Part shown: positions 1 to 64,000 of the stretch, one piece after another
Numbering within the stretch: the stretch's first letter is position 1
How the letters are laid out: every line of letters begins with the position of its first letter
Assembly (NCBI GenBank): GCA_016783565.1
Contig: JADHWI010000006.1
Span: 1 to 64,000, forward strand
Source of the DNA: Kiritimatiellia bacterium
GTDB lineage: Bacteria > Verrucomicrobiota > Kiritimatiellia > UBA8416 > JADHWI01
Direction of reading: 5' to 3'
Length of the DNA stretch: 64,000 nucleotides
Position numbers and translations under genes: made by a program
The notes under the pieces: model-generated
The model's input: the letters and a program-made list of their open reading frames with translations, nothing else
Database searches by the model: none
What the model was told of the DNA's origin: nothing

Positions 1-39
1 AATGGAGTGTAGAGGTTTCTGAGTGTGTAAATTGCGATT

Positions 40-124
40 ATGGAGGGCGATGCTCCTGCAGAGCCGAGATTGCACGAAAACGCGCCGTGTGTGCGGCCGG
101 TTCGAGAGGACTCTCACCCTCCAT
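40..124. repeat. Possible dispersed element bounded by inverted 8-mers
   Basis: ATGGAGGG at 40-47 is matched by its exact reverse complement CCCTCCAT at 117-124. The stretch between is GC-rich and contains no convincing reading frame. The wording resembles intergenic elements scattered in some PVC genomes, but other copies cannot be seen here. The rest of 1-272 holds nothing else I can support. Confidence 0.25.
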
Positions 125-272
125 GAGCGGCCTACGGGGCAGAGTATCCAATACGCGACAAAAAAAATGGGGGAGAAGCCAACTCGGCCTCTAACCCGTT
201 CCAAACAAGACAGTTAGACAGAAAACAGATAAAAAGTTTTGACAGAACCAGGATGCGGAATGGGAGAAGATT

Positions 273-803
273 ATGAAAATTCGAACAGCAAGTAGAACTG
301 ACAAAGACGATATATCCAGGATCAATTTGGCCGCCTTTCCCGAAGAAGAAAACAAACTCATTTCGAATCTTGCCACCGATCTCCTGGCGCTGAAAACGAC
401 ACCCATCACCCTTTCTTTGGTGGCTGAATCAGAAGCCTCAACAGTAGGACACGCAGCCTTCAGCCCCGTGACCTTCACAAATTGCGAAAGCATCCAAGGC
501 TACATTCTTGCTCCACTCGCCGTGAAGCCATGCAGGCAAAAGACTGGAATTGGTTCAAGTCTTGTAGAAGACGGCATTCGCAGACTTTCGAAAATGGATG
601 TAGACATACTCTTTGTCTATGGGGACCCCAAGTATTACGGTAGATTCGGATTCAGCGCCGCTATCGCTGAACCCTTCAAGCCTCCTTACGATCTGCAATT
701 CCCTTTTGGGTGGCTGGCTATGCCCCTTGACAAAGCACTGGCCAAAGAATGGTCGGGACCAATAGCCTGCGTCCCGCCACTGTGCAACCCAGAGCTATGG
801 TAG
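273..803 (+). CDS. GNAT family N-acetyltransferase
   Basis: A 176-residue protein of the GNAT acetyltransferase fold, which transfers an acetyl group from acetyl-CoA to an amine on a small molecule or protein. The acetyl-CoA pyrophosphate loop is visible near residues 88-95 (RQKTGIGS). A later YYGRFGF motif (121-127) is typical of YhbS-like members, which keep this Y-x-R-F-G-F block after the core strand. The start is supported by a GGGAGA Shine-Dalgarno-like element about 6 bases upstream. It stands alone, just before the duplicated tRNA-Gly region, so context gives no substrate. Confidence 0.8.
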   Translation: MKIRTASRTDKDDISRINLAAFPEEENKLISNLATDLLALKTTPITLSLVAESEASTVGHAAFSPVTFTNCESIQGYILAPLAVKPCRQKTGIGSSLVEDGIRRLSKMDVDILFVYGDPKYYGRFGFSAAIAEPFKPPYDLQFPFGWLAMPLDKALAKEWSGPIACVPPLCNPELW

Positions 804-817
804 CCGCTGCAATGGAA

Positions 818-954
818 CGAAAAATCAAGCGCAGAGGGGCCAAACGTTTCTTGCAGGATTTATCGAACGAGACTTGACTCTGAAGGCCGTATCCGTACAC
901 TAGCCGCCTGTTTGACACCAAAAGCGGGTGTAGCTCAATGGTAGAGCCCCAGCC
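818..954 (+). repeat. Direct repeat copy 1 (tRNA-Gly promoter and 5' half)
   Basis: These 137 bases recur at 1104-1240 with about two mismatches near the left end. The copied unit includes the promoter (TTGACT at 874-879, TACACT at 896-901) and the tRNA-Gly 5' half up to the anticodon stem. The two copies lie 286 bases apart, which suggests a local tandem duplication. Confidence 0.85.
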
Positions 955-1023
955 CGCGCTTACAGCGCGGCTAGCTTCCAAGTTCACCCCGCCACAGGCG
1001 GGGCTGGTCACGTGGGTTCGATT
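924..1023 (+). pseudogene. tRNA-Gly-like copy disrupted by two hairpins
   Basis: The D-arm half matches the intact tRNA-Gly at 1210 exactly, and the anticodon-loop sequence CTTCCAAG and the T-arm start GTGGGTTCGATTC are kept. Two perfect hairpins interrupt the anticodon arm, one on each side of the loop: 954-970 (CCGCGC/GCGCGG) and 987-1003 (CCCCGCC/GGCGGGG). The 3' acceptor strand (expected CACCCGC) and the CCA are missing, and the T stem cannot close. It is therefore most likely a non-functional copy. A promoter identical to that of the intact gene precedes it, so it may still be transcribed. Confidence 0.7.
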
Positions 1024-1103
1024 CTATGTCACAATACTTTACGTATATCCTTTACTCTGAGTCACTAAATCGACACTACATCGGCCATAGCGCACAACTG
1101 GGA

Positions 1104-1240
1104 CGAAAGATCAAACGCAGAGGGGCCAAACGTTTCTTGCAGGATTTATCGAACGAGACTTGACTCTGAAGGCCGTATCCGTACACTAGCCGCCTGTTTG
1201 ACACCAAAAGCGGGTGTAGCTCAATGGTAGAGCCCCAGCC
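1104..1240 (+). repeat. Direct repeat copy 2 (tRNA-Gly promoter and 5' half)
   Basis: Near-identical partner of 818-954. This copy continues into an intact tRNA. Confidence 0.85.
1160..1187 (+). promoter_or_regulatory. Sigma-70-like promoter of tRNA-Gly
   Basis: TTGACT (1160-1165) and TACACT (1182-1187) are separated by 16 bases. The tRNA begins 22 bases after the -10 element, which fits a stable-RNA promoter with a short leader. The same promoter occurs in the duplicated copy at 874-901. Confidence 0.55.
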
Positions 1241-1283
1241 TTCCAAGCTGGTCACGTGGGTCCGATTCCCATCACCCGCTCCA
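1210..1283 (+). tRNA. tRNA-Gly (anticodon TCC), CCA encoded
   Basis: Acceptor strands GCGGGTG and CACCCGC pair fully, with discriminator T and an encoded CCA. The D arm is GCTC..GAGC. The anticodon arm CCAGC/GCTGG carries loop CTTCCAA, giving anticodon TCC for GGA/GGR glycine codons. The T arm GTGGG/CCCAT has loop TCCGATT rather than the usual TTCGANT. The disrupted copy at 924 has the more canonical TTCGATT. Confidence 0.9.
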
Positions 1284-1589
1284 TCCTCTAAAACCCTCTG
1301 AAACGCCATATGTAGTACTTCTATTAAAAGGTTTTATCAGCATAACGGCCCGCACAAGGCATCCTGCGACGCTATGTACTTTCATGTGATTTCAGAAGCA
1401 CGTTCCACAACTTTTAACACAACTTTTTTCCGCGCCTCCAACTGGTGAAAGGAGAATCTCTGCGCGGAATCGCTGAAAATAGAATAGTGTCGGCAAGGAA
1501 AGCAGTATGTCCGCGCCGTAGCCGATAGCTCTGATGTTATCGAGACCTACGTCCCTGCAGGCTGATGATTTCGGTCTAGGACGATTTCA

Positions 1590-1715
1590 CGGAGGCGTGA
1601 GTGGAGACGGGGTTCCTGCGTTGTCTCTCACGGAGCCACGCAGAGGATCGTTGAGGTTGGGGCGAAAGCGGTCACTCCGTCGCCAAGGCTTTGGAGGGCA
1701 AGCGAGGGTATTAAT
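1590..1715. repeat. Mosaic of dispersed-repeat-like intergenic DNA
   Basis: Within the gene-free stretch 1284-1749, two pieces look like mobile or dispersed intergenic repeats rather than gene remnants. One has GTGAG..GAGAC near 1597 folding on GTCTCTCAC at 1623-1631. The other is an imperfect palindrome at 1675-1696 (CTCC..GCC AA GGC..GGAG) followed by GGCAAGC. Read as protein, the second gives the RRQGFGGQAR-type string often produced by such repeats. Copies elsewhere in the genome cannot be checked. Nothing else is recognised in 1284-1749. Confidence 0.35.
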
Positions 1716-1749
1716 GCGGTGAAGTCCGTACACTGCGGATCAGACGCGG

Positions 1750-2661
1750 CTATTTGGCGTCGGCTGCATCGGGCTTGGGAGCCAGTCGTTTCTGGGCCCG
1801 CTCCCTCGATTTCTTGACGAAGTCGGTTATGTCCCTGAACTCTTCGTCGGGCAATGAATGGAACTTGAAGACACCGTCATCGAGTTCATCATTGATGATG
1901 ATGTCGTCGAAGCTGCAGGTTCGCTCGGCTAGCAAGTCAGTCTGCGTATAGCCGACCACGAGGTGTCTCTTCGTGTCCACTCGGATACGCAGTTCCTTTA
2001 GCATAGTTCCTGTGAGCTTTGCGAAGGACTTGGCTTGCTCGGGCGGCATTGTCTTCACGAGAAGGGCAGCGCACTTCTCAATGTTGAAGGAACCTTTGAA
2101 CTCGGTGACACCCCCTTTCGTGCCGACCGAAACGAAGTCGTATGGCGGGAGCATGTTGCGAATTGTTCCAATGTAGTCTTGTCCCTCGGACAGTCCGAAT
2201 CCCTTGATGTTCCAGCCGTCGAATGGTTGGTCCGGGGAATTGATGGACGCGTCCATCATGATCGAGTTAGTGACGGACTTGCCATCCCTTGTCACAACAC
2301 TGCGTAGTCTCTGATGGTCGCCATCGAAGGTTGTATAGACAGTGAACTTCTGCACGGTCTTCGCACCCACACCGCCACTTGTTGTCGTGTTGGAGCCACT
2401 GATGCTCAGAAGGTTTGGGCTTACGAATCTTAAGGTTGATGAGGAATCGGATTTCATTCTGAAGACAAGAGCCTTCGCCCCTTTGATACGTTCAGAGTAT
2501 GACACCGTCATGTCGTAGGACTGGATGTTGTCCAAGGTACTCATGATCTTCGGACTGATTTCTGTGAAGTCCTGAGCGACCAGAGGAACTGCTCCGAACA
2601 GAATCGCCACGGAGAGGACAATCGCTGCGGCTGTACGGGTATGACGCTCTGTGTTCATCAT
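1750..2661 (-). CDS. LolA-like exported protein
   Basis: About 303 residues from the chosen ATG at 2661 (the frame opens 34 codons earlier, but that extension is not signal-like). Residues 3-30 form a signal peptide with cleavage likely after AVPLVAQ. The mature part is beta-rich, with a YDMTVSYSERIKG stretch and alternating polar strands, resembling the LolA/LppX/outer-membrane lipoprotein-sorting fold used to ferry lipids or lipoproteins through the periplasm. No catalytic motif is visible. The C terminus is Lys/Arg/Ala rich. The start lies at the edge of the direct repeat 2672-2706. Fold-level call only; the substrate is unknown. Confidence 0.5.
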   Translation of the reverse strand: MMNTERHTRTAAAIVLSVAILFGAVPLVAQDFTEISPKIMSTLDNIQSYDMTVSYSERIKGAKALVFRMKSDSSSTLRFVSPNLLSISGSNTTTSGGVGAKTVQKFTVYTTFDGDHQRLRSVVTRDGKSVTNSIMMDASINSPDQPFDGWNIKGFGLSEGQDYIGTIRNMLPPYDFVSVGTKGGVTEFKGSFNIEKCAALLVKTMPPEQAKSFAKLTGTMLKELRIRVDTKRHLVVGYTQTDLLAERTCSFDDIIINDELDDGVFKFHSLPDEEFRDITDFVKKSRERAQKRLAPKPDAADAK

Positions 2662-2671
2662 GTCTTTGGTC

Positions 2672-2706
2672 CCAACAAATTGATTATCAGGAACATTTGC
2701 CCTGAC
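2672..2706. repeat. Direct repeat, left copy flanking the toxin-antitoxin pair
   Basis: 35 bases containing TGATTATCAGG, ACATTTGCCCTGAC and a left-hand CCAAC. They recur at 3446-3479 with one indel and very few substitutions. The two copies bracket the toxin-antitoxin genes. Confidence 0.75.
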
Positions 2707-2786
2707 GTCGTGCTCACCGGACCAGGGAGGGAGCGCATCGCGCGGCCTTACTGGGTGCTCCACTGGCCTTGTTGGCCCGTTTTATG

Positions 2787-3077
2787 TCAGGCTTGCAGTG
2801 CTTCGAGGACAGCTTGGGGTTGCTTGTCCACAACGCGCAGCAAGGCTTTTGCCGGGCCCTCTGGTTCTCTTCGGCCTTGCTCCCAGTTCTGTAGCGTCGA
2901 TCTACTGACACCAATCATGAGAGAAAACTGGGACTGAGAAACATGAAGCCGATTACGGATGCGCTTGATATCCACGGGGCGATAGCGGAAGACGCGGGAA
3001 GGCTTGGCCAAGCCTTTCCGTATCTTTCCTGCTTCCTCAATACTCTCGACCAGTTCGTTAAACAGTTCCTTTTTCAT
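2787..3077 (-). CDS. NadS/HigA-type antitoxin, XRE helix-turn-helix
   Basis: A 96-residue DNA-binding antitoxin. The second half carries an XRE-type helix-turn-helix with the NadS-family signature (SQSQFSLMIGVSRSTLQNWE, then GRREPEGPAKALLRV). The first 35 residues are the variable toxin-binding part. It should neutralise the toxin encoded just upstream and repress the shared promoter. The ATG at 3077 overlaps the toxin stop as TGATG, with a GAGGAG Shine-Dalgarno about 8 bases before it; a GTG at 3080 is an alternative. The toxin-first order matches higBA-type modules. Confidence 0.85.
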   Translation of the reverse strand: MKKELFNELVESIEEAGKIRKGLAKPSRVFRYRPVDIKRIRNRLHVSQSQFSLMIGVSRSTLQNWEQGRREPEGPAKALLRVVDKQPQAVLEALQA

Positions 3078-3391
3078 CACATATTCTCCTCAACCAAGGT
3101 CCGCAGGATCTTGACTTCCTTGGCCGATAGGTCGGTCTTCTCTTTCTTGCCGTAGGCAAGAAGGAGAAAGATCTCACTGTCAGCCACATACCAGTAGTAT
3201 ATCACCCTGATTCCGCCACGCTTGCCTCCTGTCGCGGAGCGCCAGCGTATCTTCCTGAGACCGCCGCTCCCCTTGATCAGGTCGCCAGCGGTTGGGTTGA
3301 AGATCAACTCCTGCTGGAACTCACGATAGGCTTCATCGGGAATCAGCTTGCCGATCTGCCGGGTGAATACACTTGTTTCTTTGAATACCAT
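3077..3391 (-). CDS. HigB2/RelE-like mRNA interferase toxin
   Basis: A 104-residue RelE/HigB2-superfamily toxin, expected to cleave mRNA on the ribosome. Recognisable blocks are FKETSVFTRQI at the N terminus, LIKGSGGLRKIRW in the middle (basic catalytic strand), KRGGIRVIYYW and the C-terminal LLAYGKKEKTDLSA. The frame extends back to 3412, but the ATG at 3391 matches family starts, and a putative promoter at 3401-3429 would leave the upstream ATG untranscribed. It is translationally coupled to the antitoxin. The whole cassette sits between direct repeats. Confidence 0.85.
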   Translation of the reverse strand: MVFKETSVFTRQIGKLIPDEAYREFQQELIFNPTAGDLIKGSGGLRKIRWRSATGGKRGGIRVIYYWYVADSEIFLLLAYGKKEKTDLSAKEVKILRTLVEENM

Positions 3392-3400
3392 CACATCCAC

Positions 3401-3429
3401 ACCGTACGCCATTGGCGTATAGCTGTCAA
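3401..3429 (-). promoter_or_regulatory. Candidate promoter of the toxin-antitoxin operon
   Basis: On the minus strand a perfect TTGACA (3424-3429) and TACGGT (3401-3406) are spaced by 17 bases. Transcription would begin within a few bases of the toxin ATG at 3391, giving a nearly leaderless mRNA. Upstream lie palindromic bases (GCCC.GACA/TGTC.GGGC around 3473-3493) that could serve as the antitoxin operator. Confidence 0.4.
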
Positions 3430-3445
3430 TTCTCTATTCTCGGGG

Positions 3446-3479
3446 CCAACCATTGATTATCAGGCACATTTGCCCTGAC
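3446..3479. repeat. Direct repeat, right copy flanking the toxin-antitoxin pair
   Basis: Partner of 2672-2706. It is followed by a hairpin-prone stretch: TTTGCCCT (3470-3477) faces AGGGCAAA further right, and TCGGGC faces GCCCGA. It lies in the upstream region of the toxin gene. Confidence 0.75.
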
Positions 3480-3550
3480 AACTTGATGTCGGGCGGATTT
3501 TAGGGCAAACGAGCCCGATCAGAATTATCCGCCACTCCTTAGAGAGAAAC

Positions 3551-4186
3551 CTAGATGAGAGAGGTTGGTATGTCAACGAGAACTGCTGGCCCCAGCCGTC
3601 CGGGTATCATGATGATTGTGTGATGGCTTTGGCGAATCATGGTCGGTGGGAGACGGGGATTGCGGGAGGATGCTTCGCATCGGAGAACGGAGGTCTGAAG
3701 ACAGAGGACAGAACGACTTGAGCCATGCTTTGAGTCTGGCCGCTGTTCGACTGAGCGAAAAGGGATAACGGTGCCAGAAGGTGCTGAGGCGCCACCAAAA
3801 GGGAATAGGTTGCCAGCGCCCTTTGATTGGGAAAATTCGCGGAGAGAGACGCCGGAGAAACTCTTTGCGAGCTGGAATAATTCTCTGTTGCTCGACACAT
3901 ACATGGAACAAGCGAAATGAGGATCTCGTCCGCCGCTCCAAACAAAAATATTGGTGGCTCCCTGAGGTAATTGCACCAAATACCTATCAAAAAGACTTTG
4001 CTGCTCCTCACCGATCTCTGCTGCTGTTGCAAAAAATCCCGACTTGACGCCAAAGGCCCTCCCCATGGGATCCCACCACATAAATAGAACCATGAAAACG
4101 GCAAGCATGAATATGAGACAAAAAATACTCTTGAACAGACAACCGATGTCGCCATCGCCACAATCTGATTTTTGATGCTTATTCAT
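3551..4186 (-). CDS. Hypothetical single-span membrane protein
   Basis: The 211-residue frame opens with a polar, Cys-containing N terminus and then a strong hydrophobic segment (about residues 18-37, IFCLIFMLAVFMVLFMWW). The following ~100 residues look like a normal soluble domain. The last ~55 residues (after RSVEQRPDSKHGSS) are compositionally unlike the rest, with many Arg, His and Pro, and may be read in a shifted frame; the real end is uncertain. It follows two other small membrane proteins on the same strand (4199-4815). Function unknown. Confidence 0.45.
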   Translation of the reverse strand: MNKHQKSDCGDGDIGCLFKSIFCLIFMLAVFMVLFMWWDPMGRAFGVKSGFFATAAEIGEEQQSLFDRYLVQLPQGATNIFVWSGGRDPHFACSMYVSSNRELFQLAKSFSGVSLREFSQSKGAGNLFPFGGASAPSGTVIPFRSVEQRPDSKHGSSRSVLCLQTSVLRCEASSRNPRLPPTMIRQSHHTIIMIPGRLGPAVLVDIPTSLI

Positions 4187-4198
4187 TGAGAGATGCTT

Positions 4199-4510
4199 TC
4201 AATCAGGCCAGGGGCCGCCGTGGTAGGTGCGGGCCTTGGGTGGGCCGTCGCGTGGTGTACCTGATGGAGTACCGACGTTCCATGGGTGGTGTTTAACGTA
4301 GGGTCCTTTTGGGCCCTCAACAATGCCGTCTTCGAGGATTGCTTCTCTTGCCTTGTCGTTTCGCGCCTTTAACTCTGCCTGAGCGCGGCGTTTGCGTCTC
4401 CGAAGTATGAATGGAAAGATGGGCAGCAAGAACACTGAGAATCCCAGCATGAAGGTGAGTAGCCAGGCTCCTGAAATCGGTAACGCTGCAGCGATGGTAA
4501 GCGTTGTCAC
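4199..4510 (-). CDS. Small membrane protein with VEGPKG motif (copy 2)
   Basis: 103 residues: a hydrophobic segment at about 5-35, a positively charged RRRKRRAQ stretch (cytoplasmic side), then a soluble tail with DGIVEGPKGPY and a Pro/Gly-rich end. The same DG-x-VEGPKG motif occurs in the upstream gene, so the two are probably diverged paralogues. Its ATG overlaps the stop of that gene (ATGA), implying coupled translation. Function unknown. Confidence 0.5.
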   Translation of the reverse strand: MTTLTIAAALPISGAWLLTFMLGFSVFLLPIFPFILRRRKRRAQAELKARNDKAREAILEDGIVEGPKGPYVKHHPWNVGTPSGTPRDGPPKARTYHGGPWPD

Positions 4511-4815
4511 TCTTCACCTATGTGTGGATAGTTGGGAATTTCTCTGATCTGAGGGAAGTGCTTTGAGCCAGGTCGGGGTGTCGGGATTGAGTTGGAGTAT
4601 TCTAACCACTTCCTGCCCCAGCGGCGGGGCTTCCATTTTCCCTTTGGACCCTCGACCTTTCCATCAGCGGTGATGCGGAGCACGGCGTCATGAATGCGTT
4701 GATGTAGAAGTTCGCTCTGTTTCCGCTTGTGGATTCGCCATTTGATTAGGCATGCGGTAGTACCGCCGCCCACGGTGACTATCAAGAAGCCACAAACTAT
4801 AAGGAATTCAATCAT
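4507..4815 (-). CDS. Small membrane protein with VEGPKG motif (copy 1)
   Basis: 102 residues: an N-terminal membrane segment (about 2-24, with a Gly-rich VGGGTT), a basic KWRIHKRKQ patch, then a short soluble domain with DGKVEGPKGKW and a Trp/Arg/Pro-rich tail. It shares topology and motif with the downstream overlapping gene. No known family recognised. It lies in the accessory stretch that also carries the toxin-antitoxin pair. Confidence 0.5.
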   Translation of the reverse strand: MIEFLIVCGFLIVTVGGGTTACLIKWRIHKRKQSELLHQRIHDAVLRITADGKVEGPKGKWKPRRWGRKWLEYSNSIPTPRPGSKHFPQIREIPNYPHIGEE

Positions 4816-4920
4816 GCAAAACGACGTTAACAGCGAGCAAGGCGACGCGACAAGTTGATTTTGTGGGTTGGGTAAAGGGAGGAGTGGTTCTTCCTAAGAA
4901 TGTTCAACCTGGAGGATGGT

Positions 4921-5088
4921 ATGAGAACGGGATTGGCTTTGATGATTGTGGCGCTGTGTGCGGGGTGTACGCATGACGGAGCAAATCATGGGCCATACAA
5001 GAATGGCGAACTATGCAAGTGCCCGCAGGATTGCGTACAGAGCCCTAATCAGGACGTAATGAGTACTCACGGCTTACTCATCCCGTGA
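4921..5088 (+). CDS. Possible small Cys-rich lipoprotein
   Basis: 55 residues starting MRTGLALMIVALCAGC, a short signal peptide ending in an LCAGC lipobox, then a tail with a C-K-C-x3-C cluster. A GGAGG Shine-Dalgarno lies 5 bases before this ATG, which favours it over the in-frame ATG at 4900. It overlaps the end of the oppositely oriented gene at 5074. Short length and lack of homologues known to me keep confidence low. Confidence 0.35.
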   Translation: MRTGLALMIVALCAGCTHDGANHGPYKNGELCKCPQDCVQSPNQDVMSTHGLLIP

Positions 5089-5730
5089 TGTTGTGTTGGT
5101 TGAAGGCTTGAAGCTTACGGTGATTGTTTGGTCGCCGACAGTTTCACTGGGTTCGGAGCCGGCAACAATGGTCACGGTCTGATGGTCTGCATTCTCGAGA
5201 GTAGCCTTGTCTCCCGTAATGCTCCAGATGAAGGTACCTGGGATTGCGGGGGTCACTTTGGCAGTGAGTTGTCGCTTTTGACCGACCCCCATGTAAACCG
5301 GTCCCTTGGACTCAATCGTCACGCGGTACACGGTGCCGTCCAGAGTTGCCCACAACGTTGCTTCTCGCTGCGTTGCCGAAAGCGTGTTGGTCGCGCTATG
5401 CGCGTCCAACGTCAGGATGTGTTTCTGTACGTCGTCTGCGCCGCTGGCCTCGGTTCGGACCACACGATAGAACATGGGAACCGGGACGGCATGATTCCCA
5501 TTAGAAGTTGCGGGGATGTTGCGGAGCGCGTCCCAGGACATGCGCCAGTCCTCCTGAAGTGATGGCGTCCACTCGACTCTGTACGTGGCGTTCGTAGCGG
5601 AATCCTGCCATCGTAACGTCCCATCCGATCCAAAGGTTGTTATTACGGGTGCATTGGTCGGTGCGCCGAGGGCCGGTAGTGCGACGACGCTAAGAAACGC
5701 CGCTACGAAAAAATGGATGCGGATGCTCAT
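5074..5730 (-). CDS. Exported protein with Ig-like (BIG) domain
   Basis: 218 residues from the ATG at 5730, which begins a clean signal peptide (SIRIHFFVAAFLSVVALPALGA). A first beta-rich part (about 20-110) reads RWQDSATNATYRVEWTPS, similar to small exported beta modules found in PVC proteins. A second part (about 125-218) resembles a bacterial Ig-like domain, with QLTAKVTP, TFIWSITGDKATLENA and TITVSF strands. Probably envelope-associated or secreted; no enzymatic residues seen. Confidence 0.5.
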   Translation of the reverse strand: MSIRIHFFVAAFLSVVALPALGAPTNAPVITTFGSDGTLRWQDSATNATYRVEWTPSLQEDWRMSWDALRNIPATSNGNHAVPVPMFYRVVRTEASGADDVQKHILTLDAHSATNTLSATQREATLWATLDGTVYRVTIESKGPVYMGVGQKRQLTAKVTPAIPGTFIWSITGDKATLENADHQTVTIVAGSEPSETVGDQTITVSFKPSTNTTSRDE

Positions 5731-5952
5731 AAGCAGGAGAGTAACGAAGAAATAGTTAGGCGTCAATCAGGGGAGAAGACCTTAGACCATCGTCCGCATC
5801 CCACAGACTCTTGGCTTGCGGAGGGATGGCCGTGACCTTGGGAACGGACCATAGCAAGCCATTAGGGCAGAGATGGTTAAGCACTGTCATGGTGCGCGGT
5901 CGTGGTCTCAGGGATGATTTAGGCATTATTTTAGTCATTATCTTGGATTAAG

Positions 5953-7398
5953 TTATTGGCCGAATTTCCCCGTCTCTGTCTTAACCCCTCTATCGCCCTG
6001 CCGGGCCATCCAAGCTTCAAGCTGTTCCTTCATCTGGTTCATTTGTTCTCTATATTGCGGTTGATCAGCCAAGTTATTCTGCTCGAAAGGATCTCTGTCT
6101 ACATCGTAGAACTCTTCGGGTGGTCGATGTTGATAGCGTTTCGTCAATCTCGCAGCACGTTTGTCTGTCTTGGCATCACGAATCCAACTGTTCCAAATGT
6201 TCTCGTAGTTCTTTTCTGTCATTATGTTCTGGAACATGGCTTCAGGCATAAGATTTATGATGTACTTGTATCTTCTATCTCGTATGGACCGCACAGGATA
6301 TGGTTTTCCTGCGATGATCCCCTGCGTTGTATGTACACCAAAGACAACGTTGTTATGTTGGGTCGCCTTGCCCCTGAGAAGGGACATGAAACTCCTTCCG
6401 TCAAAACCTCTCCCACTGTTTGGCCCACCGTTCAACCCTGTATCAATATCCTCAGGATTACCTCCTGCAATTTCAATGAGCGTAGGGGCAACGTCAACGT
6501 ATTGAATCATGGCAGCCGTTTCTTTGTCGGGGGAGATAACGTCAGGCCACTTAACAATGAACTGTGTGCGTAGGCCATAGTCATAGCATGTCCACTTTCC
6601 TCCAGGGAAATCCGGGCCTTGTTCGCTGGTCACAATGACGATGGTATTGTCGGCTTTGCCACTCTTCTGAAGCCTATCCAGATAGTCACCAACTTCAGTG
6701 TCAAATGCGGTTACGGCCGTGTAGTAACGGCAGAGAGCTTGCCGAGTTTCTACGTTGTCCACCAGAAACGGCGGTACGGTTATCTTGTTCGGATCATATC
6801 CCTTCGGTTGCGGCCATTTTGGATGAGGATGGTGCGAGGCGAATATCAGACAGAAAGGGGCATTGTCCTTTGTCATATATTCAGTGATACTCTTAGGTTT
6901 ATCAAAGGGGAAGGATTCTGCGGGTCCGAAATGTTTCTTTCCTTTAAGACCGACACGATAGCCCAGAGCCTGCAGATGGTGAACAATGCTTCGAGTACCC
7001 TTCTTTACTTTCGAATGATTTGGGTATGCGCCATTTCGAACTGGAAAAACTCCTGTATACAACTGCTGTCGTGTTGGTGCACACATGGCCGTGGCGGTGA
7101 ACGCCTGTGTAAAAGTGAGACCCTGTTTTGATAATTTATCAATATTGGGGGTACGAACTTCCGGATTGCCATAACATCCAGCGTCGTTCCATGCCAAATC
7201 ATCGGCCAGGATCAGAAGAATATTTGGCTTGGGTGATGTGTCGGCAAATGACAGGTGTGCAACTAGAGCTACAGTCACGCACAATGCCGATGCTTTCAGA
7301 AGATTAAGACGATTATACCTATTGATACTTATTCCTCCTGCGTCACGCCGAGCATTTCCAATGAGTCCGACTGCGGCTTTACTAAAATATGCTCTCAC
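5953..7398 (-). CDS. Formylglycine-dependent sulfatase, exported
   Basis: A type I sulfatase (alkaline phosphatase superfamily) that removes sulfate esters, in this kind of organism usually from sulfated polysaccharides. The metal-binding start PNILLILADDLAWND is at about 58-72. The formylglycine motif C-A-P-T-R is at 106-110, with Cys106 to be oxidised by a formylglycine-generating enzyme not present in the window. A hydrophobic segment (about 32-52) ending SFA is the signal peptide. The frame opens with a GTG at 7398, but a strong AGGAGG lies just before an AUC codon at 7326 (residue 25), so the true start is unclear. It is 32 bases downstream of the SMP-30 gene, probably one operon. Confidence 0.9.
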   Translation of the reverse strand: MRAYFSKAAVGLIGNARRDAGGISINRYNRLNLLKASALCVTVALVAHLSFADTSPKPNILLILADDLAWNDAGCYGNPEVRTPNIDKLSKQGLTFTQAFTATAMCAPTRQQLYTGVFPVRNGAYPNHSKVKKGTRSIVHHLQALGYRVGLKGKKHFGPAESFPFDKPKSITEYMTKDNAPFCLIFASHHPHPKWPQPKGYDPNKITVPPFLVDNVETRQALCRYYTAVTAFDTEVGDYLDRLQKSGKADNTIVIVTSEQGPDFPGGKWTCYDYGLRTQFIVKWPDVISPDKETAAMIQYVDVAPTLIEIAGGNPEDIDTGLNGGPNSGRGFDGRSFMSLLRGKATQHNNVVFGVHTTQGIIAGKPYPVRSIRDRRYKYIINLMPEAMFQNIMTEKNYENIWNSWIRDAKTDKRAARLTKRYQHRPPEEFYDVDRDPFEQNNLADQPQYREQMNQMKEQLEAWMARQGDRGVKTETGKFGQ

Positions 7399-7430
7399 TG
7401 TTCGCTCTCATCGTCATCTACATCGCACGC

Positions 7431-8282
7431 CTACCTCACCCGGACAGCATAGAAAGAGGTACGTGCCGTGACGAACAACGTGCGCCCATCTTTTCCAAAA
7501 GAGACGTTCGTGGGTTTCTCCGGAATTTCGATTCGGCGAAGCAAATCACCTTTTGGACTGTACACCAAGACAGCATCCGTAGTCAGATAAAGATTCCCAT
7601 CACCATCAAGAGTCATTCCGTCTGAACCTTCCTCAGCAAACAGCTTTCTTTCCGAAAGTTTACCCTCATCATCCACGCGATAGGAATATGTCTTTTTCCC
7701 GCCATGGTCAGCCACGTAAAGCGTCTTACCATCAGGCGTGCCAACAATACCGTTTGGTCTTACCAGATCATCAATGACACGCCGTAGTTTGCCACCCCCG
7801 GGAGGCACATAATACACATGCTCCCCATCTTGCTCCAGATTGTCTCGTTTCCAATAGCGAGGGTCGGTAAAATAGATTCCTCCACTTCCGTCAATCCATA
7901 GATCATTGGGACTGTTGAGTTTCCTGCCATCGTACGCATCAGCGACAACCGTAACGATTCCATGCGGGCTAATTGATGTAAGCCGCCGGTTACCTCCCTC
8001 ACATACCAACAGATTCCCGCTCCGGTCGAACAGCAAACCATTTGCTCTGCCCGTATTCTCACGATACGTCGACACCCCATCACGGGATGACCACCTGTGA
8101 ATCCTGCTGTTGTGAATATCCGTGAAATAGATATCGCCGTTTGTCGCGAGTGCAGGCCCCTCGGTGAACCTGAATCCCGTTGCAACTTGCTGCACGTCCT
8201 CCGTGATCCCCGAATAAAACTGAGCACAACCCGTTAGACCTGCCACAACGGCAAGACAACATATCTTAACAGAACCACTCAT
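7431..8282 (-). CDS. SMP-30/gluconolactonase-like lipoprotein
   Basis: 283 residues from the ATG at 8282, which has GGGAGG about 8 bases upstream. The signal peptide ends in a lipobox (VAGLTGC), so it should be lipid-anchored. The rest is a six-bladed SMP-30/LRE beta-propeller: FTEGPALATNGDIYFTD, NSPNDLWIDGSGGIYFTDP, RPNGIVGTPDGKTLYVAD and GSDGMTLDGDGNLYLTT, with the acidic and Asn residues that bind the divalent metal. Family members hydrolyse sugar lactones. Next to a sulfatase, a role in sulfated-sugar breakdown is plausible. The frame extends to 8354, but the extra 24 residues are not signal-like. Confidence 0.85.
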   Translation of the reverse strand: MSGSVKICCLAVVAGLTGCAQFYSGITEDVQQVATGFRFTEGPALATNGDIYFTDIHNSRIHRWSSRDGVSTYRENTGRANGLLFDRSGNLLVCEGGNRRLTSISPHGIVTVVADAYDGRKLNSPNDLWIDGSGGIYFTDPRYWKRDNLEQDGEHVYYVPPGGGKLRRVIDDLVRPNGIVGTPDGKTLYVADHGGKKTYSYRVDDEGKLSERKLFAEEGSDGMTLDGDGNLYLTTDAVLVYSPKGDLLRRIEIPEKPTNVSFGKDGRTLFVTARTSFYAVRVR

Positions 8283-8377
8283 TTCCCAACCCTCCCGACA
8301 GCCATGAATTGACCTGCTCCCACGATACTTGCTATGGTTAGTTTCATGCGACAAAAAAAGCAGGAAGGCATTTATTC

Positions 8378-8977
8378 ATGATCAAGGCATCACTATTCAG
8401 TTTTCTGGCAATCACGATTCTATGGACAGCTCCTTGTGCTCACGGATTTGGCAACATGCATGTAGTCGTCAAACGGCAGGACAGACTGGGCAATGAAAGC
8501 TACAAGGTCATGTCGCGCACGGAATTCCGGGAGCTGGAAAAGAAATGCCGAAAAGAGGCCTCCTATGCTACAAAAGCGTTGAGCCTGGCGCAACGCGCAT
8601 GGAAGGAAGACTCGAACAACACCAGTCCCTTTCCTCGTTCCGTCGCGAAACCTATCAAGGTTCGCGCTATGCGCGAGTTCAAAGAAAAGGAAGACGCCCG
8701 GGAAATGGCATCAAAGTACACCGAGCGCGAAAACGAGCAGGCCAAGAAACGTGAGGCCGACCTAAAACGAAAGCACTCTAAACAAAGCTGGACACGCGGC
8801 CGAGGAAGAGGAAATAATCGAAGAACAAGCAAGGTGGACACAAAAAGTCTGAAAAAAGCAACCGACAAGCTTGAAGAACGCAAGGCCACCCTCGAACGTG
8901 CCTGCACCCTGTATGAAAGTATGCTCGTGAAATGCCGTGAAGAAGCCGAAGAACGCAGAAAAAAATCTGCATTTTGA
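8378..8977 (+). CDS. Exported basic coiled-coil protein, unknown
   Basis: 199 residues with a signal peptide (IKASLFSFLAITILWTAPCAHG). The mature protein is very rich in Lys, Arg and Glu, with heptad-like helices (about 50-130 and 155-195) separated by an Arg/Gly-rich linker (RGRGRGNNRR). An AGGAAGG Shine-Dalgarno precedes the ATG. It is divergent from the SMP-30 gene with only 95 bases between the starts, so the two share a promoter region. Not recognised; the composition suggests binding to an acidic polymer or a partner coiled coil in the envelope. Confidence 0.6.
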   Translation: MIKASLFSFLAITILWTAPCAHGFGNMHVVVKRQDRLGNESYKVMSRTEFRELEKKCRKEASYATKALSLAQRAWKEDSNNTSPFPRSVAKPIKVRAMREFKEKEDAREMASKYTERENEQAKKREADLKRKHSKQSWTRGRGRGNNRRTSKVDTKSLKKATDKLEERKATLERACTLYESMLVKCREEAEERRKKSAF

Positions 8978-8988
8978 GCAGGGGCTAC

Positions 8989-10551
8989 TTACCGTCGCGT
9001 ATCGAGGAACTTCTTCCATAGGTCATCACGAATATACAGTTCCATAATAACGTCCGGACGCAACCCGTAGAATTCTGAAATGTATCCCTCTTCAAGATGC
9101 GGAATCAGGCTCTCGGAACATTCCGGGCCTACCACCCATATATCGGGACGGTACTGCAACGGAAGCCCCTCGACGGTATTCCAATATCCCAGATGTTTTT
9201 GATTATATGCACGCAGATACCAGGGAAGCGGCCAGGCGTTGTGCGCCCCCGTCACAGACCAAACCATGATATCGCTCCCCAACCCGGTAGTCTCGGCAAC
9301 ATCCTCAATCCGCTGAATCATACGTAGATAGTCGGTCGTGGTATGCGCATAGACGTAGGGATTACGAATATCGGTAGAATATCGCGATGTCGCACGAACA
9401 GATTGAGCATACAGGTGACCACATGCCGTGGCAAGGAACAGCGTCAGCAATACGCGAAACCACACCGGTCGGAACCGTGACCACAGCCCCCCTATCCCCA
9501 CACCCGCTGCCAGACAAAGCGCATGAACCGACGTCATCATGCACCATGGCGTCTTATATCGAATCACCGAATATATCGTCGCAAGGCTGATTGCGTAAGC
9601 CAGAACAAACCAGATCCCAAATGCTTCTGCACGCTTTCTGTCGCTTACCAAAGCCACAATCAAACCAACAACAGCACCCAGAAGAATCCATAATTCGGTC
9701 CACCAAAGCGGACGTGACGGAGCATTCCCGACCATTATGCAAAGGTAGTAATACCAAGGCTTCGCGTGCTCAGTACCTGTCCCGGAACCGCGTTCAAGAT
9801 AAGTAAAGTAGGTCGCCCATGAATCCACCACGCCGCGCCAATGCATGCCTAACGAAGAAAACAACACAATGGACACCACGGCCGCAATTACGAATGCCAG
9901 CGCCACACTTCGCCATGCTCTGCGCGGCAGCTTCAACCGATGCCCGGACAACAACCACGCGGCGCCCCATGCCAGCCCCCACGACGCAACGCTCAGCACC
10001 CATGTCTCCTTTGTGGCGTGCATAAAGCCCAGCCCCGCACCTGCGAGAATCAACCATCCGGGAGCATGACTCGACATGTACCGCCAGCCACAGACCAACG
10101 TCAACATCCCGAAAAAGACGAGAAAAGATTCCTGAATGAAATATCCTGAGTAATAGACCAGGCAAGGTGATACAGCAACAAATACGGAGGCAGCGGCCAC
10201 CGCCGGCCAACCTATGGCTCCTGCCAACCCCATCGTGAGCAAACCTGTTGCCGCGCCCAGCACGGCAGGCAACCATCGTAGCGTCCACTCGTTGACTTCA
10301 GCCAACGAATCCTGCCCCATAAGACGAGCCACAGGCACCGTAAAATAGTACAAAATAGGCCCATGATGCTCGTGGGGATCATACTCGTAGTGCCCATCCT
10401 CCAACAGCGCACCAAAACGAACAGCCTGGTTCGCCTCGTCATGATGCATGGGACGCACATCCAAATTCTGCGTGCGCAGCACCAATCCAACGATCGCAGT
10501 TACTACGCAAAACAATACCCAAAGATACGTTTTGCTATTGCCTTTCATCAC
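8989..10551 (-). CDS. Agl23-like multi-span membrane protein (TIGR03663 type)
   Basis: 520 residues with about ten or more hydrophobic segments and a GT39/ArnT-like architecture. The first loop has the acidic MHHDEANQA motif (about 35-43, D/E pair expected to act in lipid-linked sugar transfer), followed by HEHHGPILYYFTVP. HATKETW occurs near 175. These features match the family annotated as flippase-activity-associated Agl23. It probably transfers or helps export lipid-linked sugars at the membrane. It converges with 8378-8977, ending 11 bases after that gene. No partner glycosyltransferase is adjacent. Confidence 0.75.
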   Translation of the reverse strand: MMKGNSKTYLWVLFCVVTAIVGLVLRTQNLDVRPMHHDEANQAVRFGALLEDGHYEYDPHEHHGPILYYFTVPVARLMGQDSLAEVNEWTLRWLPAVLGAATGLLTMGLAGAIGWPAVAAASVFVAVSPCLVYYSGYFIQESFLVFFGMLTLVCGWRYMSSHAPGWLILAGAGLGFMHATKETWVLSVASWGLAWGAAWLLSGHRLKLPRRAWRSVALAFVIAAVVSIVLFSSLGMHWRGVVDSWATYFTYLERGSGTGTEHAKPWYYYLCIMVGNAPSRPLWWTELWILLGAVVGLIVALVSDRKRAEAFGIWFVLAYAISLATIYSVIRYKTPWCMMTSVHALCLAAGVGIGGLWSRFRPVWFRVLLTLFLATACGHLYAQSVRATSRYSTDIRNPYVYAHTTTDYLRMIQRIEDVAETTGLGSDIMVWSVTGAHNAWPLPWYLRAYNQKHLGYWNTVEGLPLQYRPDIWVVGPECSESLIPHLEEGYISEFYGLRPDVIMELYIRDDLWKKFLDTRR

Positions 10552-10702
10552 AGTGCCCTCTTCTTGTTTACCAACGATGTAATGTCACGCACGAACCGCC
10601 TACGGTCAAGTGTAGAGCGTCACGATACCCGCAACAAGCCCTGAACGACACGAGTCAAACCGCCAGAGCCCGCATCCAGATCAGTTCAAAAGCCCTGAAA
10701 AC

Positions 10703-10742
10703 AAACAGGCGGAATCACCCATTTGGGTCATCCCGCCTGTTT
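10703..10742 (-). terminator. Rho-independent terminator
   Basis: A 40-base inverted repeat with arms AAACAGGCGG/CCGCCTGTTT and a small inner hairpin, followed on the minus strand by GTTTTC. It lies 31 bases downstream of the discoidin-like gene. Its near-perfect symmetry could also stop transcription from the other side. Confidence 0.7.
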
Positions 10743-10773
10743 AAAACATAACTTTGGATAGCGCCTCTCGTCT

Positions 10774-11460
10774 TTAGGACGCAGGCTTTCCAAATACTTC
10801 AACTTCAATGTAGTGGTTCATCTCGCCAGCCGTGCTGCCATTGCTGTAGAGACGCACATAACGGCCCTTCTTGCCCTTGGCATCAATCACGCGACCGGAG
10901 TTTGTTTCAATATATTCCTTGTCCTTGCCAATTCCCAATCCCGCAGAATTATCATGATCATTGTTAAAGACTGCTTCAACATCAGTGATGAAATCGGCAT
11001 CCTGACCAATCTGCACAACCATATCGCGATAGACGCGCGCCTGGGCATGATAATGCCAGACCGCGATAGCATAGATCTCGCAGGTCTCGCCTAGATCGAT
11101 CTGCACCCACTGCTGCCCTGGGCCAAATTCTGTGTAACTGCCGTCGCTGCCTTCTTTGTCCCCATCGGTCAACAACTCCATGTCACCAATGATAGGAGCA
11201 GAGTCACTACCGGTTACATCCTTACCCTTGGATACAATGGTTACATCCGCAGGAACCATAATCGCAGGACGCTTCTGCCCTGGTCTGAGCGGGCGTTCAA
11301 GATTCTCAGTCTTGATATTCTTCGGCGTGCCGACGAACATGGGTTTGGGAAGTTCCACCTTCAAAGCCGTCTTCTCTTGTGCGCGCGACATCGTCACACA
11401 CACCATGGCGCATGCCACAATCATTCCTGCCTGTATCATTCTACGCTGCATTGTCTTCAT
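10774..11460 (-). CDS. Exported discoidin-like (F5/8 type C) protein
   Basis: 228 residues with a signal peptide (MIQAGMIVACAMVCVTMSRAQ). Residues ~85-228 form a galactose-binding-like jelly roll: LLTDGDKEGSDGSYTEFGPGQQWVQIDLGETCEIYAIAVWHYH, then VVQIGQDADF and GRYVRLYSNGSTAGEMNHYIEVEVFG at the end. Such domains bind carbohydrate or other envelope ligands; no catalytic module is attached. It is transcribed alone, followed by a strong terminator. The Ala/Pro-rich linker (about 30-80) would hold the domain away from its site of export. Confidence 0.7.
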   Translation of the reverse strand: MKTMQRRMIQAGMIVACAMVCVTMSRAQEKTALKVELPKPMFVGTPKNIKTENLERPLRPGQKRPAIMVPADVTIVSKGKDVTGSDSAPIIGDMELLTDGDKEGSDGSYTEFGPGQQWVQIDLGETCEIYAIAVWHYHAQARVYRDMVVQIGQDADFITDVEAVFNNDHDNSAGLGIGKDKEYIETNSGRVIDAKGKKGRYVRLYSNGSTAGEMNHYIEVEVFGKPAS

Positions 11461-11662
11461 CTCCTTGCCTCCTCTATTAGCCTTAGGCCCGACATCCGGG
11501 CCGATTAAAAAACTGCCTCATCCTTGCCTGTTGACGTCGACCTTGTTCTCGAACGGCCAACACCATTTAACCGAAGCGTTGTAATATAGTTCGCAGCCGT
11601 CATCAAGGCAAGCCTATCAAACTGGAATTATCCGATGATCTATTTCGTTTACAGGTGCTCTT

Positions 11663-12568
11663 TCAGCGTGACTCAAGCCCAATACGGACAGTCGTCTCAT
11701 CCGGCAAAACAAGAAATGCTCCCACGCCAGAGTGCTTCCTGCACACAGCCTCTACCTTCCCGCGACCCATCATCATAAAAGCTGTAGCCAAACCATCGGA
11801 TTTGGCCGCACTCGGGGCCACCGCCCATGCGCCGATATGAGTCGTAGCCGGACGTCCCTTTTGCGGATGGATAATATGCTCGCCTTTCACCTCTTTGCCC
11901 GATCCACTCAACGATCGGTTCTTCAGCGAGATGGTTCCGCATCCTTCGGCCTCGGCCCACTGACCACCGATTCCGATGGGCCATCCCGACCCTTTTTCGG
12001 GTGATGATCCAATGGTCCGCACCGTGCTGCCGCCACCGCTGATAACTGCGTTCGTGATATCCCAGTCATCCAGGATTTCGGCCGCCTTGTCTATGGCGAA
12101 ACCCTTTCCGATGCCACCCAGATCCAACGCACCGGGAGCCCCCAACCACCCCACAGAGAACACCTCGGGGTCCAACACCAACTTATGCAAACCGACCCTG
12201 TCTCGTGCAGCCGCTATTTCCTCAGAGGAAGGGGTCCTGGAGTTCCCTTGGTCATCGCGCCAGCAAGACATGAGAGGGCCAATGGTCGGGTCAAACATGC
12301 CGCCGGTCACACCGTGAACCCACTGCGCCACCTGAATGCATTCGAAGGTATCCACCGTGACACGCACGGACGAATCCGTTTTCAGAAGATTAATCTGGCC
12401 AATATCGCTACCGGCATCGTAGCGGCTGAGCAATCGCTCCAGGTGGTCTACCTCCCGGAACACTGCCGCAGCCGCAGCACGTGCCAACTCCTGATCATCA
12501 CTTGCAATGATCACTTCAAATTCAGTGCTCATTGCCTCATGGGCGAAGCTATATACCGAATTGCTCAT
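11663..12568 (-). CDS. apbE: FAD:protein FMN transferase (ApbE)
   Basis: 301 residues from the ATG at 12568, which overlaps the stop of the cytochrome gene as ATGA. ApbE uses FAD to attach FMN covalently to Thr/Ser of redox proteins. Seen here: AHEAMSTEFEV near the start, FDPTIGPL, the DLGGIGKGFAIDKA nucleotide-binding block, SGGGSTV, and SDGLATAFMMMG in place of the usual AD-x-L-S-TA metal/FAD site. The HIIDP-type motif reads HIIHP. No signal peptide or lipobox is visible, unlike typical periplasmic ApbE. Third gene of the coupled operon. Confidence 0.85.
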   Translation of the reverse strand: MSNSVYSFAHEAMSTEFEVIIASDDQELARAAAAAVFREVDHLERLLSRYDAGSDIGQINLLKTDSSVRVTVDTFECIQVAQWVHGVTGGMFDPTIGPLMSCWRDDQGNSRTPSSEEIAAARDRVGLHKLVLDPEVFSVGWLGAPGALDLGGIGKGFAIDKAAEILDDWDITNAVISGGGSTVRTIGSSPEKGSGWPIGIGGQWAEAEGCGTISLKNRSLSGSGKEVKGEHIIHPQKGRPATTHIGAWAVAPSAAKSDGLATAFMMMGRGKVEAVCRKHSGVGAFLVLPDETTVRIGLESR

Positions 12569-15171
12569 TTTGCCGATTTCAGCGCAGAGCCACACCCTCC
12601 CACAGCCGCTACGATGGTAACGATCGCAGCGAGACGATGTACCACAACGCACAGGTGCTGACCATGTGTGCCAAACAAAGGAAACATTGCCACGAGTACG
12701 CTAAGGATCAGTATGATGCCACCCACAACCAGCATCCAGAAACACCAGCGGCCCAACGCACTTCGCGACGACCTCGCCGTAAGTGCCGCCCAAACGCAAA
12801 GCATCGCGGCATAGGCTGCGCCACAGCCAACATGCGCCAGCAATGCAAAGCCGGAAAGCACCTCGTGCAAAGGCCAACCAAAACCGAAACCGGTCACGGC
12901 CAGCATCACAAGACACAACGCTAACACCAGAACGAGCAATCGCAGAACAACCCTGGGAGCATCCCCCTGCAGTTGTTCCATTGCACGCAACGCGGCAGAA
13001 AGCCCCACGGCAGAAACCACAATGAGCAACAGCCCGGCAAACGCGGCCATGGCCATTTTAAAATATTTACGCACCAGGAAACTGACTCCGAAGAGTTTGT
13101 TGAACCCTTTCTCCGCATCCTGATACTCAACCATCTCCGTCACATCAGCGCGATCAGTCTTGAGCGGTCCTGTTGCCGTGACTGTACCGAAGAAGAAGTC
13201 GGATTTCGGGCTGTGGCAATCTTTACAGCTTCGCGCACCCAATGCCGTCGCAGCCGGACGCACATCATGTCCCAAAGCCCAGGATACCGGCTCGGCAGCC
13301 GAATGATCCTCGGCAGCTAACGTTCCATCCGAAGACAGTGAGAACTTACGTCCATTTGCAATGTAAGCCACCTCCGCATCCAGAGATGCAGCCAACTTCT
13401 TCAACATCAGCACGACTTGCTCTTCATTAAGCGAGAAAGAGGAACCTACCGTATCCTTGACAGATCGGCCCGCAAGCTCGGGCACCAGTGGCAAAAGCGT
13501 TTCGCCGTCCTGCCAGAACCAGCCATCCGCTGCCTCTGTTGCAGCACCAGCAAGATAACCATCTTCGCCACGACTGAAAACTTTACCCCTCGATGCCACA
13601 ACGACCTTCCGACCGGAAGCAATCGTTGACAATGCGTCCATAACACCAAGGATTGCATCCTCAGCATCATAATCAAGTTCCGCCGCATTCACGTCAAAAT
13701 CAGGAATACAGGAAACCACATTCGATTCGGTTCGCCATACCCAGGAGGTTTTCGTATCCACCGGTCCAGCAATGTCCAAGCCACCATCCACATTGCGGCG
13801 GTAAGCCTGCCCCCCAACAACGAAGTTGGCCTCTCCCAATGCGCTGGCTGCCCCATTGAGTGCACCGAGAACTGCTCCAACCTGACGGTCCGCATCCAGC
13901 ACGCCCTTCGCAGCACTCTCAACCTGCTCTAAACCAAGCGGCTTGATTTCTTTGCCCTCAACCATGCCCCAAAAAGCAGGCCACATCATACGCCTGGGTT
14001 CAATGACGCCCGCTTCGTTGCGCACAAAAACAGGTTCCACGATGAACGGGGAATCCGTAAACCACTGGGCACGTCCATACACGCCCAAACGGTTGGCTCG
14101 CGATGTACGGACCACTTTGGGCTCAGAAGCAGGTACCGCTCCTGAATGGCAAGCTGTGCACGACATTTCACGAAAATGAATAGGCGGAATCCCTTTATGG
14201 TGGGCAATGGGAGCGCCAAGCTTTCCAGGCGTATGCCCCTCCTCAAGATGGCAGGCTTCGCAGCTCATAGCTTCGTGCGACACGCCCCTCGTAATGGCAT
14301 GATTGAGCCCGTTGTTGTGACATTGCACACAACGCAAACCACCCGCTCCATGCACATCACCAGCGACGTCTTCTCGCTTCTGGTCCACCTCATACACGGA
14401 ATGACAATGCAAACAGGCCGCATCAGACGGCTTTTCAATCTCAAACCACATGCGGTGCCGACTATCAAAAAGATCGGCATTGTACGCTACCGACGGCGGT
14501 ACGGCATAGATATGGTCATCCGGATTCCCCCCGGCATAAACATTCCACCAGTCCGGCATCCGGGCAGCCATACCACCTACTTCACCAAAGCCGGCAGAGG
14601 CAGTAGCAGCCCATCGAAAATTCTCACGACCGATTTGTTTGGCCCACTCCGACATGTCATGACGTGCACTCCCGTTGTGACACGCAAAACAGTTGATTTC
14701 CAACCCACCGGAAATGGTCCAACGTGCGGAAGGATCATCCATCTGCTCGCCAGGATCAGAAATTCCTCCACCCGGCAAGTGGGAACCAAAGCGCTTCGTG
14801 AAAGACCACGCAGTGAGTCCCGCATCCTCAAGCGCATAGAGACCCGGCCAATCGCGCTTGCCCACGGGCAACTGCGTACCGAACTTCTCATCAAGCATGA
14901 TCCACGGTTCGCCAGGACGACCATCGTCAACACCGGCCGCACCCGCGTTAAAATGCCACCCGGCGTGAATTTTTTCATAGTCATGACACATGCCGCAGGT
15001 CTGCTTGGCAGACATGGGCATAGCATTCTCAACCGTTGAAGCAATCGATACGCCAGCCTCGTCGCGCAGCGGAATGCGATGAACGGGCAACGTACGACTG
15101 CCCCCCCAATGTCCTGCTTGCGCACTAAACGCCAGCCCGGCTACCAGAGTAAGTAGAGCTGTTTTCTTCAC
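12565..15171 (-). CDS. Heptahaem cytochrome c fused to membrane domain
   Basis: 868 residues. The signal peptide is 1-19 (ends AQA). Seven CXXCH haem c sites lie at about 59, 161, 253, 281, 304, 338 and 649; many extra His residues can serve as distal ligands. The region ~345-645 has no haem motifs and looks soluble. The C terminus (about 703-862) holds five hydrophobic segments with His in two of them (LLAHVG, VVVHRLAA), reminiscent of cytochrome b561-type quinone-reactive domains. Likely an electron conduit between periplasmic donors and the membrane quinone pool or an outer acceptor. It overlaps the Gfo/Idh/MocA gene upstream and apbE downstream, both by ATGA. Confidence 0.8.
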   Translation of the reverse strand: MKKTALLTLVAGLAFSAQAGHWGGSRTLPVHRIPLRDEAGVSIASTVENAMPMSAKQTCGMCHDYEKIHAGWHFNAGAAGVDDGRPGEPWIMLDEKFGTQLPVGKRDWPGLYALEDAGLTAWSFTKRFGSHLPGGGISDPGEQMDDPSARWTISGGLEINCFACHNGSARHDMSEWAKQIGRENFRWAATASAGFGEVGGMAARMPDWWNVYAGGNPDDHIYAVPPSVAYNADLFDSRHRMWFEIEKPSDAACLHCHSVYEVDQKREDVAGDVHGAGGLRCVQCHNNGLNHAITRGVSHEAMSCEACHLEEGHTPGKLGAPIAHHKGIPPIHFREMSCTACHSGAVPASEPKVVRTSRANRLGVYGRAQWFTDSPFIVEPVFVRNEAGVIEPRRMMWPAFWGMVEGKEIKPLGLEQVESAAKGVLDADRQVGAVLGALNGAASALGEANFVVGGQAYRRNVDGGLDIAGPVDTKTSWVWRTESNVVSCIPDFDVNAAELDYDAEDAILGVMDALSTIASGRKVVVASRGKVFSRGEDGYLAGAATEAADGWFWQDGETLLPLVPELAGRSVKDTVGSSFSLNEEQVVLMLKKLAASLDAEVAYIANGRKFSLSSDGTLAAEDHSAAEPVSWALGHDVRPAATALGARSCKDCHSPKSDFFFGTVTATGPLKTDRADVTEMVEYQDAEKGFNKLFGVSFLVRKYFKMAMAAFAGLLLIVVSAVGLSAALRAMEQLQGDAPRVVLRLLVLVLALCLVMLAVTGFGFGWPLHEVLSGFALLAHVGCGAAYAAMLCVWAALTARSSRSALGRWCFWMLVVGGIILILSVLVAMFPLFGTHGQHLCVVVHRLAAIVTIVAAVGGCGSALKSAK

Positions 15172-16490
15172 GATTTGAAATCCGTATCTTTGAACTCAAT
15201 ACGCTGCTTGGTTGCTACAGCACGGTTTGCAGCAAGCACTGCAACCGCGGTCTCATAGCCCTTCTCGCCCGGGCAGTTCAACGGTGTACCATGGCGGATT
15301 GCATTGAAGAAGTTCTCCAGATGCGGCTGGTGAGCCGGCTTCGTCAACTCGACCGGCAACGGCCACTTACCCGCTTCTGCCGTCACCCGAACATCCACAG
15401 CCACATTCTTTGTGGTACTCTTCTTTATCGGAGGAGCAGCCTGCGCTTTAATCATATTTTTCGCTACGAACGGCGTCCAATCCGGGGCATGCGCTTCGCG
15501 CATTGCAGTGTTTGCACGTTGTGAGACTTCAGAAATCTCAATCGTGCCATTCTCGCCACGGAAGGCTTCCGAGAAACCAAAATGCGACGTGGTCGTCAGC
15601 GTCTCATAGAATGCACGCCCCACCCCTTGTGGAGTGTCATACTCATAGATGCAAAGAACATTATCATACCACTCATGATGCGGATAATAGTCGACGCCAC
15701 CTGAAGCAACCACAGCCCGCGGATGGGTGCCCCAAATCCACTCAAACAGATCAATCTGATGCGACCCCAGGTCTACGATCGGACCGCCACCGTACTTCTT
15801 GTACCAGCGCCAGTTGCGGAATTCACTCATGGAATTATAGCCGAACTTGGCCAATTTCTCCGCAGAAATCGTATAACGCTCAGGCCACTTCAGATCTTCT
15901 GTCTTGGCGCGATTCCACTGGGCATGCGCGTGAGTCACGCGTCCCAACAAACCTTCTTCACGGATCAATTTCTCAATTGCATGAATATAGCGAGGATTAC
16001 TGCGACGCTGATGACCGATCTGCAGGAGTTTACCCGTATCCCGAGACGTTTTCACCATGCTGGCAGCTTTCTCCAGCGAGTTGGACATTTCTTTCTCGCT
16101 GTACACATGAAGTCCGGCGTTCATGCAGGCATTCGCATGCTCTGCGTGCATCCAGTCAGGAGATGCCACCAGAACGGCATCAAGATCCTTCTCCTGAGCC
16201 AGCAATTCGCGATAGTCCTCGTATACATTCGCCTCATGCCCATACTTGCCTACGTAACGTTTTGCATAACGCTGCGAAAACTCCCAGATGTCACAAACTG
16301 CCTTGAACCGGATACCCGGAATTTTGAGACAAGATTCAATGAGAATACGTCCCTGCGCACCGGCACCAATAATCGCCACATTAAGATCATCGACCCCGCC
16401 CTTGGTCTCACCCAATGCATTCTTCCCAACCGCCAACCCTGCTCCTGCGGCAGAAACGGCCTGCACAAACTCACGCCTGCTTAACTCCAT
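15168..16490 (-). CDS. Tat-exported Gfo/Idh/MocA oxidoreductase
   Basis: 440 residues. The start LSRREFVQAVSAAGAGLAVG carries the twin-arginine pair (R5, R6) and a hydrophobic stretch, so export in folded form with its NAD(P) cofactor is expected. The Rossmann motif is VAIIGAGAQGR (about 38-48). The family lysine loop reads HVYSEKEMSNS. The C-terminal domain has GGGPIVDLGSHQIDLFEW, with the His/Asp block used in sugar binding. Such enzymes oxidise, or epimerise by transient oxidation, sugars and polyols. The two coupled downstream genes suggest its electrons may leave through the cytochrome. A start at MELSRREF with nothing else upstream favours 16490. Confidence 0.85.
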   Translation of the reverse strand: MELSRREFVQAVSAAGAGLAVGKNALGETKGGVDDLNVAIIGAGAQGRILIESCLKIPGIRFKAVCDIWEFSQRYAKRYVGKYGHEANVYEDYRELLAQEKDLDAVLVASPDWMHAEHANACMNAGLHVYSEKEMSNSLEKAASMVKTSRDTGKLLQIGHQRRSNPRYIHAIEKLIREEGLLGRVTHAHAQWNRAKTEDLKWPERYTISAEKLAKFGYNSMSEFRNWRWYKKYGGGPIVDLGSHQIDLFEWIWGTHPRAVVASGGVDYYPHHEWYDNVLCIYEYDTPQGVGRAFYETLTTTSHFGFSEAFRGENGTIEISEVSQRANTAMREAHAPDWTPFVAKNMIKAQAAPPIKKSTTKNVAVDVRVTAEAGKWPLPVELTKPAHQPHLENFFNAIRHGTPLNCPGEKGYETAVAVLAANRAVATKQRIEFKDTDFKS

Positions 16491-16948
16491 AATTAACTTC
16501 CTTTCTTACTAAAGTGATGACCAATTATAAGTCCATCCGCACGATATTGACAAGGTCGACGCATCACTTTCAAATGCCATGGTGCTCCCGGCACTCCATG
16601 TAATGCGTTACCATAACAAAATTAATTCTTGGATATGACCGACACAAAGCGCATACCCATACCGCAAAAGCGCCCATTGAATCAAGAAAATGGTTCTATA
16701 AAATGACAGAATCACAAAATAAAGAGATCGAATGACATTGCAGCCCGAAACACATAAACTCGGATTTCCGCGGTATGTCGATACAACTTCGCCGGCGTTT
16801 CACCGTTTCGACCCACACTGACGGCACGCTTCGCGTTTTCACGACGATTCTTGATGAATAATGCGCGATAAGAGTCTTTTCGTTCTTGATAACCTCTAGA
16901 AGGTTAGCCAATAATGGCGGTTACCTTCGACCATGAAAGGGGATTAAT
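16491..16948. other. Divergent intergenic region, oxidoreductase operon / accD
   Basis: 458 bases without a convincing gene. It must hold promoters for both flanking operons. A hairpin-prone stretch (CATGG..GC / GC..CCATG) lies near 16577-16600, and the best accD-facing promoter match is at 16886-16915. No riboswitch or tRNA recognised. Confidence 0.4.
16886..16915 (+). promoter_or_regulatory. Candidate accD promoter
   Basis: TTGATA (16886-16891) and AATAAT (16910-16915) are spaced by 18 bases, 33 bases before the accD ATG. A GAAAGGGG Shine-Dalgarno follows. Moderate match only. Confidence 0.35.
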
Positions 16949-17785
16949 ATGGCTTGGTTTAAACGACAGAGAAAAGACAGCTCAGGCAAGGGCACAAAGG
17001 CTGAAGACGTTTGGACGATTTGTCCATCATGCAAAGCACACATTTTCAAAGACGAATGGCGCAAAGCGAACCGAGTGTGCCCGAAATGCGAGTACCACGA
17101 CCGGTTAACCTGTCGCGAGCGCATTGAAATTCTCGTAGACAAAGGAAGTTTTCACGAATTGCACACCGAGGTCACCACCTCTGACCCTCTGTCTTTCGTG
17201 GATGCCAAAGGACCGTACAGTGAAAAAGCCAAAGCCGCGAAGAAGAAAACCGGGGAAACGGAATCTGTTCTGACAGGCCGCGGCAAACTCTCTGGGCGCC
17301 GCGTCGTGCTTGCCGTAATGGATTTTCGCTTTTTAGGGGGAAGCCTGGGAAGCGGTACGGGCGAACGCATTTTGCGAGCCGCAACATTTGCACTGAAACA
17401 CAAGATGCCTCTGATTATCTTCTCCGCTTCAGGCGGAGCACGCATGCACGAAGGCATCGTCTCCCTCATGCAAATGGCCAAGACCTGTGCAGGAATCGCA
17501 CGTCTGGATGATGCAGGCATCCCTTATATATCTGTAATGACCCACCCGACCACGGGCGGCGTCTCTGCCAGTTTTGCAATGGTGGGCGATATTAACATAG
17601 CCGAACCGGGCGCCCTGATCGGGTTTGCGGGACGACGCGTGATCGAAGAAACCATCAAGCAAAAGCTACCTAAGGATTTCCAGACCGCTGAATACCTTCA
17701 GGACCACGGATTTCTTGATGCCATCGTCAACAGAAACGACATGAGGGACTACCTCATTTCCGTGTTGCGTTACTGGAACAAATAG
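16949..17785 (+). CDS. accD: Acetyl-CoA carboxylase carboxyltransferase, beta subunit
   Basis: 278 residues. AccD and AccA together move the carboxyl group from carboxybiotin to acetyl-CoA, forming malonyl-CoA for fatty acid synthesis. The N-terminal zinc ribbon (C-P-S-C near 28 and C-P-K-C near 48) and the crotonase-like core (FSASGGARMHEGIVSLMQMAK, GGVSASFAMVGDI, EPGALIGFAGRRVIEETI) are complete, and the length is normal. GAAAGGGG lies before the ATG. It is followed after 13 bases by a ParB-like gene and then accA, so all are likely one transcript with the biotin-carrier fusion. Confidence 0.95.
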   Translation: MAWFKRQRKDSSGKGTKAEDVWTICPSCKAHIFKDEWRKANRVCPKCEYHDRLTCRERIEILVDKGSFHELHTEVTTSDPLSFVDAKGPYSEKAKAAKKKTGETESVLTGRGKLSGRRVVLAVMDFRFLGGSLGSGTGERILRAATFALKHKMPLIIFSASGGARMHEGIVSLMQMAKTCAGIARLDDAGIPYISVMTHPTTGGVSASFAMVGDINIAEPGALIGFAGRRVIEETIKQKLPKDFQTAEYLQDHGFLDAIVNRNDMRDYLISVLRYWNK

Positions 17786-17798
17786 AGGATCCGCACGC

Positions 17799-18206
17799 AT
17801 GCATGCAGACATCATAGATGTCAATATAGACGAAATAGGTATCGGGAAACGCCCGCGCACCGATGACGGAGACTTGAGGGTGCTTGAGAATTCAATTCGC
17901 TCAATAGGCCTGTTGCACCCCATTGTACTGGATCAACAAAACATATTAATCGCAGGCGGTCGTCGCTTGCAGGCCTGTCGCAACTTGGGGTTCAGCACAA
18001 TCGCTGCGCGAAAACTGGATATTCGTGTTGATACGCTGGAGGCACTGAACATACAAACAGATGAAAATCTCTGTAGACGAAAACTATCTCGCGAAGAAAT
18101 GGATGCGTTAATCGCCGCAAAAAGCCACGCGGCTCATGGTCACGGTGGCTTGTGCAGAATCGGGAACGTTATCACGACCCTGAAGAAGCGCTTTTGTTTG
18201 CACTGA
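17799..18206 (+). CDS. ParB-like N-terminal domain protein
   Basis: 135 residues. Residues 1-95 match the ParB/sulfiredoxin-like N-terminal domain: IGIGKRPRTDDGDLRVLENSIRSIGLLHPIVL, then NILIAGGRRLQACRNLG, where GGRRLQA stands in place of the usual GERR box, and a QTDENLCRRKLSREE helix. There is no helix-turn-helix or dimer domain. The C terminus after IAAK looks out of character. Switching frame after the A-run near 18119 would give an alternative tail containing RERYHDPEEALLFALKR, so a frameshift is possible. Its place between accD and accA is unusual; role unknown. Confidence 0.65.
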   Translation: MHADIIDVNIDEIGIGKRPRTDDGDLRVLENSIRSIGLLHPIVLDQQNILIAGGRRLQACRNLGFSTIAARKLDIRVDTLEALNIQTDENLCRRKLSREEMDALIAAKSHAAHGHGGLCRIGNVITTLKKRFCLH

Positions 18207-18231
18207 AGCGCGTAACCGACAGGAGAGTGTC

Positions 18232-19176
18232 ATGGCGATGGAATTTGAAAAAACACTGCTTGAAACGGAACAGAAAATTGCCGAGCTACAGGCACTGGCA
18301 GAAAAAAAGAACGTTAATTTTGGAACAGAACTAGCACAACTCAAGAGAAAGAAGACATCTCTGATGAAGTCAACATACGCGAAACTGACGCCATGGGACA
18401 CGGTCCAGGTTGCCCGACATAATGAGCGACCACTGATCCGCGACTACATCAACGGCATGTGCGATGAATTTCTTGAATTACGCGGCGACCGATGCTTCGG
18501 CGACGATCAAGGCATTATCGGTGGCTTTGCAAAAATAGATGAACGACGCGTCATGCTCATTGGGCATCAAAAGGGAAAGACAACCGAAGATAACATCAAA
18601 TCCAACTTCGGGATGGCCAACCCGGAGGGCTATCGCAAGGCGCTTCGCCTGATGAAATTGGCCGAAAAATTTAGAATTCCCGTCGTGTGCCTCATTGATA
18701 CCCCAGGTGCGTATCCGGGCTTGGAAGCCGAGGCACGCGGGCAGGCTCAGGCCATTGCACAGAATCTGACAGAAATGTCACGACTCGCAACCCCCATCAT
18801 CGTGATCGTCACCGGCGAAGGTGGCAGCGGCGGTGCCATTGGAATTGGCGTTGGGGATGTAGTGATGATGCTTGCCAATTCTGTGTACTCCGTGATTTCT
18901 CCCGAAGGCTGCGCTTCCATTCTGTGGCGCGATGGCACCAAGGCCCCTATCGCAGCGGATGCCCTGAAGATCACGGCTGATTCCTTACTCAAACTTGGCA
19001 TCATTGATGAAATCATTCCGGAACCGATCGGTGGTGCTCATCGAAACTACACCGAGACGCTCCAATCGGTGAAGGATGCCATCCTCAAGAATATCGAAAG
19101 ACTACGCAAAACATCTCGTAAGCGTCTCGTTGAAAAACGTTTCGCGAAATATGCGGCGATGGGACGCTATTATTAA
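18232..19176 (+). CDS. accA: Acetyl-CoA carboxylase carboxyltransferase, alpha subunit
   Basis: 314 residues, full length for AccA, the partner of AccD. The coiled N terminus (FEKTLLETEQKIAELQALAEKKN) precedes the crotonase-like core with GDRCFGDDQGIIGG, GHQKGK, IDTPGAYPGLEAEARGQAQAIA, the oxyanion-hole segment GEGGSGGAIGIGVGD, and SPEGCASILWRD. An AGGAG Shine-Dalgarno lies shortly before the ATG. It sits 34 bases upstream of the carboxyltransferase/biotin-carrier fusion. No biotin carboxylase (accC) occurs in the window. Confidence 0.95.
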   Translation: MAMEFEKTLLETEQKIAELQALAEKKNVNFGTELAQLKRKKTSLMKSTYAKLTPWDTVQVARHNERPLIRDYINGMCDEFLELRGDRCFGDDQGIIGGFAKIDERRVMLIGHQKGKTTEDNIKSNFGMANPEGYRKALRLMKLAEKFRIPVVCLIDTPGAYPGLEAEARGQAQAIAQNLTEMSRLATPIIVIVTGEGGSGGAIGIGVGDVVMMLANSVYSVISPEGCASILWRDGTKAPIAADALKITADSLLKLGIIDEIIPEPIGGAHRNYTETLQSVKDAILKNIERLRKTSRKRLVEKRFAKYAAMGRYY

Positions 19177-19210
19177 GTCAGAACATAACACCAGCATTAG
19201 GATTACTATT

Positions 19211-21325
19211 ATGGCGAAAAAGACAGCAAAGAAGACAACGGCCCGCAAGGCGCCAAAAACAACAAAGAAAACGGTAGCCAAAAAGGCACCCGCTACCCGA
19301 AAACGTGCAACCATGACATCCAAAAAAGCGACAAAAAAGACAGTGTCACGAAAGAAGGCCGTGCGGAAACCCACACGCGTTTCCGTAAAGAGCGAAGCAC
19401 CGGCCAAACTGAAAAACCGTAAGCCTTTGCGCATTACCGATACCACACTACGCGATGCGCACCAGTCGCTGTGGGCCACCCGCATGCGCACCAAAGATAT
19501 CATCGATATTATCGATGTCATCGACTCCGCCGGATACTATTCCCTCGAGGTCTGGGGCGGCGCCACATTTGACGTCTGCATGCGTTTCCTCCGTGAAAAC
19601 CCATGGGAACGCCTGCGCCAGATCAAATCCCACGCAAAAAAAACACCATTACAAATGCTCCTGCGAGGCCAGAATGTCCTCGGATACAAAAACTACCCGG
19701 ATGATCTTCTGGATCGCTTTGTTGAGCTGGCCTGTCTTAATGGCGTCGACATCTTCAGGATCTTCGATGCCCTGAACGATAACCGTAACCTGGAATCGGC
19801 CATCAAGAGCGTTAAACGCCATGGTGGGCACGCACAGGGAACCATCTGCTACACCATCAGCCCCGTTCACACAGTTGATGAGTACGTACGCATTGCCAAA
19901 GAACAGGTCCAGATGGGTATCGATTCCCTTGCCATCAAGGACATGGCCGGTATTCTCTCACCCATTTCCGCAGAACACTTAATTAAAGCGCTCGCCGCCA
20001 ACATCAACGTGCCGATCCAAGTCCACACGCACGCCACAAGCGGCATGGGCACTGCGACGTATGTAGAAGCCGTACGCGCCGGTGCCGGTGCTATTGATTG
20101 CGCCATCTCGGTGATGTCCTCATCCTCGTCTCAGCCTCCGGTTGAGACCATGCTGGCCATCTTCGATGAAACCGACTATCACGCCAATCTGGATATCAGC
20201 GCCCTGCGGAAGATCTGCAAATACTTCGAAGGCCTCGCGCCCCATCGCCGCTTGAGCCACGCACCGCTCAATCCGATTGATCCCGAGATTCTGATTCATC
20301 ACATTCCAGGCGGAATGATCTCGAATCTGCGCTCTCAACTCGATCAGCAAGGCGCTCTGGATAAACTATCCGAGGTGATGGCAGAAGTTCCGCGCGTACG
20401 CAAGGACATGGGATATCCTCCGCTGGTAACACCAACCAGCCAGATCGTGGGCGTTCAGGCCGTACTGAACGTCATTGCCGGCAAACGCTATGAGCTGATC
20501 ACAGAGGAAACCAAGAACTACGTTCGCGGCCTTTACGGTCACTCTCCAGCACCACTGGATGCCAAGATCCAAAAGAAAATCCTCGGCAAGGACAAGCCCA
20601 TGACGGGGCGTCCGGCAGACCTGCTAAAACCCATGCTCCCCACCGCAACAAATGACGTAGACGCAAAGCTGATCCAGGGAGAAGAAGACATCATTTCCTA
20701 CTGCCTCTTCCCGGAGGTGGCTCTGGACTTCTTCAAATGGCGGGCACTACCGTTCGAAGAAAGACCGTCCCCCCCGGCGGATCTTGAGCGAAAGAAGGAC
20801 GAAAGACCTGATACGCCGGCTCCAGCTCCGTTGCCGGCACCACCGCAGCCGTTCCTGGCCGACACGGACTACCAGGAGATCCAGGGCTTGCTGGACAAGG
20901 TCAACACGCTGGGCTTTTCAGAGGTAACAATCCGACGCAACGACTTGAACCTGAGTCTCAAATCCTCCGGTGCCAGTACGTCTCACGTTCCCGTCGAAAA
21001 AACAGCCGAGCCTTCTGAAACCGCAACACCGATCGCGGCACCAGAAGCACCAAAAGCACCTGCAGCGGCTGACGAGGGTACACCCGACGGCCCGACCATT
21101 GATTCACCGCTCACCGGCACGTTCTACCGCTCGGCAGAACCCGGGAAGCCCTCATTAAAAGACGAGGGCGACAAAGTAAAGGCAGGAGAGTCTGTCTGCA
21201 TCGTGGAGGCCATGAAGCTCTTCAACGAAATCAAAGCTCCGTCAAACTGCAAACTCGTCAAGTTCCTCGCAGAACACGGCGATCATGTAGAAAAGGGGCA
21301 GCCGCTCGTCGTCATCAAAGAGTAA
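19211..21325 (+). CDS. OadA-type carboxyltransferase fused to AccB-type biotin carrier
   Basis: 704 residues from the ATG at 19211; the longer frame to 19076 overlaps accA and is unlikely. Residues 1-~65 are a Lys/Ala/Thr-rich, histone-H1-like tail. Residues ~70-540 form a complete pyruvate carboxylase subunit B / oxaloacetate decarboxylase alpha domain: RITDTTLRDAHQSLWATRM, IKDMAG with the carbamylated Lys, and HTHATSGMG with metal His pair. Residues ~585-704 resemble AccB (DYQEIQGLLDKVNTLGFSEV, Pro/Ala linker, SPLTGTFYRSAEPGKPS), with the biotinylation site EAMKLFNE at Lys669. It could carboxylate or decarboxylate pyruvate/oxaloacetate and also present carboxybiotin to AccAD. Confidence 0.9.
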   Translation: MAKKTAKKTTARKAPKTTKKTVAKKAPATRKRATMTSKKATKKTVSRKKAVRKPTRVSVKSEAPAKLKNRKPLRITDTTLRDAHQSLWATRMRTKDIIDIIDVIDSAGYYSLEVWGGATFDVCMRFLRENPWERLRQIKSHAKKTPLQMLLRGQNVLGYKNYPDDLLDRFVELACLNGVDIFRIFDALNDNRNLESAIKSVKRHGGHAQGTICYTISPVHTVDEYVRIAKEQVQMGIDSLAIKDMAGILSPISAEHLIKALAANINVPIQVHTHATSGMGTATYVEAVRAGAGAIDCAISVMSSSSSQPPVETMLAIFDETDYHANLDISALRKICKYFEGLAPHRRLSHAPLNPIDPEILIHHIPGGMISNLRSQLDQQGALDKLSEVMAEVPRVRKDMGYPPLVTPTSQIVGVQAVLNVIAGKRYELITEETKNYVRGLYGHSPAPLDAKIQKKILGKDKPMTGRPADLLKPMLPTATNDVDAKLIQGEEDIISYCLFPEVALDFFKWRALPFEERPSPPADLERKKDERPDTPAPAPLPAPPQPFLADTDYQEIQGLLDKVNTLGFSEVTIRRNDLNLSLKSSGASTSHVPVEKTAEPSETATPIAAPEAPKAPAAADEGTPDGPTIDSPLTGTFYRSAEPGKPSLKDEGDKVKAGESVCIVEAMKLFNEIKAPSNCKLVKFLAEHGDHVEKGQPLVVIKE

Positions 21326-21350
21326 TCAACGACAGCAACCAAACCGACAC

Positions 21351-21397
21351 CTGCAAGCCAGCTCTGTTCCTGATGTAAGGAATCAGGATGGCTGCAG
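21351..21397 (+). terminator. Intergenic stem-loop after the biotin-carrier fusion gene
   Basis: A 47-base inverted structure: outer arms CTGCA.GCCA and TGGCTGCAG, inner arms TCCTGAT and ATCAGGA around GTAAGGA, with one bulge. It begins 25 bases after the stop codon. No T-run follows, so it may be a processed 3' end, an mRNA-stabilising hairpin or a weak terminator before rfbA. Confidence 0.4.
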
Positions 21398-21493
21398 AAG
21401 CAGGGAGCCTGTACGCTGAAAATATTGAAACGCACAGGTTCAGCGAAGCGCATAGAATCGATCGTTGCCTTGTGCACCAGGGAGACATGCACC

Positions 21494-22390
21494 ATGAGTG
21501 TGGAGACATCGAAAACCGGCTGGAAAGGTATTGTCCTCGCTGGCGGAGCAGGATCACGACTGCATCCTGTTACGCTGGCAGCCAGTAAACAGATGTTGCC
21601 GGTTTACGATAAACCCATGATCTACTACCCCATCGCCACGCTCATGCTGGGAGGCATTCGGGACATTCTCATTATTTCCACCCCAACGGACCTCCCTCGA
21701 TTCAAAGAGCTTCTCGGCGATGGCGCGCGTATTGGATGTCAGTTTGAATACGTCGCACAAGAAGCTCCGCGCGGGCTTCCTGAAGCTTTTATTCTCGGTG
21801 CGGACTTTATTGGTTCAGACGGTGTAACACTGATCCTTGGTGACAACCTTTTTTATGGCGACATGCAGTTCTTTCGCAACGCACTGGCACGCCATAAGGG
21901 TGGCACGGTCTTTGGCTATCCTGTTCAAGATCCAGAGCGTTATGGCGTAGTGGAATTCGATGAGACCGGCAAGGTGCTCAGTATCGAAGAAAAACCCACT
22001 GCCCCGAAGAGTCGCTACGCAATCCCCGGACTTTACTGCTTCGACAATCGCGTCATTGATGTCGCGAAAAACCTGCGCCCCTCTGACCGCGGGGAACTGG
22101 AAATTGTCGATGTGATCCAGCGCTACCTCGACTGGGAAGAACTCCGTGTGGAGAAAATGGCTCGCGGAATTGCCTGGCTTGACACGGGAACCCCCCAGAG
22201 CTTGCTGGAAGCAGCCAATTTTGTGGCAACCATCGAACATCGCCAGGGATTTAAAATTGCCTGCCTTGAGGAAATCGCGCTTCGTAAAGGCATGATCAAC
22301 CGCAAACAGTTCATCCACTTGTCAGAGGAACTCTCAAAAAGCGCCTATGGTGGATATCTTGAAATGGTGTTGCGCGATTTGGACGGGTAA
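21494..22390 (+). CDS. rfbA: Glucose-1-phosphate thymidylyltransferase
   Basis: 298 residues from the ATG at 21494 (the usual RmlA length). It makes dTDP-glucose from dTTP and glucose-1-phosphate, the entry to dTDP-rhamnose and other deoxysugars. The nucleotide-binding signature GIVLAGGAGSRLHPVT is near the N terminus, followed by KQMLPVYDKPMIYYP, ILGDNLFYGD (metal Asp) and EEKPTAPKSRYAIPGLYCFD. The rest of the rhamnose pathway (rfbB, C, D) is not in the window; the next gene is a different nucleotide-sugar epimerase. Confidence 0.9.
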   Translation: MSVETSKTGWKGIVLAGGAGSRLHPVTLAASKQMLPVYDKPMIYYPIATLMLGGIRDILIISTPTDLPRFKELLGDGARIGCQFEYVAQEAPRGLPEAFILGADFIGSDGVTLILGDNLFYGDMQFFRNALARHKGGTVFGYPVQDPERYGVVEFDETGKVLSIEEKPTAPKSRYAIPGLYCFDNRVIDVAKNLRPSDRGELEIVDVIQRYLDWEELRVEKMARGIAWLDTGTPQSLLEAANFVATIEHRQGFKIACLEEIALRKGMINRKQFIHLSEELSKSAYGGYLEMVLRDLDG

Positions 22391-22446
22391 ATGAGTTTAG
22401 AGATTACGCATTCAGTACAGACAACGTAAAGAAAACAGGAGACAGC

Positions 22447-23412
22447 ATGAAGAAGGCATTGGTTTGTGGTGCAGGCGGTTTTATTGGCGGACATCTTGTC
22501 AAGAAGCTGAAAGCAGAAGGCTACTGGGTTCGCGGTGTGGACATCAAAGAACACGAGTTCTGCGAAAGTGCTGCCGATGAATTCATCGTACTTGACCTGC
22601 GCAAAGAAGAGGATTGCGAAAAAGCGCTGGCGCTGACCGAAGGTAACTTTGACGACGTCTATCAGCTCGCAGCCGATATGGGTGGGATGGGATTCATCCA
22701 CACCGCCGAATGCGAAATTATGCGCAATAGTGCTCTGGTCAACATCAACATGTGTCACCATGCAGCCAACGCTGGTGTGGGGCGCTACTTCTTCTCTTCT
22801 TCAGCCTGCGTATACCGCGATATGACGAAAGACGAACCGGAACTCGCTGAAGAGGACGCCTACCCTGCCATGCCGGACAACGAATACGGATGGGAGAAAC
22901 TCTACGCCGAGCGTATGGCCATGACCTATGCGCGTCACAGCAACATGAAGGCGCGCATTGCTCGCTTCCAGAATTGCTATGGACCCGAGGGAACCTGGAC
23001 CGGCGGTCGCGAGAAAGCACCCGCAGCCATGTGCCGAAAAATCGCCGCAATCGAAGACGGTGGAACCATTGAGGTATGGGGCGATGGCACTGCGATGCGC
23101 GCATACACATTGGTCGAAGATATGGTCGACGGAATCTATACCCTTATGCAATCCGACTGCGAAGAGCCGCTGAACATCGGCCGCAGAGAATACGTCTCCG
23201 TGGATGAACTTGTTCAGGTTGTGGCCGAAGTTGCCGGCAAAACGGTCAACATTAAACACATCGACGGCCCCGTCGGCGTGAAAGCTCGCAACTTCGAAAA
23301 CAACAAAATTCATGATCTGGGATGGGAGTCAAAGTACTCTCTCAAGGAAGGTATCGCTCGAACCTACCCATGGGTCAAAGCTCAGCTCGAAGCACAGCAA
23401 GCTGCAGAGTAA
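22447..23412 (+). CDS. GDP-mannose 3,5-epimerase-like SDR epimerase
   Basis: 321 residues, an extended short-chain dehydrogenase/reductase. The NAD motif is CGAGGFIGGHLVKKL at 8-22. Y-G-W-E-K-L (the catalytic YxxxK) follows a FSSSACVY block. The string YQLAADMGGMGFIHTAECEIMRNSALVNINM closely follows the GDP-mannose 3,5-epimerase family, which makes GDP-L-galactose and GDP-L-gulose. An AGGAGA Shine-Dalgarno precedes the ATG, 56 bases after rfbA. Assigned by motif similarity; a UDP- or dTDP-sugar epimerase is the main alternative. Confidence 0.75.
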   Translation: MKKALVCGAGGFIGGHLVKKLKAEGYWVRGVDIKEHEFCESAADEFIVLDLRKEEDCEKALALTEGNFDDVYQLAADMGGMGFIHTAECEIMRNSALVNINMCHHAANAGVGRYFFSSSACVYRDMTKDEPELAEEDAYPAMPDNEYGWEKLYAERMAMTYARHSNMKARIARFQNCYGPEGTWTGGREKAPAAMCRKIAAIEDGGTIEVWGDGTAMRAYTLVEDMVDGIYTLMQSDCEEPLNIGRREYVSVDELVQVVAEVAGKTVNIKHIDGPVGVKARNFENNKIHDLGWESKYSLKEGIARTYPWVKAQLEAQQAAE

Positions 23413-23443
23413 TCCACCCTGAACTGATTCTAAATTGCACGCA

Positions 23444-23464
23444 CCCTCCCTTCCCTGGGGAGGG
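23444..23464. terminator. GC-rich hairpin between convergent genes
   Basis: CCCTCCC (23444-23450) and GGGAGGG (23458-23464) pair around a 7-base loop. It lies between the converging epimerase and ABC permease genes. Neither side shows a good T-run, so bidirectional termination is only suggested. Confidence 0.35.
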
Positions 23465-23544
23465 CGCAGTGCGAACCGCGTGCACAGATATACGACAATT
23501 ACAGCACGCACATCGCTGTAGATACGGAGTTGGCTTAACAGCCG

Positions 23545-24816
23545 CTATTCGTGGCGCAGTGCTTCAATCGGGTCGAGCTGTGCTGCGCGGATGGCTGGGT
23601 AGAGGCCGAAGACAACACCTATTGTCATACTGACACCCAGTGATAAAACCACACTGTACAGAGGCACAACCGTGGGCATTTCTGTCAGCTTGGTGATCGC
23701 CCATGGTATGAAAACTCCAACAAGGATGCCAATCATCCCGCCCAAGCCCGAAAGCACAACGGTTTCAATCAAAAACTGGATAACAATTTGCGAACGCTTC
23801 GCGCCAATCGCCCGGCGGATTCCAATCTCGCGGGTTCGCTCGGTGACAGAAGCAAGCATGATGTTCATAATACCGATCCCCCCTACCAACAAGCTGATAC
23901 CGGCAATGGACCCGAGAACAATGTTAAACATCCTTTTCGATTCTTCAGCCTGGCGAAGAAGCGCAAGCGGAACGTTCATCTCGTAATCCACCTTTTTATG
24001 AAAACGCTTGAGCATCGCCTCCACCGCAATTGCCGTGCTGGGCACATGCTCCATGTCGTCTACCTCAATGATAATATTATGCAACTCGACTCGCTCCAAC
24101 GTGTGCGAGCCAGCTCGTCGCGTGTATGACGACTCACCATAAGCACCCGTGTACGTTGTAATGGGTATATAGGCATCGGTTTTGAGATCCGGAGTCTGAA
24201 TACCCTCTGCAGCTTCATCACCCTCAATAATACCCACCACTTTAAAATAATCGCCCCCAAGAATCACGCTGCGCCCAATCGTGCTATCGTTGGCCAGCAA
24301 TTTTCTTGCCCCATGCTCTGTCAGCACGCAGACAGCGTCGACATTAAGCACATCCTGCCTGTTGAAGAAACGCCCTGCAAGGAGCGGGCGCTTTACCAAA
24401 CGAAACCATTCCTGCGTGGTGCCCACCACTCGAAGTTCCGTATTTTTCTTTCCCAGGCGAGCAGGTTTTCTCAGGATACGAGCGGGTGCCGTTCTTTTAA
24501 CGTGCGGAAAAGACTCCCTGATTCTTAGCTCATCATCGTATTGCAAGCCGTAGATATTGATGCCGGCTCTCTTCTTGGTTGAACCGGAATTCACATCCTC
24601 TGTAGGCTTGGCCGATGACAGAAGAATGTTATTGCTTCCGAGTTTCCTGATTTGCGCCATGGCCTGCTCGCTCGCGCCCTCGCCGACCGAGAGCATGGCA
24701 ATAACGCTGCCGACACCAAATACGACGCCCAGCGAGGTCAAAACAGAACGACCCTTGTGGAGCAAAATATCCTTAAGGCCAAGCTTAATGTTGCGTTTGA
24801 TTCGTGAATTTCTCAT
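23545..24816 (-). CDS. MacB-type ABC transporter permease
   Basis: 423 residues. One transmembrane helix near the N terminus (about 22-45, VLTSLGVVFGVGSVIAMLSVG) is followed by a large periplasmic MacB_PCD-like domain and three C-terminal helices of the FtsX fold (NIVLGSIAGISLLVGGIGIMNIML; IGIRRAIGAKRSQIVIQFLIE; SLGVSMTIGVVFGLYPAIRAA). Such permeases do not move substrate through the membrane but transmit mechanical force to an adaptor and TolC. It overlaps the ATPase gene by ATGA. Last gene of the efflux operon. Confidence 0.9.
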   Translation of the reverse strand: MRNSRIKRNIKLGLKDILLHKGRSVLTSLGVVFGVGSVIAMLSVGEGASEQAMAQIRKLGSNNILLSSAKPTEDVNSGSTKKRAGINIYGLQYDDELRIRESFPHVKRTAPARILRKPARLGKKNTELRVVGTTQEWFRLVKRPLLAGRFFNRQDVLNVDAVCVLTEHGARKLLANDSTIGRSVILGGDYFKVVGIIEGDEAAEGIQTPDLKTDAYIPITTYTGAYGESSYTRRAGSHTLERVELHNIIIEVDDMEHVPSTAIAVEAMLKRFHKKVDYEMNVPLALLRQAEESKRMFNIVLGSIAGISLLVGGIGIMNIMLASVTERTREIGIRRAIGAKRSQIVIQFLIETVVLSGLGGMIGILVGVFIPWAITKLTEMPTVVPLYSVVLSLGVSMTIGVVFGLYPAIRAAQLDPIEALRHE

Positions 24817-25508
24817 TTTCCGTTTGCCGTGGTTCTTTCCACAAGCCCGTCACGCATGTGAAGACTATGCTTAGCATGAGCCGCCACCTCTTTTTCATGC
24901 GTGATCATGATGATAGTTTTTCCTTGCTCATTAAGGTCAATCAGGAGTTCAAGAATTTGTTCTCCAGTCGCAGTGTCTAGATTCCCCGTCGGCTCATCAG
25001 CCAGGATGAGTGGTGGATCGTTCACGAGAGACCGTGCAATGGCAACGCGCTGCTGCTGACCGCCGGACAACTCCGTGGGCCGATGCATAAGCCTATCGCT
25101 CAGCCCAACCCGTTCAGCCATCTCAGACGCCCTGGACTGACTTTCCTCGGGGCTATGCCCCTGATAGAACATCGGAAGTTCGATGTTCTCAAGAACAGTC
25201 AATTGCGGGATCAGGTTGAAACTCTGAAAAATAAAACCGATGTTCTGAAGCCGAATTTCACTCAGCGCATCATCATCAAGCTTACTTACATCATTCCCGT
25301 TCAGACGGTATGTTCCCGATGTAGGACGATCCAGACACCCGATGAGGTTCATCATGGTACTCTTTCCCGATCCACTCGCACCCATAATGGCCCAAAAGCT
25401 ACCTGATGAAAACGACAGTGAAACTCCGGCCAGCGCATGAACCTGCTCCTGCCCCATCCGGTAGATCTTGCAGACATCTTCCAAGACTATAAGGTCATCA
25501 TTATTCAT
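24813..25508 (-). CDS. MacB/LolD-type ABC transporter ATPase
   Basis: 231 residues with every ABC motif: Walker [10 protein letters not shown] (about 42-50), Q-loop [16 protein letters not shown], signature [15 protein letters not shown], Walker [13 protein letters not shown] and the switch His in MITHEKEV. It powers the permease that follows. In E. coli MacB the ATPase and permease are one chain; here they are separate but coupled by an ATGA overlap. It starts 9 bases after the adaptor gene. Confidence 0.93.
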
Positions 25509-25517
25509 GCTTGAATC

Positions 25518-27077
25518 TTATTCCGCTGCAGTCTCTTCAGAAAGCGAAGGCATTTCGATGGCATTCGACGCCGCTGCCTCATCCAAAGGCGGGTTCAACA
25601 GAACCTGTTCCCCATCCTCGAGTCCGGATAGGATATGAACAACAATGTTATTATCCAATCCCGTTTCCACGGTGCGCTTTTTGAACTCATCATCCCTCGC
25701 CACATACACCGTGGGCACACCATCTACGTACACGACACATTGAATCGGCACAGCAATCGCATTTTCATGCTCTTCAACAACCATATTCACTTCACAGTTC
25801 ATGTCGGGACGCATCTTCTTGTTCTGCTCTTCATTCAATTCAACTTCGCACTTATAAACCTTAAGATCCGGATTAAGCCAGGCCTGCGTCGAATCCGGCA
25901 ACACCGCAATCTTAGTCAGCTTTCCACTGAACACTTCATCAGGAAGCGCATCCACGGTCACAATGGCATCCATTCCTTCAAAGAGTTTTGGCTTAGTAGC
26001 TTCCTGAACAGATATCAATGCCAGCATTTTATTGCTGATCGGCATGCGAATAAGACTATGCATCGGGTGAACGGTCGCACCCACCTCCATGCGTTCGCGT
26101 TCGCCCCACCGTCGCCCCCCCCCGCTTGTGCCGTAAATGATCATTCCATCGGCAGGCGCCCTGATGGTGCAGGCCGCAAGACGTTCTTCTGTTTTCGCAA
26201 GCTCCTTCACCGCTTTGTTGTACTCCGCTTCAGAATGATACAAGCCGGCAGATTGACTTGCCAATTCTGCATCTTTCCGCATCTTGGCACGCTCTAAAGC
26301 CATATCGTTCTGTTTTTTTGTCGCGCGCAAATTTTCCATTTCCTGCGGCTGCGTGTATTTCTTGAGCAGGTCAAGATTTGCTTCCTTTATCCTCAAATTA
26401 AGCTCGCCTTGCTGGGCGGTCAGTTCATCGGCCTTAAGGTCACGTTCCGTCACAAAACCCTTTTCATAGAGCTTTTTAGACCAATTAAAGTCCTTTTTCG
26501 CTCGCTCCAAATTTGCACGGGCGATGGTAATCTCAGCTTCAGCCGCTTGCAGGTTCTTGGGATGAACGCCGCTTGCAAAGCGTTCCAAGTCAAGAATTGC
26601 AAATTTGAGATTCAGTTGAGCGGTCTCTATGTCCGACATCTTCTGACTCTCCAAAATTTTTCTCTGCTGAATCGCCGCATCCAGATCAGACTTTGCACGC
26701 TTCACGTTCAACTTCGCATTGTCATATTCGGTTTCAAGCATTTCAGTATCGAGCTGGATAAGCAACTGTCCGTTTGTCACCACAGTCCCCTCTTCAATAA
26801 GTGAAAGAATCTTGAGCGAGCGCTTACTTTCGTTTTCAAGGATGATCTCATCCTTGTTTTTCAGCCTGCCCGCTTCCGAGATACTAATCGTCAGAGGCCC
26901 CTTGTTCACTGTGTACAACGCTTCGTGAACAGCATCCCGGTCACCGTCTTTTCCGCCGCGCACAATGACAAGGAGCGCAACGAACAGAAAAATTCCAACA
27001 CCAGCAATCAGCGCTGGTCGCTTGGTCATTTTTTTGTGTATTGATGTGCTCATAGTCTTTTGTTTCATTTTCGCCAT
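25518..27077 (-). CDS. MacA-like periplasmic adaptor (HlyD family)
   Basis: 519 residues. One N-terminal membrane anchor (about 20-40, ALIAGVGIFLFVALLVIV) is followed by a membrane-fusion-protein layout: a lipoyl half (EEGTVVTNGQLLIQLDT), a long helical hairpin (~90-290, SDLDAAIQQRKILESQK... to KAVKELAKTEERLAACTIRAPADGMI), a beta-barrel domain and a membrane-proximal domain ending in an acidic tail. It joins the TolC-like lipoprotein to the ABC pair. The gene overlaps the end of the TolC-like gene by 13 bases. The hairpin is longer than in MacA, so substrate and docking may differ. Confidence 0.88.
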   Translation of the reverse strand: MAKMKQKTMSTSIHKKMTKRPALIAGVGIFLFVALLVIVRGGKDGDRDAVHEALYTVNKGPLTISISEAGRLKNKDEIILENESKRSLKILSLIEEGTVVTNGQLLIQLDTEMLETEYDNAKLNVKRAKSDLDAAIQQRKILESQKMSDIETAQLNLKFAILDLERFASGVHPKNLQAAEAEITIARANLERAKKDFNWSKKLYEKGFVTERDLKADELTAQQGELNLRIKEANLDLLKKYTQPQEMENLRATKKQNDMALERAKMRKDAELASQSAGLYHSEAEYNKAVKELAKTEERLAACTIRAPADGMIIYGTSGGGRRWGERERMEVGATVHPMHSLIRMPISNKMLALISVQEATKPKLFEGMDAIVTVDALPDEVFSGKLTKIAVLPDSTQAWLNPDLKVYKCEVELNEEQNKKMRPDMNCEVNMVVEEHENAIAVPIQCVVYVDGVPTVYVARDDEFKKRTVETGLDNNIVVHILSGLEDGEQVLLNPPLDEAAASNAIEMPSLSEETAAE

Positions 27078-28777
27078 AGTCCTTTTTCGTCTACTTCGAG
27101 CAACTCCAGATCCTTCTGCAACTGCAACGTCGCAAGGTGGTAGTCCACTACTGAGGAAACCAGCCTGTCCCTTGCCTCCACCAAATCTTCCTGAGCCTCC
27201 AGCAGATCACGAACCTGAACCATTCCCGCTTTCAGAAACAAACCCGTGCTTTCCACGCGACGCTCGGCAAGCGCAACCGATGTCTTTTGAATCTGGTACG
27301 TCTGTTTCAACTCTTCAATCCTTCGCGCGGCACTACGCAACCCCTGCTTCACCTCATCTTCCTTTGCCTCAATGCTCCGCTCAGCACTTCGCAAAGCAAT
27401 CAAACTCTTTCTGAATGACACGCGCTCCGCAGTCTTGTCCCACGGCAGGTCCAAGCTCAGTGCCGCACTGTAATTAAACGTATCGCTGAAACTCACCTCT
27501 GCATCACTTGAATCGCTGTCACTATCCCCGCCGCTGATCCTGGTCTCACGACTCGACGCAGCAAGCTCAAGTCGCATGTCCGGGTCCAACGCATCTTCAG
27601 CAATTTTCAAACTGCGCTTTGCATCCGCATACTGGTACCTGACGGTAATCAGATCCAGACGGTTTGACAACGCGATTTGAACATACGATGCCGCCTGCTC
27701 GTCGGCATCTTCCTCCGACAGCGCAGCTTCATCACTCAACTTGCTCATTGTCTCTCTCGAAAGCTGAATCAACTCCGTTGCTTCCAGCTCAATTCCGGCA
27801 TCAATCGGAATCCCCAGCGTAGCCTTGAACGCGTCATGCTGAGCCTCAAGGCTCTGCCGCGTTGACACGAGGCTGTTATTGGCAGTCAACTCATTCTGAG
27901 ATGCCTGGTCTACCTCTGTTTGCGACACCCGTCCCGCCTCTGCAAGGGACTCCACGCGCTCACGGGTAGCCACAATACTGTCGTAGTTCGCCTCCGCATT
28001 CTGAATCTGTTTCTCAAGTTCCAGCGTACGCAGGTAGCCACTTGCTACATCCACTGCAAACGACTTTTTAAAACGCTCAAACCGCCACATCGCATAAATC
28101 ATGTTTCGCTCTGCCTGGGTCAACGGTTCCCTGGCAATGTCCTTTCCTGCACCACGCAACAGGGGAATAGAAACCGTCGCATCAGCAAACACACCGAATG
28201 TCGATGTCTTGTCCATCGTCAGAAGCTTCACCAGGTCCATCCCAAGCTTGCTACTCAAGGTCGCCCCTGACTGCAGCTTACGCGTGATACCGGCACTACC
28301 CGTTGTGCTCACACTTCGACTTGCATCTGAACCGCTACCCAAGCTACTGAAAAGCGAGGAAAGCAACCCCGAGTATGAATTGCGATACGCCTGGCGCTGA
28401 AGATCAAGATCCAGCGCCGCAGAAAAAACCGCTTCTTTCGCTGATTGATAATTTCTGTTGTTGCGGGCTGCAATTTGCATCGCCTCAATCAACGTAATCT
28501 TCAGCGGCTCACCGGAAAGAAACAACTCATTGGAAGAGACACCCGACACATGCCCCGGCAGCTCTTGCGTAATCATCAACTTTCGCCGCAATGCATCCGA
28601 TGGCTCTTCAATGGTAAACGACTCCGTACGCCCCAATGCCTCCTGCTGGTATTCCCTAATGATCTCAGTTGCCACGGCATCAGCCTTCTTCCGATGCCCT
28701 TCAGGCGAACGGCAGCCAACAAAAAACAGCATCCCACCGATACAGAACCACACCATTCTTTTTATAAAATCATCCAC
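27065..28777 (-). CDS. TolC-like outer membrane efflux lipoprotein
   Basis: 570 residues from a GTG at 28777. The signal peptide ends in a lipobox (GGMLFFVGC), so the channel should be lipid-anchored like OprM. Two OEP repeats follow: coiled-coil segments with EQASQNELTANNSLVSTRQSLEAQ and SLIALRSAERSIEAKEDEVKQGLR, a repeated AARNNRNYQSAKEAV / ALSNRLDLITVRYQYADA start block, and a beta-strand region with Ser/Asp-rich loops. It is the outer-membrane exit duct for the MacAB-type pump. Only 21 bases separate it from the AraC gene upstream. Confidence 0.88.
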   Translation of the reverse strand: MDDFIKRMVWFCIGGMLFFVGCRSPEGHRKKADAVATEIIREYQQEALGRTESFTIEEPSDALRRKLMITQELPGHVSGVSSNELFLSGEPLKITLIEAMQIAARNNRNYQSAKEAVFSAALDLDLQRQAYRNSYSGLLSSLFSSLGSGSDASRSVSTTGSAGITRKLQSGATLSSKLGMDLVKLLTMDKTSTFGVFADATVSIPLLRGAGKDIAREPLTQAERNMIYAMWRFERFKKSFAVDVASGYLRTLELEKQIQNAEANYDSIVATRERVESLAEAGRVSQTEVDQASQNELTANNSLVSTRQSLEAQHDAFKATLGIPIDAGIELEATELIQLSRETMSKLSDEAALSEEDADEQAASYVQIALSNRLDLITVRYQYADAKRSLKIAEDALDPDMRLELAASSRETRISGGDSDSDSSDAEVSFSDTFNYSAALSLDLPWDKTAERVSFRKSLIALRSAERSIEAKEDEVKQGLRSAARRIEELKQTYQIQKTSVALAERRVESTGLFLKAGMVQVRDLLEAQEDLVEARDRLVSSVVDYHLATLQLQKDLELLEVDEKGLWRK

Positions 28778-28798
28778 AATATATTCCCGACATATTAC

Positions 28799-30004
28799 TT
28801 ATCCAAATCGTCTTTGCCGATAACGAGCTGGCGTGCGACCCACCGTCTTCCTGAATTGCTTTATAAAATAACTCTGATCGCTGAATCCCACCGCGTAGGC
28901 GATTTCTGAGCAGCTCATCGACGAACGTTCCAGCAGATGCTGCGCCTGGCGTATTCGAACATCGCGCACTATTTGTATCATAGTGCGTCCGGTACACTCT
29001 TTGACAAGATGCGACAGCCGACTTTCACTCAATCCCACATGACGCGCCACTTCAGACACAGAAAGCGCCCTGGCATGCTCCGCGCGAATATAATCCAGCG
29101 CTTTGCGCACATGCTCATTCGAGCGATTGACTCCATGCAAATATATCCCGTCGCAGAAATCATCCAACGCTGACATTAACGACAACGAAAGATCTTCGAA
29201 GCTGGTTGCCTCAAGCAGGGCCTCTGTCCAACGATGATTGCGCTCAATCAATGGCTCAAGCAGCGGATTGTCCTCAATCGCAGCGCGCGACAGGCAACTC
29301 ATCAACTCTATCGATCGTGCACGCAACACCACCAACTTTGGAGATGAGAGATAAATATTCGCCAACATGTCATTCAGAATGCGTCGAGCCTGGTTGCGAT
29401 CTCCAGCACGTATATTGGACAACAACTGACGTTCCTTTTCAAACGCGTACAGCGCCCCCCCACCCTGCTCACGCCGCTCATGAATCGCCCGATTCAACTG
29501 CTCCTGCTGAAGCGCCTGGCGCCGCTTCTCTTCTATCAACACCGGTTGCCAACCGCTCAATCCATAAAACACTTCTTTCGCTTTCACAGATGCAGCCACA
29601 AAAGCCTCCCGGTCGAACACCGGAAGTGAATCGTACACCGCTTCTGCATCAGCACTCGCAATCCCCTTGGATATAAGGACATCCACGATAGTCTGATCGC
29701 TGATACCACTCTTCAGAAGACGCACTTCTTGCGCCACCATGCTACCATGAATCATGCGGTTATTCTCAAGCCCCACAACCCACGTCCCCACACCGGGAAC
29801 GACTTCAAAGAAATAGGGTTCTCCTATATTGATACTCTGCTGAAGCGCATAGTTCCTCCGGCGCCGCAAATCCCGCACCCCATACAACGCATCCGATACA
29901 TCAGTGGCCTTGTTTCCAGCAGCATCAAGAAAAGAAACGCTTACAAGCGTCTCCTTCAATACTTTCCGGCTCACGTCAGCCTGAAGCCTTTTCGACAGAA
30001 TTGC
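28799..30004 (-). CDS. AraC-family transcriptional regulator
   Basis: 401 residues from the ATG at 30004. The C-terminal ~100 residues are an AraC DNA-binding domain: RKALDYIRAEHARALSVSEVARHVGLSESRLSHLVKECTGRTMIQIVRDVRIRQAQHLL and SCSEIAYAVGFSDQSYFIKQFRKTVGRTPARYR. The N-terminal ~170 residues resemble a PocR-like or other small-ligand sensing domain, followed by a helical linker. As first gene of the AraC-TolC-adaptor-ABC run it probably controls its own operon. The intergenic region upstream has matching inverted repeats (30090-30204). Confidence 0.85.
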   Translation of the reverse strand, partial: AILSKRLQADVSRKVLKETLVSVSFLDAAGNKATDVSDALYGVRDLRRRRNYALQQSINIGEPYFFEVVPGVGTWVVGLENNRMIHGSMVAQEVRLLKSGISDQTIVDVLISKGIASADAEAVYDSLPVFDREAFVAASVKAKEVFYGLSGWQPVLIEEKRRQALQQEQLNRAIHERREQGGGALYAFEKERQLLSNIRAGDRNQARRILNDMLANIYLSSPKLVVLRARSIELMSCLSRAAIEDNPLLEPLIERNHRWTEALLEATSFEDLSLSLMSALDDFCDGIYLHGVNRSNEHVRKALDYIRAEHARALSVSEVARHVGLSESRLSHLVKECTGRTMIQIVRDVRIRQAQHLLERSSMSCSEIAYAVGFSDQSYFIKQFRKTVGRTPARYRQRRFG

Positions 30005-30089
30005 CATATACCCGAACCATACCAATACAGCTAATGTTCAATTATCGAACCATAAGAAAAACGACTGTAGCAAGATTGTCACACAACTC

Positions 30090-30204
30090 AAGTCGGGAAA
30101 TAGTCAATATATTTGCTATTGAACACCTGGAACTACCCGACTTCGCACCTTCTTCTCTAAACCGTACATTCCAGATAGAAAGAATGATGGAAATGACTAT
30201 TTCC
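30090..30204. promoter_or_regulatory. Inverted-repeat cluster, candidate operator
   Basis: In the 334 bases between the divergent AraC and smc starts, GGAAATAGTCA (30096-30106) recurs in exact inverse as TGACTATTTCC (30194-30204). A longer palindrome has outer arms AAGTCGGG (30090-30097) and CCCGACTT (30136-30143) and inner arms AATAG and CTATT. A third partial site (AGAAATAGCG) lies at 30231-30240. The spacing and repetition suggest looping or cooperative binding, most simply by the AraC-family protein. Confidence 0.5.
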
Positions 30205-30338
30205 GAGAAAGCAGGCCACCTCTCTAATCAAGAAATAGCGACAACCTACCCCGTTTAAACGTATTGAGTTGAAATGCGGAATAACACATGATATACACAT
30301 TTCGATTCGTACCACCACTACATATTGAGGTTTGCGTC

Positions 30339-33300
30339 GTGTATCTAAAGTCTTTGGAAATGATTGGCTTCAAGAGCTTTGCAGATAAAACAAAGCTCCT
30401 TTTTGAACCCGGCATGACCTGCATCGTCGGTCCGAACGGTTGTGGAAAAAGCAACGTGGGCGACGCTGTACGCTGGGTTATTGGTGAACAAAGCGCTAAG
30501 GCGTTGCGCGGCAGCAAGATGCAGGACTGCATCTTCAACGGCACAGACCATCGCAAACCTCTCGGCATGGCCGAAGTTAGCATTACGTTTGCAGACTGCG
30601 AGGGGACACTTCAGACTGAATATAACGAAGTCACCATCACACGCCGTGTGTTCCGCGACGGTCAGGGTGCATATTTTGTGAATAAAACCCCCTGTCGGCT
30701 CAAGGATATTCAGCGACTTTTCATGGACACAGGCGTCGGTACGACATCGTACTCAATTATGGAGCAAGGCCGTATCGACCGCGTCCTCAGCGCACGCCCG
30801 GAAGACCGCAGAGCAGTGTTTGAGGAGGCCAGCGGCATTACCAAGTTCAAGGCCGATAAAAAAGAAGCTATCCGAAAACTTGAACACACAGAAGCAAACC
30901 TCCTGCGCCTGTCAGACGTTATCCGCGAAGTCAAACGCCAGATCGGATCGCTCCAGCGCCAGGCCGGAAAAGCAAAACGCTATAAAAATTTCCGAGAGGA
31001 GCTGCGCAGCCTGGACCTGTTCATGACTCGCGAAAAGCTCAAGGACACCGACTCACAACTCAAACGTATGGAGCAGGAACTCACCACACTCTCCAACCGC
31101 GATTCCGAAGGTCACCAACACATCGAGGACCTGGAAAAACGCGCAACCTCTATTCGCGAGGTCATCGGCGAAACCGAAAATGAAATTGGAGAGGTACTCG
31201 AGCAGAGCGTCCATGCCCGAAGCAAGCTCGACAACACGCGGCAAAACATCGAAAGCAATCGCAACCGGATTACAGAATATCGCCTGTGGGAGCAGCGCGA
31301 CTCCCAGGAAATCGATCAAAATCGACGCGTCCTCGAAGAGCAAACGGCTCATGCCACCAAAACGGCGACACGCCTCAATGATATCCGTACCAAACACGAC
31401 ACCGCCAAGGCTGCACTCGATGAATCCAACGCAACGTTTGCCACGCACCAAAAATTGATTGATGACGCACGCACTCGCATCCAACGCCTGCGCGAAGAGT
31501 CCATGGAACTGGAAGGCGTTCTTTCTCGCATGCAGAATGAACAAGCCGACATCGAGTCACGCGGACGACAAAGCGTGCTACAGCGCGAACGGCTTGCCAC
31601 GGAAAAAGGGCAGCTTGCCCGCACTGCAGAGGAATATACCACACAACAAGAAAGCATGACGATCGGCCTTGCACGTCTCAATGATGACGTCGACAAGGGC
31701 AACACCGACCTCCATGCCATGAACGACCAACTGCGCGCCCAGAACGATGAACTACGTCGCGTCCGCCAAACGTGCAACGAACTGCAGTCCAAATGCTCAG
31801 CAAAACAAGCACAAATAGATCTTCTGAACGAGCAGGACGCCGTACCGGAAGATTCCGCAGAAGGAACCAAATTGTTGCTCGATGCGGATAATCCCCTGGA
31901 ACTGAATCACTCATATCTGCTCGGAACCCTGGCTCAAAATATTGAAGTAGAAGAACCTTACCGTGTAGCCCTTGAGGCCGTCCTGAGCCGACACCTTGAA
32001 GATGTCTTGTTTTCAGACAAGAACGCCGCACTCGATGCCCTTGCCAAGCTGGAAGACCAGCGACGAGGCTCAGGAACCATCCGTTTCGCATCCTCGGCAG
32101 CAGAGGCCGCAACACCTGACGGCCCCGGGGAACCACTGCTCTCACACGTAACCTGCGCCCAGTCAGCAGCCAGCATCCTAACGCCTTTGGTGTCCCAAGT
32201 GCGCGTCGTCGAATCGCTTCAGGACTGCCCCGACCCACTCCCCCAGGGCTTAATCATCGCCACCCGGGGCGGATCAGTGGTACACGACTCTGGATTGCTG
32301 CAGTTCAAGATGCCAGACACATCCAGCGCCAGCCCGTTACGACGCAAGAATCTGGTAAAAGAAACCGAATCCGAGCTGAAAGGCATTTCAGAGCAACTCA
32401 ACAAATACCGCCTGACCCTCAACACCCTCACCGAGAGCATCGAGGCATTGGAACAGAAGATTGCTGCAGCCCGATCAGACCTGGACGAGAAAAAACGGCA
32501 GTTGGCTCAACGCGAAGGAGAACATCAAGTTCTCACCAGAGAAGTCAAGCAAGCTAAAGAGCGCCTGGAGACCGTATCGTGGGAGCTTAAAGAGCTGACA
32601 TCGAAGGAGCAGACCCACGACGATCAGAAAAAGGAATTGGCTCAAAAAGTGGTTGAGATGCGACAGCAGCGCGACGCCATGTCGCACTCGATTCGCGAGC
32701 AGAACACTGAACTCACCACCTTGGAAAGCCGCCACATGGAACTCCAGGCAGGGCTCACTGACCGACGCGTTGAGTTCGCTGGATACGTCCAGGAAATTCG
32801 GCATGTCGAAAGCGAGCATGCCTCCGCCAGCCAACGCGTGCAAGAGCTGGAATCAGCAATCCATGGACGCACCGAAGGCATACAATCCTACAAAGAAAGC
32901 ATCGACCGACTTACCCGCGAGATTGAATCCGCCGAACAACAGCTCTCCACACTTGAGAAAAACGTCACCGAAACGGAGCAAAAGACCGGCGAGCTACGCG
33001 CCCGCAGAGAGGAACAACAGCAGCGTCTCAAGCAGACAGATACCGAATTGCACAATGCTCGCGAACAACATGAAACGCTGCGCGAACGGATTTCCAAACT
33101 GGAAGTGCAACGCGCAGAGGACAAGATGCGCAGGCAGAATCAAATTGACCGCGTCACGTCAGAATACAACGTCACCATTGATGACCTGATCGAAGCACCC
33201 GATCCTGAGTGGAAGGATGAGCAACCGTCGATGGATTCCATCGAAACCACAATTGCCGAATTCAGGACAAAGCTTGAAGCCATGGGCCCCGTCAACCTGG

Positions 33301-33914
33301 TCGCGATCGAAGAATATAACGAACTCGAAGAGCGGTACTCGTTCCTGAGCGAACAGGAGCACGATCTTGTCCAGGCCAAAGACCAGCTCATGGAGTTGAT
33401 TCGCAAAATCAACCGCACCACATCCGAAATGTTTCGGAGTACATTTGATCAAGTCAACCTCAACTTCCAGCAGATGTTTCAGACGCTTTTCAATGGCGGC
33501 ACAGCCAAGCTGGTGCTCGTCAACGAAGAAGACGTGCTGGACTGCGGCATCGAGATCATTGCGCGCCCACCAGGAAAACGTCTACAGAACGTGTCGTTAC
33601 TCTCCGGTGGCGAGCGAACCATGACAGCCGTGGCCCTGCTATTCGCAATCTACATGATCAAACCAAGTCCATTTTGCCTGCTGGATGAACTGGATGCGGC
33701 CCTGGATGACGCGAACATTAACCGATTCGTCAAAATCCTGGAGGGTTTTTTGAGTCAGTCACAGTTCATTGTAGTAACACACAACAGACAAACCATTGCA
33801 GCCGCGGCAACCGTCTATGGCATCACGATGCCGGAGAAAGGTATATCCAAGGTTGTATCCATGAAATTCAAAGATCACGAAATGGACGAGGAACCCGAGC
33901 TCATCGGAGCCTAA
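30339..33914 (+). CDS. smc: Chromosome segregation protein SMC
   Basis: 1191 residues from a GTG at 30339 preceded by TTGAGG at 8 bases. This gives the canonical start YLKSLEMIGFKSFADKT; an ATG at 30288 would add 17 atypical residues. SMC is the ATP-driven condensin core that organises and segregates the chromosome. Walker A is GPNGCGKS at 31-38. Long coiled coils flank a hinge at about 520-680. The C-terminal head has LLSGGERTMTAVALLFAIYM and Walker B PFCLLDELDAALDD. No scpA/scpB partner is adjacent; suhB follows after 18 bases. Confidence 0.95.
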   Translation: MYLKSLEMIGFKSFADKTKLLFEPGMTCIVGPNGCGKSNVGDAVRWVIGEQSAKALRGSKMQDCIFNGTDHRKPLGMAEVSITFADCEGTLQTEYNEVTITRRVFRDGQGAYFVNKTPCRLKDIQRLFMDTGVGTTSYSIMEQGRIDRVLSARPEDRRAVFEEASGITKFKADKKEAIRKLEHTEANLLRLSDVIREVKRQIGSLQRQAGKAKRYKNFREELRSLDLFMTREKLKDTDSQLKRMEQELTTLSNRDSEGHQHIEDLEKRATSIREVIGETENEIGEVLEQSVHARSKLDNTRQNIESNRNRITEYRLWEQRDSQEIDQNRRVLEEQTAHATKTATRLNDIRTKHDTAKAALDESNATFATHQKLIDDARTRIQRLREESMELEGVLSRMQNEQADIESRGRQSVLQRERLATEKGQLARTAEEYTTQQESMTIGLARLNDDVDKGNTDLHAMNDQLRAQNDELRRVRQTCNELQSKCSAKQAQIDLLNEQDAVPEDSAEGTKLLLDADNPLELNHSYLLGTLAQNIEVEEPYRVALEAVLSRHLEDVLFSDKNAALDALAKLEDQRRGSGTIRFASSAAEAATPDGPGEPLLSHVTCAQSAASILTPLVSQVRVVESLQDCPDPLPQGLIIATRGGSVVHDSGLLQFKMPDTSSASPLRRKNLVKETESELKGISEQLNKYRLTLNTLTESIEALEQKIAAARSDLDEKKRQLAQREGEHQVLTREVKQAKERLETVSWELKELTSKEQTHDDQKKELAQKVVEMRQQRDAMSHSIREQNTELTTLESRHMELQAGLTDRRVEFAGYVQEIRHVESEHASASQRVQELESAIHGRTEGIQSYKESIDRLTREIESAEQQLSTLEKNVTETEQKTGELRARREEQQQRLKQTDTELHNAREQHETLRERISKLEVQRAEDKMRRQNQIDRVTSEYNVTIDDLIEAPDPEWKDEQPSMDSIETTIAEFRTKLEAMGPVNLVAIEEYNELEERYSFLSEQEHDLVQAKDQLMELIRKINRTTSEMFRSTFDQVNLNFQQMFQTLFNGGTAKLVLVNEEDVLDCGIEIIARPPGKRLQNVSLLSGGERTMTAVALLFAIYMIKPSPFCLLDELDAALDDANINRFVKILEGFLSQSQFIVVTHNRQTIAAAATVYGITMPEKGISKVVSMKFKDHEMDEEPELIGA

Positions 33915-33932
33915 TCCCTCTGGAATAATATC

Positions 33933-34751
33933 ATGACACGGTCGATTCCAAAACCCGACCTGCTCGCCTGTGCGGTTAAGGCTGCGCGCTCAGCGGGCCT
34001 GCATGCCCATGCCAATTTGCACCGACGCAAAGAAGCCGCACAAATATTCAAACATGACGTCAAACTGAACCTGGATACCGAGTGCCAACGAAAGGCAGAA
34101 GACGTCATCCGTCAAATCTATTCAGATCATGCCATCCTCGGCGAGGAAGACACCGGTGCCGACGAAAACACATGCCCTGACGGCTACGAATGGATCATTG
34201 ACCCGATAGACGGAACGGTCAACTTCTCCCATGGGCTCCCCTTCTGGTGTTCATCTATTGCGGTACGCCACAATGAAAAAGTACTGGCGGGAGCCATCTT
34301 TGCGCCTGAACTCAATCAGCTTTTCACCGCCACAGACGACACCCGATCCCTCTTGAATGGCACACCAATCAGCGTATCAGATGTCGATAGTCTGGATGCC
34401 GCCATGATAACAACCGGCATAGACGAGCGTGTCGACATCGGACTCGCACCTCACACCATTCTGCGAGCCATCGCCATGGAGTGTCAGAAAGTCCGTGTCA
34501 TGGGGTCTGCAGCGCTGGACATATGCCGTGTTGCACAAGGTCACGCCGATGGATATTACGAGACAGGGATTTACCTATGGGATGTGGCCGCCGCCGGACT
34601 CATTGTCAATCAGGCAGGAGGCCAGGCCAACATCCTCGACCACATGAACGCACCACATCGCGTCAACTTTATGGCATCAAACGGCCACATCCAGAGAGAT
34701 CTTGAGGAACTCGTCAAATCGGCTGCGGACAAGGCACTCAGCGCACTGTAA
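33933..34751 (+). CDS. suhB: Inositol monophosphatase family protein
   Basis: 272 residues, a Mg-dependent phosphatase of the IMPase/SuhB family that dephosphorylates inositol-1-phosphate or related sugar phosphates. Metal-binding motifs are present: GEED (near 70), DPIDGTVNFSHGLP (near 90-103) and a later WDVAAAGLIVNQAGG block. The length is standard. It runs in the same direction as smc, 18 bases downstream, and its stop lies 4 bases from the stop of the convergent gspG. The gene symbol follows general family usage; the substrate is not proved. Confidence 0.85.
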   Translation: MTRSIPKPDLLACAVKAARSAGLHAHANLHRRKEAAQIFKHDVKLNLDTECQRKAEDVIRQIYSDHAILGEEDTGADENTCPDGYEWIIDPIDGTVNFSHGLPFWCSSIAVRHNEKVLAGAIFAPELNQLFTATDDTRSLLNGTPISVSDVDSLDAAMITTGIDERVDIGLAPHTILRAIAMECQKVRVMGSAALDICRVAQGHADGYYETGIYLWDVAAAGLIVNQAGGQANILDHMNAPHRVNFMASNGHIQRDLEELVKSAADKALSAL

Positions 34752-34755
34752 AACT

Positions 34756-35187
34756 CTACAACTCTGACAAACGGATATCGCCCGCCTCTCCCTCACCGCC
34801 CGGTTCCCCGTCCGCGCCATACGACACCACGTCGTAGCGTGCACCATCGGGTCCCGGCACCACATAGACAAACGGTCTGTTCCAAGGATCACTCGGAAGA
34901 TTCCGGCTCTCCATGTACCCCTCCTCAGGGTAATTCTCGGGAACCGGGGGACGCGAAGGCATTCGAACCAAAGCCTGCAACCCTTGTGCCGCCGTCGGAT
35001 ATTGCCCATGATGCATGCGATAGCTCGACAATGCAGAGCGGAAAATCACCATCTGCGCTTCCGCGGCCGCCGCGCGCGCCTGCCCCGGCTGCTGCGCAAC
35101 CTGCACGCCCACAATAGCCGCCAGAATCGTGATAATCAATACCACCACAAGAATCTCAAGCAGTGTAAACCCTGCATTACATTTCAT
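34756..35187 (-). CDS. gspG: GspG-like major pseudopilin (type II secretion)
   Basis: 143 residues from the ATG at 35187 (GAGAGGTG Shine-Dalgarno upstream). A short leader ends in the prepilin peptidase site G|FTLLEILVVVLIITILAAIVG, with Glu at mature position 5. The globular part has YRMHHGQYPTAAQGLQALV and SDPWNRPFVYVVPG, then a GADGEPGGEGEAGDI loop resembling the GspG calcium site. It would form the pseudopilus of a type II secretion system, yet no other gsp gene is nearby, so it is an orphan here. Confidence 0.88.
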   Translation of the reverse strand: MKCNAGFTLLEILVVVLIITILAAIVGVQVAQQPGQARAAAAEAQMVIFRSALSSYRMHHGQYPTAAQGLQALVRMPSRPPVPENYPEEGYMESRNLPSDPWNRPFVYVVPGPDGARYDVVSYGADGEPGGEGEAGDIRLSEL

Positions 35188-35239
35188 TTTGTCACCTCTC
35201 ATCGTCCTGAGTAACCATCACCAAAAGATAGCACCTATT

Positions 35240-37501
35240 TCAAAACGCTAATTCCGTCTGCTCCTGTTCACCTTCAACCACATCAAATTTTTTGCACAAC
35301 GCCTCAAGTTTCCCAAGATAATAAGTCGTATTCTCGTCCCGATGTGCAGGATTCCAATCACTGAGCAATTTTGCAGCTTCATAGACCGCTACCGTTTTAC
35401 GAGTACCGGTCACATAATAGGCCACCTGATCCCCTGCACGATACTCGCGCTCCGCGCGCAATGCCAATTCATAACCGGCATTGCGTGCGCGCTTCCCTCG
35501 CGCAAGCTTGGTCTGATACGTTGACGGCGCATCCTGTAACCGTTCCGTCTTGGCCAACCACTGAATGGGCTTCTCGCCATTACGAATCGCCGACTCAAAC
35601 TTTCTACGCAGCTTTCCTGCCTCCTGATCGCGCCCCTCAAGCTTGAGGCGGATTAAGGCACCCAAAAACTCTCGCTGGAACGGCTCAAGTCCACGCGACT
35701 TGAGTGCAGCCCCCTTTAGCGTCACCTTTCCCGCGGCATCGAGCAATGCATAATTCTTCATTTTATAACTGTACATGGAGCGATATTCACCATCGAACTC
35801 AATCTCAATACCGTCCGGCAAAGCCTCCGCAAAACGCGCACGAAACGCCTGCAAAGCCGCCTCGTCAATCTCGTCCCCATCACTGACTCCCGGCGGTACA
35901 AAATATATTCCATCCGTATCAATCTCGACAGGTCGTGCACCGTGCTCACGCATCCAATCAATCATAAACTGTAACAAATCTCGCCCATCTGCCGCAACCC
36001 GCTCAGCCGCATCAAAATCGCCGAACCGCGCCTGCGAAAAGCCCAGGTATCCATAAAACGAGTTAATCAGAATCTTAAACGTGGATTGCAAGGCATCAAA
36101 ATACAAGATATCAGATGCCTCGGTGCTTTCCTGCATCTTTTGCTTAGCCGACAAACGCAACCTCTTGAGCTGCTCCAACAGCAACAGGAACACACCCTGA
36201 TCATCACTCGCCGGGGCCAATTTTCGCGTTAGCATCAACGAAGGATACAATGAGCGCACGTCACAATGGTGCACGGGACGAATCACCCCTTGTTCGAACA
36301 TATCGGTATACCCACCGGAGAAAGAACGCGCGCCGCCAGGTATAGGCAACGCCCGTCCACGTCTTAAATACTCACGTATCATTAACGCATCAATCTTTGT
36401 AGCGGAGCCACGCACCATGACATTCTGGTACGAGTAAGGCAACATGGAGGTTTGCACAAAGTAACTGTGCGAAAGCAAACGACTGATCTCACGCGTTTCA
36501 ATGACATCATCCCGGCAATACGCTATTACCTTGTCGGGATCACGCTTGAATTCACGCGAAATCTCCCGTCCTTCTATGTACGTCCGATCTGCAGAGGCTA
36601 AACCAAAATGCGCAGCCACCTGCTTCAAGCCATATCCCGGCAGCGAACGGCTACTGATATCATAAGCCTGTACAAGAAAGAATGTGTCAATAACGTGGCG
36701 GCCGAAAATATCAAAACGATCATACGAGATCGTCCGCTCTCCAAAATTCACACGACTGGGTCGATGTTGTGCAACGCGGCCATCCCGCCCCAGGGCCAGG
36801 GAAATCCCGAAGCGCTTTGCGCGTGCCGCAATATAGGGCAGATCAAAATTGAACAGATTGTGACCTTCCAGCACATCAGGATCCCGCTCCTGCACAATCT
36901 CTACAAACCGACTCAACAATGTGGCTTCATCAAAATCCTTACCCGACAACACTTCCGTCCATCCGGTTTCATCACTCAAAGCAATCGCCACAATGCAATC
37001 GTCTTCACGCTCGGCATTACAAAAGTCATAGCCCTCTGTGGTCAGACATTCAATATCCACCTGCATACGATGCAAGTCATCAAAACGCATCCCACCGAAC
37101 AATGTTTTCCCGCTACTCATCAGGTACTGCTGAACAGGATCGCCCAAACACAAGTAAGGGGCATCCGGTGCGGAGGGACTGCGGCGAGTCTGCCTGGAGA
37201 GCCATTTTCTGGCCTTCAGCATTTCTGTCCATGTATTAAACAGAAGTAACCGGTTCAATACCCCCCCACCCTCAAGCGCAGACTCATCACATGCCACGGG
37301 ACAGTCTTGCATCGCGGCCGCCGAAGCAAAAATAAAGGGGCGGAATGACTCCGTACGACACGCCACACCACCAGCCCTGCGCACAAACAGAAGCATCTCG
37401 TCCTGCCCCACACCAGGCCGATGCTCCGCAGCCACAATACCCGACTCTGGATCAACCCCATACAACATCGGGTCCAGATTACTCAGCGTATCATCCGTCA
37501 T
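35240..37501 (-). CDS. polB: Family B DNA polymerase with 3'-5' exonuclease
   Basis: 753 residues, similar in size to E. coli Pol II, a DNA-damage-induced polymerase. The exonuclease domain has Exo I DIECLTT (149-151 = DIE), Exo II GHNLFNFDLPYI and Exo III YCRDDVIET. The polymerase domain has motif A DVRSLYPSLML, motif B KILINSFYGYLG and motif C EIDTDGIYF, so both activities look intact. No PCNA-like, intein or phage genes lie nearby. It sits between gspG and lptD on the same strand, 28 bases after lptD in transcription order. The symbol reflects family, not proven orthology. Confidence 0.85.
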   Translation of the reverse strand: MTDDTLSNLDPMLYGVDPESGIVAAEHRPGVGQDEMLLFVRRAGGVACRTESFRPFIFASAAAMQDCPVACDESALEGGGVLNRLLLFNTWTEMLKARKWLSRQTRRSPSAPDAPYLCLGDPVQQYLMSSGKTLFGGMRFDDLHRMQVDIECLTTEGYDFCNAEREDDCIVAIALSDETGWTEVLSGKDFDEATLLSRFVEIVQERDPDVLEGHNLFNFDLPYIAARAKRFGISLALGRDGRVAQHRPSRVNFGERTISYDRFDIFGRHVIDTFFLVQAYDISSRSLPGYGLKQVAAHFGLASADRTYIEGREISREFKRDPDKVIAYCRDDVIETREISRLLSHSYFVQTSMLPYSYQNVMVRGSATKIDALMIREYLRRGRALPIPGGARSFSGGYTDMFEQGVIRPVHHCDVRSLYPSLMLTRKLAPASDDQGVFLLLLEQLKRLRLSAKQKMQESTEASDILYFDALQSTFKILINSFYGYLGFSQARFGDFDAAERVAADGRDLLQFMIDWMREHGARPVEIDTDGIYFVPPGVSDGDEIDEAALQAFRARFAEALPDGIEIEFDGEYRSMYSYKMKNYALLDAAGKVTLKGAALKSRGLEPFQREFLGALIRLKLEGRDQEAGKLRRKFESAIRNGEKPIQWLAKTERLQDAPSTYQTKLARGKRARNAGYELALRAEREYRAGDQVAYYVTGTRKTVAVYEAAKLLSDWNPAHRDENTTYYLGKLEALCKKFDVVEGEQEQTELAF

Positions 37502-37529
37502 GCGCCCACCGGTTTATATCAAATTGCCG

Positions 37530-39752
37530 TCACTGCTTGTAGCGTGCAGAAAGGCCGACCTCAGGAAACGCGGTCAACCAAAACTCAATTCTAGCACGCC
37601 ACTCATCATCACGATCGCTACCACTTTCCGTCGTATATCCGGGACGATGCATCACACCAAGCCGCAGCTTCATGCAATCAAGATTCCGCTGTAGATATCC
37701 ACCCACTTCCTCCATGCGGCTCTCCTCGAACTCATACCGACCAAAAACGTTAACATCCCAATTTCGATGAGGAAACAATGTGACGTCACTCGCAATAAGA
37801 TTGCTATCATCTTTTCTGAATCGATGCTCAAGACTCCCCCTCCATAAACCCTGACGAAGAAAACGTAATCGTGAATTCACGACAACGAGCTCCGATTCTT
37901 CCGTGTCATAGCGTCCGTCAAAATCCAGTCGCAGGCTTCGGTTCGGCATCACGTCGGCATCCAAAAAGATATCATCCAGCCCATCACCGTCCTCATCATA
38001 TTCATCGGAAAAACGATACCACGTCCATACGTCCACGTCTGCCAATTGCCATGCACTTCCACCGCGCTTTGTCTGCCAGCGGTTCTGAACACCCAAGCGA
38101 ACATTATGTTGTTCACCCAGCGTATCCACACGATCAAACTGATACAAATCCTCCTGCCCCACGCTGGGCTCAGGCACAAACGTATACTTAGCATACGGTT
38201 CGACCACATGCCGAAGTGGCGTCACGACGCCCCCCTCCCACAATTTAAACGCCTTAAACGATACGTCAAACCCAAGCTCAAAAAGGGACCGCATTTCCGC
38301 ACCGTTGTTGAAGCTCTGCGTGACAATATTCGTCTGAGTCTCCACGCTGGTAACGGTACTCGTCGTTCCATTTGCATTGATCACAAACGTCTCTGTGGTG
38401 ACATCCTCAATCACCGTTTCCGACTCAGTACGAACCGTATCAGAATAATACGTGCCACGATAACCGGCCCGGGGAATCACATTCAGAAACCCGAAATACT
38501 TCTGTGGCATATATATTTGATTAGCTGTGTCAAAACGAAATGACGAGTAGTCTTCATCGTTAGAGTCATCCGTGAAAAGTTTCTCGAGATATCCGACTGA
38601 GGTACGCCCCTCATAATAGAATGCCGTATGGCCCAGGCGGCGGCGCTGGAAATCAATGGATCCCTCCGGCATTCGGTCCAGATCTGAATAGAAGTCATTC
38701 AGCCGTTTTCGCGCCTGTAAACTGGCCGTATAATCATCTCCGCGATACGTATAAACCAGATAATTATCCGGTTGCCGAATCGATCTGAAATCATCCTCAA
38801 AAAAGTCCTCAAGCAAGTCTTCGTCACTGACGTAGTCCGCATTGACCAGCAAATAGCTGCGGTCTCCGAAAGCATGCGAATGGTCTACGTGAAAACGATA
38901 GCGCTCGTTCTTGATATCCTTAGTCTCGTCATCAGCCTCGTCAAATGGCTTATCGTCATCAATATAATAACCACTGAGCATGCCCTCGTATGTATTTCCC
39001 GGATCGCTCCACAATACATCCTGGCCAAAGGCAACGCCTCGTTCCGCGCGATAATCCAGATGCGTATCACCCTTGAGTGTTGAATTGAATTTCTGGCGAT
39101 ATGACGACAAAAGAAAGGCACCCATATCGCTACTGTACCCTGGCTCAAAATGCCATCCCGTGCCACTGTCAAAATCAGTTTTGAAATAAGGCAGATAAAA
39201 AATGGGGATACGCCCAGCATAAAACCGTGCGTGACGACATTTCAAATACTCGTCCGGTATCAACGTCAATTTACTCGCTCGTACACCGTAATGCCTGTGA
39301 GCCGCACTATTGGTACAAGTGGTCAACGATACCTCACGCGCAACATAACTTCCGTCACTCTGCTTTGCATTTTCATCGGAATCAATAGTGAACGGTCCGG
39401 ACATGCCTGACAATTCAGTCACAATGCCCTCACGCGTCTTAAAATTATACTCCGCGCTCTCCCCCGTCCACGGCTTCGCACCCTCGGCAGGTTGGAACCA
39501 AACGTTTCCCTCTGCATAGGCATCCTCAGTGGTGGTGTTCACACGCACCGTGTCCGCCTTCAGAATCTGCCCCCCCTTCTTGATCGTGACATTGCCACGT
39601 GCATGAACCCAACCTCCGGCACGGTCATATTCAAGCTCGTCCGCCTCTGCCTCGATCGGAATCGTTACCGACTCCTGCGCCTGCACTTCCGGCAATACCC
39701 CCAAAGACAAAATCACGCTGACCAGAATCACTGAAAGCGTCATATCCCTCAT
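37530..39752 (-). CDS. lptD: LPS-assembly outer membrane protein LptD
   Basis: 740 residues from the ATG at 39752, which starts a signal peptide (LSVILVSVILSLGVLPEVQAQ). Residues ~25-130 are an OstA/LptA-like beta-jellyroll (EADELEYDRAGGWVHARGNVTIKKGGQILKADTVRVN). The rest is a large beta-barrel with alternating aromatic strands and acidic loops, ending in an outer-membrane-type strand (LSARYKQ). LptD with LptE inserts lipopolysaccharide in the outer leaflet, implying an LPS-bearing cell. It starts 14 bases after the RNase G gene. Confidence 0.8.
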   Translation of the reverse strand: MRDMTLSVILVSVILSLGVLPEVQAQESVTIPIEAEADELEYDRAGGWVHARGNVTIKKGGQILKADTVRVNTTTEDAYAEGNVWFQPAEGAKPWTGESAEYNFKTREGIVTELSGMSGPFTIDSDENAKQSDGSYVAREVSLTTCTNSAAHRHYGVRASKLTLIPDEYLKCRHARFYAGRIPIFYLPYFKTDFDSGTGWHFEPGYSSDMGAFLLSSYRQKFNSTLKGDTHLDYRAERGVAFGQDVLWSDPGNTYEGMLSGYYIDDDKPFDEADDETKDIKNERYRFHVDHSHAFGDRSYLLVNADYVSDEDLLEDFFEDDFRSIRQPDNYLVYTYRGDDYTASLQARKRLNDFYSDLDRMPEGSIDFQRRRLGHTAFYYEGRTSVGYLEKLFTDDSNDEDYSSFRFDTANQIYMPQKYFGFLNVIPRAGYRGTYYSDTVRTESETVIEDVTTETFVINANGTTSTVTSVETQTNIVTQSFNNGAEMRSLFELGFDVSFKAFKLWEGGVVTPLRHVVEPYAKYTFVPEPSVGQEDLYQFDRVDTLGEQHNVRLGVQNRWQTKRGGSAWQLADVDVWTWYRFSDEYDEDGDGLDDIFLDADVMPNRSLRLDFDGRYDTEESELVVVNSRLRFLRQGLWRGSLEHRFRKDDSNLIASDVTLFPHRNWDVNVFGRYEFEESRMEEVGGYLQRNLDCMKLRLGVMHRPGYTTESGSDRDDEWRARIEFWLTAFPEVGLSARYKQ

Positions 39753-39766
39753 AATCACCTCTATGT

Positions 39767-41356
39767 TCAAACATCCGGGGTCGAGTACAACACATCCCCG
39801 GTTTGCCCATCCTTGACCGCAAAGAATTCCACATGCTTACTCGGATCCGCACGAAAGCTCAAGGTCCCGGCAAACTTGTTTTCAAGAGCTACCAATACCG
39901 CTTCATCCTCATCCCGGAGGCGCTGCAACACACGCGGGTGCACCACAACCTGCAAATCAGCATGCTCAGCACTCTTGGAATGCTTGCGAAGCACCGCCGA
40001 TACCTGGCGTTGAATATCCACGCTCATGGCCAGCGGTGACTTCACGCTTCCCCGTCCATGACAATAAGGACAATCCACGTACAGTGAGCTCATGATTCCA
40101 GCTTCCGCACGCTGGCGCGTCATCTGCAACAAACCCAACTCAGAAATCGGCAACACATTGGTTCTCGCCCTGTCACGCCGCAATGCAGCGCGCATGTCAC
40201 GGTAAACCGCATTCTGGTGCTTCCGGCTCTTCATGTCGATTAAATCAACCACCACCAAGCCACCAATATTACGCAAACGAAGTTGTCGCGCTACCTCCTC
40301 GACCGCTTCACTGTTCACCTCAAAAATCGCCTGATCCTGGGACCCGACCCCTTTGTGCCTGCCTGTGTTGACGTCAATGGCAATGAGCGCCTCCGTTTCA
40401 TCTAACACAAGGTACCCCCCACACTGCAGGTCAACCTTCCGTCTCAACGCTTCATCAAGCTGACGCTCCACCTCATAATGTTCAAAAATTGGAAGCGCAC
40501 CCTGGTAATGCTGCACACGAGAACGAACACGCCGCGAAATGCGTCCAGCCACCTCATTAATCCTCTCATATTTCTCTTTCGAATCAATCACAATCCGGTC
40601 AACCTCTTCGGTCAACCAGTCGCGCACCACGCGTTCCACCAGGTCAGGTTCGGCATAAACGCAGCAAGGGGCTTTTCGCTCATTGATTCCCGTCTGCATT
40701 TCCTCCCAACTAAGCATCAGGCCACGCAAATCACGGACAAACGCGCGCTTGGAGGCACCTGCGGATACCGTCCGTATAATCAAGCCCGTGTTCTCCGGCA
40801 AGACCAGACGGTTCAAGATTTTGCGCAACCGGTTCCGCTCCGAGACATCAGCGATTTTTCGTGAGACACCCGTTGTAGAAACACCCGGCATCATCACCAG
40901 ATAACGTCCCGGGATGCTGATGCTGGCACTCACGCGCGGTCCCTTCGTTCCAATCGGTCCCTTTGTGACCTGAACCACAATCTCCGACCCGGGGGGGAAG
41001 CGCTTCTCAATATCTGAATTGGTATAGCGCTTTCGCTTACTGGTTCTACGACGGCGATTGTTCGTGTTGTTTCCAGAGTCAACATCCGGATGATTCCCGT
41101 CTTCAGGAATCATGTCCCAATAATGCAGAAACGCGTTCTTCTTCATTCCAATGTCAACAAACGCGGCCTGCAAATCATGCTCCAGATTCTGAATGCGCCC
41201 CTTGAAGACACTTCCCACGATGCGGTCCTCCGTGGGATGCTCAACCTGATATTCCTCCAACCGCCCATTCTCCATCACGGCAACACGTGTCTCAAGTGCT
41301 TCTGCATTGATCACAATCTGCCGCTTCAGTTCCTTTTTCTTCCCTAACCCAAACAT
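39767..41356 (-). CDS. rng: Ribonuclease G/E family endoribonuclease
   Basis: 529 residues from the ATG at 41356. RNase E/G cuts single-stranded 5'-monophosphorylated RNA in rRNA maturation and mRNA decay. An S1-like domain (about 35-130: GSVFKGRIQNLEHDLQAAFVDIG) contains a basic insert RRRRTSKRKR. The catalytic block is GGLVVVDLIDMKSRKHQ (metal Asp pair), and the zinc link that joins subunits is CPYCHGRGSV. The C-terminal scaffold of RNase E is absent, so it is RNase G-like. Its place directly after the mre-mrd-rod genes matches a widespread bacterial arrangement. Confidence 0.9.
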   Translation of the reverse strand: MFGLGKKKELKRQIVINAEALETRVAVMENGRLEEYQVEHPTEDRIVGSVFKGRIQNLEHDLQAAFVDIGMKKNAFLHYWDMIPEDGNHPDVDSGNNTNNRRRRTSKRKRYTNSDIEKRFPPGSEIVVQVTKGPIGTKGPRVSASISIPGRYLVMMPGVSTTGVSRKIADVSERNRLRKILNRLVLPENTGLIIRTVSAGASKRAFVRDLRGLMLSWEEMQTGINERKAPCCVYAEPDLVERVVRDWLTEEVDRIVIDSKEKYERINEVAGRISRRVRSRVQHYQGALPIFEHYEVERQLDEALRRKVDLQCGGYLVLDETEALIAIDVNTGRHKGVGSQDQAIFEVNSEAVEEVARQLRLRNIGGLVVVDLIDMKSRKHQNAVYRDMRAALRRDRARTNVLPISELGLLQMTRQRAEAGIMSSLYVDCPYCHGRGSVKSPLAMSVDIQRQVSAVLRKHSKSAEHADLQVVVHPRVLQRLRDEDEAVLVALENKFAGTLSFRADPSKHVEFFAVKDGQTGDVLYSTPDV

Positions 41357-41418
41357 AGTATTCCCTTTTCTCTTTCCCTGCATTTGCTCCGCTCACCGGA
41401 TGCATCAGGATTGAACCC

Positions 41419-42612
41419 TCAGCCAAAAATCCTTCGTGGCGAGCGAATATACACACTCTGAACAATGCCCAGTGCTGCCAACGTAGTCAGCACAAAAGAC
41501 CCTCCATAACTCAGCAACGGCAAGGGTAAGCCCGTTATCGGCATGACCCCTACCGTCATCGCAATATTTATCCACACATGACAAAACAACATGGCCACGA
41601 CCCCAACACAGAGCAGTCGCCCCATACGGTCCGGTGTTGCGGCGGCTACCTGCAAACCCAACACCATAATGACCAAAAACAACACAATCACAAAAACACC
41701 CCCCACAAACCCCATTTCCTCCGCAATCACAGAATAGATAAAGTCCGTGGGCGCAACCAACCGCGGTAAAAAACCGAGGATATTCTGCGTCCCCTGCAAA
41801 TATCCCTTTCCCATCATTCCGCCTGACCCCACAGCAATCATGGACTGATTCTTGTTCCAACCTGCCCCAAGAGGATCGCGATCCGGCCACAGCAAAACTG
41901 CCACACGATCCTGCTGATACTCCGTGAGCGGAATCACCCTCTGAATCGTTTCGCGCGTCGACTCATCCAACTCAAGCCGGTCCGGAAGAATGATGGCCGT
42001 CAGCGTCAGCAGCACCACCACGAGCCCGATCATCACGAGAGTCCCCACATATCGCAAAGGCACACCCGCAATGTACATCATGATCAACGCCGGCGGAACA
42101 AAGACTACCGATGTACCTAGGTCCGGTTGTTTGAGCACAAGCACGAGCGGCAAGGCAACCACTCCCAGTAGGGCAACAAAAACCGAAAATCGCGACAAAT
42201 CAAGCTCCGGAAGGCTCAGCAGATAAGCCAGGAATACAAGCGTGGCCAACTTGGCCAGCTCTGATGGCTGTACACCAAATCCCGTCCCCGGGATCATTAA
42301 CCATCGTCGGGCACCATACATCTGTTTACCTGCGATCAGAACCAGGACCAACAGAATCAAACTGCCACCATAGAGAACCCAGGACCAACGCCCCAACCGC
42401 CGATAGTCATATAACGCTGCCGTAAAATAGAAGAGGAATCCCAACCCAATCCACACACCCTGCTTCTTGTAGAACGACTGCACGGGAAGCTCATGACTGA
42501 TATAACACGAGCTGTAAATAAAGAAGACACCCACACCCAGCGCAAGCAAGATGGGAATCAACATCACCCAGTGAAGCCGCTTCAATAAACGTAGGGTACG
42601 GGCCCAGCTCAT
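41419..42612 (-). CDS. rodA: Rod-shape glycosyltransferase RodA (SEDS)
   Basis: 397 residues with about ten membrane helices. SEDS proteins polymerise lipid II glycan strands in the elongasome. Typical blocks: QPSELAKLATLVFLAYLLS, LVLKQPDLGTSVVFVPPAL (the conserved Asp loop), KGYLQGTQNILGFLPRLVAPTDFIYSVIAEEMGFVG and GLPLPLLSYGGSFVLTTLAALGIVQSV. The start overlaps the mrdA stop by ATGA, coupling it to its transpeptidase partner. Confidence 0.93.
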   Translation of the reverse strand: MSWARTLRLLKRLHWVMLIPILLALGVGVFFIYSSCYISHELPVQSFYKKQGVWIGLGFLFYFTAALYDYRRLGRWSWVLYGGSLILLVLVLIAGKQMYGARRWLMIPGTGFGVQPSELAKLATLVFLAYLLSLPELDLSRFSVFVALLGVVALPLVLVLKQPDLGTSVVFVPPALIMMYIAGVPLRYVGTLVMIGLVVVLLTLTAIILPDRLELDESTRETIQRVIPLTEYQQDRVAVLLWPDRDPLGAGWNKNQSMIAVGSGGMMGKGYLQGTQNILGFLPRLVAPTDFIYSVIAEEMGFVGGVFVIVLFLVIMVLGLQVAAATPDRMGRLLCVGVVAMLFCHVWINIAMTVGVMPITGLPLPLLSYGGSFVLTTLAALGIVQSVYIRSPRRIFG

Positions 42613-44429
42613 CCCCTGCCCTCCGCAAACGTTGTCCCCTCACGGCGCGCTTGCTCAATCTCAAGGATACGTGACACAAGCGCCTTGATCCGCGGCGCAC
42701 ACGTGCGTCCTCCAGACAAACCATCCTCCACCACCAACGCCACCGCATAACGCGGACGATGGAATGGAAAGTATACCGTCATCCAGGTATGCTTGCGCCG
42801 GTGGGTGCGCGAACCATATTCCGCCGTCCCCGTCTTGCCGGCCATTTCAATGCCGGGAACCCGGGCATACTTCCCCGTCCCGTTTGGCGCTTGCACCACA
42901 TCATACATACCGTTGCGAACCACGCTAAGGGCAGCTGGCGACCAGCTCAACCGTGAAAGCACCTCACCATCCCGAGACCCGTCCAACACGAGCCGCGGAC
43001 GATAAACCGTGCCACCATTTGCCAGAGCGACCATATACATTCCCATTTGCAGAGGCGTCACGGACAACGCCCCTTGACCAATAGAAAGATTGCAGGTATC
43101 ACCTGGTCGCCAACGGTCTTTATACACGCGACGCTTCCACGCGTCGTTCGGCAGCAATCCAGAACGCTCTCCAGGCAGCTCAATTCCAGTACGCTCACCA
43201 AACCCTATCGATCGTGCCATATGGTAAATATGATCATACCCACACAGAACACCTAGAGCACAAAAATACGTGTTACATGACTGCTCGATAGCTTTGCGCA
43301 TGGCAATGGGCCCATGACCTGACTTGTGCCAGCAACGCAAACGCATCTTTCCCAACTCATAGTAACCAATGCAGTCAACGACCTGCCCGGCCTCCGCGCG
43401 TCCACTGGTGATTGCAGCAAGCGCGACGACCGGTTTGAATGTGCTGCCGGGAGGATAAATTCCACCCACTGCACGATTAAACAGCGGTTTGTTCGCATCC
43501 GTATTTAAGCGGTTCCAATTGTCATGGGAAATCGACGGACAAAACAGATTAGGGTCAAAGGACGGTGCGCTTGCCATGGCAAGTACATCCCCATTTTCAG
43601 GGCTCAGTATCACGAGCGCTGCACGCTCCCCCTTGATGCTTTCCTCAACGGCACGTTGAATTTCGACATCCACACTCAACCGCACACTGTGCCCCTCTGT
43701 CGGCGGCTTCATTGCCAGGACATCGTGCCGAAATCCAGACGCATCGACACGCAGCAATTGACCTCCGGATGCACCGCACAACACATCATCAAACGTCTTC
43801 TCCACCCCGGATTTTCCCTGCATCTCCGGAACATAATAATGGTATTTCTGTCCATCCGATGGCGGTTCTGCACGCCCCACATATCCCAGAATATGCCCCA
43901 TGAGTGCGCCCTGCGGATACTCACGCACCGGCTCCACGTAGACATCCACACCGGCCTCCACTGCCCCCCCTTCCAACCATCGGGCAAGGGCTTTATTGTC
44001 CACACCGCGCCACGCAATAAAAGGAATGGGGAGCCGTGCCTGCAAATGCCGCGCGATATCATCACGGTTTACCTCAGGCGGTAAGCCCAACGCCATCGAC
44101 AGTCTTTCCACAACTGCCTCAACAGCATCAATCGTATGAGACAAACGTCCTCTCTGCCGCAACTCTTCCACAAAAATTGCGACACAATAGCTGGGTCGAT
44201 TGCGCGCAAGACAACGCCCATAGCGATCCTCAATCACGCCCCGCACAGCAGGCAAACGCACACGACGAACGCTCTGCCGGCTCTCGCTGCTCTGATGCTC
44301 CTTTGAACGGACAATCTGCTGCCTCCACAGCACCCCGACCAGAAAAAAGAACGCCACAACAATCACACCCAGAAAAATCCGGATACGAACTGTCTCAGCA
44401 TTTAATCTTTCACTCAATTCCTGTGACAT
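42609..44429 (-). CDS. mrdA: Penicillin-binding protein 2 (transpeptidase)
   Basis: 606 residues from the ATG at 44429, a start that puts the single membrane anchor (about 15-35, IFLGVIVVAFFFLVGVLWRQQ) in the usual place. A PBP dimer domain follows. The transpeptidase domain holds the S-x-x-K motif in PGSTFKPVVALAAI, SCN in QSCNTYFCALG and KTGTAEYG. It cross-links peptidoglycan during elongation with RodA. It overlaps mreD by about 20 bases and rodA by ATGA. Confidence 0.93.
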   Translation of the reverse strand: MSQELSERLNAETVRIRIFLGVIVVAFFFLVGVLWRQQIVRSKEHQSSESRQSVRRVRLPAVRGVIEDRYGRCLARNRPSYCVAIFVEELRQRGRLSHTIDAVEAVVERLSMALGLPPEVNRDDIARHLQARLPIPFIAWRGVDNKALARWLEGGAVEAGVDVYVEPVREYPQGALMGHILGYVGRAEPPSDGQKYHYYVPEMQGKSGVEKTFDDVLCGASGGQLLRVDASGFRHDVLAMKPPTEGHSVRLSVDVEIQRAVEESIKGERAALVILSPENGDVLAMASAPSFDPNLFCPSISHDNWNRLNTDANKPLFNRAVGGIYPPGSTFKPVVALAAITSGRAEAGQVVDCIGYYELGKMRLRCWHKSGHGPIAMRKAIEQSCNTYFCALGVLCGYDHIYHMARSIGFGERTGIELPGERSGLLPNDAWKRRVYKDRWRPGDTCNLSIGQGALSVTPLQMGMYMVALANGGTVYRPRLVLDGSRDGEVLSRLSWSPAALSVVRNGMYDVVQAPNGTGKYARVPGIEMAGKTGTAEYGSRTHRRKHTWMTVYFPFHRPRYAVALVVEDGLSGGRTCAPRIKALVSRILEIEQARREGTTFAEGRG

Positions 44430-44928
44430 TTTCCTGAACCAAAATATTTCCGCAGGCGCCATCAAGCCATGCCGCAAAAACAAAAACAAGCGGCACCGCC
44501 CAGAGACCCAACACCCCACTCCAAAGTGCTTTCAACAAACACCAACTCAACGGATACATGATCACGCCCGTCATCCGCATAATAACAAAATGAACGACAA
44601 CAATTCCCGCCGCAGACGCAGCGCCCATCAAAGCATGTGGGAAAAGATGCTCCTGCGTCACGGTCCCTCGCCCGCGACTCACCACGGCACCAATCCCCAG
44701 ATACGTCAAAGACGTCAACCCCAGCGGAACCCCACTCAACGCATCATGCAGAAAGCCCGCGAGCACCGCCACGAGCAACATCCGCACCGTGTCGCGATCC
44801 AGAGAATAGTACAACACCACCCCCAGCAATAACGGCACACGTGCCTGCCCCATAAAGTCAAACATCGGCAGCGTCACCTGGAGTAAGGATGCCAACACCA
44901 ATACCAATGCCATCACAACCAGATTCAT
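44410..44928 (-). CDS. mreD: Rod shape-determining protein MreD
   Basis: 172 residues with five to six predicted membrane segments, beginning LVVMALVLVLASLLQVTLPMFDFMG. The GFLHDALSGVPLGLTSLTYLGIG block is typical of MreD. It belongs to the elongasome with MreC, PBP2 and RodA. Its ATG overlaps the mreC stop (ATGA), and its end overlaps the mrdA start. The assignment rests on order as much as on sequence, because MreD is poorly conserved. Confidence 0.85.
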   Translation of the reverse strand: MNLVVMALVLVLASLLQVTLPMFDFMGQARVPLLLGVVLYYSLDRDTVRMLLVAVLAGFLHDALSGVPLGLTSLTYLGIGAVVSRGRGTVTQEHLFPHALMGAASAAGIVVVHFVIMRMTGVIMYPLSWCLLKALWSGVLGLWAVPLVFVFAAWLDGACGNILVQENVTGIE

Positions 44929-45782
44929 TGCACGCGCTCCCTTCCTGTAATCACGAAGACATGTCGCAACATATCGAGACGCGCCGCAGGCAGAATTTCC
45001 GCACGCTGATAGAGCCCGGATTGCTCTACACCTGCAACACGAATATGACCGATCAATAATCCCTCGGGGTACACCGTCCCAAGCCCACTGGTCAGCACCG
45101 TGTCCCCTACACGAATGTCCTCATCGCGCGCCACATATTTCAGCTCGGCCATACTCGCAGCACAAAGCATCTCTACATCCTTGCCGCCTCTTGGCCCCAC
45201 ACCACGTCCCTGGATCACGCCGAAACCACCCGTACGAGGAACGCGACAAGAAACACGACAGTTTGGATCAGTCATAAGCAACACGTCGCAGGAATATCGG
45301 TTTACCATCGTGGTTTTGCCCACCAGGCCCTGAGGCGTGACCACAGCCATGTCCGGCAGGATTCCATCGCGCCCCCCTCGATTCAAACGCACCGTCTGCC
45401 ACCAACCACTCACATCCCCACGGCCAACCACCCTGCACAACACCATGCGATAGGGTTGATGATCACGAAAATCAAGCTGCGCACGCAAAGCCTCACTATC
45501 CGCGGCCAGGTGCTGCCAGCGTTGGACCTCAAGCCGTAACGCCTCGAGCTGCTCTTCGCGTTCACGCAACTGTTCGGAAAGCTCTGTGGCACTCCCCAGA
45601 AGACGCGCCGACTCGCGCACACGAAAAATGGCTAGCGACATCAGGTTTTGAAATGGCGCGAAGTTTTCGTGCACCGACTGGCGCACACGGAGTTCGACTG
45701 GTGCCGGCAGATTCAACAGAATGGCTGCCGTCATCAACACGATCGAAATAATGACATTCTTACGTCTCACCAAAGTCTCCAT
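44925..45782 (-). CDS. mreC: Rod shape-determining protein MreC
   Basis: 285 residues. One N-terminal membrane helix (about 9-27) is followed by a coiled coil (about 60-100, ELSEQLREREEQLEALRLEVQRW) and two beta-barrel subdomains with the MreC blocks GDVSGWWQTVRLNRGGRDGI, MAVVTPQGLVGK and GDTVLTSGLGTVYPEGLLIGHI. It links cytoplasmic MreB to periplasmic PBP2. It follows mreB after 63 bases and overlaps mreD. Confidence 0.92.
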   Translation of the reverse strand: METLVRRKNVIISIVLMTAAILLNLPAPVELRVRQSVHENFAPFQNLMSLAIFRVRESARLLGSATELSEQLREREEQLEALRLEVQRWQHLAADSEALRAQLDFRDHQPYRMVLCRVVGRGDVSGWWQTVRLNRGGRDGILPDMAVVTPQGLVGKTTMVNRYSCDVLLMTDPNCRVSCRVPRTGGFGVIQGRGVGPRGGKDVEMLCAASMAELKYVARDEDIRVGDTVLTSGLGTVYPEGLLIGHIRVAGVEQSGLYQRAEILPAARLDMLRHVFVITGRERVQ

Positions 45783-45845
45783 AGAGACCGTTACGAGACG
45801 AGAAAGAAGTGCAATCGCAGGAATTTACAGTCTGCTCAATCGTGC

Positions 45846-46874
45846 CTAGGCACGGTCGACAGCTGTCCTGCGCAGGAAGTCCAGTTCATTAAGAACGACA
45901 CCCGTACCTTCAGCCACAGCACTCAGCGGATCATCCGCCACATGCACAGGCAAGCCGGTTTGCTCCGCAATGAGCTTATCCACGCCTGCCAGCAGAGCAC
46001 CACCACCGGCCAAAACCATTCCACGGTCTACAAGATCCGCAGATAGCTCAGGAAGACATCGTTCAAGCGTGATACGGATCGCATCAATGATGGATGAAAT
46101 CGGCTCCTGGAGAGCCTCCCGGATTTCCTCCGACGTAATCGTCAGTGTCTTGGGAAGCCCAGCCACCAGATCACGCCCCTTAACCTCCATGCTGGTCTCT
46201 TCTCCAAGTGGATAAGCCGACCCCATGGTCATCTTGATTTCCTCGGCTGTACGTTCACCGATCATCAAATTGTAAACACGCTTCATGTACTGGACAATGC
46301 ACTCGTCCATCTCGTCACCGCCAACGCGGACGGTCCTACTAAAAACAATTCCGGCAAGTGATATCAATGCCACTTCTGTCGTGCCACCACCAATATCTAC
46401 AATCATATTGCCGGCCGGCTCCTGCACCGGAAGCCCGACACCGATGGCTGCCGCCATCGGCTCTTCAATGAGGTATACCTCACGGGCACCGGCATGCGTT
46501 GCCGAGTCCTTCACAGCACGCTTTTCTACTTCCGTAATATCACTCGGTACGGCGATGATAATGCGTGGACGCACCATCTTGCGTTTGCTGTGAATCTTCT
46601 TTATGAAATACCGAAGCATCGATTCGGTAATTTCAAAGTCTGCTATCACACCCGCTTTCATGGGGCGAATGGCTACAATATTGCCGGGCGTACGGCCCAA
46701 CATGCGTTTTGCTTCGTCACCCACAGCAAGAATGCGCTTTGTCCCCGATTGTATGGCAACAACCGAAGGCTCGCGCAGAACAATGCCGCGATCCTTAACA
46801 AAAACCAAAGTATTTGCGGTACCGAGATCAATCCCGATATCGTTTGAAAAAAGTCCGGAAAAACTATTCAACAT
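45846..46874 (-). CDS. mreB: Rod shape-determining actin MreB
   Basis: 342 residues, full-length bacterial actin that positions wall synthesis along the cell. Phosphate-1 motif DIGIDLGTANTLVFV (about 12-26), the membrane-facing hydrophobic N terminus (LNSFSGLFS), VPSDITEVEKRAVKDSA, phosphate-2 DIGGGTTEVALISL and adenosine loop GMVLAGGGALLAGVD are all present. First gene of the mreBCD-mrdA-rodA operon. The 230 bases upstream, shared with divergent serA, should carry the promoter. Confidence 0.95.
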   Translation of the reverse strand: MLNSFSGLFSNDIGIDLGTANTLVFVKDRGIVLREPSVVAIQSGTKRILAVGDEAKRMLGRTPGNIVAIRPMKAGVIADFEITESMLRYFIKKIHSKRKMVRPRIIIAVPSDITEVEKRAVKDSATHAGAREVYLIEEPMAAAIGVGLPVQEPAGNMIVDIGGGTTEVALISLAGIVFSRTVRVGGDEMDECIVQYMKRVYNLMIGERTAEEIKMTMGSAYPLGEETSMEVKGRDLVAGLPKTLTITSEEIREALQEPISSIIDAIRITLERCLPELSADLVDRGMVLAGGGALLAGVDKLIAEQTGLPVHVADDPLSAVAEGTGVVLNELDFLRRTAVDRA

Positions 46875-47104
46875 AGCTCTATAACCCTAAGCTGCTCGTT
46901 CCTTACATGCCAAAGATTCGCTACTTTGCGCGATTTTACCTCAATCGTCAAGCATCACATTCACTCAAAAGCAAACAACTGGCCTGCTAAGAATCAGAAT
47001 TCTCTAATTCTCATCCCCATTCCGCTTGATTCCTGCACGAACTCTGCTTACGGTATGAGCTTTTCGATCAACCAACTAAAAGACGCTAGTGCCCGGAGAG
47101 CAAA

Positions 47105-48682
47105 ATGAACAAGGTATTGATTCCAACAAAATTGGACCCGATTGCAGCCCAGATCCTAACCAAAACCGGAAACTATGAGGTCGTTCAGGATGAATCCAGT
47201 GACTTGAGCACTCTCGCAGCACAAAACACAGACACCTATGCACTGATTGTGCGCAGCGAAAAAGTTACGCCGGACGTCATCGACGCACTCCCGAAACTCA
47301 AAGTCGTCATTCGCGCAGGAGCAGGCTACAACACCATCGATATTAAATATGCACGCGCCAAGGGTATTGATGTCATGAATACCCCGGGTGCAAACGCCAA
47401 CGCAGTCGCCGAAGAAGTCATCGCCATGATGCTCGCCGATGCTCGTCACATCGTGACCGCCGATCCCTCTACCCGCGCTGGAAAATGGGAGAAGAAAAAA
47501 TTCATGGGCCGGGAAATCGCCAATAAAACCATCGGGATCGTCGGACTGGGCAACATCGGCCGGCTGGTCGCGAAACGTCTCTCCGGTTTTGACGTGGAAC
47601 TCCTGGGTTACGACCCGATCATTTCCAACGAGCGCGCCGGTGAAGTCGGCGTGCGCCTGACCGATCTCGAATCCCTGTTCGCCGCCTGTGACTACATCAC
47701 ACTCCACCTTCCGGAAAACGACGAAACCCGTGGCATGGTCAACACAGAGTTGCTCGGAAACCTGAAACCGGGTGCAACCATCATCAACTGTGCACGCGCC
47801 GGTATCATTGATGAAGAGGCCATGCGGACAGCCAAGAAAGAGAAAAACATTCGTTTTCTCAACGATGTCTACCCCAAGGATGCAGAAGGCGACAAGAGCA
47901 TCGCAGATTTCGCCGATCTCATGCTCCCCCACCTCGGAGCCAGCACGCGAGAAGCCAACTCTAATGCAGCCACACGCGCAGCCGAACAACTCATCGACCT
48001 CGACGAAAAGGGCGTCTCCAGTTATATCGTCAATCGCGATATCCCTCAAGGACTCGACGAACAGTATTGCGAACTCGCCAACCTCCTCTCCCGCATGTGC
48101 CACCAACTCGTCGGAAAAGCCAACAAGCCCAAGCTCCTCGAAACCAGCTTCTATGGCTCACTGGCAGATTTTGCAGACTGGCTGGTCGTGCCAATCGTCG
48201 CCGGCCTCAAAGAGAACGCAGACTCCTCCATGGACGAAGCGGCCGCACGCGACTTTCTGGATGAAATGGGGATCGATTACGTATCCCGTCAAACGGATCC
48301 CAGCAAGGGCTACGGCAACTCAATCACGATCGATCTCACCAGCGAGATCGATGCATCCAACCTGCGCAAAATCAGCATACGCGGCACCGTCGCAGAAGGC
48401 ATTGTGATGGTCGCCCGCATCAATGAGTTCAATAAACTCTATTTCGAACCGCAAGGCTCTTCCGTTCTGTTTCTCTACGATGACCGCCCCGGCGTACTGG
48501 GCACCATCGGTGTCAAACTGGCCGAAGCCGATGTTAACATCGAGGATACACGCAACCCGCACGATCAGGAAACGAATCGCTCACTCGCAATCATGCAAGT
48601 GAGTCACCCCGTAGATCAGGCCGTCATCGACGATATCAGCGAAACCATCGGCGCCATCGCCGCCTTCAGCATCAAGCTGTAG
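47105..48682 (+). CDS. serA: D-3-phosphoglycerate dehydrogenase
   Basis: 525 residues, the long form with an intervening domain and C-terminal ACT domain. It catalyses the first step of serine synthesis: 3-phosphoglycerate to 3-phosphohydroxypyruvate with NAD. The NAD motif GIVGLGNIGRLVAKRL lies near 140-155, and NCARAGIIDEEAM follows. One oddity is the substitution of the usual catalytic His region by LMLPHLGASTREANSNAA, which keeps H-L-G-A-S-T. The ACT domain (about 450-525) has SSVLFLYDDRPGVLGTIGVKLAEADVNIEDTRN and suits serine feedback. A GGAGAG element precedes the ATG. Confidence 0.92.
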   Translation: MNKVLIPTKLDPIAAQILTKTGNYEVVQDESSDLSTLAAQNTDTYALIVRSEKVTPDVIDALPKLKVVIRAGAGYNTIDIKYARAKGIDVMNTPGANANAVAEEVIAMMLADARHIVTADPSTRAGKWEKKKFMGREIANKTIGIVGLGNIGRLVAKRLSGFDVELLGYDPIISNERAGEVGVRLTDLESLFAACDYITLHLPENDETRGMVNTELLGNLKPGATIINCARAGIIDEEAMRTAKKEKNIRFLNDVYPKDAEGDKSIADFADLMLPHLGASTREANSNAATRAAEQLIDLDEKGVSSYIVNRDIPQGLDEQYCELANLLSRMCHQLVGKANKPKLLETSFYGSLADFADWLVVPIVAGLKENADSSMDEAAARDFLDEMGIDYVSRQTDPSKGYGNSITIDLTSEIDASNLRKISIRGTVAEGIVMVARINEFNKLYFEPQGSSVLFLYDDRPGVLGTIGVKLAEADVNIEDTRNPHDQETNRSLAIMQVSHPVDQAVIDDISETIGAIAAFSIKL

Positions 48683-48871
48683 GCACACATGCGTGGAACA
48701 AAGCGTTTCAACGATCACGCATTGACGCGATCCTCCACGATCGAAGTGGAAGACGAGGAGGAGTTGCCGCCGTATTGATATGTGGACGCCGTCAGAAACT
48801 GCATGGGCTCAATCTGCGCAGACAGCGCCATAAATACGGTGCAGTAAATTCTGACACGGAAGGGGCGATCC

Positions 48872-50707
48872 CTACTCCTCCGGAAACAGCATCGCTGCAC
48901 CAAACTCCATCTGAAAATCCGGACGCAGGGACAAATCAACATGCGTCACGCGTGCCAGGATCTGTTCAGCTCGCTCGGCTTCATCAGACGACAGCAACGC
49001 ACGTTTCGCACCAAACGATGCCGTATTTCCAACAAAACGTATGCGCTCCGCCGGCACCGCCGGCAGCATTCCGATACGCAACGCACTGCTGCGGCGAATA
49101 AAGTTTCCGAACGCTCCGGCGAGTAACACCTCGTGAAGATCATCAGGCGTCAATCCTTCCATCTGGATCAAAATGCTGATGCCTGCACGGATCGCCCCGT
49201 TGGCCAACTGCAGTTCGCGAATGTCTTTCTGATAAAGCACCAACGGCTCACCATTTTCCGTCTCATCCCGATGTACAAGCACGAAGTCATTCTGCCCATC
49301 CGTAGGCACGACGCGCTCACGGATGGCGTTGGGCACATCGGCCGACAACTCATCCGGGTCCAGAATCCTCCCGGTTTCATCCATCACTCCAGAGCGTAAC
49401 AGCGCCGAAACCGCATCAATCAAACCCGTGCCGCACAACCCCGAGGCCTTCGCGTCACCAATGATGTTCACCTCAACATCGTGATTAAGCACAACCTTTT
49501 CAATAGCCCCTGTCGTCGCGCGCATCCCATTGATAATGCGCGCCCCTTCAAATGCCGGTCCTGCCGCAACCGAGGTGGCGATCAATCGACCATCATGCGC
49601 CAGCACAATCTCACCGTTCGTACCCACATCCACAAGCAGCACCGGCGCCTCAACACGATCCATGCCTGTAGCCAGAATACCCGCCACCGTGTCACCACCC
49701 ACAAAACCACCGATCTGCGGAAACACCATCACCTCGCCACACGCATGAGCAGTAAGTCCAACACGGCTACACGTCGATTTCAACGTCTCCCTGAATACCG
49801 GAACAAATGGAATTTCCCCCAACGCCTTTGGATCAATGCCACACAAAATCTGTTGCATCGCTGTGTTCCCGGATAACGCCACACTCATGATGTCATCTGT
49901 CCTGATGCCGGTCTGCGAAGCCGCATCCGCGATCAACGCGTTCACCGCCTCGACAATGCACCCCTGCAGTTGCGAAAGCCCATCCGCCTCGTCACGACAT
50001 TTCTTGATGCGGCTCACCACATCATCGCCAAACGACGTCTGCGGATTCATGCAACTGACCACAACCATATCGGCACCCGTTACAAGGTCAATCAGAGTCC
50101 CCACCAACGTCGTGGTGCCAACATCAAATGCCATTCCGTATAGACAATCGGTCTTATCGCCTGCCTCAACACGAACAATGCGGTCACGCAACACCGTTGC
50201 CGTCACAGAAAAGTCCTGCTCGCGAAGTATCGATGGCAAATCGCGGACCACAGCAAGATCCACCGCACAATCCGAGGCGGCTTCCAAGCGCTCCACGTCC
50301 GAGCGCCCATCTTCACGACTGGGAGGCACAAGATTCAGAAAGCGCTTCTTCACGTCCGGGTTCAACACGACCGTCTCCCCCGTGTCACTCTGCAATATCT
50401 GGTGCCCCACCTGGAATAGTGATGACTCCGGCACTTCCACCGTTAGATCCGTCTCGACCTTGCACTGGCACGCCAACCGCATCCCCCCTGCAAGTTGATC
50501 ATCACTCAAAACCTTCCTGCTGTGCGCACAAACGGGACAGTCTCCATCCGTCACGCGCACAAGACACTTTCCGCAGGTCCCCATGCCACCACAAGGTGTC
50601 TCGATCACAAAACCCGCCCGATCTGCTGCCTCAAGCAAAATCGTCCCCGGCAGCACGTACACGGTTCGCCCCGACGGCTCAAACGTTACTTTGAATTCCT
50701 TGTGCAT
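48872..50707 (-). CDS. RACo-like ferredoxin/ASKHA protein
   Basis: 611 residues from the ATG at 50707 (GAGAGGTG upstream). Residues 1-~85 are a 2Fe-2S ferredoxin domain with Cys ligands in CGGMGTCGKC and a later CQC. After a linker comes the RACo-type ASKHA ATPase domain: AFDVGTTTLVGTLIDL (phosphate loop), SGNTAMQQILCGI, LLVDVGTNGEIVLAHDG, GLCGTGLIDAVSALL and LLAGAFGNFI. Relatives reductively reactivate corrinoid methyltransferase proteins from Co(II) to Co(I), using ATP. No corrinoid protein or methyltransferase lies nearby, so the target is unknown. Confidence 0.85.
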   Translation of the reverse strand: MHKEFKVTFEPSGRTVYVLPGTILLEAADRAGFVIETPCGGMGTCGKCLVRVTDGDCPVCAHSRKVLSDDQLAGGMRLACQCKVETDLTVEVPESSLFQVGHQILQSDTGETVVLNPDVKKRFLNLVPPSREDGRSDVERLEAASDCAVDLAVVRDLPSILREQDFSVTATVLRDRIVRVEAGDKTDCLYGMAFDVGTTTLVGTLIDLVTGADMVVVSCMNPQTSFGDDVVSRIKKCRDEADGLSQLQGCIVEAVNALIADAASQTGIRTDDIMSVALSGNTAMQQILCGIDPKALGEIPFVPVFRETLKSTCSRVGLTAHACGEVMVFPQIGGFVGGDTVAGILATGMDRVEAPVLLVDVGTNGEIVLAHDGRLIATSVAAGPAFEGARIINGMRATTGAIEKVVLNHDVEVNIIGDAKASGLCGTGLIDAVSALLRSGVMDETGRILDPDELSADVPNAIRERVVPTDGQNDFVLVHRDETENGEPLVLYQKDIRELQLANGAIRAGISILIQMEGLTPDDLHEVLLAGAFGNFIRRSSALRIGMLPAVPAERIRFVGNTASFGAKRALLSSDEAERAEQILARVTHVDLSLRPDFQMEFGAAMLFPEE

Positions 50708-50756
50708 TTGAACACACCTCTCTCCGTCGTCGCGCAGTGATCTTAACCTACGCGTG

Positions 50757-51407
50757 TCACTGCCCCACATAGGACACAACAGCTCCCATCTCCTCAATCA
50801 CGTCCGCCCCGCATCCCTGCAACCGCCCCATGGACTGATGCCCACCCGCAACCAACAGGCAACGACACCCCAGTTCCAGCGCCACCTCATGATCATGCAA
50901 TGTATCACCAATCAGAAGTACCGACGACGCATGCACCCCCAGAGTTGCCATCAATTCCTGCCCAAGCGTCACCTTGGACGTCGCATACAGATGAGACAAT
51001 CCATGCACTCTCGAAAAGAAAGTATCCACACAACGCTCAGCCATCATCCGATTCAATATATTCTCTTCACAGGCAGACAACACGGACATCGGCATGCCAC
51101 CATCCCGCAAATACTCCAGCAATTCACGAATCCCCTCGCGCAACCCAGCCGTACGCGCCGTACGCGCGTAATGCTCATGAAACTCCAGCGCCATCTCATC
51201 CCAATCTTCATTGTCGAGGTCAAATCCCAGTCCGCGATAGTAATTCTTTACGGGAAACTCAAAAATATCCACGTACCGAGTGCGCTCCAAGTCCCCCAAT
51301 CCGCGGCGCTGCATCATGCAATTAATAGCCTCCACGCAGGCATCAACGTCGTCCAGCAACGTACCGTTCCAATCCCAGACAATATGCTCAATTTTCGTTT
51401 CCGCCAT
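50757..51407 (-). CDS. HAD-superfamily hydrolase (phosphoglycolate phosphatase-like)
   Basis: 216 residues from the ATG at 51407. Motif I is DWNGTLLDD, although the first position reads W-D-W-N rather than the usual F-D-x-D, so the Asp at WD is the nucleophile and Asn takes the position of the acid/base Asp. Motif II is SVLSACEE, motif III the Lys in TSKVTLGQ, and motif IV LLIGDTLHDHEVA. An alpha-helical cap follows motif I. It probably removes phosphate from a small sugar or glycolate phosphate. It stands upstream of the RACo-like gene on the same strand. Confidence 0.8.
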   Translation of the reverse strand: MAETKIEHIVWDWNGTLLDDVDACVEAINCMMQRRGLGDLERTRYVDIFEFPVKNYYRGLGFDLDNEDWDEMALEFHEHYARTARTAGLREGIRELLEYLRDGGMPMSVLSACEENILNRMMAERCVDTFFSRVHGLSHLYATSKVTLGQELMATLGVHASSVLLIGDTLHDHEVALELGCRCLLVAGGHQSMGRLQGCGADVIEEMGAVVSYVGQ

Positions 51408-51473
51408 ACAACACACTCCAACGTGGTGGCCATTTTGCACCAGGGCTTTGCGGGATACAACCCTGCAGATTCT

Positions 51474-52964
51474 TTACGATTCGCTTCTAATGCGTTCGAT
51501 CGCCCGCAACCAGCAAGCGCGCTTCTCGCGACGATCGCCCTCGCCCATCACCGGGGAGAACGACCGATCCAATGCCCACGGAACAGGACTCGCACAGGAG
51601 TCACCCCATAAACCGACGGCCAATCCCGCCAAACACGCCGCCCCCAGCGCGGTGGTCTCGGTCACCTTGGGTCGTACAACGTCGATTCCCAGAATATCCG
51701 CCTGCATCTGCATCAGCAAGTCGCTCACCGCCGCACCACCATCCACGCGCAACTCCGCCAACGGACACCCCATATCCTTTTCCATCGCTTCCAGAACATC
51801 CGCAACCTGGAACGCAATCCCCTCAAGCGTAGCACGCGCGATATGCGCTTTCGTTGTCCCGCGTGTGATTCCCAACACGGCCCCACGCGCACCTGGATCC
51901 CAATGCGGCGCACCCAGTCCCACGAATGCCGGCACCACAATAACGCCGCCACTGTCATTAACGGATTGGGCAAGGTCATTGACCTCGGGAGCGCTGTGAA
52001 TAATCTCAAGTCCGTCCCGCAACCACTGTACAGCCGCACCACCAATAAATACGCTGCCCTCAAGAGCATACTGCATCGGCTGATCGCCCAAACGCCACGC
52101 AACCGTTGTCAGCAAATTTGACCGACTCTGAACGGGCTGCGCCCCGGTCTGAATCAACATAAAGCACCCGGTCCCATAAGTATTCTTTGCCATACCGGGA
52201 TCCAGGCACTGCTGCCCGAACAGCGCGGCTTGTTGATCGCCGGCAAGTCCGGCTATCGGCACATCGGCACCAAGCACATCCTTGGAAGCCATTCCCACAA
52301 CACCACTACTATCCACGATTTCAGGAAGCATTGAGTTTGGAATATCAAACAATGCGAGCAGGTCGTCGTCCCAAGTCCCCTTGTGGATATCGAACAACAT
52401 CGTGCGGCTCGCATTCGACACATCGGTGCAATGAACGGCTCCATCCGTAAGTCGATACACCAACCATGCATCCATAGTTCCAAAGGCCAGGTGACCCGCT
52501 CGCGCCGCATCACGTGCCCCATCCACATGATCGAGCAACCAGCCCACCTTACTGGCAGAGAAATAAGGGTCAGGAAGCAGCCCCGTTCGTTCACGAATGA
52601 GTTTCGCCGTCGCAGGTGCCTTCAGCGCATCCGTCTGTTCGGCCGTGCGACGATCCTGCCACACAATCGCATTATGAATAGGCTTTCCGGTCCGGCGGTC
52701 CCACACCACCGAAGTTTCCCGCTGATTCGTGATCCCAATGGCCGAAATATCAGAGGTCTCCAGCCCTGCCCGACGAATCGCCTCCTTTGCCGTGGCAAGT
52801 TGCGAGCTCCAAATTGCCTCCGCATCATGCTCCACCCAGCCGGTTTGAGGAAAAACCTGGTCAAACTCCTGCTGGGAACTGGCCACAGCACGGCATTTAT
52901 CATCGAAGACAATCGCGCGGGAACTTGTCGTCCCCTGATCCAACGCAAGAACATATTTCCTCAT
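51474..52964 (-). CDS. glpK: Glycerol kinase
   Basis: 496 residues from the ATG at 52964. It phosphorylates glycerol to sn-glycerol-3-phosphate with ATP. FGGY-family signatures: [18 protein letters not shown] at the N terminus, [30 protein letters not shown] (substrate loop), [28 protein letters not shown], and [23 protein letters not shown] near the C terminus. No glycerol facilitator or glpD is adjacent. The next upstream feature on this strand is tRNA-Glu, with 67 bases between. Confidence 0.95.
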
Positions 52965-53031
52965 AGCACGATGATACAACCATCATCACACAGATTCAAC
53001 AGCAGGAATCAGAAGAAAATACGAATGAGAT

Positions 53032-53106
53032 TGGCGCGCCCACGGAGAATCGAACTCCGGTTACCAGGATGAAAACCTGGTGTCCTGACCACTAGACGAT
53101 GGGCGC
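53032..53106 (-). tRNA. tRNA-Glu (anticodon TTC), CCA encoded
   Basis: Read on the minus strand, acceptor GCGCCCA pairs with TGGGCGC, followed by discriminator G and an encoded CCA. The D arm is TCGTCTAGTGG-type. The anticodon arm CCAGG/CCTGG carries loop TTTTCAT, giving TTC. The T arm CGGAG/CTCCG has loop TTCGATT. All stems pair. Confidence 0.93.
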
Positions 53107-53127
53107 CCATAACTGAAAAGTCGCGGG

Positions 53128-53155
53128 ACAATAGCATACGTGCCCCCCATTGCAA
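53128..53155 (-). promoter_or_regulatory. Candidate promoter of tRNA-Glu
   Basis: Minus-strand TTGCAA (53150-53155) and TATTGT (53128-53133) are spaced by 16 bases, with the tRNA 5' end 21 bases after the -10 element. Spacing resembles the tRNA-Gly promoter. Confidence 0.4.
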
Positions 53156-53365
53156 CAACAAAAATTTCGAAAAATATGAATGGCAACAACGAGAAGTATT
53201 TATCCATCAACTATGCTTCAAAAAACCAAATTCGCTCCAACTGAATCCATACCTTCTCTGAGAAATGTTCACGACCGGTTAGCGCTTGCAGTACGGAGCG
53301 TGGTTTCGTAGGCTATGCGCCGTCATTTTTTCTAAAATCAGAAAACGTTCAGAGAGCAGGACATT

Positions 53366-54427
53366 ATGAGCAAGACTTACAATATTGCAGTTATTGGTGG
53401 CGACGGCACGGGACCCGAAGTGGCTCGTGAAGCCATCAAGGTTCTTGAGGCAGCAGCCGTAAAACACAATTTCAAACTCGCGTTGACGGACCATGACTTT
53501 GGAGGGGAGCGCTACCTGTCAACAGGTGAGATCCTGCCTGATAGCGCTTCCGACGAAATGCGCAAATACGATGCCATTCTTCTCGGCGCTATCGGCCACC
53601 CCGATGTCAAACCCGGCATTCTGGAGAAAGGCATTCTTCTGCGTCTGCGTTTTGAGCTGGATCAATATATTAATTTGCGTCCCGTCAAATTGTTTCCCGG
53701 CGTGGACACCCCCATCAAGGATAAGGGACCCGAAGAAATTGACTATGTCGTGGTTCGTGAAAATACCGGTGGCCTGTACACGGGTATCGGCGGCTTTACC
53801 ATGAAAGGCACCGAGCAGGAAGTAGCCAGCCAAAGCATGGTCTACACACATCACCAGGTCGCTCGCTGTCTCAAATACGCCTTTGATTATACCCGTCGCC
53901 GTAAAAAGAATAATACACTGGGTCTCGTCGGAAAAACCAACGTACTCACCTATGCGTATGACCTGTGGGAACGCGTATTCAACGACATGGGCGCCAAGGA
54001 CTATCCCGAAATTCAAAGAGACTACTATCATGTGGATGCCTGCTGCATGTGGATGGTCAAAAACCCAGAATGGTTTGATGTACTGGTCACCGGCAACATG
54101 TTCGGCGACATCATCACAGACCTCGGCGCCATGACCCAGGGCGGCATGGGCATTGCCGCAGGCGGAAATATCAACCCGAACGGTGTGAGCATGTTTGAAC
54201 CCATCGGCGGGTCGGCGCCTAAATATACGGGCCAGAATGTTATCAATCCGCTAGCCGCCATCTGTGCGGGCGCCATGATGTTGGATACTCTGGGCGAAGA
54301 AGCTGCGGCCAAAGATATCGAAACGGCCGTTGCTGATATCACAGCCAATAAAATCAAGAGTCTCGCCGCAGGTCGAATGGGCTACTCGACCACAGAAGTA
54401 GGCGATTTGATTGCATCTCATTTCTAA
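53366..54427 (+). CDS. leuB: 3-isopropylmalate dehydrogenase
   Basis: 353 residues. It oxidatively decarboxylates 3-isopropylmalate in leucine synthesis (NAD-dependent). Beta-decarboxylating dehydrogenase motifs: [73 protein letters not shown] and [47 protein letters not shown]. An isocitrate, homoisocitrate or tartrate dehydrogenase relative is possible because leuC/leuD are not adjacent. It is followed after 22 bases by asd. Confidence 0.85.
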
Positions 54428-54449
54428 CCACACTACTAAGAGAGAAAAC

Positions 54450-55466
54450 ATGAAGAAGTACAACGTAGGACTCATCGGCATTGGTGCTGTCGGCACCGAA
54501 ATGGTAAAAGTACTTAGACAACGCAACTTCCCAATCAACGAATTGCGGGTTTTGGCTCGGTCTGAACGCGACGAAGAGATTGCAGGAGAAACACTGCATG
54601 TCGTCAAAGCGTGCCCGGAGGCTCTGGAAGGCCTTGATTTTGCATTCTTTGCCGGCACTGAAGGCGCCAAAGGCGCTTCACAACAACTCGGTTGGGAAGC
54701 CGTCAAGCGCGGAGCCATCGTCATCGACAATGGTGACGACTTCCGCATGGACCCACGCGTCCCACTCGTCATTCCTGAAGTAAATGCCGATGCACTGGAC
54801 AATCATATCGGATTTGTTGCAAACCCGAACTGCAGCACCATCATTGCACTCACGGCCCTGGGCCCTCTGCACCGCGCCGTCGGAATCCGTCGGTTCGTTG
54901 CAGCCACCTATCAAGCCGTCTCAGGCAGTGGCAATTCCGCCATCGCAGAACTGGAACAACAGATACAGCAATACGCCGCAGGCGACCCCATTACGGCTTC
55001 CGCCTACCCGCACCAGATTGCCTTTAACGTGCTGCCGCAAATCGGCAGCGAAAAACCGGAACTACCGGGTTTCACCAGCGAAGAGGCCAAAATGCTGTTC
55101 GAAACGCGCAAGATTCTGGGCAGCGATACCATCCGGGCTACATCCACTTGCGTCCGCGTTCCCGTTTTCAACGGACATTCAGAAGCCATCCATATGGAAC
55201 TGGAGTCTCCGCTTACTCCTGAAGGTGCACGCTTAATATTGGAAGAGGCCCCAGGCGTACAGGTTGTGGACAACCTCGAAAAGGGTGTCTACCCACTCCC
55301 CCTCAATACGGATGGCACAGACGACATCATGGTCGGTCGTATCCGAAAGGATGACCTGTTTGATAATGGTCTGGCACTCTTTGTGGCAGGGGACAACATC
55401 CGAAAGGGCGCAGCACTTAACGCTGTACAGATCGCCGAGGAATTAATTTCCCGGCAGGCAGAGTAG
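54450..55466 (+). CDS. asd: Aspartate-semialdehyde dehydrogenase
   Basis: 338 residues from the ATG at 54450 (AGAGAGAA upstream; the earlier in-frame ATG overlaps leuB). It reduces aspartyl phosphate to the semialdehyde for lysine, threonine, methionine and diaminopimelate. The NADP motif GLIGIGAVGTEMVKVL is near 7-22, and the nucleophile is Cys128 in NPNCSTIIALTALGPLH. The substrate segment ATYQAVSGSGNSAIAELEQQ and the C-terminal VGRIRKDD block are present. It pairs with leuB in one amino-acid transcript. Confidence 0.92.
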   Translation: MKKYNVGLIGIGAVGTEMVKVLRQRNFPINELRVLARSERDEEIAGETLHVVKACPEALEGLDFAFFAGTEGAKGASQQLGWEAVKRGAIVIDNGDDFRMDPRVPLVIPEVNADALDNHIGFVANPNCSTIIALTALGPLHRAVGIRRFVAATYQAVSGSGNSAIAELEQQIQQYAAGDPITASAYPHQIAFNVLPQIGSEKPELPGFTSEEAKMLFETRKILGSDTIRATSTCVRVPVFNGHSEAIHMELESPLTPEGARLILEEAPGVQVVDNLEKGVYPLPLNTDGTDDIMVGRIRKDDLFDNGLALFVAGDNIRKGAALNAVQIAEELISRQAE

Positions 55467-55594
55467 CACGCTTCAGACGAGTTTTATCAAAAAAGAGCAA
55501 AAGCGCGCATTCACCTTGCCTTCGAGAAAGAGTGATCTATCGATTTCCGGACAGAAAGGGACCGCTGTCCCTACCTTCACTACGAGAAGAAATA

Positions 55595-55819
55595 TTAGAA
55601 ACCGTCGCCACCCCTGTTGAACCCCGGTATAGCAACGCCGCCCTCCCAGGTTTGCTGGGTATTCCACGGCAGATCAGAATCTTCATCCGTGGTTGAGCAT
55701 CCGGAACTCAACAACACAATCCCGGTCAAAAGCAGACCCGCTGCCATAACGGAAACGAGTCGCACAAAATCACAAAGACAAAAACGTACAGATCGCATAC
55801 TGCCAAACCGCTTCCTCAT
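55595..55819 (-). CDS. Small lipoprotein, PVC type
   Basis: 74 residues from an ATG that overlaps the preceding stop as TGATG, implying coupled translation. A basic N terminus (RKRFGSMRSVRF) and hydrophobic stretch lead to a lipobox (IVLLSSGC). The short mature peptide reads DLPWNTQQTWEG followed by a Gly/Asn/Pro-rich end. Similar DLPWN-W-E peptides appear in PVC genomes as tiny lipoproteins, to my knowledge without assigned function. The tail is too short for a fold and may be a binding tag for the upstream coiled-coil partner. Confidence 0.6.
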   Translation of the reverse strand: MRKRFGSMRSVRFCLCDFVRLVSVMAAGLLLTGIVLLSSGCSTTDEDSDLPWNTQQTWEGGVAIPGFNRGGDGF

Positions 55820-56940
55820 CAATGGAAGACAACATCTCCAATCTTCAGCGGCATTTGCTGCCATGCCACAAGAATGTCCGCCACGGCCAGCCCTTCATCC
55901 AGTTTCACCTGCGTGATCTTCAGTTTCGTCACGAAATCACCGGAATCGGCGCGACGCGCCACCAGCTCAATGTGCGGCAATGCGCGTGTGGGATCCTCGC
56001 CCCAAATCTCGTTAATGAAAGCAGGAGTCACTTTAATAATCGCAAAGTTCCACTCCTTATTGACGGCGATGATTTTACCCTTGTCACCTGGCTCAATGAA
56101 AGCAATAGCACTGGTATCCACAGCGACCCCACTGCTCGATCCCTTATCAAGCATGCGGGTTTTCATATCATTGATAATCTGTTCAAGACGCTTGATCGCG
56201 GTTTTTTGCTCAGCAATCTCTTTGTCACGAAGCTGAATCTGGCGATCACGTTCAGCCACATCATCGCGCAAAGCCTGCTTTTCTTCTTTAAGCAATGCGA
56301 TATCACTACGCAAGCCTTCAATTTGCTGCTCCAAGCCCATAATCTGCTGACTTAACTGCGTAATTTGCTGTAGTTTCTGGCGCAGCTCGCCCTTCTGGCT
56401 ATTGAGATCACGAATCGTGGCAATCAATTCTTCGCGTAGAACACGCAATTGCTCGCGTGTCTCGTTCAACAAATTATACTGATCTTCAGCCTTGAGCAAC
56501 GCATCCTCAAGAACGGCATGCATGGTCCTTTCACCTTTGATAATCTTCTGACCATACTGATCTTTCTTCGGCTTCTGGGTAATTGGATCGAGCTGAAAAT
56601 ACTGCATCATCTCGCGACGCTTCTTGTTCAGATCCAGAAGATCCTGCTCCGTATCTTCCAGGTGATATTTGTAGGTATCCCAGAAATTCGCGGTCTCCGG
56701 ATCTTCTACCACCTGATCCGTTACAGCGCCTACATCACGTTCAGGATCGCCCGGAAGCTCTTCCAGGGCTTCGGCCTTTTCGGTCTCCAGAGTGCTACCC
56801 AGTTTAATGACGTATTCCTCAAGCAACTGAGTGCGCCCTTTCAGCAATTCACGTTTATTAAAGAGCAAAACACCCAAAACCAGTGCGCCAATACTCAAAA
56901 GAAGAAGGAGGATTGTAAAGACTCTAAGCGTTTTACCCAT
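55819..56940 (-). CDS. Membrane-anchored coiled-coil protein, unknown
   Basis: 373 residues. An N-terminal membrane anchor (about 8-28) is followed by an acidic stretch and a long coiled coil (about 95-270, with LRQKLQQITQLSQQIMGLEQQIEGLRSDIALLKEE). A C-terminal ~105-residue beta-rich domain begins IEPGDKGKIIAVNKEWNFAIIKVT and ends PLKIGDVVFH. The topology recalls wall- or division-related scaffold proteins, but no family is recognised. A hairpin (56984-57005) lies in its leader. It is divergent from the TPR/ExbBD cluster and coupled to a small lipoprotein. Confidence 0.65.
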   Translation of the reverse strand: MGKTLRVFTILLLLLSIGALVLGVLLFNKRELLKGRTQLLEEYVIKLGSTLETEKAEALEELPGDPERDVGAVTDQVVEDPETANFWDTYKYHLEDTEQDLLDLNKKRREMMQYFQLDPITQKPKKDQYGQKIIKGERTMHAVLEDALLKAEDQYNLLNETREQLRVLREELIATIRDLNSQKGELRQKLQQITQLSQQIMGLEQQIEGLRSDIALLKEEKQALRDDVAERDRQIQLRDKEIAEQKTAIKRLEQIINDMKTRMLDKGSSSGVAVDTSAIAFIEPGDKGKIIAVNKEWNFAIIKVTPAFINEIWGEDPTRALPHIELVARRADSGDFVTKLKITQVKLDEGLAVADILVAWQQMPLKIGDVVFH

Positions 56941-57330
56941 TGCTTGACCTCATTGTTACTCAATGTCGAAAATTAGAACTTCTAAAGTGCGTACCCAAGC
57001 ACTTTGCCGTAAAAAGATAGTCGTTGTCTAGCTTTTTTCAAATATCTCACTACATCCAAAATTTTCTTATGTAACAGAAGCAAACAAAAGAGATGGTCCT
57101 CATGATTCAGGCATCCTAAAGTAACAACCGCTCATTCTGAAAATCCCCACCTCTTTCATCACCCTTAACCCGACTGAAGCGTACCCAGATCACAAAAAAT
57201 ATGGAATCCAAAAACAATCTATGAAAACATCAGGGACAGACGTTATATCTATGGCAAGCGAGATACAGATACTCCGCATAAGGAAAAATGGGTTGACGAT
57301 GTTCTAACCGCCATTATAGGGTGCTTCGCT
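56941..57330. other. Divergent intergenic region
   Basis: 390 bases between the coiled-coil gene (minus) and the TPR gene (plus). It holds the hairpin AAAGTGC/GCACTTT at 56984-57005 and the promoter candidate at 57293-57320. Otherwise AT-rich, with no gene or RNA recognised. Confidence 0.4.
57293..57320 (+). promoter_or_regulatory. Candidate promoter of the TPR/ExbBD cluster
   Basis: TTGACG (57293-57298) and TATAGG (57315-57320) are spaced by 16 bases. Transcription would start only a few bases before the ATG at 57331, and no Shine-Dalgarno is visible, so translation may begin on a nearly leaderless mRNA. Confidence 0.35.
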
Positions 57331-60300
57331 ATGAAAAAACTCTCTACCATGACCCTGTTAAGCAGAACTTACTTCATCCTTATTCTTACCCTCGCGGCTT
57401 CCATCACTGGATCAACCGCTTCGGGACAAACCGCGCGACAGCGACTCATTGAAGAGGAATTACGCTACATCAGCGGACTTCAGGAATGGGGGCTGATACA
57501 AGTCGCCAACGAGGTAATGGCCGCCGCCGAAGCACGATACCCGGAAATCAAGCCGCAGATTAAGGTGGCCAAACTCAAGGGTTTGCTGGCTGTGGGTGAC
57601 TTCGAGCAGGTCAGGCAGATTATTTCAAAAGAGCCCAATCAGGCCAGCCAAGACGTGTGGGCCATGAAACTGGCTCTCGCCGACGGCTTTTATGCTTGGG
57701 GAAAATACGCGGAAGCACAAGGTATCTACGAAGCATTCTTCAAACAATATGCCGGACAGCCCCCGGCAGCAATTCAAGGATTTTACCGGGATTCCGCTTA
57801 CAAGTATGCGCAGATGCTGATCCTCATGGGAAATGAAGATAAAGCCCTGGATGCCTACCGGCGCGTTCTGAAGGTCAAAAACGAGCGCTATATCGAGCGA
57901 CAAGTCATGTCGGAGCTGGCGGAACTCCTTATTAAAGTGGGCGAAAAGAACTCCACAAAAAAAGGCGCCTACTTTAAAGAGGCCGAAAAGTTGGCCAACA
58001 AGATTCTCTGGGTGCAGGACCTCTGGTTCGGTAAAGCCATCGTGTACTTAGCTCACATTGAGATGGCCAGGGGCAATATTCAGAAAGCGACCAAACTAGT
58101 CGACGATTACAAGGAAGACCTGAAAGCTATTCACGACACATTGGTCGAACAATCCAAAGGCGGGTATGAAGATTTGACGCGCCTCAGCCCCATCGCAGAG
58201 TGTCGCTATCTCCTGGGGTCCATCATGCTGGATAAGGCCGAAGCGCTGATCAAGGTGAACAAAATGGGCAACAAACCCGCCATCGTCGAACTGCTCGCAG
58301 GTAAAGCCACAGGAAAAATGGACAAACGAGGCAACCCGGGGCGTTCGGCCGGAGCCCTACAGCACTTCCTCAATGTTTTCATCCGTTTTCCCACCACACA
58401 ATGGGCCGCTGACGCAGGCATGAAAGCGCGCAAGGTCGAAGATATCCTGATAAGAGAATACGAAGCCACAATCAATACATCCGTAAGCGAAGAACAGCTC
58501 GACAGGGTCCGAAGCAGCGCGTTCCAGCAAGCGCGCTCACTGTTCAATCAACAGCAGTTTGAGAAAGCAGTTGAGAGCTACATTGTTACACTCTCACTCT
58601 TCCCAGAAGGTGAAGCCTCTATTTCCGCGATTGCGGAACTCTGTCAGGCATATCTCGAATTGGGAGAAGAAACACATGCCGACATGGTGGTCTCCTACCT
58701 TGCAGAACGCTTCAGCATGCAGGAGAAACTGATGCCTGCCGCCGGTGACCGTGTGGTGAAGCTGGCCATGTACTGCGGAGACCGCAAGATGCCGGACCGG
58801 CGCGATGCGATCTATGACATGTTTTTTGAAAATTACAGAAAACATCCCCGCACCTCTGGATTAATCTATATGTTCGGCGAAGAACGCTTTGGTCAGGAAG
58901 CTTACGACGCAGCGCTAACCTATTTCACGCAAATCGAAGAAAAATACCCGAACGCCCCCACCTACTTCAACGCCATGAGTCGCAAAGCCTACTGCTACTC
59001 CAACATGAAAGACTTTACTAATGAGGTAAAACAGCTCACCAAGCTCACAGAAGAGCTGGACAAGAAAGAGCGCCCTGGGCACGCGTATATCAGCGCAAAC
59101 TTCCGTTTGGCCTACGCGTACAAACAACTCGACAAAAAATATCTTTCAGCAGCTTACAACCGGTATTCCAAACTCATAAAGACCATCTCGTCCAAGGATC
59201 CACGATACGCGAATTCCGGTGAGGAACGAGAAGCGAATCAAAAGGTCCTCGAAGGCGCAATGTTCTACAGCGCCATTTGCCTCGCGCAGCTCACACCCTC
59301 CGAAGATAAACTGCCGATCTACCGCAAAAAGGCCATCTCCACCCTGGAGCAACTAATCGAGACGTTCCCGAAATCACAGTTTGCACCTTCAGCACTCAAC
59401 CAGATCGGCACATTGTATGTATTGCTGGAAGAGCCGGAAAAAGCGCGTGAGGCACTCGATAAACTGCGCAAAGACTATCCGAAGACCGACGAGGCTAAGA
59501 ACTCCAGATTTCTCCTGGCCAAGAGCCTTCTGGAACTTGGCTACAGACAAAAAGCAGTCAAAATATTTAAAGAGATGTTTGCCGGTGACGGCCAATATGC
59601 TGCAGGACAGATTCTGACTGCCGGACTCGAACTCTTGAAGGCCGGCGAAGCCGAAATTGCGCTGCAGGCCTTTAACCGCGTCCTGAAGTCCGAAAAGAAA
59701 CGTTCCGCCGTGGAACCGGCCATGCTCGGCAAAGGCAATGCCCTGCTCGCCCTTGAGAAACATGCCGAAGCCGCAGAACTTTTCGCCGATCTCCTGGCAA
59801 AGTTCCCTAACAGCGGCTACACGGTAGAAGCCTGTTCGCAACTCAGCCTATCCTATGCAACGCTCGGTGCGTCCGAAGCAGATAAAGATAAGCGCTTCAT
59901 GTACTTTAATGATGCCGTAAAAGCCATGAACCGCGCGAGACAGTTTGAAAAGAATGCTGCAGGACGCGAAGGGCTCAACCTTGGCGTCGCGCGCATCTAC
60001 GCTCAAAAGGCCGTAGCTGAAAGCAAATTCGGCACCCCTGAAACCGAAAAAGAAGCTCGCGGTTTTGCTGTGGCCACCTACCAGATGATGATCACTCTGG
60101 CCGACCCGCGCGATCCGGAAGTACGGAAGCACATCGAAACAGCCTACCACGAATGCTTGCCCCTGCTGCTGGCCATGGAACGCTGGACGGACGCATTTAA
60201 CGATGCAGAACAGTACCTCTCCATGTTTGAGCGCACCGGACGCTACGTTTCAGACGTTCGCGCCTGCCGTACCCGTGCACGCACCAAAATGATGACTGCC

Positions 60301-60429
60301 GGTGCACCAACCACCACACAGGCACCAACACCTGAAACCGAATCGACAAAAACCGCCGTCACGAACACGGCGACGGAAACAACCACTGAAGCGAAAACCA
60401 ACGCCGCAGCGAATCAACCCTCTGAGTAA
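57331..60429 (+). CDS. Large exported TPR protein
   Basis: 1032 residues with a signal peptide (LSRTYFILILTLAASITGSTASGQ). The mature protein is almost entirely tetratricopeptide-like helix pairs; clear units include DKALDAYRRVLKVKNERY, FNQQQFEKAVESYIVTLSLFPEGE, LNQIGTLYVLLEEPEKAREALDKLRKDYPKTDEAKNS and HAEAAELFADLLAKFPNSGYTVEA. The last ~40 residues are Thr/Ala/Pro/Glu-rich and disordered. It resembles an enlarged CpoB/YbgF or BamD-like periplasmic scaffold. It leads a co-directional run with a second TPR protein, ExbB, two ExbDs and the TonB-like/toroid protein, suggesting it organises that complex. Confidence 0.8.
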   Translation: MKKLSTMTLLSRTYFILILTLAASITGSTASGQTARQRLIEEELRYISGLQEWGLIQVANEVMAAAEARYPEIKPQIKVAKLKGLLAVGDFEQVRQIISKEPNQASQDVWAMKLALADGFYAWGKYAEAQGIYEAFFKQYAGQPPAAIQGFYRDSAYKYAQMLILMGNEDKALDAYRRVLKVKNERYIERQVMSELAELLIKVGEKNSTKKGAYFKEAEKLANKILWVQDLWFGKAIVYLAHIEMARGNIQKATKLVDDYKEDLKAIHDTLVEQSKGGYEDLTRLSPIAECRYLLGSIMLDKAEALIKVNKMGNKPAIVELLAGKATGKMDKRGNPGRSAGALQHFLNVFIRFPTTQWAADAGMKARKVEDILIREYEATINTSVSEEQLDRVRSSAFQQARSLFNQQQFEKAVESYIVTLSLFPEGEASISAIAELCQAYLELGEETHADMVVSYLAERFSMQEKLMPAAGDRVVKLAMYCGDRKMPDRRDAIYDMFFENYRKHPRTSGLIYMFGEERFGQEAYDAALTYFTQIEEKYPNAPTYFNAMSRKAYCYSNMKDFTNEVKQLTKLTEELDKKERPGHAYISANFRLAYAYKQLDKKYLSAAYNRYSKLIKTISSKDPRYANSGEEREANQKVLEGAMFYSAICLAQLTPSEDKLPIYRKKAISTLEQLIETFPKSQFAPSALNQIGTLYVLLEEPEKAREALDKLRKDYPKTDEAKNSRFLLAKSLLELGYRQKAVKIFKEMFAGDGQYAAGQILTAGLELLKAGEAEIALQAFNRVLKSEKKRSAVEPAMLGKGNALLALEKHAEAAELFADLLAKFPNSGYTVEACSQLSLSYATLGASEADKDKRFMYFNDAVKAMNRARQFEKNAAGREGLNLGVARIYAQKAVAESKFGTPETEKEARGFAVATYQMMITLADPRDPEVRKHIETAYHECLPLLLAMERWTDAFNDAEQYLSMFERTGRYVSDVRACRTRARTKMMTAGAPTTTQAPTPETESTKTAVTNTATETTTEAKTNAAANQPSE

Positions 60430-60445
60430 AGGAGAAACACCTACC

Positions 60446-61267
60446 ATGAAAAGAAATACTATGAAAAAACACCGCAGTCTCATTGCCGCCCTTGTCGTCC
60501 TCCTCGTGGGTGCAATCAGCGCCAGTGCAGCCGTAAAAGGAGTCATCTACAAACGGGATGGCACCAAATTCGAAGGAACGATTCAATGGTTCGGCGCCAC
60601 ACAGGAATACTCAGTTACCCGTGGTGGCGATGGAATCACCCTCAAGATTTCCTCTGCAGAGGTCGCAAAAGTGGTAGTCCCAAAACCTTCCGGGTTCGAT
60701 GCGGCACAAAAAGCCGTTCGCGGCGGCAGCTATGCGGGCGCCATTCGACCCCTGGAACAAATCGTTAAGAATTACGAGAGACTGGGAGACTGGGACATAA
60801 AGGCCGCAAGCCTGCTCGCCACAGCCTACCTGGGCATGAATCAGTACCCGCAGGCTAAAACCATGTGCGAAAAGATCATTCGGGTAAATCCGGACGCCGC
60901 CCGGTCTGGAGACCTTGCCCGTGTCTACTGGGATGTTCTTGAGAAAATGAAGCTTGAAGCCAAGCTGAAATCCGTACTCACCGACGCAATAAAATCAGGC
61001 GGACGAGAAGTTGCTGCCGTGGCCCAAATGAAACGCGCGGATATCGAATTGTCTAAAGGAAACGTCAAAAAGGCCCTCGTGGAGGGCTATCTCCGCACTG
61101 CAATCCTATTTAGAGACGTCAAAGATATCCAGCCAGAGGCGCTGCTCAAGTCGGCAAAGTGCTTCCAGCAGATTGGACGTCAGTCCGAAGCGGAAAAGAT
61201 GCGCAAACGGCTATTGGAATACTTTCCACAGAGTCCTGAAGCAAAACAAGTTCGAAGAGGAGCTTAA
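60446..61267 (+). CDS. Exported TPR-like protein
   Basis: 273 residues from the ATG at 60446, preceded by AAAGGAG. The signal peptide ends ISASAA. A small beta module (VIYKRDGTKFEGTIQWFGATQEYSVTR and ILKISSAEVAKVVV) comes first, then four or so TPR-like helix pairs (AAQKAVRGGSYAGAIRPLEQIVKNYERLGDWDIKAASLLATAYLGM). It starts 16 bases after the larger TPR gene, so the two are co-transcribed. The N-terminal beta module resembles those of other PVC exported proteins. Likely a periplasmic accessory of the ExbB/ExbD complex; function inferred from context. Confidence 0.7.
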   Translation: MKRNTMKKHRSLIAALVVLLVGAISASAAVKGVIYKRDGTKFEGTIQWFGATQEYSVTRGGDGITLKISSAEVAKVVVPKPSGFDAAQKAVRGGSYAGAIRPLEQIVKNYERLGDWDIKAASLLATAYLGMNQYPQAKTMCEKIIRVNPDAARSGDLARVYWDVLEKMKLEAKLKSVLTDAIKSGGREVAAVAQMKRADIELSKGNVKKALVEGYLRTAILFRDVKDIQPEALLKSAKCFQQIGRQSEAEKMRKRLLEYFPQSPEAKQVRRGA

Positions 61268-61403
61268 TGTTTTCATACCTCAACACACATAAAACAGAAA
61301 TTCCCTTGTATTAGGTTGAGGGGGTATGCTAGAAACTCCGCTTTCAAATGTAAATCCGGGGCCTAGCGTTTTACCGGGTGGTCAACGAAAGGAATAACGA
61401 TCC

Positions 61404-62198
61404 ATGAAGAAAATGATGCTCTTCGCCATGATATTGTCTCTCGCTTGTGTCGCAATCCCCTCCATGTCATATGCGCAGGAAGAGGCTGCCGATGCTGCCC
61501 CTGCAGGCACCTTCGAGAGAGCTGAAGCATCAGACGATGACGGCGGGTCCTCATCTGCCGGATCCGGTGGATTCTTCTCTGTGGTATTCAAGTCCGGGGC
61601 GCTTGGCATCCTCCTGTGGTTGTCCATCTTCGTCGCAGCCGGATTCGCCGTATATTTTGTTGTAGACTGCTTTATTACGGTTCGAGTCACCCGAGTGATG
61701 CCGGACTCACTCATCGATAACGTCACCGAATCCATGCTGGAAGGAGACGTACTCAAAGCCCTTGAGAATTGCGAGAATGAGCCCAGCCCACTGGCCAACA
61801 TCCTTTCCGCCGGCTTCAGCCATGTGGAAGAAGGCTACGAAGTCATTCAGGAAGCCATATCCACCGCAGCAGATCTTGAAACCGAACGCATCATGCAAAA
61901 ACTCACCTGGATGTCCGTAGTGGGAAATATTGCACCAATGCTCGGACTGCTCGGTACGGTTCAGGGAATGATCAGGGCCTTTGCCAACCTGGCCGGCGGC
62001 GCACCGGACCTGGGCATCCTTGCCTTGAATATTTCACAGGCTTTGTACACCACTGCCGGTGGTCTAACCATCGCAGTGCCTTGCGTAGCGTTCTACTACA
62101 CGTTTCGCAACAGTGCGAACACACTGATTCTCCGCATGGAAGCCATGACTCTTGAGTTGATCAAGGATCTGCGAAATGTAGAAGTTGTTGCTGAATAG
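61404..62198 (+). CDS. ExbB/TolQ/MotA-family proton channel subunit
   Basis: 264 residues. Unusual for ExbB, it begins with a cleavable signal peptide (MMLFAMILSLACVAIPSMSYAQ) and a ~35-residue acidic/Ser/Gly periplasmic segment before the first core membrane helix (LGILLWLSIFVAAGFAVYFVVDCF). The two C-terminal helices show the family pattern (NIAPMLGLLGTVQGMIRAF and ISQALYTTAGGLTIAVPCVAFYYTF). With ExbD it uses the proton gradient to drive a TonB-like partner. An AAAGGA Shine-Dalgarno precedes the ATG. Confidence 0.9.
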   Translation: MKKMMLFAMILSLACVAIPSMSYAQEEAADAAPAGTFERAEASDDDGGSSSAGSGGFFSVVFKSGALGILLWLSIFVAAGFAVYFVVDCFITVRVTRVMPDSLIDNVTESMLEGDVLKALENCENEPSPLANILSAGFSHVEEGYEVIQEAISTAADLETERIMQKLTWMSVVGNIAPMLGLLGTVQGMIRAFANLAGGAPDLGILALNISQALYTTAGGLTIAVPCVAFYYTFRNSANTLILRMEAMTLELIKDLRNVEVVAE

Positions 62199-62235
62199 CC
62201 ACCCGCGTGCAATGCACGCTAAAGGATAGATCAGT

Positions 62236-62685
62236 ATGGCATTTGGAAAGAGAAATTCGCATGGCCAGGGCTGCGAGATCGACATGACCCCCATGATCGA
62301 TGTCGTCTTCCAGCTCATCATCTTCTTCATCGTCACGATTAACCTCGAGCAGAACTACAACGAGGATATTCATCTCGAAGATGCACCGCATGCGCGCATT
62401 ATTAATACACAGGACGAGGATCCTCGCACGCTGATCATTGAGGTCGACAAGCGCGGCTGGATCTCTCTGCATGGTGCAGTGGTGAACAAGTCGCAGCTTG
62501 CACAGATCATACGTCGACGCTTCAATGCCATGGGTGAATACCCCGTTCTCATTCGAGGCGACTACCGTACAAAACATCGCGACATCCGGGGCGTCATGGA
62601 TACCTGCTCAGGCGCCGGGCTCTGGAAAATTACTTTTGCGGCGATCAAAGAACACAAGGTCGAGAACGGACGGAGGCGAGGATGA
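62236..62685 (+). CDS. ExbD/TolR family protein (copy 1)
   Basis: 149 residues. A short cytoplasmic N terminus leads to the single membrane helix DMTPMIDVVFQLIIFFIVTI, with the proton-carrying Asp at position 22. A periplasmic ExbD domain follows (TLIIEVDKRGWISLHGAVVNKSQLAQIIRRRF and PVLIRGDYRTKHRDIRGVMDTCSGAGLWKITFA). It overlaps the second exbD by ATGA. Proton-driven motors are usually ExbB5-ExbD2, so two different ExbDs may form a heterodimer. Confidence 0.9.
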   Translation: MAFGKRNSHGQGCEIDMTPMIDVVFQLIIFFIVTINLEQNYNEDIHLEDAPHARIINTQDEDPRTLIIEVDKRGWISLHGAVVNKSQLAQIIRRRFNAMGEYPVLIRGDYRTKHRDIRGVMDTCSGAGLWKITFAAIKEHKVENGRRRG

Positions 62686-63086
62686 GAGTATCCAAGTCCA
62701 GAAACAAGGGCGAAGCCGCCAAACTGGAAATGACGCCCATGATCGACGTGGTGTTTCAGCTCCTGATCTTTTTCCTCGTCACGATGAAGCAGGAAGATAT
62801 TCTGTCGCAGCTCGAAGTGTCACGCCCTGCTCCAGAGTCCACCCCTCCCCCAGCCCAGGTAGACGAACTCCTGACGATCACCGTCTACGAGAAAGGCTAT
62901 GTGCTCAAGGGACGTAACGTATCACTGCAACATCTGGACAGCCAACTCTCACGTCTCGCCGGATTCAGTACAAAGATATCGGTTGTGATCAAGTGTACCG
63001 CCGGCTCCCCGCATTCCAATCTGGTCAAATTGCTCGATATCTGTTCCAAATCGGGACTCACGAACTTGTCTGTTTTCAGTATGTAG
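62682..63086 (+). CDS. ExbD/TolR family protein (copy 2)
   Basis: 134 residues with the same layout and the membrane Asp again at position 22 (EMTPMIDVVFQLLIFFLVTM). The periplasmic domain (LTITVYEKGYVLKGRNVSLQHLDSQLSRLAG) has diverged from copy 1 and follows a Pro-rich linker. It begins within the stop codon of copy 1 (ATGA), so the two are made together. It is followed, after 218 bases without a recognised gene, by the TonB-like/toroid gene. Confidence 0.9.
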   Translation: MRVSKSRNKGEAAKLEMTPMIDVVFQLLIFFLVTMKQEDILSQLEVSRPAPESTPPPAQVDELLTITVYEKGYVLKGRNVSLQHLDSQLSRLAGFSTKISVVIKCTAGSPHSNLVKLLDICSKSGLTNLSVFSM

Positions 63087-63304
63087 CGTTGGTTTTTCCT
63101 GTCATCATTCCCATGCGGGGAACAGGGGTGTCCGAAAACGCACTGCTTCGCGAGCCGATTTGAACAGGACAGCAAATAGCTGAATCCGAAACATAACTGC
63201 ATTTTTATTATCTTATCCTCTAAGATTTAACGCCCAAGAGTCGTTATACGTGTGGAAAGCAGCGAAACAGGTCTGTTCACAGGCCAAAACACGGGAAATA
63301 TGCG

Positions 63305-64000
63305 ATGAGTGAAGAAATTCTGGAAGAAGTAGAGTTTGCAGAAGAAATGCGGGAACTTGATCCCGAGCATGCCCTCCTGGACTTGTTTGAGCATATCAGC
63401 TTTAAGGAAAAGATTGCCCGCATTAAATTCGGCTTGAAGCAACCAGTTGAAACAGGTGCCTACAAATGGGCAAGACTTGAAATGAAACGTTTCCTGTCAC
63501 CCATCGCCGGAGTCGTGGTACCGACAGTAGCACTATTGCTTCTCGTGGCATTTGCCGCGATGACACCCGCGCCTGAGCGAAAAGTCGAAGTGCAGATCAT
63601 TGATCCCGAAGAAACTCCAGAGCTCGAAGAGATCGAAGAAATCATCGAGCCGCCACCCGAGATCCCTGATCCCGTAGACGTGGATTTCTCTCAGGACCCG
63701 GTCATGAACGATGTGGCCACACCGGCCCCACCGACAGATTTTGCTCCTCAGCCTGCGGAATTCGATTCCGTCGCACTTACGAAAAGCCCCGTCATTCTAC
63801 GCGGCATCTATGGCAGCCGCAACCCCGGCAGCCGCGGCAGTGCCCTGGCGCGCCATGGCGGTAGCGGCGCTGGCGAAGCCGCCGTGCTTCGCGCTCTACG
63901 CTGGCTCAAAAAGAACCAACTAGCGAACGGCGCCTGGAAGGGCACCGAGCCCGCAATGGCAGCCCTGGCTATTCTTACTTACATGGCCCATGGCGACACC
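63305..64000 (+). CDS. TonB-like anchor with squalene-cyclase-type domain (partial)
   Basis: The first 232 residues; the gene runs off the window. Residues 1-62 are cytoplasmic and acidic at the start. A single membrane helix is at about 64-86 (LSPIAGVVVPTVALLLLVAFAAM). A TonB/TolA-like Glu/Pro linker (about 98-135, with EEIEEIIEPPPEIPDPVD) follows. A Gly/Arg/Ser patch (168-190) then leads to the opening repeats of a prenyltransferase/squalene-cyclase alpha/alpha toroid (EAAVLRALRWLKKNQLANGAW and PAMAALAILTYMAHG). Position after exbB-exbD-exbD says it is the energised partner, with a toroid where TonB has its receptor-binding domain. Confidence 0.8.
   Translation, partial: MSEEILEEVEFAEEMRELDPEHALLDLFEHISFKEKIARIKFGLKQPVETGAYKWARLEMKRFLSPIAGVVVPTVALLLLVAFAAMTPAPERKVEVQIIDPEETPELEEIEEIIEPPPEIPDPVDVDFSQDPVMNDVATPAPPTDFAPQPAEFDSVALTKSPVILRGIYGSRNPGSRGSALARHGGSGAGEAAVLRALRWLKKNQLANGAWKGTEPAMAALAILTYMAHGDT

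Follow-up and report, generated by a model that had tools for sequence, protein, structure and literature searches.

Exported oxidoreductases of the Gfo/Idh/MocA family are generally regarded as redox-neutral or self-recycling, and the question raised by the locus described here is what such an enzyme does when it is encoded together with a multihaem cytochrome c and an ApbE-family protein. The window, meaning the whole stretch of DNA analysed, comprises positions 1-64,000 (forward strand) of contig JADHWI010000006.1 from the Kiritimatiellia bacterium assembly GCA_016783565.1. The gene set is widely conserved and apparently undescribed, and its composition suggests that electrons are drawn from sugars outside the cytoplasm, a route that would be new for the Gfo/Idh/MocA family. 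Gene coordinates and family searches place Gfo, cytochrome, and ApbE as three overlapping genes on the minus strand, accompanied by two conserved downstream genes:

15168..16490, minus strand: Gfo/Idh/MocA oxidoreductase of a distinct subfamily, 440 aa, Tat signal SRREFVQ (Pfam and Tat model)
15168..15171, minus strand: GTGA stop/start overlap, Gfo/cytochrome
12565..15171, minus strand: seven-haem c-type cytochrome, 868 aa, GTG start, carrying a signal peptide, a repeat domain, and a membrane end of five helices
13972..15114, minus strand: cytochrome haem domain carrying haems 1-6 (CxxCH motifs), residues 20-400
13276..14043, minus strand: beta-rich repeat domain of the cytochrome, residues 377-632, interval from haem 6 to haem 7 (model)
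12571..13110, minus strand: five-helix membrane end of the cytochrome, residues 688-867, with near-invariant H780 and H845 (model and alignment)
12565..12568, minus strand: ATGA stop/start overlap, cytochrome/ApbE
11663..12568, minus strand: ApbE-family protein, 301 aa, ATG start, without signal peptide (Pfam)
10774..11460, minus strand: NedA-like galactose-binding protein of F5/8 type C, secreted, conserved set member
8989..10551, minus strand: polytopic membrane protein of PMT/GT-C type, TIGR03663 (Agl23), conserved set member

Rechecked gene calls agree with the original prediction on the coordinates of the trio. Of the two ATGA overlaps it described, the second is correct, while the first reads GTGA because the start codon of the cytochrome is GTG. 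The F5/8C and Agl23-type genes, which recur with the trio, had been overlooked. The same genome carries the trio once more, as a diverged copy on another contig, and this copy, together with the recurrence of the gene set across phyla, indicates more than a chance arrangement.

The oxidoreductase, the cytochrome, and a proposed electron path

The window Gfo enzyme matches its Pfam family (E 3.6e-17), scoring over the cut-offs for PF01408 (63.6 bits; cut-off 24), PF22725 (55.4; 27), and PF02894 (46.7; 22.9). It keeps the GxGxxG motif (GAGAQG), the catalytic lysine (within EKEMSN), and a nearly invariant DxGxH motif (DLGSHQID), which presumably serve the same roles as in other Gfo/Idh/MocA enzymes. 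The subfamily is distinct in that EKEMSN replaces EKP (GGGPIVDLGSHQID), and it is monophyletic in a tree with 8 other Gfo sequences; on a first look, some of these genomes hold dozens to more than 100 Gfo-like candidates. The nearest relatives of solved structure are DgpA and GFOR. Against the BT_2158 glycoside 3-dehydrogenase model (NCBIfam NF058561), the window enzyme reaches 91 bits over its N-terminal part, far under the 750-bit cut-off, and is therefore not a member of that family. The Tat signal model gives 18.1 bits (cut-off 16.7), and with the Tat motif seen in 58 readable Gfo sequences and an export signal predicted in most lineages, the claim of a Tat-exported enzyme stands for those lineages. 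In the Pontiella-type clade (11 loci), however, the twin arginine is replaced by NR or KR, one arginine short, which makes export by the Tat route doubtful in this clade. The altered motif is not explained by a missing Tat machinery, as TatC is present in 32/32 genomes.

The cytochrome is, as originally described, a seven-haem protein with a five-helix membrane end: exactly seven CxxCH motifs are counted (that of haem 7 at residues 649-653), and the predicted structure has C-terminal helices at residues 688-733, 738-763, 774-798, 805-829, and 835-867, as well as a well-predicted repeat domain (pLDDT mostly near 90). Exactly seven histidines outside the motifs, one per haem, show no variation in any row in which the column is filled (75-79 of 79 rows), which by conservation only would make all haems bis-histidine (seven CxxCH histidines plus the seven others). 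Because each haem has an invariant second histidine, no open catalytic haem is expected, and the protein looks like a pure electron conduit rather than a catalyst. Two membrane-bundle histidines are also conserved (56/58 and 58/58 rows), suggesting one b haem in the bundle. In some relatives, such as genome G012, a four-helix membrane part is a separate gene; the split subunit of G012 scores only 23.1 against the cytochrome b561/Ni_hydr_CYTB model PF01292 (cut-off 30.1), and the window protein gives no match to it.

The reading that we favor, at a probability of roughly one in two, is a periplasmic sugar-dehydrogenase system that passes electrons through the seven-haem cytochrome and a b haem to quinone. 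The Gfo enzyme would fold in the cytoplasm around NAD, be exported by the Tat route, and oxidize a hydroxyl of a sugar or glycoside (position 3 being a guess), with the NADH staying in the enzyme. Rather than returning as hydride to a second sugar in the style of GFOR, the electrons would go to the cytochrome, along its seven bis-histidine c haems to the b haem of the membrane bundle, and from there probably to quinones. Docking of the glycan or of the enzyme is the probable task of the F5/8C protein, and the Agl23-type protein and ApbE would be accessory. A flavin could bridge the two-electron hydride and the one-electron haems, and ApbE may enter at this step; no flavin attachment site is visible, and no two-to-one-electron cofactor was identified.

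Distribution, neighboring genes, and alternative readings

Loci were compared among the best 80 of 133 relatives, drawn from many phyla. The set ranges over Kiritimatiellota, Planctomycetota, records from Acidobacteria and Omnitrophota, and cultured Pontiella (P. sulfatireligans, locus L031), and gene order is permuted from phylum to phylum while the set is kept. Within these best 80 of 133, the Gfo subfamily adjoins the cytochrome in 66/66 testable loci (those with at least 1.4 kb of sequence on the Gfo side of the cytochrome). Across the class Kiritimatiellia, subfamily Gfo is present in 68/71 genomes with the cytochrome versus 17/274 others (Fisher p 1e-51, a statistic that ignores kinship). 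The original prediction had named rare co-occurrence as counting against it; what is found is regular co-occurrence. Both genes are present on different contigs in 24 cytochrome genomes, some possibly through assembly breaks, and seven unlinked cytochrome loci with ample flanks have no subfamily Gfo beside the cytochrome. Universal adjacency of the trio is ruled out, as a more distant clade of family f48 has separate cytochrome and Gfo loci.

Gfo occurs without the cytochrome in 17 of the 85 genomes of the class that encode it, and known exported Gfo enzymes such as GFOR, one of the nearest solved relatives, close their redox cycle internally. Both facts would fit a redox-neutral Gfo enzyme (an epimerase or a GH109-like NAD-recycling glycosidase) for which the cytochrome is only a rescue, re-oxidizing enzyme molecules from which the ketone intermediate has been lost. 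This appears unlikely, since the cytochrome is nearly always retained with the Gfo subfamily, even when unlinked, and since in 12/17 cytochrome-less loci a small DoxX/MauE-like membrane protein adjoins Gfo in the place of the cytochrome. Such retention and partner replacement suggest a need that is continuous. The Gfo sequences from cytochrome-less loci are nested within the Gfo tree, and the F5/8C gene adjoins Gfo in 17/17 of these loci.

An ETF-quinone oxidoreductase gene lies directly upstream of Gfo in 6 loci, with etfBA too in 3, an arrangement that might also reflect reverse flow, in which electrons from quinol or ETF would pass through the cytochrome to Gfo and reduce an extracytoplasmic keto sugar. 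CbcL of Geobacter and other multihaem cytochromes that end in a b-haem part do carry electrons outward; however, the reduction of bound NAD+ by menaquinol is uphill, and polysaccharide-degrading hosts would have oxidizable sugar, which leaves reverse flow improbable.

Among the best 80 of 133 relatives, the F5/8C gene is present in 51/80 loci and the Agl23-type gene in 35/80, GT2 genes are found in 11 loci, and Pontiella makes sulfated exopolymers (PMC7356697). A role in cell-surface glycan synthesis or modification, with the redox pair editing an exopolysaccharide or glycolipid, would account for these neighbors, but sugar-catabolic genes (TIM-barrel isomerases, 3-keto hydrolases, sugar kinases, and transporters) are also common at the loci, and we give this explanation little credence. 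A 3-keto-disaccharide hydrolase domain occurs in 22/80 loci of the same best 80 of 133; upstream of Gfo, it is found for 14/64 subfamily members versus 5/38 Gfo genes outside the subfamily at these loci (p 0.31). With no enrichment, the link to sugar-3-oxidation is unspecific and is no proof of the reaction. That the genes are mere neighbors with no common function, for which nothing was found beyond possible operon hitch-hiking, is for practical purposes refuted by the adjacency and co-occurrence counts, and the permuted order, unlinked co-retention, and second diverged copy also speak against it.

Quinones and flavins

MqnA and MqnD are present in the window genome, and across genomes MqnA/D is enriched with the cytochrome (22/71 versus 25/274 others) but absent from most of one family. 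MenD exceeds its cut-off in only 2/20 cytochrome genomes without MqnA/D, so that no known menaquinone route was found in 18/20; UbiA, present in 34/34 genomes, is uninformative on the quinone link. According to PMC7356697, two Pontiella isolates produce menaquinones and encode c cytochromes, and both are reported to grow only by fermentation. The dehydrogenase reading is favored by adjacency, co-occurrence, unlinked co-retention, permuted order, histidine invariance, the Tat motif with TatC, kinship to DgpA and GFOR, partner replacement, upstream ETF-quinone oxidoreductase, and the menaquinone evidence from the window genome and Pontiella. Against it stand the patchy menaquinone routes, the altered Tat motif of the Pontiella-type clade, the reported fermentative growth of the two Pontiella isolates, the lack of hydrolase enrichment and of a bridging cofactor, and the fact that electron direction is inferred.

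The window ApbE matches Pfam at E 1.8e-56 (192 bits, positions 1-265 of the 266-position model aligned). The motifs DlGGigKG, H-i-i-dP, and aDaLsT, presumably in their ApbE roles, are invariant or nearly so in alignments of 5 and 45 rows, with the variants HIIHP and SDGLAT in the window copy. No cluster ApbE with a readable N-terminus has a hydrophobic N-terminal stretch. The flavinylation site [ST]GA[ST] never falls at a conserved column in the six family alignments scanned (strict counts: 3/79 cytochromes, 0/28 separate membrane subunits, 0/35 F5/8C, 0/35 Agl23, and 1/79 Gfo), and a wider scan of all six for [ST][GSA]A[ST] plus conserved Ser/Thr found nothing fitting. FMN_bind proteins, a search for which had been proposed, are present in 29/31 good cytochrome genomes, but at least 21 of the same 31 hold a second, higher-scoring ApbE (at least 245 bits), so the cluster ApbE does not necessarily act on these proteins; in G012, the cluster-type ApbE is the sole ApbE, and no FMN_bind protein was detected. 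The signal peptide on ApbE or its substrate that serves as a criterion in PMC8238504 is absent from the ApbE, and the exported F5/8C protein and cytochrome are candidate substrates only. Given the lack of a conserved site, the missing signal peptide, and the case of G012, the original statement that ApbE implies a covalently flavinylated component is not supported, and flavinylation is a weak inference from the sequence.

In a more speculative scheme, to which we assign a low probability, a cytoplasmic ApbE would place FMN on the Tat-bound Gfo or another set member at a site unlike [ST]GA[ST]. Electrons would then move from sugar to bound NAD, covalent FMN, and haem, turning a closed NAD-recycling enzyme into a true dehydrogenase with an exchangeable membrane acceptor (the seven-haem/b-haem cytochrome or the DoxX/MauE-like protein). 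If true, the scheme would add a class to the periplasmic nicotinamide dehydrogenases and give ApbE a substrate of a new kind.

Comparison with known systems

A limited literature search found no description of such a set; the name "Gfo/Idh/MocA" is unsearchable with its slash, and the spaced form had no occurrence among the papers listed. If the dehydrogenase reading is true, the cytochrome conduit would make part of sugar oxidation extracytoplasmic and feed membrane energy metabolism directly in reputed fermenters, and the presence of the set in cultured Pontiella opens it to testing.

The window Gfo shares its fold family with GFOR of Zymomonas and with DgpA, its best solved-structure matches. 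GFOR leaves the cytoplasm by the Tat route and binds its NADP tightly. Both enzymes differ from the proposed role of the window Gfo in closing their cycle with a second sugar, and neither is known to have a dedicated cytochrome. The BT_2158 family resembles the N-terminal part of the window enzyme, below the cut-off. The CbcL-type inner-membrane cytochromes of Geobacter combine multihaem c with a b-type bundle, and the likeness is one of architecture, in that c haems on the periplasmic side and a b bundle in the membrane belong to one protein; the window cytochrome differs in its seven haems, beta-repeat insert, only two conserved membrane histidines, and Gfo partner. Foldseek searches with models of the whole cytochrome (pLDDT 69) and its haem domain (residues 20-405, pLDDT 74.5) gave no match at E 0.001. 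In VIA-align, the octahaem cytochrome 1sp3 of Shewanella oneidensis is the sole chain with Z of at least 2, a weak match (Z 4.6, 170 residues, rmsd 4.6). The window cytochrome differs in having seven haems, each with an invariant second histidine; the absence of other families from the structure matches carries no weight.

LacABC combines an FAD (GMC) catalytic subunit with a small cytochrome, in contrast to the Gfo/Idh/MocA enzyme, seven c haems, and b-haem-like membrane bundle seen here. According to PMC9007349, LacABC-type lactose/glucoside 3-dehydrogenases occur with a DUF1080 hydrolase in Caulobacter and others. They resemble the present set in that a membrane-bound system oxidizes glycosides in the periplasm and that genes for 3-keto hydrolases and sugar epimerases lie close by. 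In the ApbE flavinylation electron-transfer systems (PMC8238504 and PMC11334425), ApbE likewise adjoins membrane cytochromes; the window differs in an ApbE without signal peptide and in the absence of any [ST]GA[ST] substrate seen. ApbE proteins of this kind are a class left aside by the authors of PMC8238504, and the gene set described here points to such a cytoplasmic ApbE class.

Conservation and order of the gene set

The trio in the window is formed by three overlapping genes.

16490-15168, minus strand: Tat-type Gfo/Idh/MocA enzyme (Gfo), overlapping the cytochrome gene
15171-12565, minus strand: cytochrome of 868 residues with seven CxxCH motifs and a signal peptide, overlapping the Gfo and ApbE genes
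12568-11663, minus strand: ApbE-family protein, overlapping the cytochrome gene

The original prediction had joined these genes by two ATGA overlaps; the three-gene overlap stands, with ATGA between cytochrome and ApbE, while the Gfo/cytochrome overlap is GTGA. The set is completed on the same strand by a gene for an F5/8C-domain protein (signal peptide likely, by eye), ~200 bases downstream of ApbE, and by one for an Agl23-type (TIGR03663) membrane protein 220 bases beyond it. Also in the window (19076-21325, plus strand) is a pyruvate carboxylase/oxaloacetate decarboxylase-like protein, identified by eye, with a Lys/Ala/Thr-rich, histone-H1-like stretch ahead of its catalytic part. The same genome (2.4 Mb, 84.8% complete) contains a second trio on another contig, with a separate Gfo and ApbE and a seven-haem cytochrome 44% identical to that of the window; F5/8C and Agl23 genes are absent from the stretch examined around it. 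Since its Gfo sits in a different clade of the Gfo tree, the second trio is no recent duplicate. Near this trio, a protein with two CxxCH motifs (locus L013, 642-3443, plus strand) matches the hydrazine synthase alpha middle domain (PF18582).

In a scan of 84,980 species genomes the cytochrome had 133 relatives; the top 80 were kept as loci, and all their reading frames were searched with profiles built on the initial four to six members. By record titles, many of them metagenome bins, the best 80 of 133 represent Kiritimatiellales, Pontiella, other Verrucomicrobiota, Lentisphaerota and Planctomycetota, as well as Aminicenantes, Acidobacteria, Omnitrophota, KSB1, BRC1, one Nitrospiraceae and one Deferribacteres record. 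Gfo was counted at 170 bits or more (full-length subfamily members reach at least 440 bits, other Gfo genes at most 134). Within these 80 loci, the Gfo subfamily adjoins the cytochrome in 74, including each of the 66 whose flank on that side extends 1.4 kb or more. Of the 80, many of which are cut by contig ends, 55 contain ApbE, 51 F5/8C and 35 Agl23; where the flanks reach at least 1.4 kb to the left and 1.5 kb to the right (51 loci), Gfo is present in 51, ApbE in 39, F5/8C in 41 and Agl23 in 28. Most Kiritimatiellota and Aminicenantes loci have the order Gfo-cytochrome-ApbE-F5/8C-Agl23; several Planctomycetota show Gfo-cytochrome-membrane subunit-...-F5/8C-Agl23-ApbE, and Verrucomicrobiales-type records F5/8C-Agl23-ApbE-Gfo-cytochrome. 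A gene set that outlasts such reordering is very likely a functional one. The set is real, conserved and, in the literature searched, undescribed, and we consider it about 95% probable that its genes work together.

Co-occurrence and apparent exchange of membrane partners

Genome by genome, the cytochrome is present in 71 of the 345 genomes of the class and the Gfo subfamily, at E 1e-100 with the top four candidates per genome scored, in 85; both occur in 68, the cytochrome without Gfo in 3, and Gfo without the cytochrome in 17. The best Gfo shares the cytochrome's contig in 44 of the 71; the other 27 include the three without Gfo at E 1e-100, and some of the splits may be assembly breaks. Within one family of the class (f48), none of seven cytochrome loci with ample flanks has a subfamily Gfo beside the cytochrome, five of these seven retain ApbE, and seven Gfo loci showed no further set member in the stretch examined. 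In three similar f48 loci (L113, 3700-10920; L107; L108), an AMP-binding enzyme comes after the unlinked cytochrome-ApbE pair, with MotA/ExbB-type and lyase genes nearby.

F5/8C accompanies Gfo in all 17 Gfo-only genomes, Agl23 in 7 and ApbE in 5. A small DoxX/MauE-like membrane protein adjoins Gfo in 12 of the 17 (e.g., locus L119, 7424-7960, and locus L121, 7171-7698, with ten other loci besides); one of two such proteins tested matched the MauE Pfam family below cut-off (E 6e-4). None of the 80 cytochrome loci (best 80 of 133) yielded this protein, which apparently stands in the cytochrome's place beside Gfo. In a quick-method tree of 103 rows, with eight other Gfo rows for comparison, the subfamily forms one branch against those eight (support 100), and 16 of the 17 rows without a cytochrome cluster together (support 97), nested between cytochrome-linked groups; the remaining row has a long branch and is placed elsewhere. 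Because of the Gfo-only loci and this nested placement, the set seems to have Gfo and F5/8C as its core and the cytochrome and the DoxX-like protein as exchangeable membrane partners.

Export, haems and the proposed electron path

The closest solved relatives of Gfo are DgpA and glucose-fructose oxidoreductase. An RRxF-type motif occurs in 58 of 75 Gfo rows (locus L024 left out for a chance upstream match) and 6 rows are unreadable; 11 have NR or KR instead of RR (nine by automated classing, L019 and L024 by eye), all in one clade sister to the window Gfo. All 32 genomes tested for TatC had it. Judging from motif distribution and TatC presence, export is probable for the window Gfo and doubtful in the Pontiella-type clade, which lacks the twin arginine.

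In an alignment of 79 cytochromes (77 locus sequences, the window copy and the second copy of the same genome), the seven motif histidines and exactly seven others (31, 73, 274, 291, 325, 332 and 635) never vary among the rows that fill their column (74 to 79 rows), and all remaining histidines of the haem region are variable. The simple reading would be seven bis-His, low-spin haems, which would make this a cytochrome for electron transfer, not catalysis. Residues 377-632 form a repeat domain with a confident structure prediction, and the single resemblance in the fold comparison was a weak one to octahaem cytochrome 1sp3. The membrane part is a separate gene, weakly resembling cytochrome b561, in genome G012 and many others; across 30 fused and 28 separate rows it keeps H780 (56/58) and H845 (58/58; window numbering), together with a Gln (56/58), a Trp (58/58) and a Gly (58/58), which suggests one b haem. 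That Gfo feeds electrons to the cytochrome is an even proposition; from there they would pass to the b haem and probably to quinone.

Support for quinone as the acceptor comes from several sources. An ETF-QO with a ubiquinone-binding domain lies directly upstream of the Gfo-cytochrome pair in six loci (L034, L042, L051, L053, L057 and L058; by clustering, one member Pfam-tested), preceded in three by etfB and etfA, the EtfA having a ferredoxin domain. UbiA prenyltransferase and polyprenyl synthase genes stand between ApbE and F5/8C in G012 (locus L014, 11342-13225), the window genome has MqnA/MqnD, as do 22 of 71 cytochrome genomes versus 25 of 274 others, and menaquinones were measured in two Pontiella isolates, according to the available part of PMC7356697. 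However, 18 of 20 cytochrome genomes tested that lack MqnA/D also lack MenD over cut-off, which counts against quinone; G012 likewise had neither MqnA/D nor a MenD above its cut-off. Quinone salvage is possible in cytochrome genomes, including G012.

The original prediction took ApbE to imply a covalently flavinylated component, a claim that found no support: the [ST]GA[ST] motif is conserved in no set member, and G012, where the set ApbE is the sole ApbE found, has no FMN_bind match (nor has a second genome, G201). The set ApbE retains the usual ApbE motifs, and with the Pfam model the two operon copies of the window genome reach 192 and 148 bits, its third copy 272. ApbE accompanies the cytochrome in 5 of the 7 loci without Gfo, and Gfo in 5 of the 17 without the cytochrome. 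Among 45 rows checked, two of which (L034 first copy, L051) are not set members, no set ApbE with a readable N-terminus has a hydrophobic N-terminal stretch, a few N-termini not being located. The available part of PMC8238504 sets aside ApbE proteins without a signal peptide, which may be why the gene set is missing from that report. ApbE is ~26 residues shorter across much of the Pontiella-type clade, as well as in genomes G010 and G026; the gap lies between the GAFD and DLGG motifs in L020, L021, L023, L025, L027, L030, L031, L050 and L054, and the loci with the shorter ApbE mostly belong to the clade in which Gfo has lost its twin arginine. Flavinylation of some set member by ApbE seems unlikely, and it is a long shot that this flavin, attached at a site of a new type, belongs to the electron path.

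Substrate and comparison with a known pathway

The Gfo reaction would be the oxidation of a sugar or glycoside, position 3 being a guess. Sulfatase and gluconolactonase-like genes lie within the window, and common neighbours of the set are sugar isomerases, sugar kinases, sulfatases, transporters and 3-keto-disaccharide hydrolase domains, the last not specific to this Gfo subfamily. Comparable types of neighbouring genes are described for the LacABC pathway in the available part of PMC9007349.

Follow-up and report, generated by a model that had tools for sequence, protein, structure and literature searches.

A verrucomicrobial gene set combining an ExbB/ExbD motor and a toroid protein, and its relation to the MUL1 locus of Akkermansia

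What could a motor of the ExbB/ExbD type be driving when the protein encoded beside it carries an alpha/alpha toroid in the place of a TonB C-terminal domain? The question is raised by the last genes of a 64,000-nucleotide stretch of DNA, referred to here as the window, from a Kiritimatiellia bacterium of the phylum Verrucomicrobiota (GCA_016783565.1, contig JADHWI010000006.1), and it touches on how verrucomicrobia bring large polysaccharides into the periplasm.

All six open reading frames of the originally predicted run (large TPR, small TPR, ExbB, ExbD, ExbD and toroid) were confirmed on the forward strand and their families were matched in Pfam and NCBIfam searches. The first gene of the cassette (57331..60429) encodes a periplasmic TPR protein of 1032 aa with a signal peptide, which matches TPR families at 1e-20 and the YbgF/CpoB model TIGR02795 with 99.9 bits against a cut-off of 90.1. 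The second (60446..61267) encodes a smaller periplasmic protein with a TPR match and a small beta domain at its N-terminus; its reading frame opens at 60302 and extends to 61267, and its start is very likely the ATG at 60446, ahead of which AAAGGAG is found. The motor genes follow. The ExbB/TolQ-type subunit (61404..62198; MotA_ExbB, PF01618, 1.3e-28) obtains its top score with TolQ and is placed by alignment and trees in a distinct clade, whose C-terminus reads LRNVEVV[EA]E in the alignment. The two ExbD/TolR-type subunits (62236..62685, PF02472, 1.3e-21, and 62682..63086, PF02472, 8.1e-22) are encoded by genes overlapping by 4 bases (62682-62685); the proton-binding Asp lies in MTPMIDVVFQL in the first and is retained in the second, its heterologous partner. 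The sixth gene provides the N-terminal 232 of 536 residues within the window (63305..64000) and ends at base 64915 of the same contig. No OmpA/Pal-type gene was found among the genes around the cassette, and defence-system and phage libraries returned nothing useful for the gene set.

The completed toroid protein, retrieved from the genome, terminates in ...DNVEVSIQI. About 60 cytoplasmic residues precede a single transmembrane helix at residues 64-87 (63494..63565), which was located by hydropathy and alignment and is also a helix in the AlphaFold model of a relative (L081). The span is directly followed by a beta segment, KVEVQIID (63581..63604; family consensus VEVxxxEPE), resembling the motor box as defined in PMC12204202, and then by a Glu/Pro-rich linker (63605..63799) predicted to be disordered from its sequence, residues ~104-167 of that relative's model being mostly below pLDDT 50. 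The toroid domain starts at 63815, fills the remainder of the window (63815..64000) and runs past it. Pfam and NCBIfam models gave weak squalene-cyclase/prenyltransferase toroid matches, and a profile comparison, in which QW-type repeats match squalene-hopene cyclase (SHC), reached an E-value of 1.5e-15. In its AlphaFold model the same relative, 63% identical, displays a confident alpha/alpha toroid (mostly pLDDT >90), with alternating inner and outer helices, on a disordered linker; used as a Foldseek query, the model matched SHC, GH76, AprG and C3d with a probability of 1.00 and a target TM of ~0.6.

Two findings had been named beforehand as contradicting the prediction, namely a TonB domain further downstream in the gene and cyclase motifs, and both were searched for. 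The tonB_Cterm model detected no TonB/TolA C-terminal domain in the 536 aa, whereas in the same search it weakly matched (23.5 bits) the genome's own TolA-like protein. The proposed replacement of that domain by a toroid is thus upheld in the full-length gene. Within the toroid, the strict pattern D[VILA]DD[TS] occurs in 0 of 126 members and a looser version yields 3 matches, all unconserved; DCTAE, thioester and LanC CHG sequences are absent among toroid members, and a GH76-like adjacent Asp pair is absent from the conserved columns of the toroid alignment. The sites typical of terpenoid cyclases, thioester proteins and LanC were thus discarded as unconserved, and the view that the protein is not a true terpenoid enzyme agrees with the lack of a DxDD or DCTAE cyclase motif. 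The protein shares its fold with alpha/alpha toroids such as GH76, AprG, complement C3d and the squalene-hopene cyclases, and differs from them in having no conserved catalytic motif, in being tethered to the membrane and in its linkage to a motor.

The cassette has the motor families, the N-in span, the motor-box strand and the Pro-rich linker in common with the TonB-ExbB-ExbD and TolQRA systems, whereas its toroid head bears no relation to the TonB/TolA C-terminal domain. The TonB/TolA-type motif S-x-x-x-H (SHLS-type) is also present in the span of most of the motor-linked family (44 of 71 proteins, compared with a mean of 1.8 and a maximum of 7 after shuffling). The clade of the window is an exception, with Pro where the docking His stands elsewhere, and the Akkermansia toroids lack the motif as well. 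An acidic/hydrophobic, strand-like tail closes the C-terminus of 58/71 motor-linked members versus 11/40 unlinked ones. On the strength of such features the toroid may be pulled by the motor; in the protein encoded in the window, Pro73 (63521-63523) occupies the position of the key docking His.

The cassette recurs far more often than expected by chance. The complete six-gene order was observed in 36 loci, with the large TPR protein, which is comparable to the MUL1 TPR protein of Akkermansia, in the same position throughout, and an ExbB gene lies within 8 kb in 30 of the 46 named loci possessing at least 7 kb of upstream sequence. For the genome scan, an alignment of 28 distant toroids (A1) offered no sufficiently conserved stretch and a closer set (A2) was used. 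Toroid and motor-clade ExbB occur together in 67 of 195 genomes of the phylum, the motor alone in 9 and the toroid alone in 16, corresponding to an odds ratio of 48 by a statistic that ignores kinship. Among the nine motor-only genomes of the profile search, one (G172) has a toroid beside the motor on inspection and another (G044) breaks off at the end of a contig. Unlinked toroids can have their motor in trans, as in genome G187, where a cassette of this ExbB clade that lacks a toroid lies ~110 kb from three toroids. The recurrence anticipated for PVC genomes was therefore borne out, by synteny survey and genome profile searches, for the verrucomicrobial part of the group. As a rule the cassette is present in one copy, and it is often a chromosomal locus, inherited vertically, that adjoins mutL. 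A gene of ~600 aa that follows many of the toroid genes was considered as a seventh component and rejected, as it is MutL and shares a location, not a function.

Our statements on MUL rest on PMC12418764, PMC13174399 and PMC11480725 together with the NCBIfam model; the MUL genes are needed for mucin accumulation (PMC12418764). One locus of our collection (L162) was recognized as MUL1 by a mul1B model score of 292 bits and by the preceding GH2 and MreB genes, as expected for Amuc_0539/0540. Its ExbB, on a long branch, nests within the cassette ExbB clade (bootstrap 98 and 90). The small TPR protein of the window does not match the Mul1B family model NF052542 (cut-off 75 bits). Its family nevertheless aligns with Mul1B over 195 columns in a profile-profile comparison (probability 87%), and of 18 mul1B matches that fall below threshold in other genomes, 13 are immediate neighbors of an ExbB detected with the motor profile; judged by such similarity, the small TPR protein is probably a distant relative of Mul1B. 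MUL1 (ExbB, ExbD, ExbD, mul1A, mul1B) includes the same five motor and scaffold gene types as the cassette and differs in its gene order and in having no transducer gene. Some Akkermansia have unlinked toroids, and in A. muciniphila MucT (G113) tandem toroid genes are located at about 1.3447-1.3478 Mb. In seven sampled genomes of the Akkermansia group MUL1 is kept and toroids are missing, so that the MUL1 motor can, at least there, work without one; the unlinked Akkermansia toroids were accordingly rejected as obligatory MUL1 transducers in general. The gene set is undescribed, and the earlier remark that it has no assigned function can now be amended by a proposed one, since the ExbB clade groups its motor with MUL1.

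In two genomes, a PA14-like or a vWA-like head takes the sixth slot instead of the toroid, and the spans of these replacements carry a motif of the same type (SIAVH, TVIVH), a pattern to be expected if the transducer can exchange its head. The closest published relative of the cassette is the family of PVC-group force transducers with a vWA head (PMC12204202, section 8), which likewise combines a TPR gene, a TolQ-like gene, a pair of TolR-like genes and a protein made of span, linker and head. These transducers share the SHLS-type His with most of the motor-linked toroid family, and both are devoid of a TonB C-terminal domain; the cassette is distinguished by two TPR genes and by an alpha/alpha toroid head instead of vWA. 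Neither a toroid class nor a link to MUL1 is described in PMC12204202, and no such class turned up in the literature searched. New here are the position of the MUL1 ExbB inside the cassette motor clade, the apparent distant relationship of the small TPR protein to Mul1B and the alternative heads in two genomes. The genome of the window also holds a separate vWA locus (L009).

The reading that we favor, with about even confidence, is that the products of the cassette make up a MUL1-type machine that is driven by protons, reaches across the envelope and accepts exchangeable transducer heads; its purpose is probably the uptake of polymers such as glycans. ExbB and the two ExbD subunits would constitute the inner-membrane motor, and the 536-aa protein would act as force transducer, its single N-in span standing beside the motor and its motor-box strand and Glu/Pro linker spanning the periplasm. 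The toroid would serve as a head that grips an outer-membrane partner or ligand, and the two periplasmic TPR proteins, taken as counterparts of Mul1A and Mul1B, would provide a scaffold working with it. The most likely task would be to supply the energy with which large polymers, probably glycans, are taken into the periplasm. A bolder form, which we regard as speculative and rather unlikely, holds that one motor-plus-TPR chassis, MUL1 included, drives transducers with toroid, PA14-like or vWA-like heads, the head gripping the polymer or its outer-membrane gate and the proton motive force being spent on hauling glycans into the periplasm, not on opening a TonB-dependent receptor. If a MUL1-type machine is indeed encoded, the toroid class would extend the short list of proton-driven force transducers, and a gene set that is widespread and unexplained would gain a testable job. 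Should the toroid or another swappable head supply the transducer that MUL1 lacks beside its ExbB and ExbD, the energy coupling of mucin uptake would become testable too.

The motor might instead belong to a Tol-Pal-like envelope-maintenance machine, holding the envelope together in growth and division by pulling the toroid against a partner in the outer membrane or cell wall, with the large TPR protein in a CpoB-like role. This is possible, though we consider it somewhat unlikely. The large TPR protein does pass the YbgF/CpoB model, the ExbB scores best against TolQ, and the usual single copy of the cassette, its frequent vertical inheritance and its frequent place next to housekeeping genes such as mutL would also be in keeping with a routine role in the envelope. 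However, the YbgF match is too generic for TPR arrays, being given by the MUL1 TPR protein too, to retain the large protein as a CpoB. The CpoB-like scaffold role initially proposed for the TPR proteins was therefore not supported in that form, the small one appearing related to Mul1B instead. Furthermore, a separate TolQRA-like locus is present on contig C17 of the same genome, its last protein weakly matching the TonB/TolA C-terminal model, OmpA-family proteins of the genome could serve as Pal, and many genomes of the phylum do without the cassette.

The toroid could also be a membrane-tethered periplasmic enzyme, a glycan lyase, a hydrolase or other, that shares an operon with the motor and is not pulled by it. 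Matches of the fold to GH76 mannanase and squalene-hopene cyclase, the concentration of conserved polar and aromatic residues on the inner helices (3.08 bits, versus 2.40 on the outer ones) and weak matches of some members to pectate lyase or GH88 models are in line with such an enzyme. It is made improbable by the lack of conservation of known catalytic motifs, by the motor-docking motif in the span of most motor-linked members and by the other heads that take the slot of the toroid. Least credible, and very improbable in our estimation, is a TonB-type system energising ordinary TonB-dependent receptors via the toroid: an ExbB/ExbD motor, a TonB-like span and linker and one receptor plug domain in the genome speak in its favor, but the TonB C-terminal domain that would bind a TonB box is missing from the cassette, a TonB-like protein is encoded at another locus, and a single plug domain is little for an 85%-complete genome with five ExbB loci.

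Just upstream of the cassette, a divergent gene on the reverse strand (55819..56940) encodes a membrane-anchored coiled-coil protein. The gene is a conserved neighbor of toroid genes among near relatives, and its product is a candidate member of the machine; such a coiled-coil neighbor is likewise present on contig C60 of the genome, beside an unlinked toroid.

The end of the window is occupied by six genes which ORF calling places in one direction, and the run foreseen by the original prediction, two TPR proteins, ExbB, two ExbDs and a span and linker protein, is present in full. A large TPR protein of 1032 aa with a signal peptide (57331-60429) is followed by a small TPR protein, whose ORF opens at 60302 and whose ATG at 60446 is preceded by AAAGGAG, by ExbB (61404-62198) and by two ExbDs (62236-62685 and 62682-63086) that share four bases. 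The sixth gene, interrupted by the window end, was completed on contig C16 of this genome (77 contigs, 2.4 Mb, 85% complete), its last base being 64915. The resulting 536-aa protein begins with about 60 residues ahead of a single membrane-spanning segment (64-87). The short strand KVEVQIID and a linker rich in Glu and Pro come next, then an alpha/alpha toroid starting at about 171, and the C-terminal end reads ...DNVEVSIQI. As the domain-profile search returned no TonB or TolA C-terminal domain in this complete protein, the proposed replacement of such a domain by a toroid holds past position 64000. A YdjY-domain protein is encoded immediately 3' of the toroid gene (L006:7882-9249) and lies near the toroid in relatives, often convergently. 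The cassette ExbBs terminate in a conserved LRNVEVVEE (columns 301-316 of the ExbB alignment), not observed in paralogous ExbBs.

With a single sequence as query, Pfam matched squalene-cyclase and prenyltransferase toroids weakly. A profile of 46 relatives matched squalene-hopene cyclase via QW-type repeats (E 1.5e-15), and 37 members matched SQHop_cyclase_C individually. The AlphaFold2 model of a 63% identical relative (L081) has a mean pLDDT of 81; most of the toroid exceeds 90, and both the linker and the tail at the C-terminus are disordered. Since its Foldseek matches (target TM about 0.6) span AprG, C3d, squalene-hopene cyclases and GH76 mannanases, the fold is that of a general alpha/alpha toroid. 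Conservation amounts to 3.08 bits in the inner helices versus 2.40 in the outer ones; it is rich in Gln, Trp and Tyr, with single Glu, His and Lys residues, and its inner-helix component would suit a putative binding pocket. One toroid relative (alignment A3) displays an anti-sigma zinc finger match (zf-HC2), presumably in its cytoplasmic portion.

Toroid relatives were retrieved from 86 of the 195 phylum genomes sampled. Across 84,980 species genomes, scanning yielded at least 580 confirmed stretches, the best 80 of which are nearly all labeled Kiritimatiellae, Lentisphaerae, Verrucomicrobia or unclassified. The suggested recurrence of the gene set is apparent in the gene maps, the exact six-gene order being complete in 36 loci, and ExbB lies within 8 kb in 30 of the 46 named loci with adequate upstream sequence. 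Toroid and ExbB of the cassette clade occur together in 67 genomes, the motor alone in 9 and the toroid alone in 16 (Fisher p 2e-26, a value which treats genomes as independent and ignores relatedness). The frequent location of mutL directly after the cassette points to vertical inheritance. In genome G187, three tandem toroids lie about 110 kb from a cassette which has an ExbB of this clade but lacks a toroid, and the toroid may thus be served in trans. A mutL-adjacent cassette in G074 (L188) is also devoid of toroid, as though the slot had lost it.

TonB and TolA dock to their motor through an SHLS-type motif, and a motor-box strand follows the span (PMC12204202). The corresponding S-x-x-x-H was found within the span of 44 of the 71 motor-linked toroid proteins (shuffled mean 1.8, maximum 7), and VEVxxxEPE directly follows the span in the toroid family. 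A short C-terminal tail, acidic then alternating hydrophobic, is carried by 58/71 motor-linked versus 11/40 unlinked proteins. In two genomes the sixth slot is occupied by a non-toroid protein whose span is of this type. One head is PA14-like, on the span SIAVH, with a Pfam E of 0.018 that misses the cut-off; the other, judged from its sequence and without Pfam match, is vWA-like (span TVIVH). Such an exchange of heads, with span and linker kept, would be expected of a transducer. However, the window's own clade has Pro73 at the His position and the Akkermansia toroids also lack S-x-x-x-H. The toroid protein looks built for the working mode of TonB and TolA, but TonB membership fails at the head domain. 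The nearest published system, the vWA force-transducer family (PMC12204202), shares the gene set and differs in the head. Neither a toroid transducer class nor a connection between the cassette and the mucin-utilisation locus MUL1 was found in the literature searched, which excludes most subscription papers.

In genome G113, which we take to be A. muciniphila MucT, locus L162 (641.8-649.1 kb) encodes ExbB, ExbD, ExbD, a TPR protein of 1101 aa and a 347-aa protein scoring 292 bits against the Mul1B family (NCBIfam NF052542, cut-off 75). Upstream of it lie genes for GH2, MreB, RNase E/G and siroheme decarboxylase. Amuc_0539 is a GH2 (PMC11790493) and Amuc_0540 is MreB, Amuc_0546 being termed a biopolymer transporter (PMC11480725). 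The Mul1B match and the neighbors expected from Amuc_0539 and Amuc_0540 identify L162 as MUL1. Its ExbB falls within the cassette ExbB clade, on a long branch (bootstrap 98 and 90). The Mul1B model also gave sub-threshold matches in 18 other genomes, 13 of them directly adjoining a motor-profile ExbB when coordinates were compared by eye, and the small-TPR family aligned to Mul1B over 195 columns, partly including the N-terminal domain, with a probability of 87%. The argument is limited by the lack of a toroid in seven Akkermansia-group genomes which have MUL1 and of a transducer gene within the MUL1 locus.

The best reading is a proton-driven trans-envelope machine of the MUL1 type, with a toroid-headed transducer in much of the phylum. 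Internal build-up of mucin products requires the MUL genes (PMC12418764), and MUL1 has been likened to the Sus system (PMC13174399); polymer uptake is the likelier predicted job, ahead of envelope maintenance, which is the main rival. The toroid protein could also be a tethered enzyme, a second rival to be set beside the cyclase and mannanase matches of its fold. A motif search of the toroid family detected no catalytic motifs of cyclases, thioester proteins or LanC, and the catalytic residues by which the original prediction would have recognized a true cyclase are accordingly absent.

The same genome encodes a second toroid protein of 1708 aa (L007:314-5440, contig C1) beside its own TPR-ExbB-ExbD set, with a SALMH span and the toroid placed after a Thr/Ala/Ser/Pro-rich linker of more than 1,000 residues; relatives carry comparable proteins about 1,300 aa long. 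A third, unlinked toroid gene (L064:8500-12735, contig C60) lies near a paralogue of the coiled-coil protein found upstream of the window's cassette. At about 1.49 Mb in G113, the ExbB of an ExbB-ExbD-TPR locus (L163:9430-14954) clusters with vWA-type loci; vWA identity was not found for the 601-aa ORF following these genes. Contig C39 of the window's genome harbors an ExbB-ExbD-TPR-vWA locus (L009:7936-13300) with the span motif SIVLH, similar to the vWA force-transducer family (PMC12204202).
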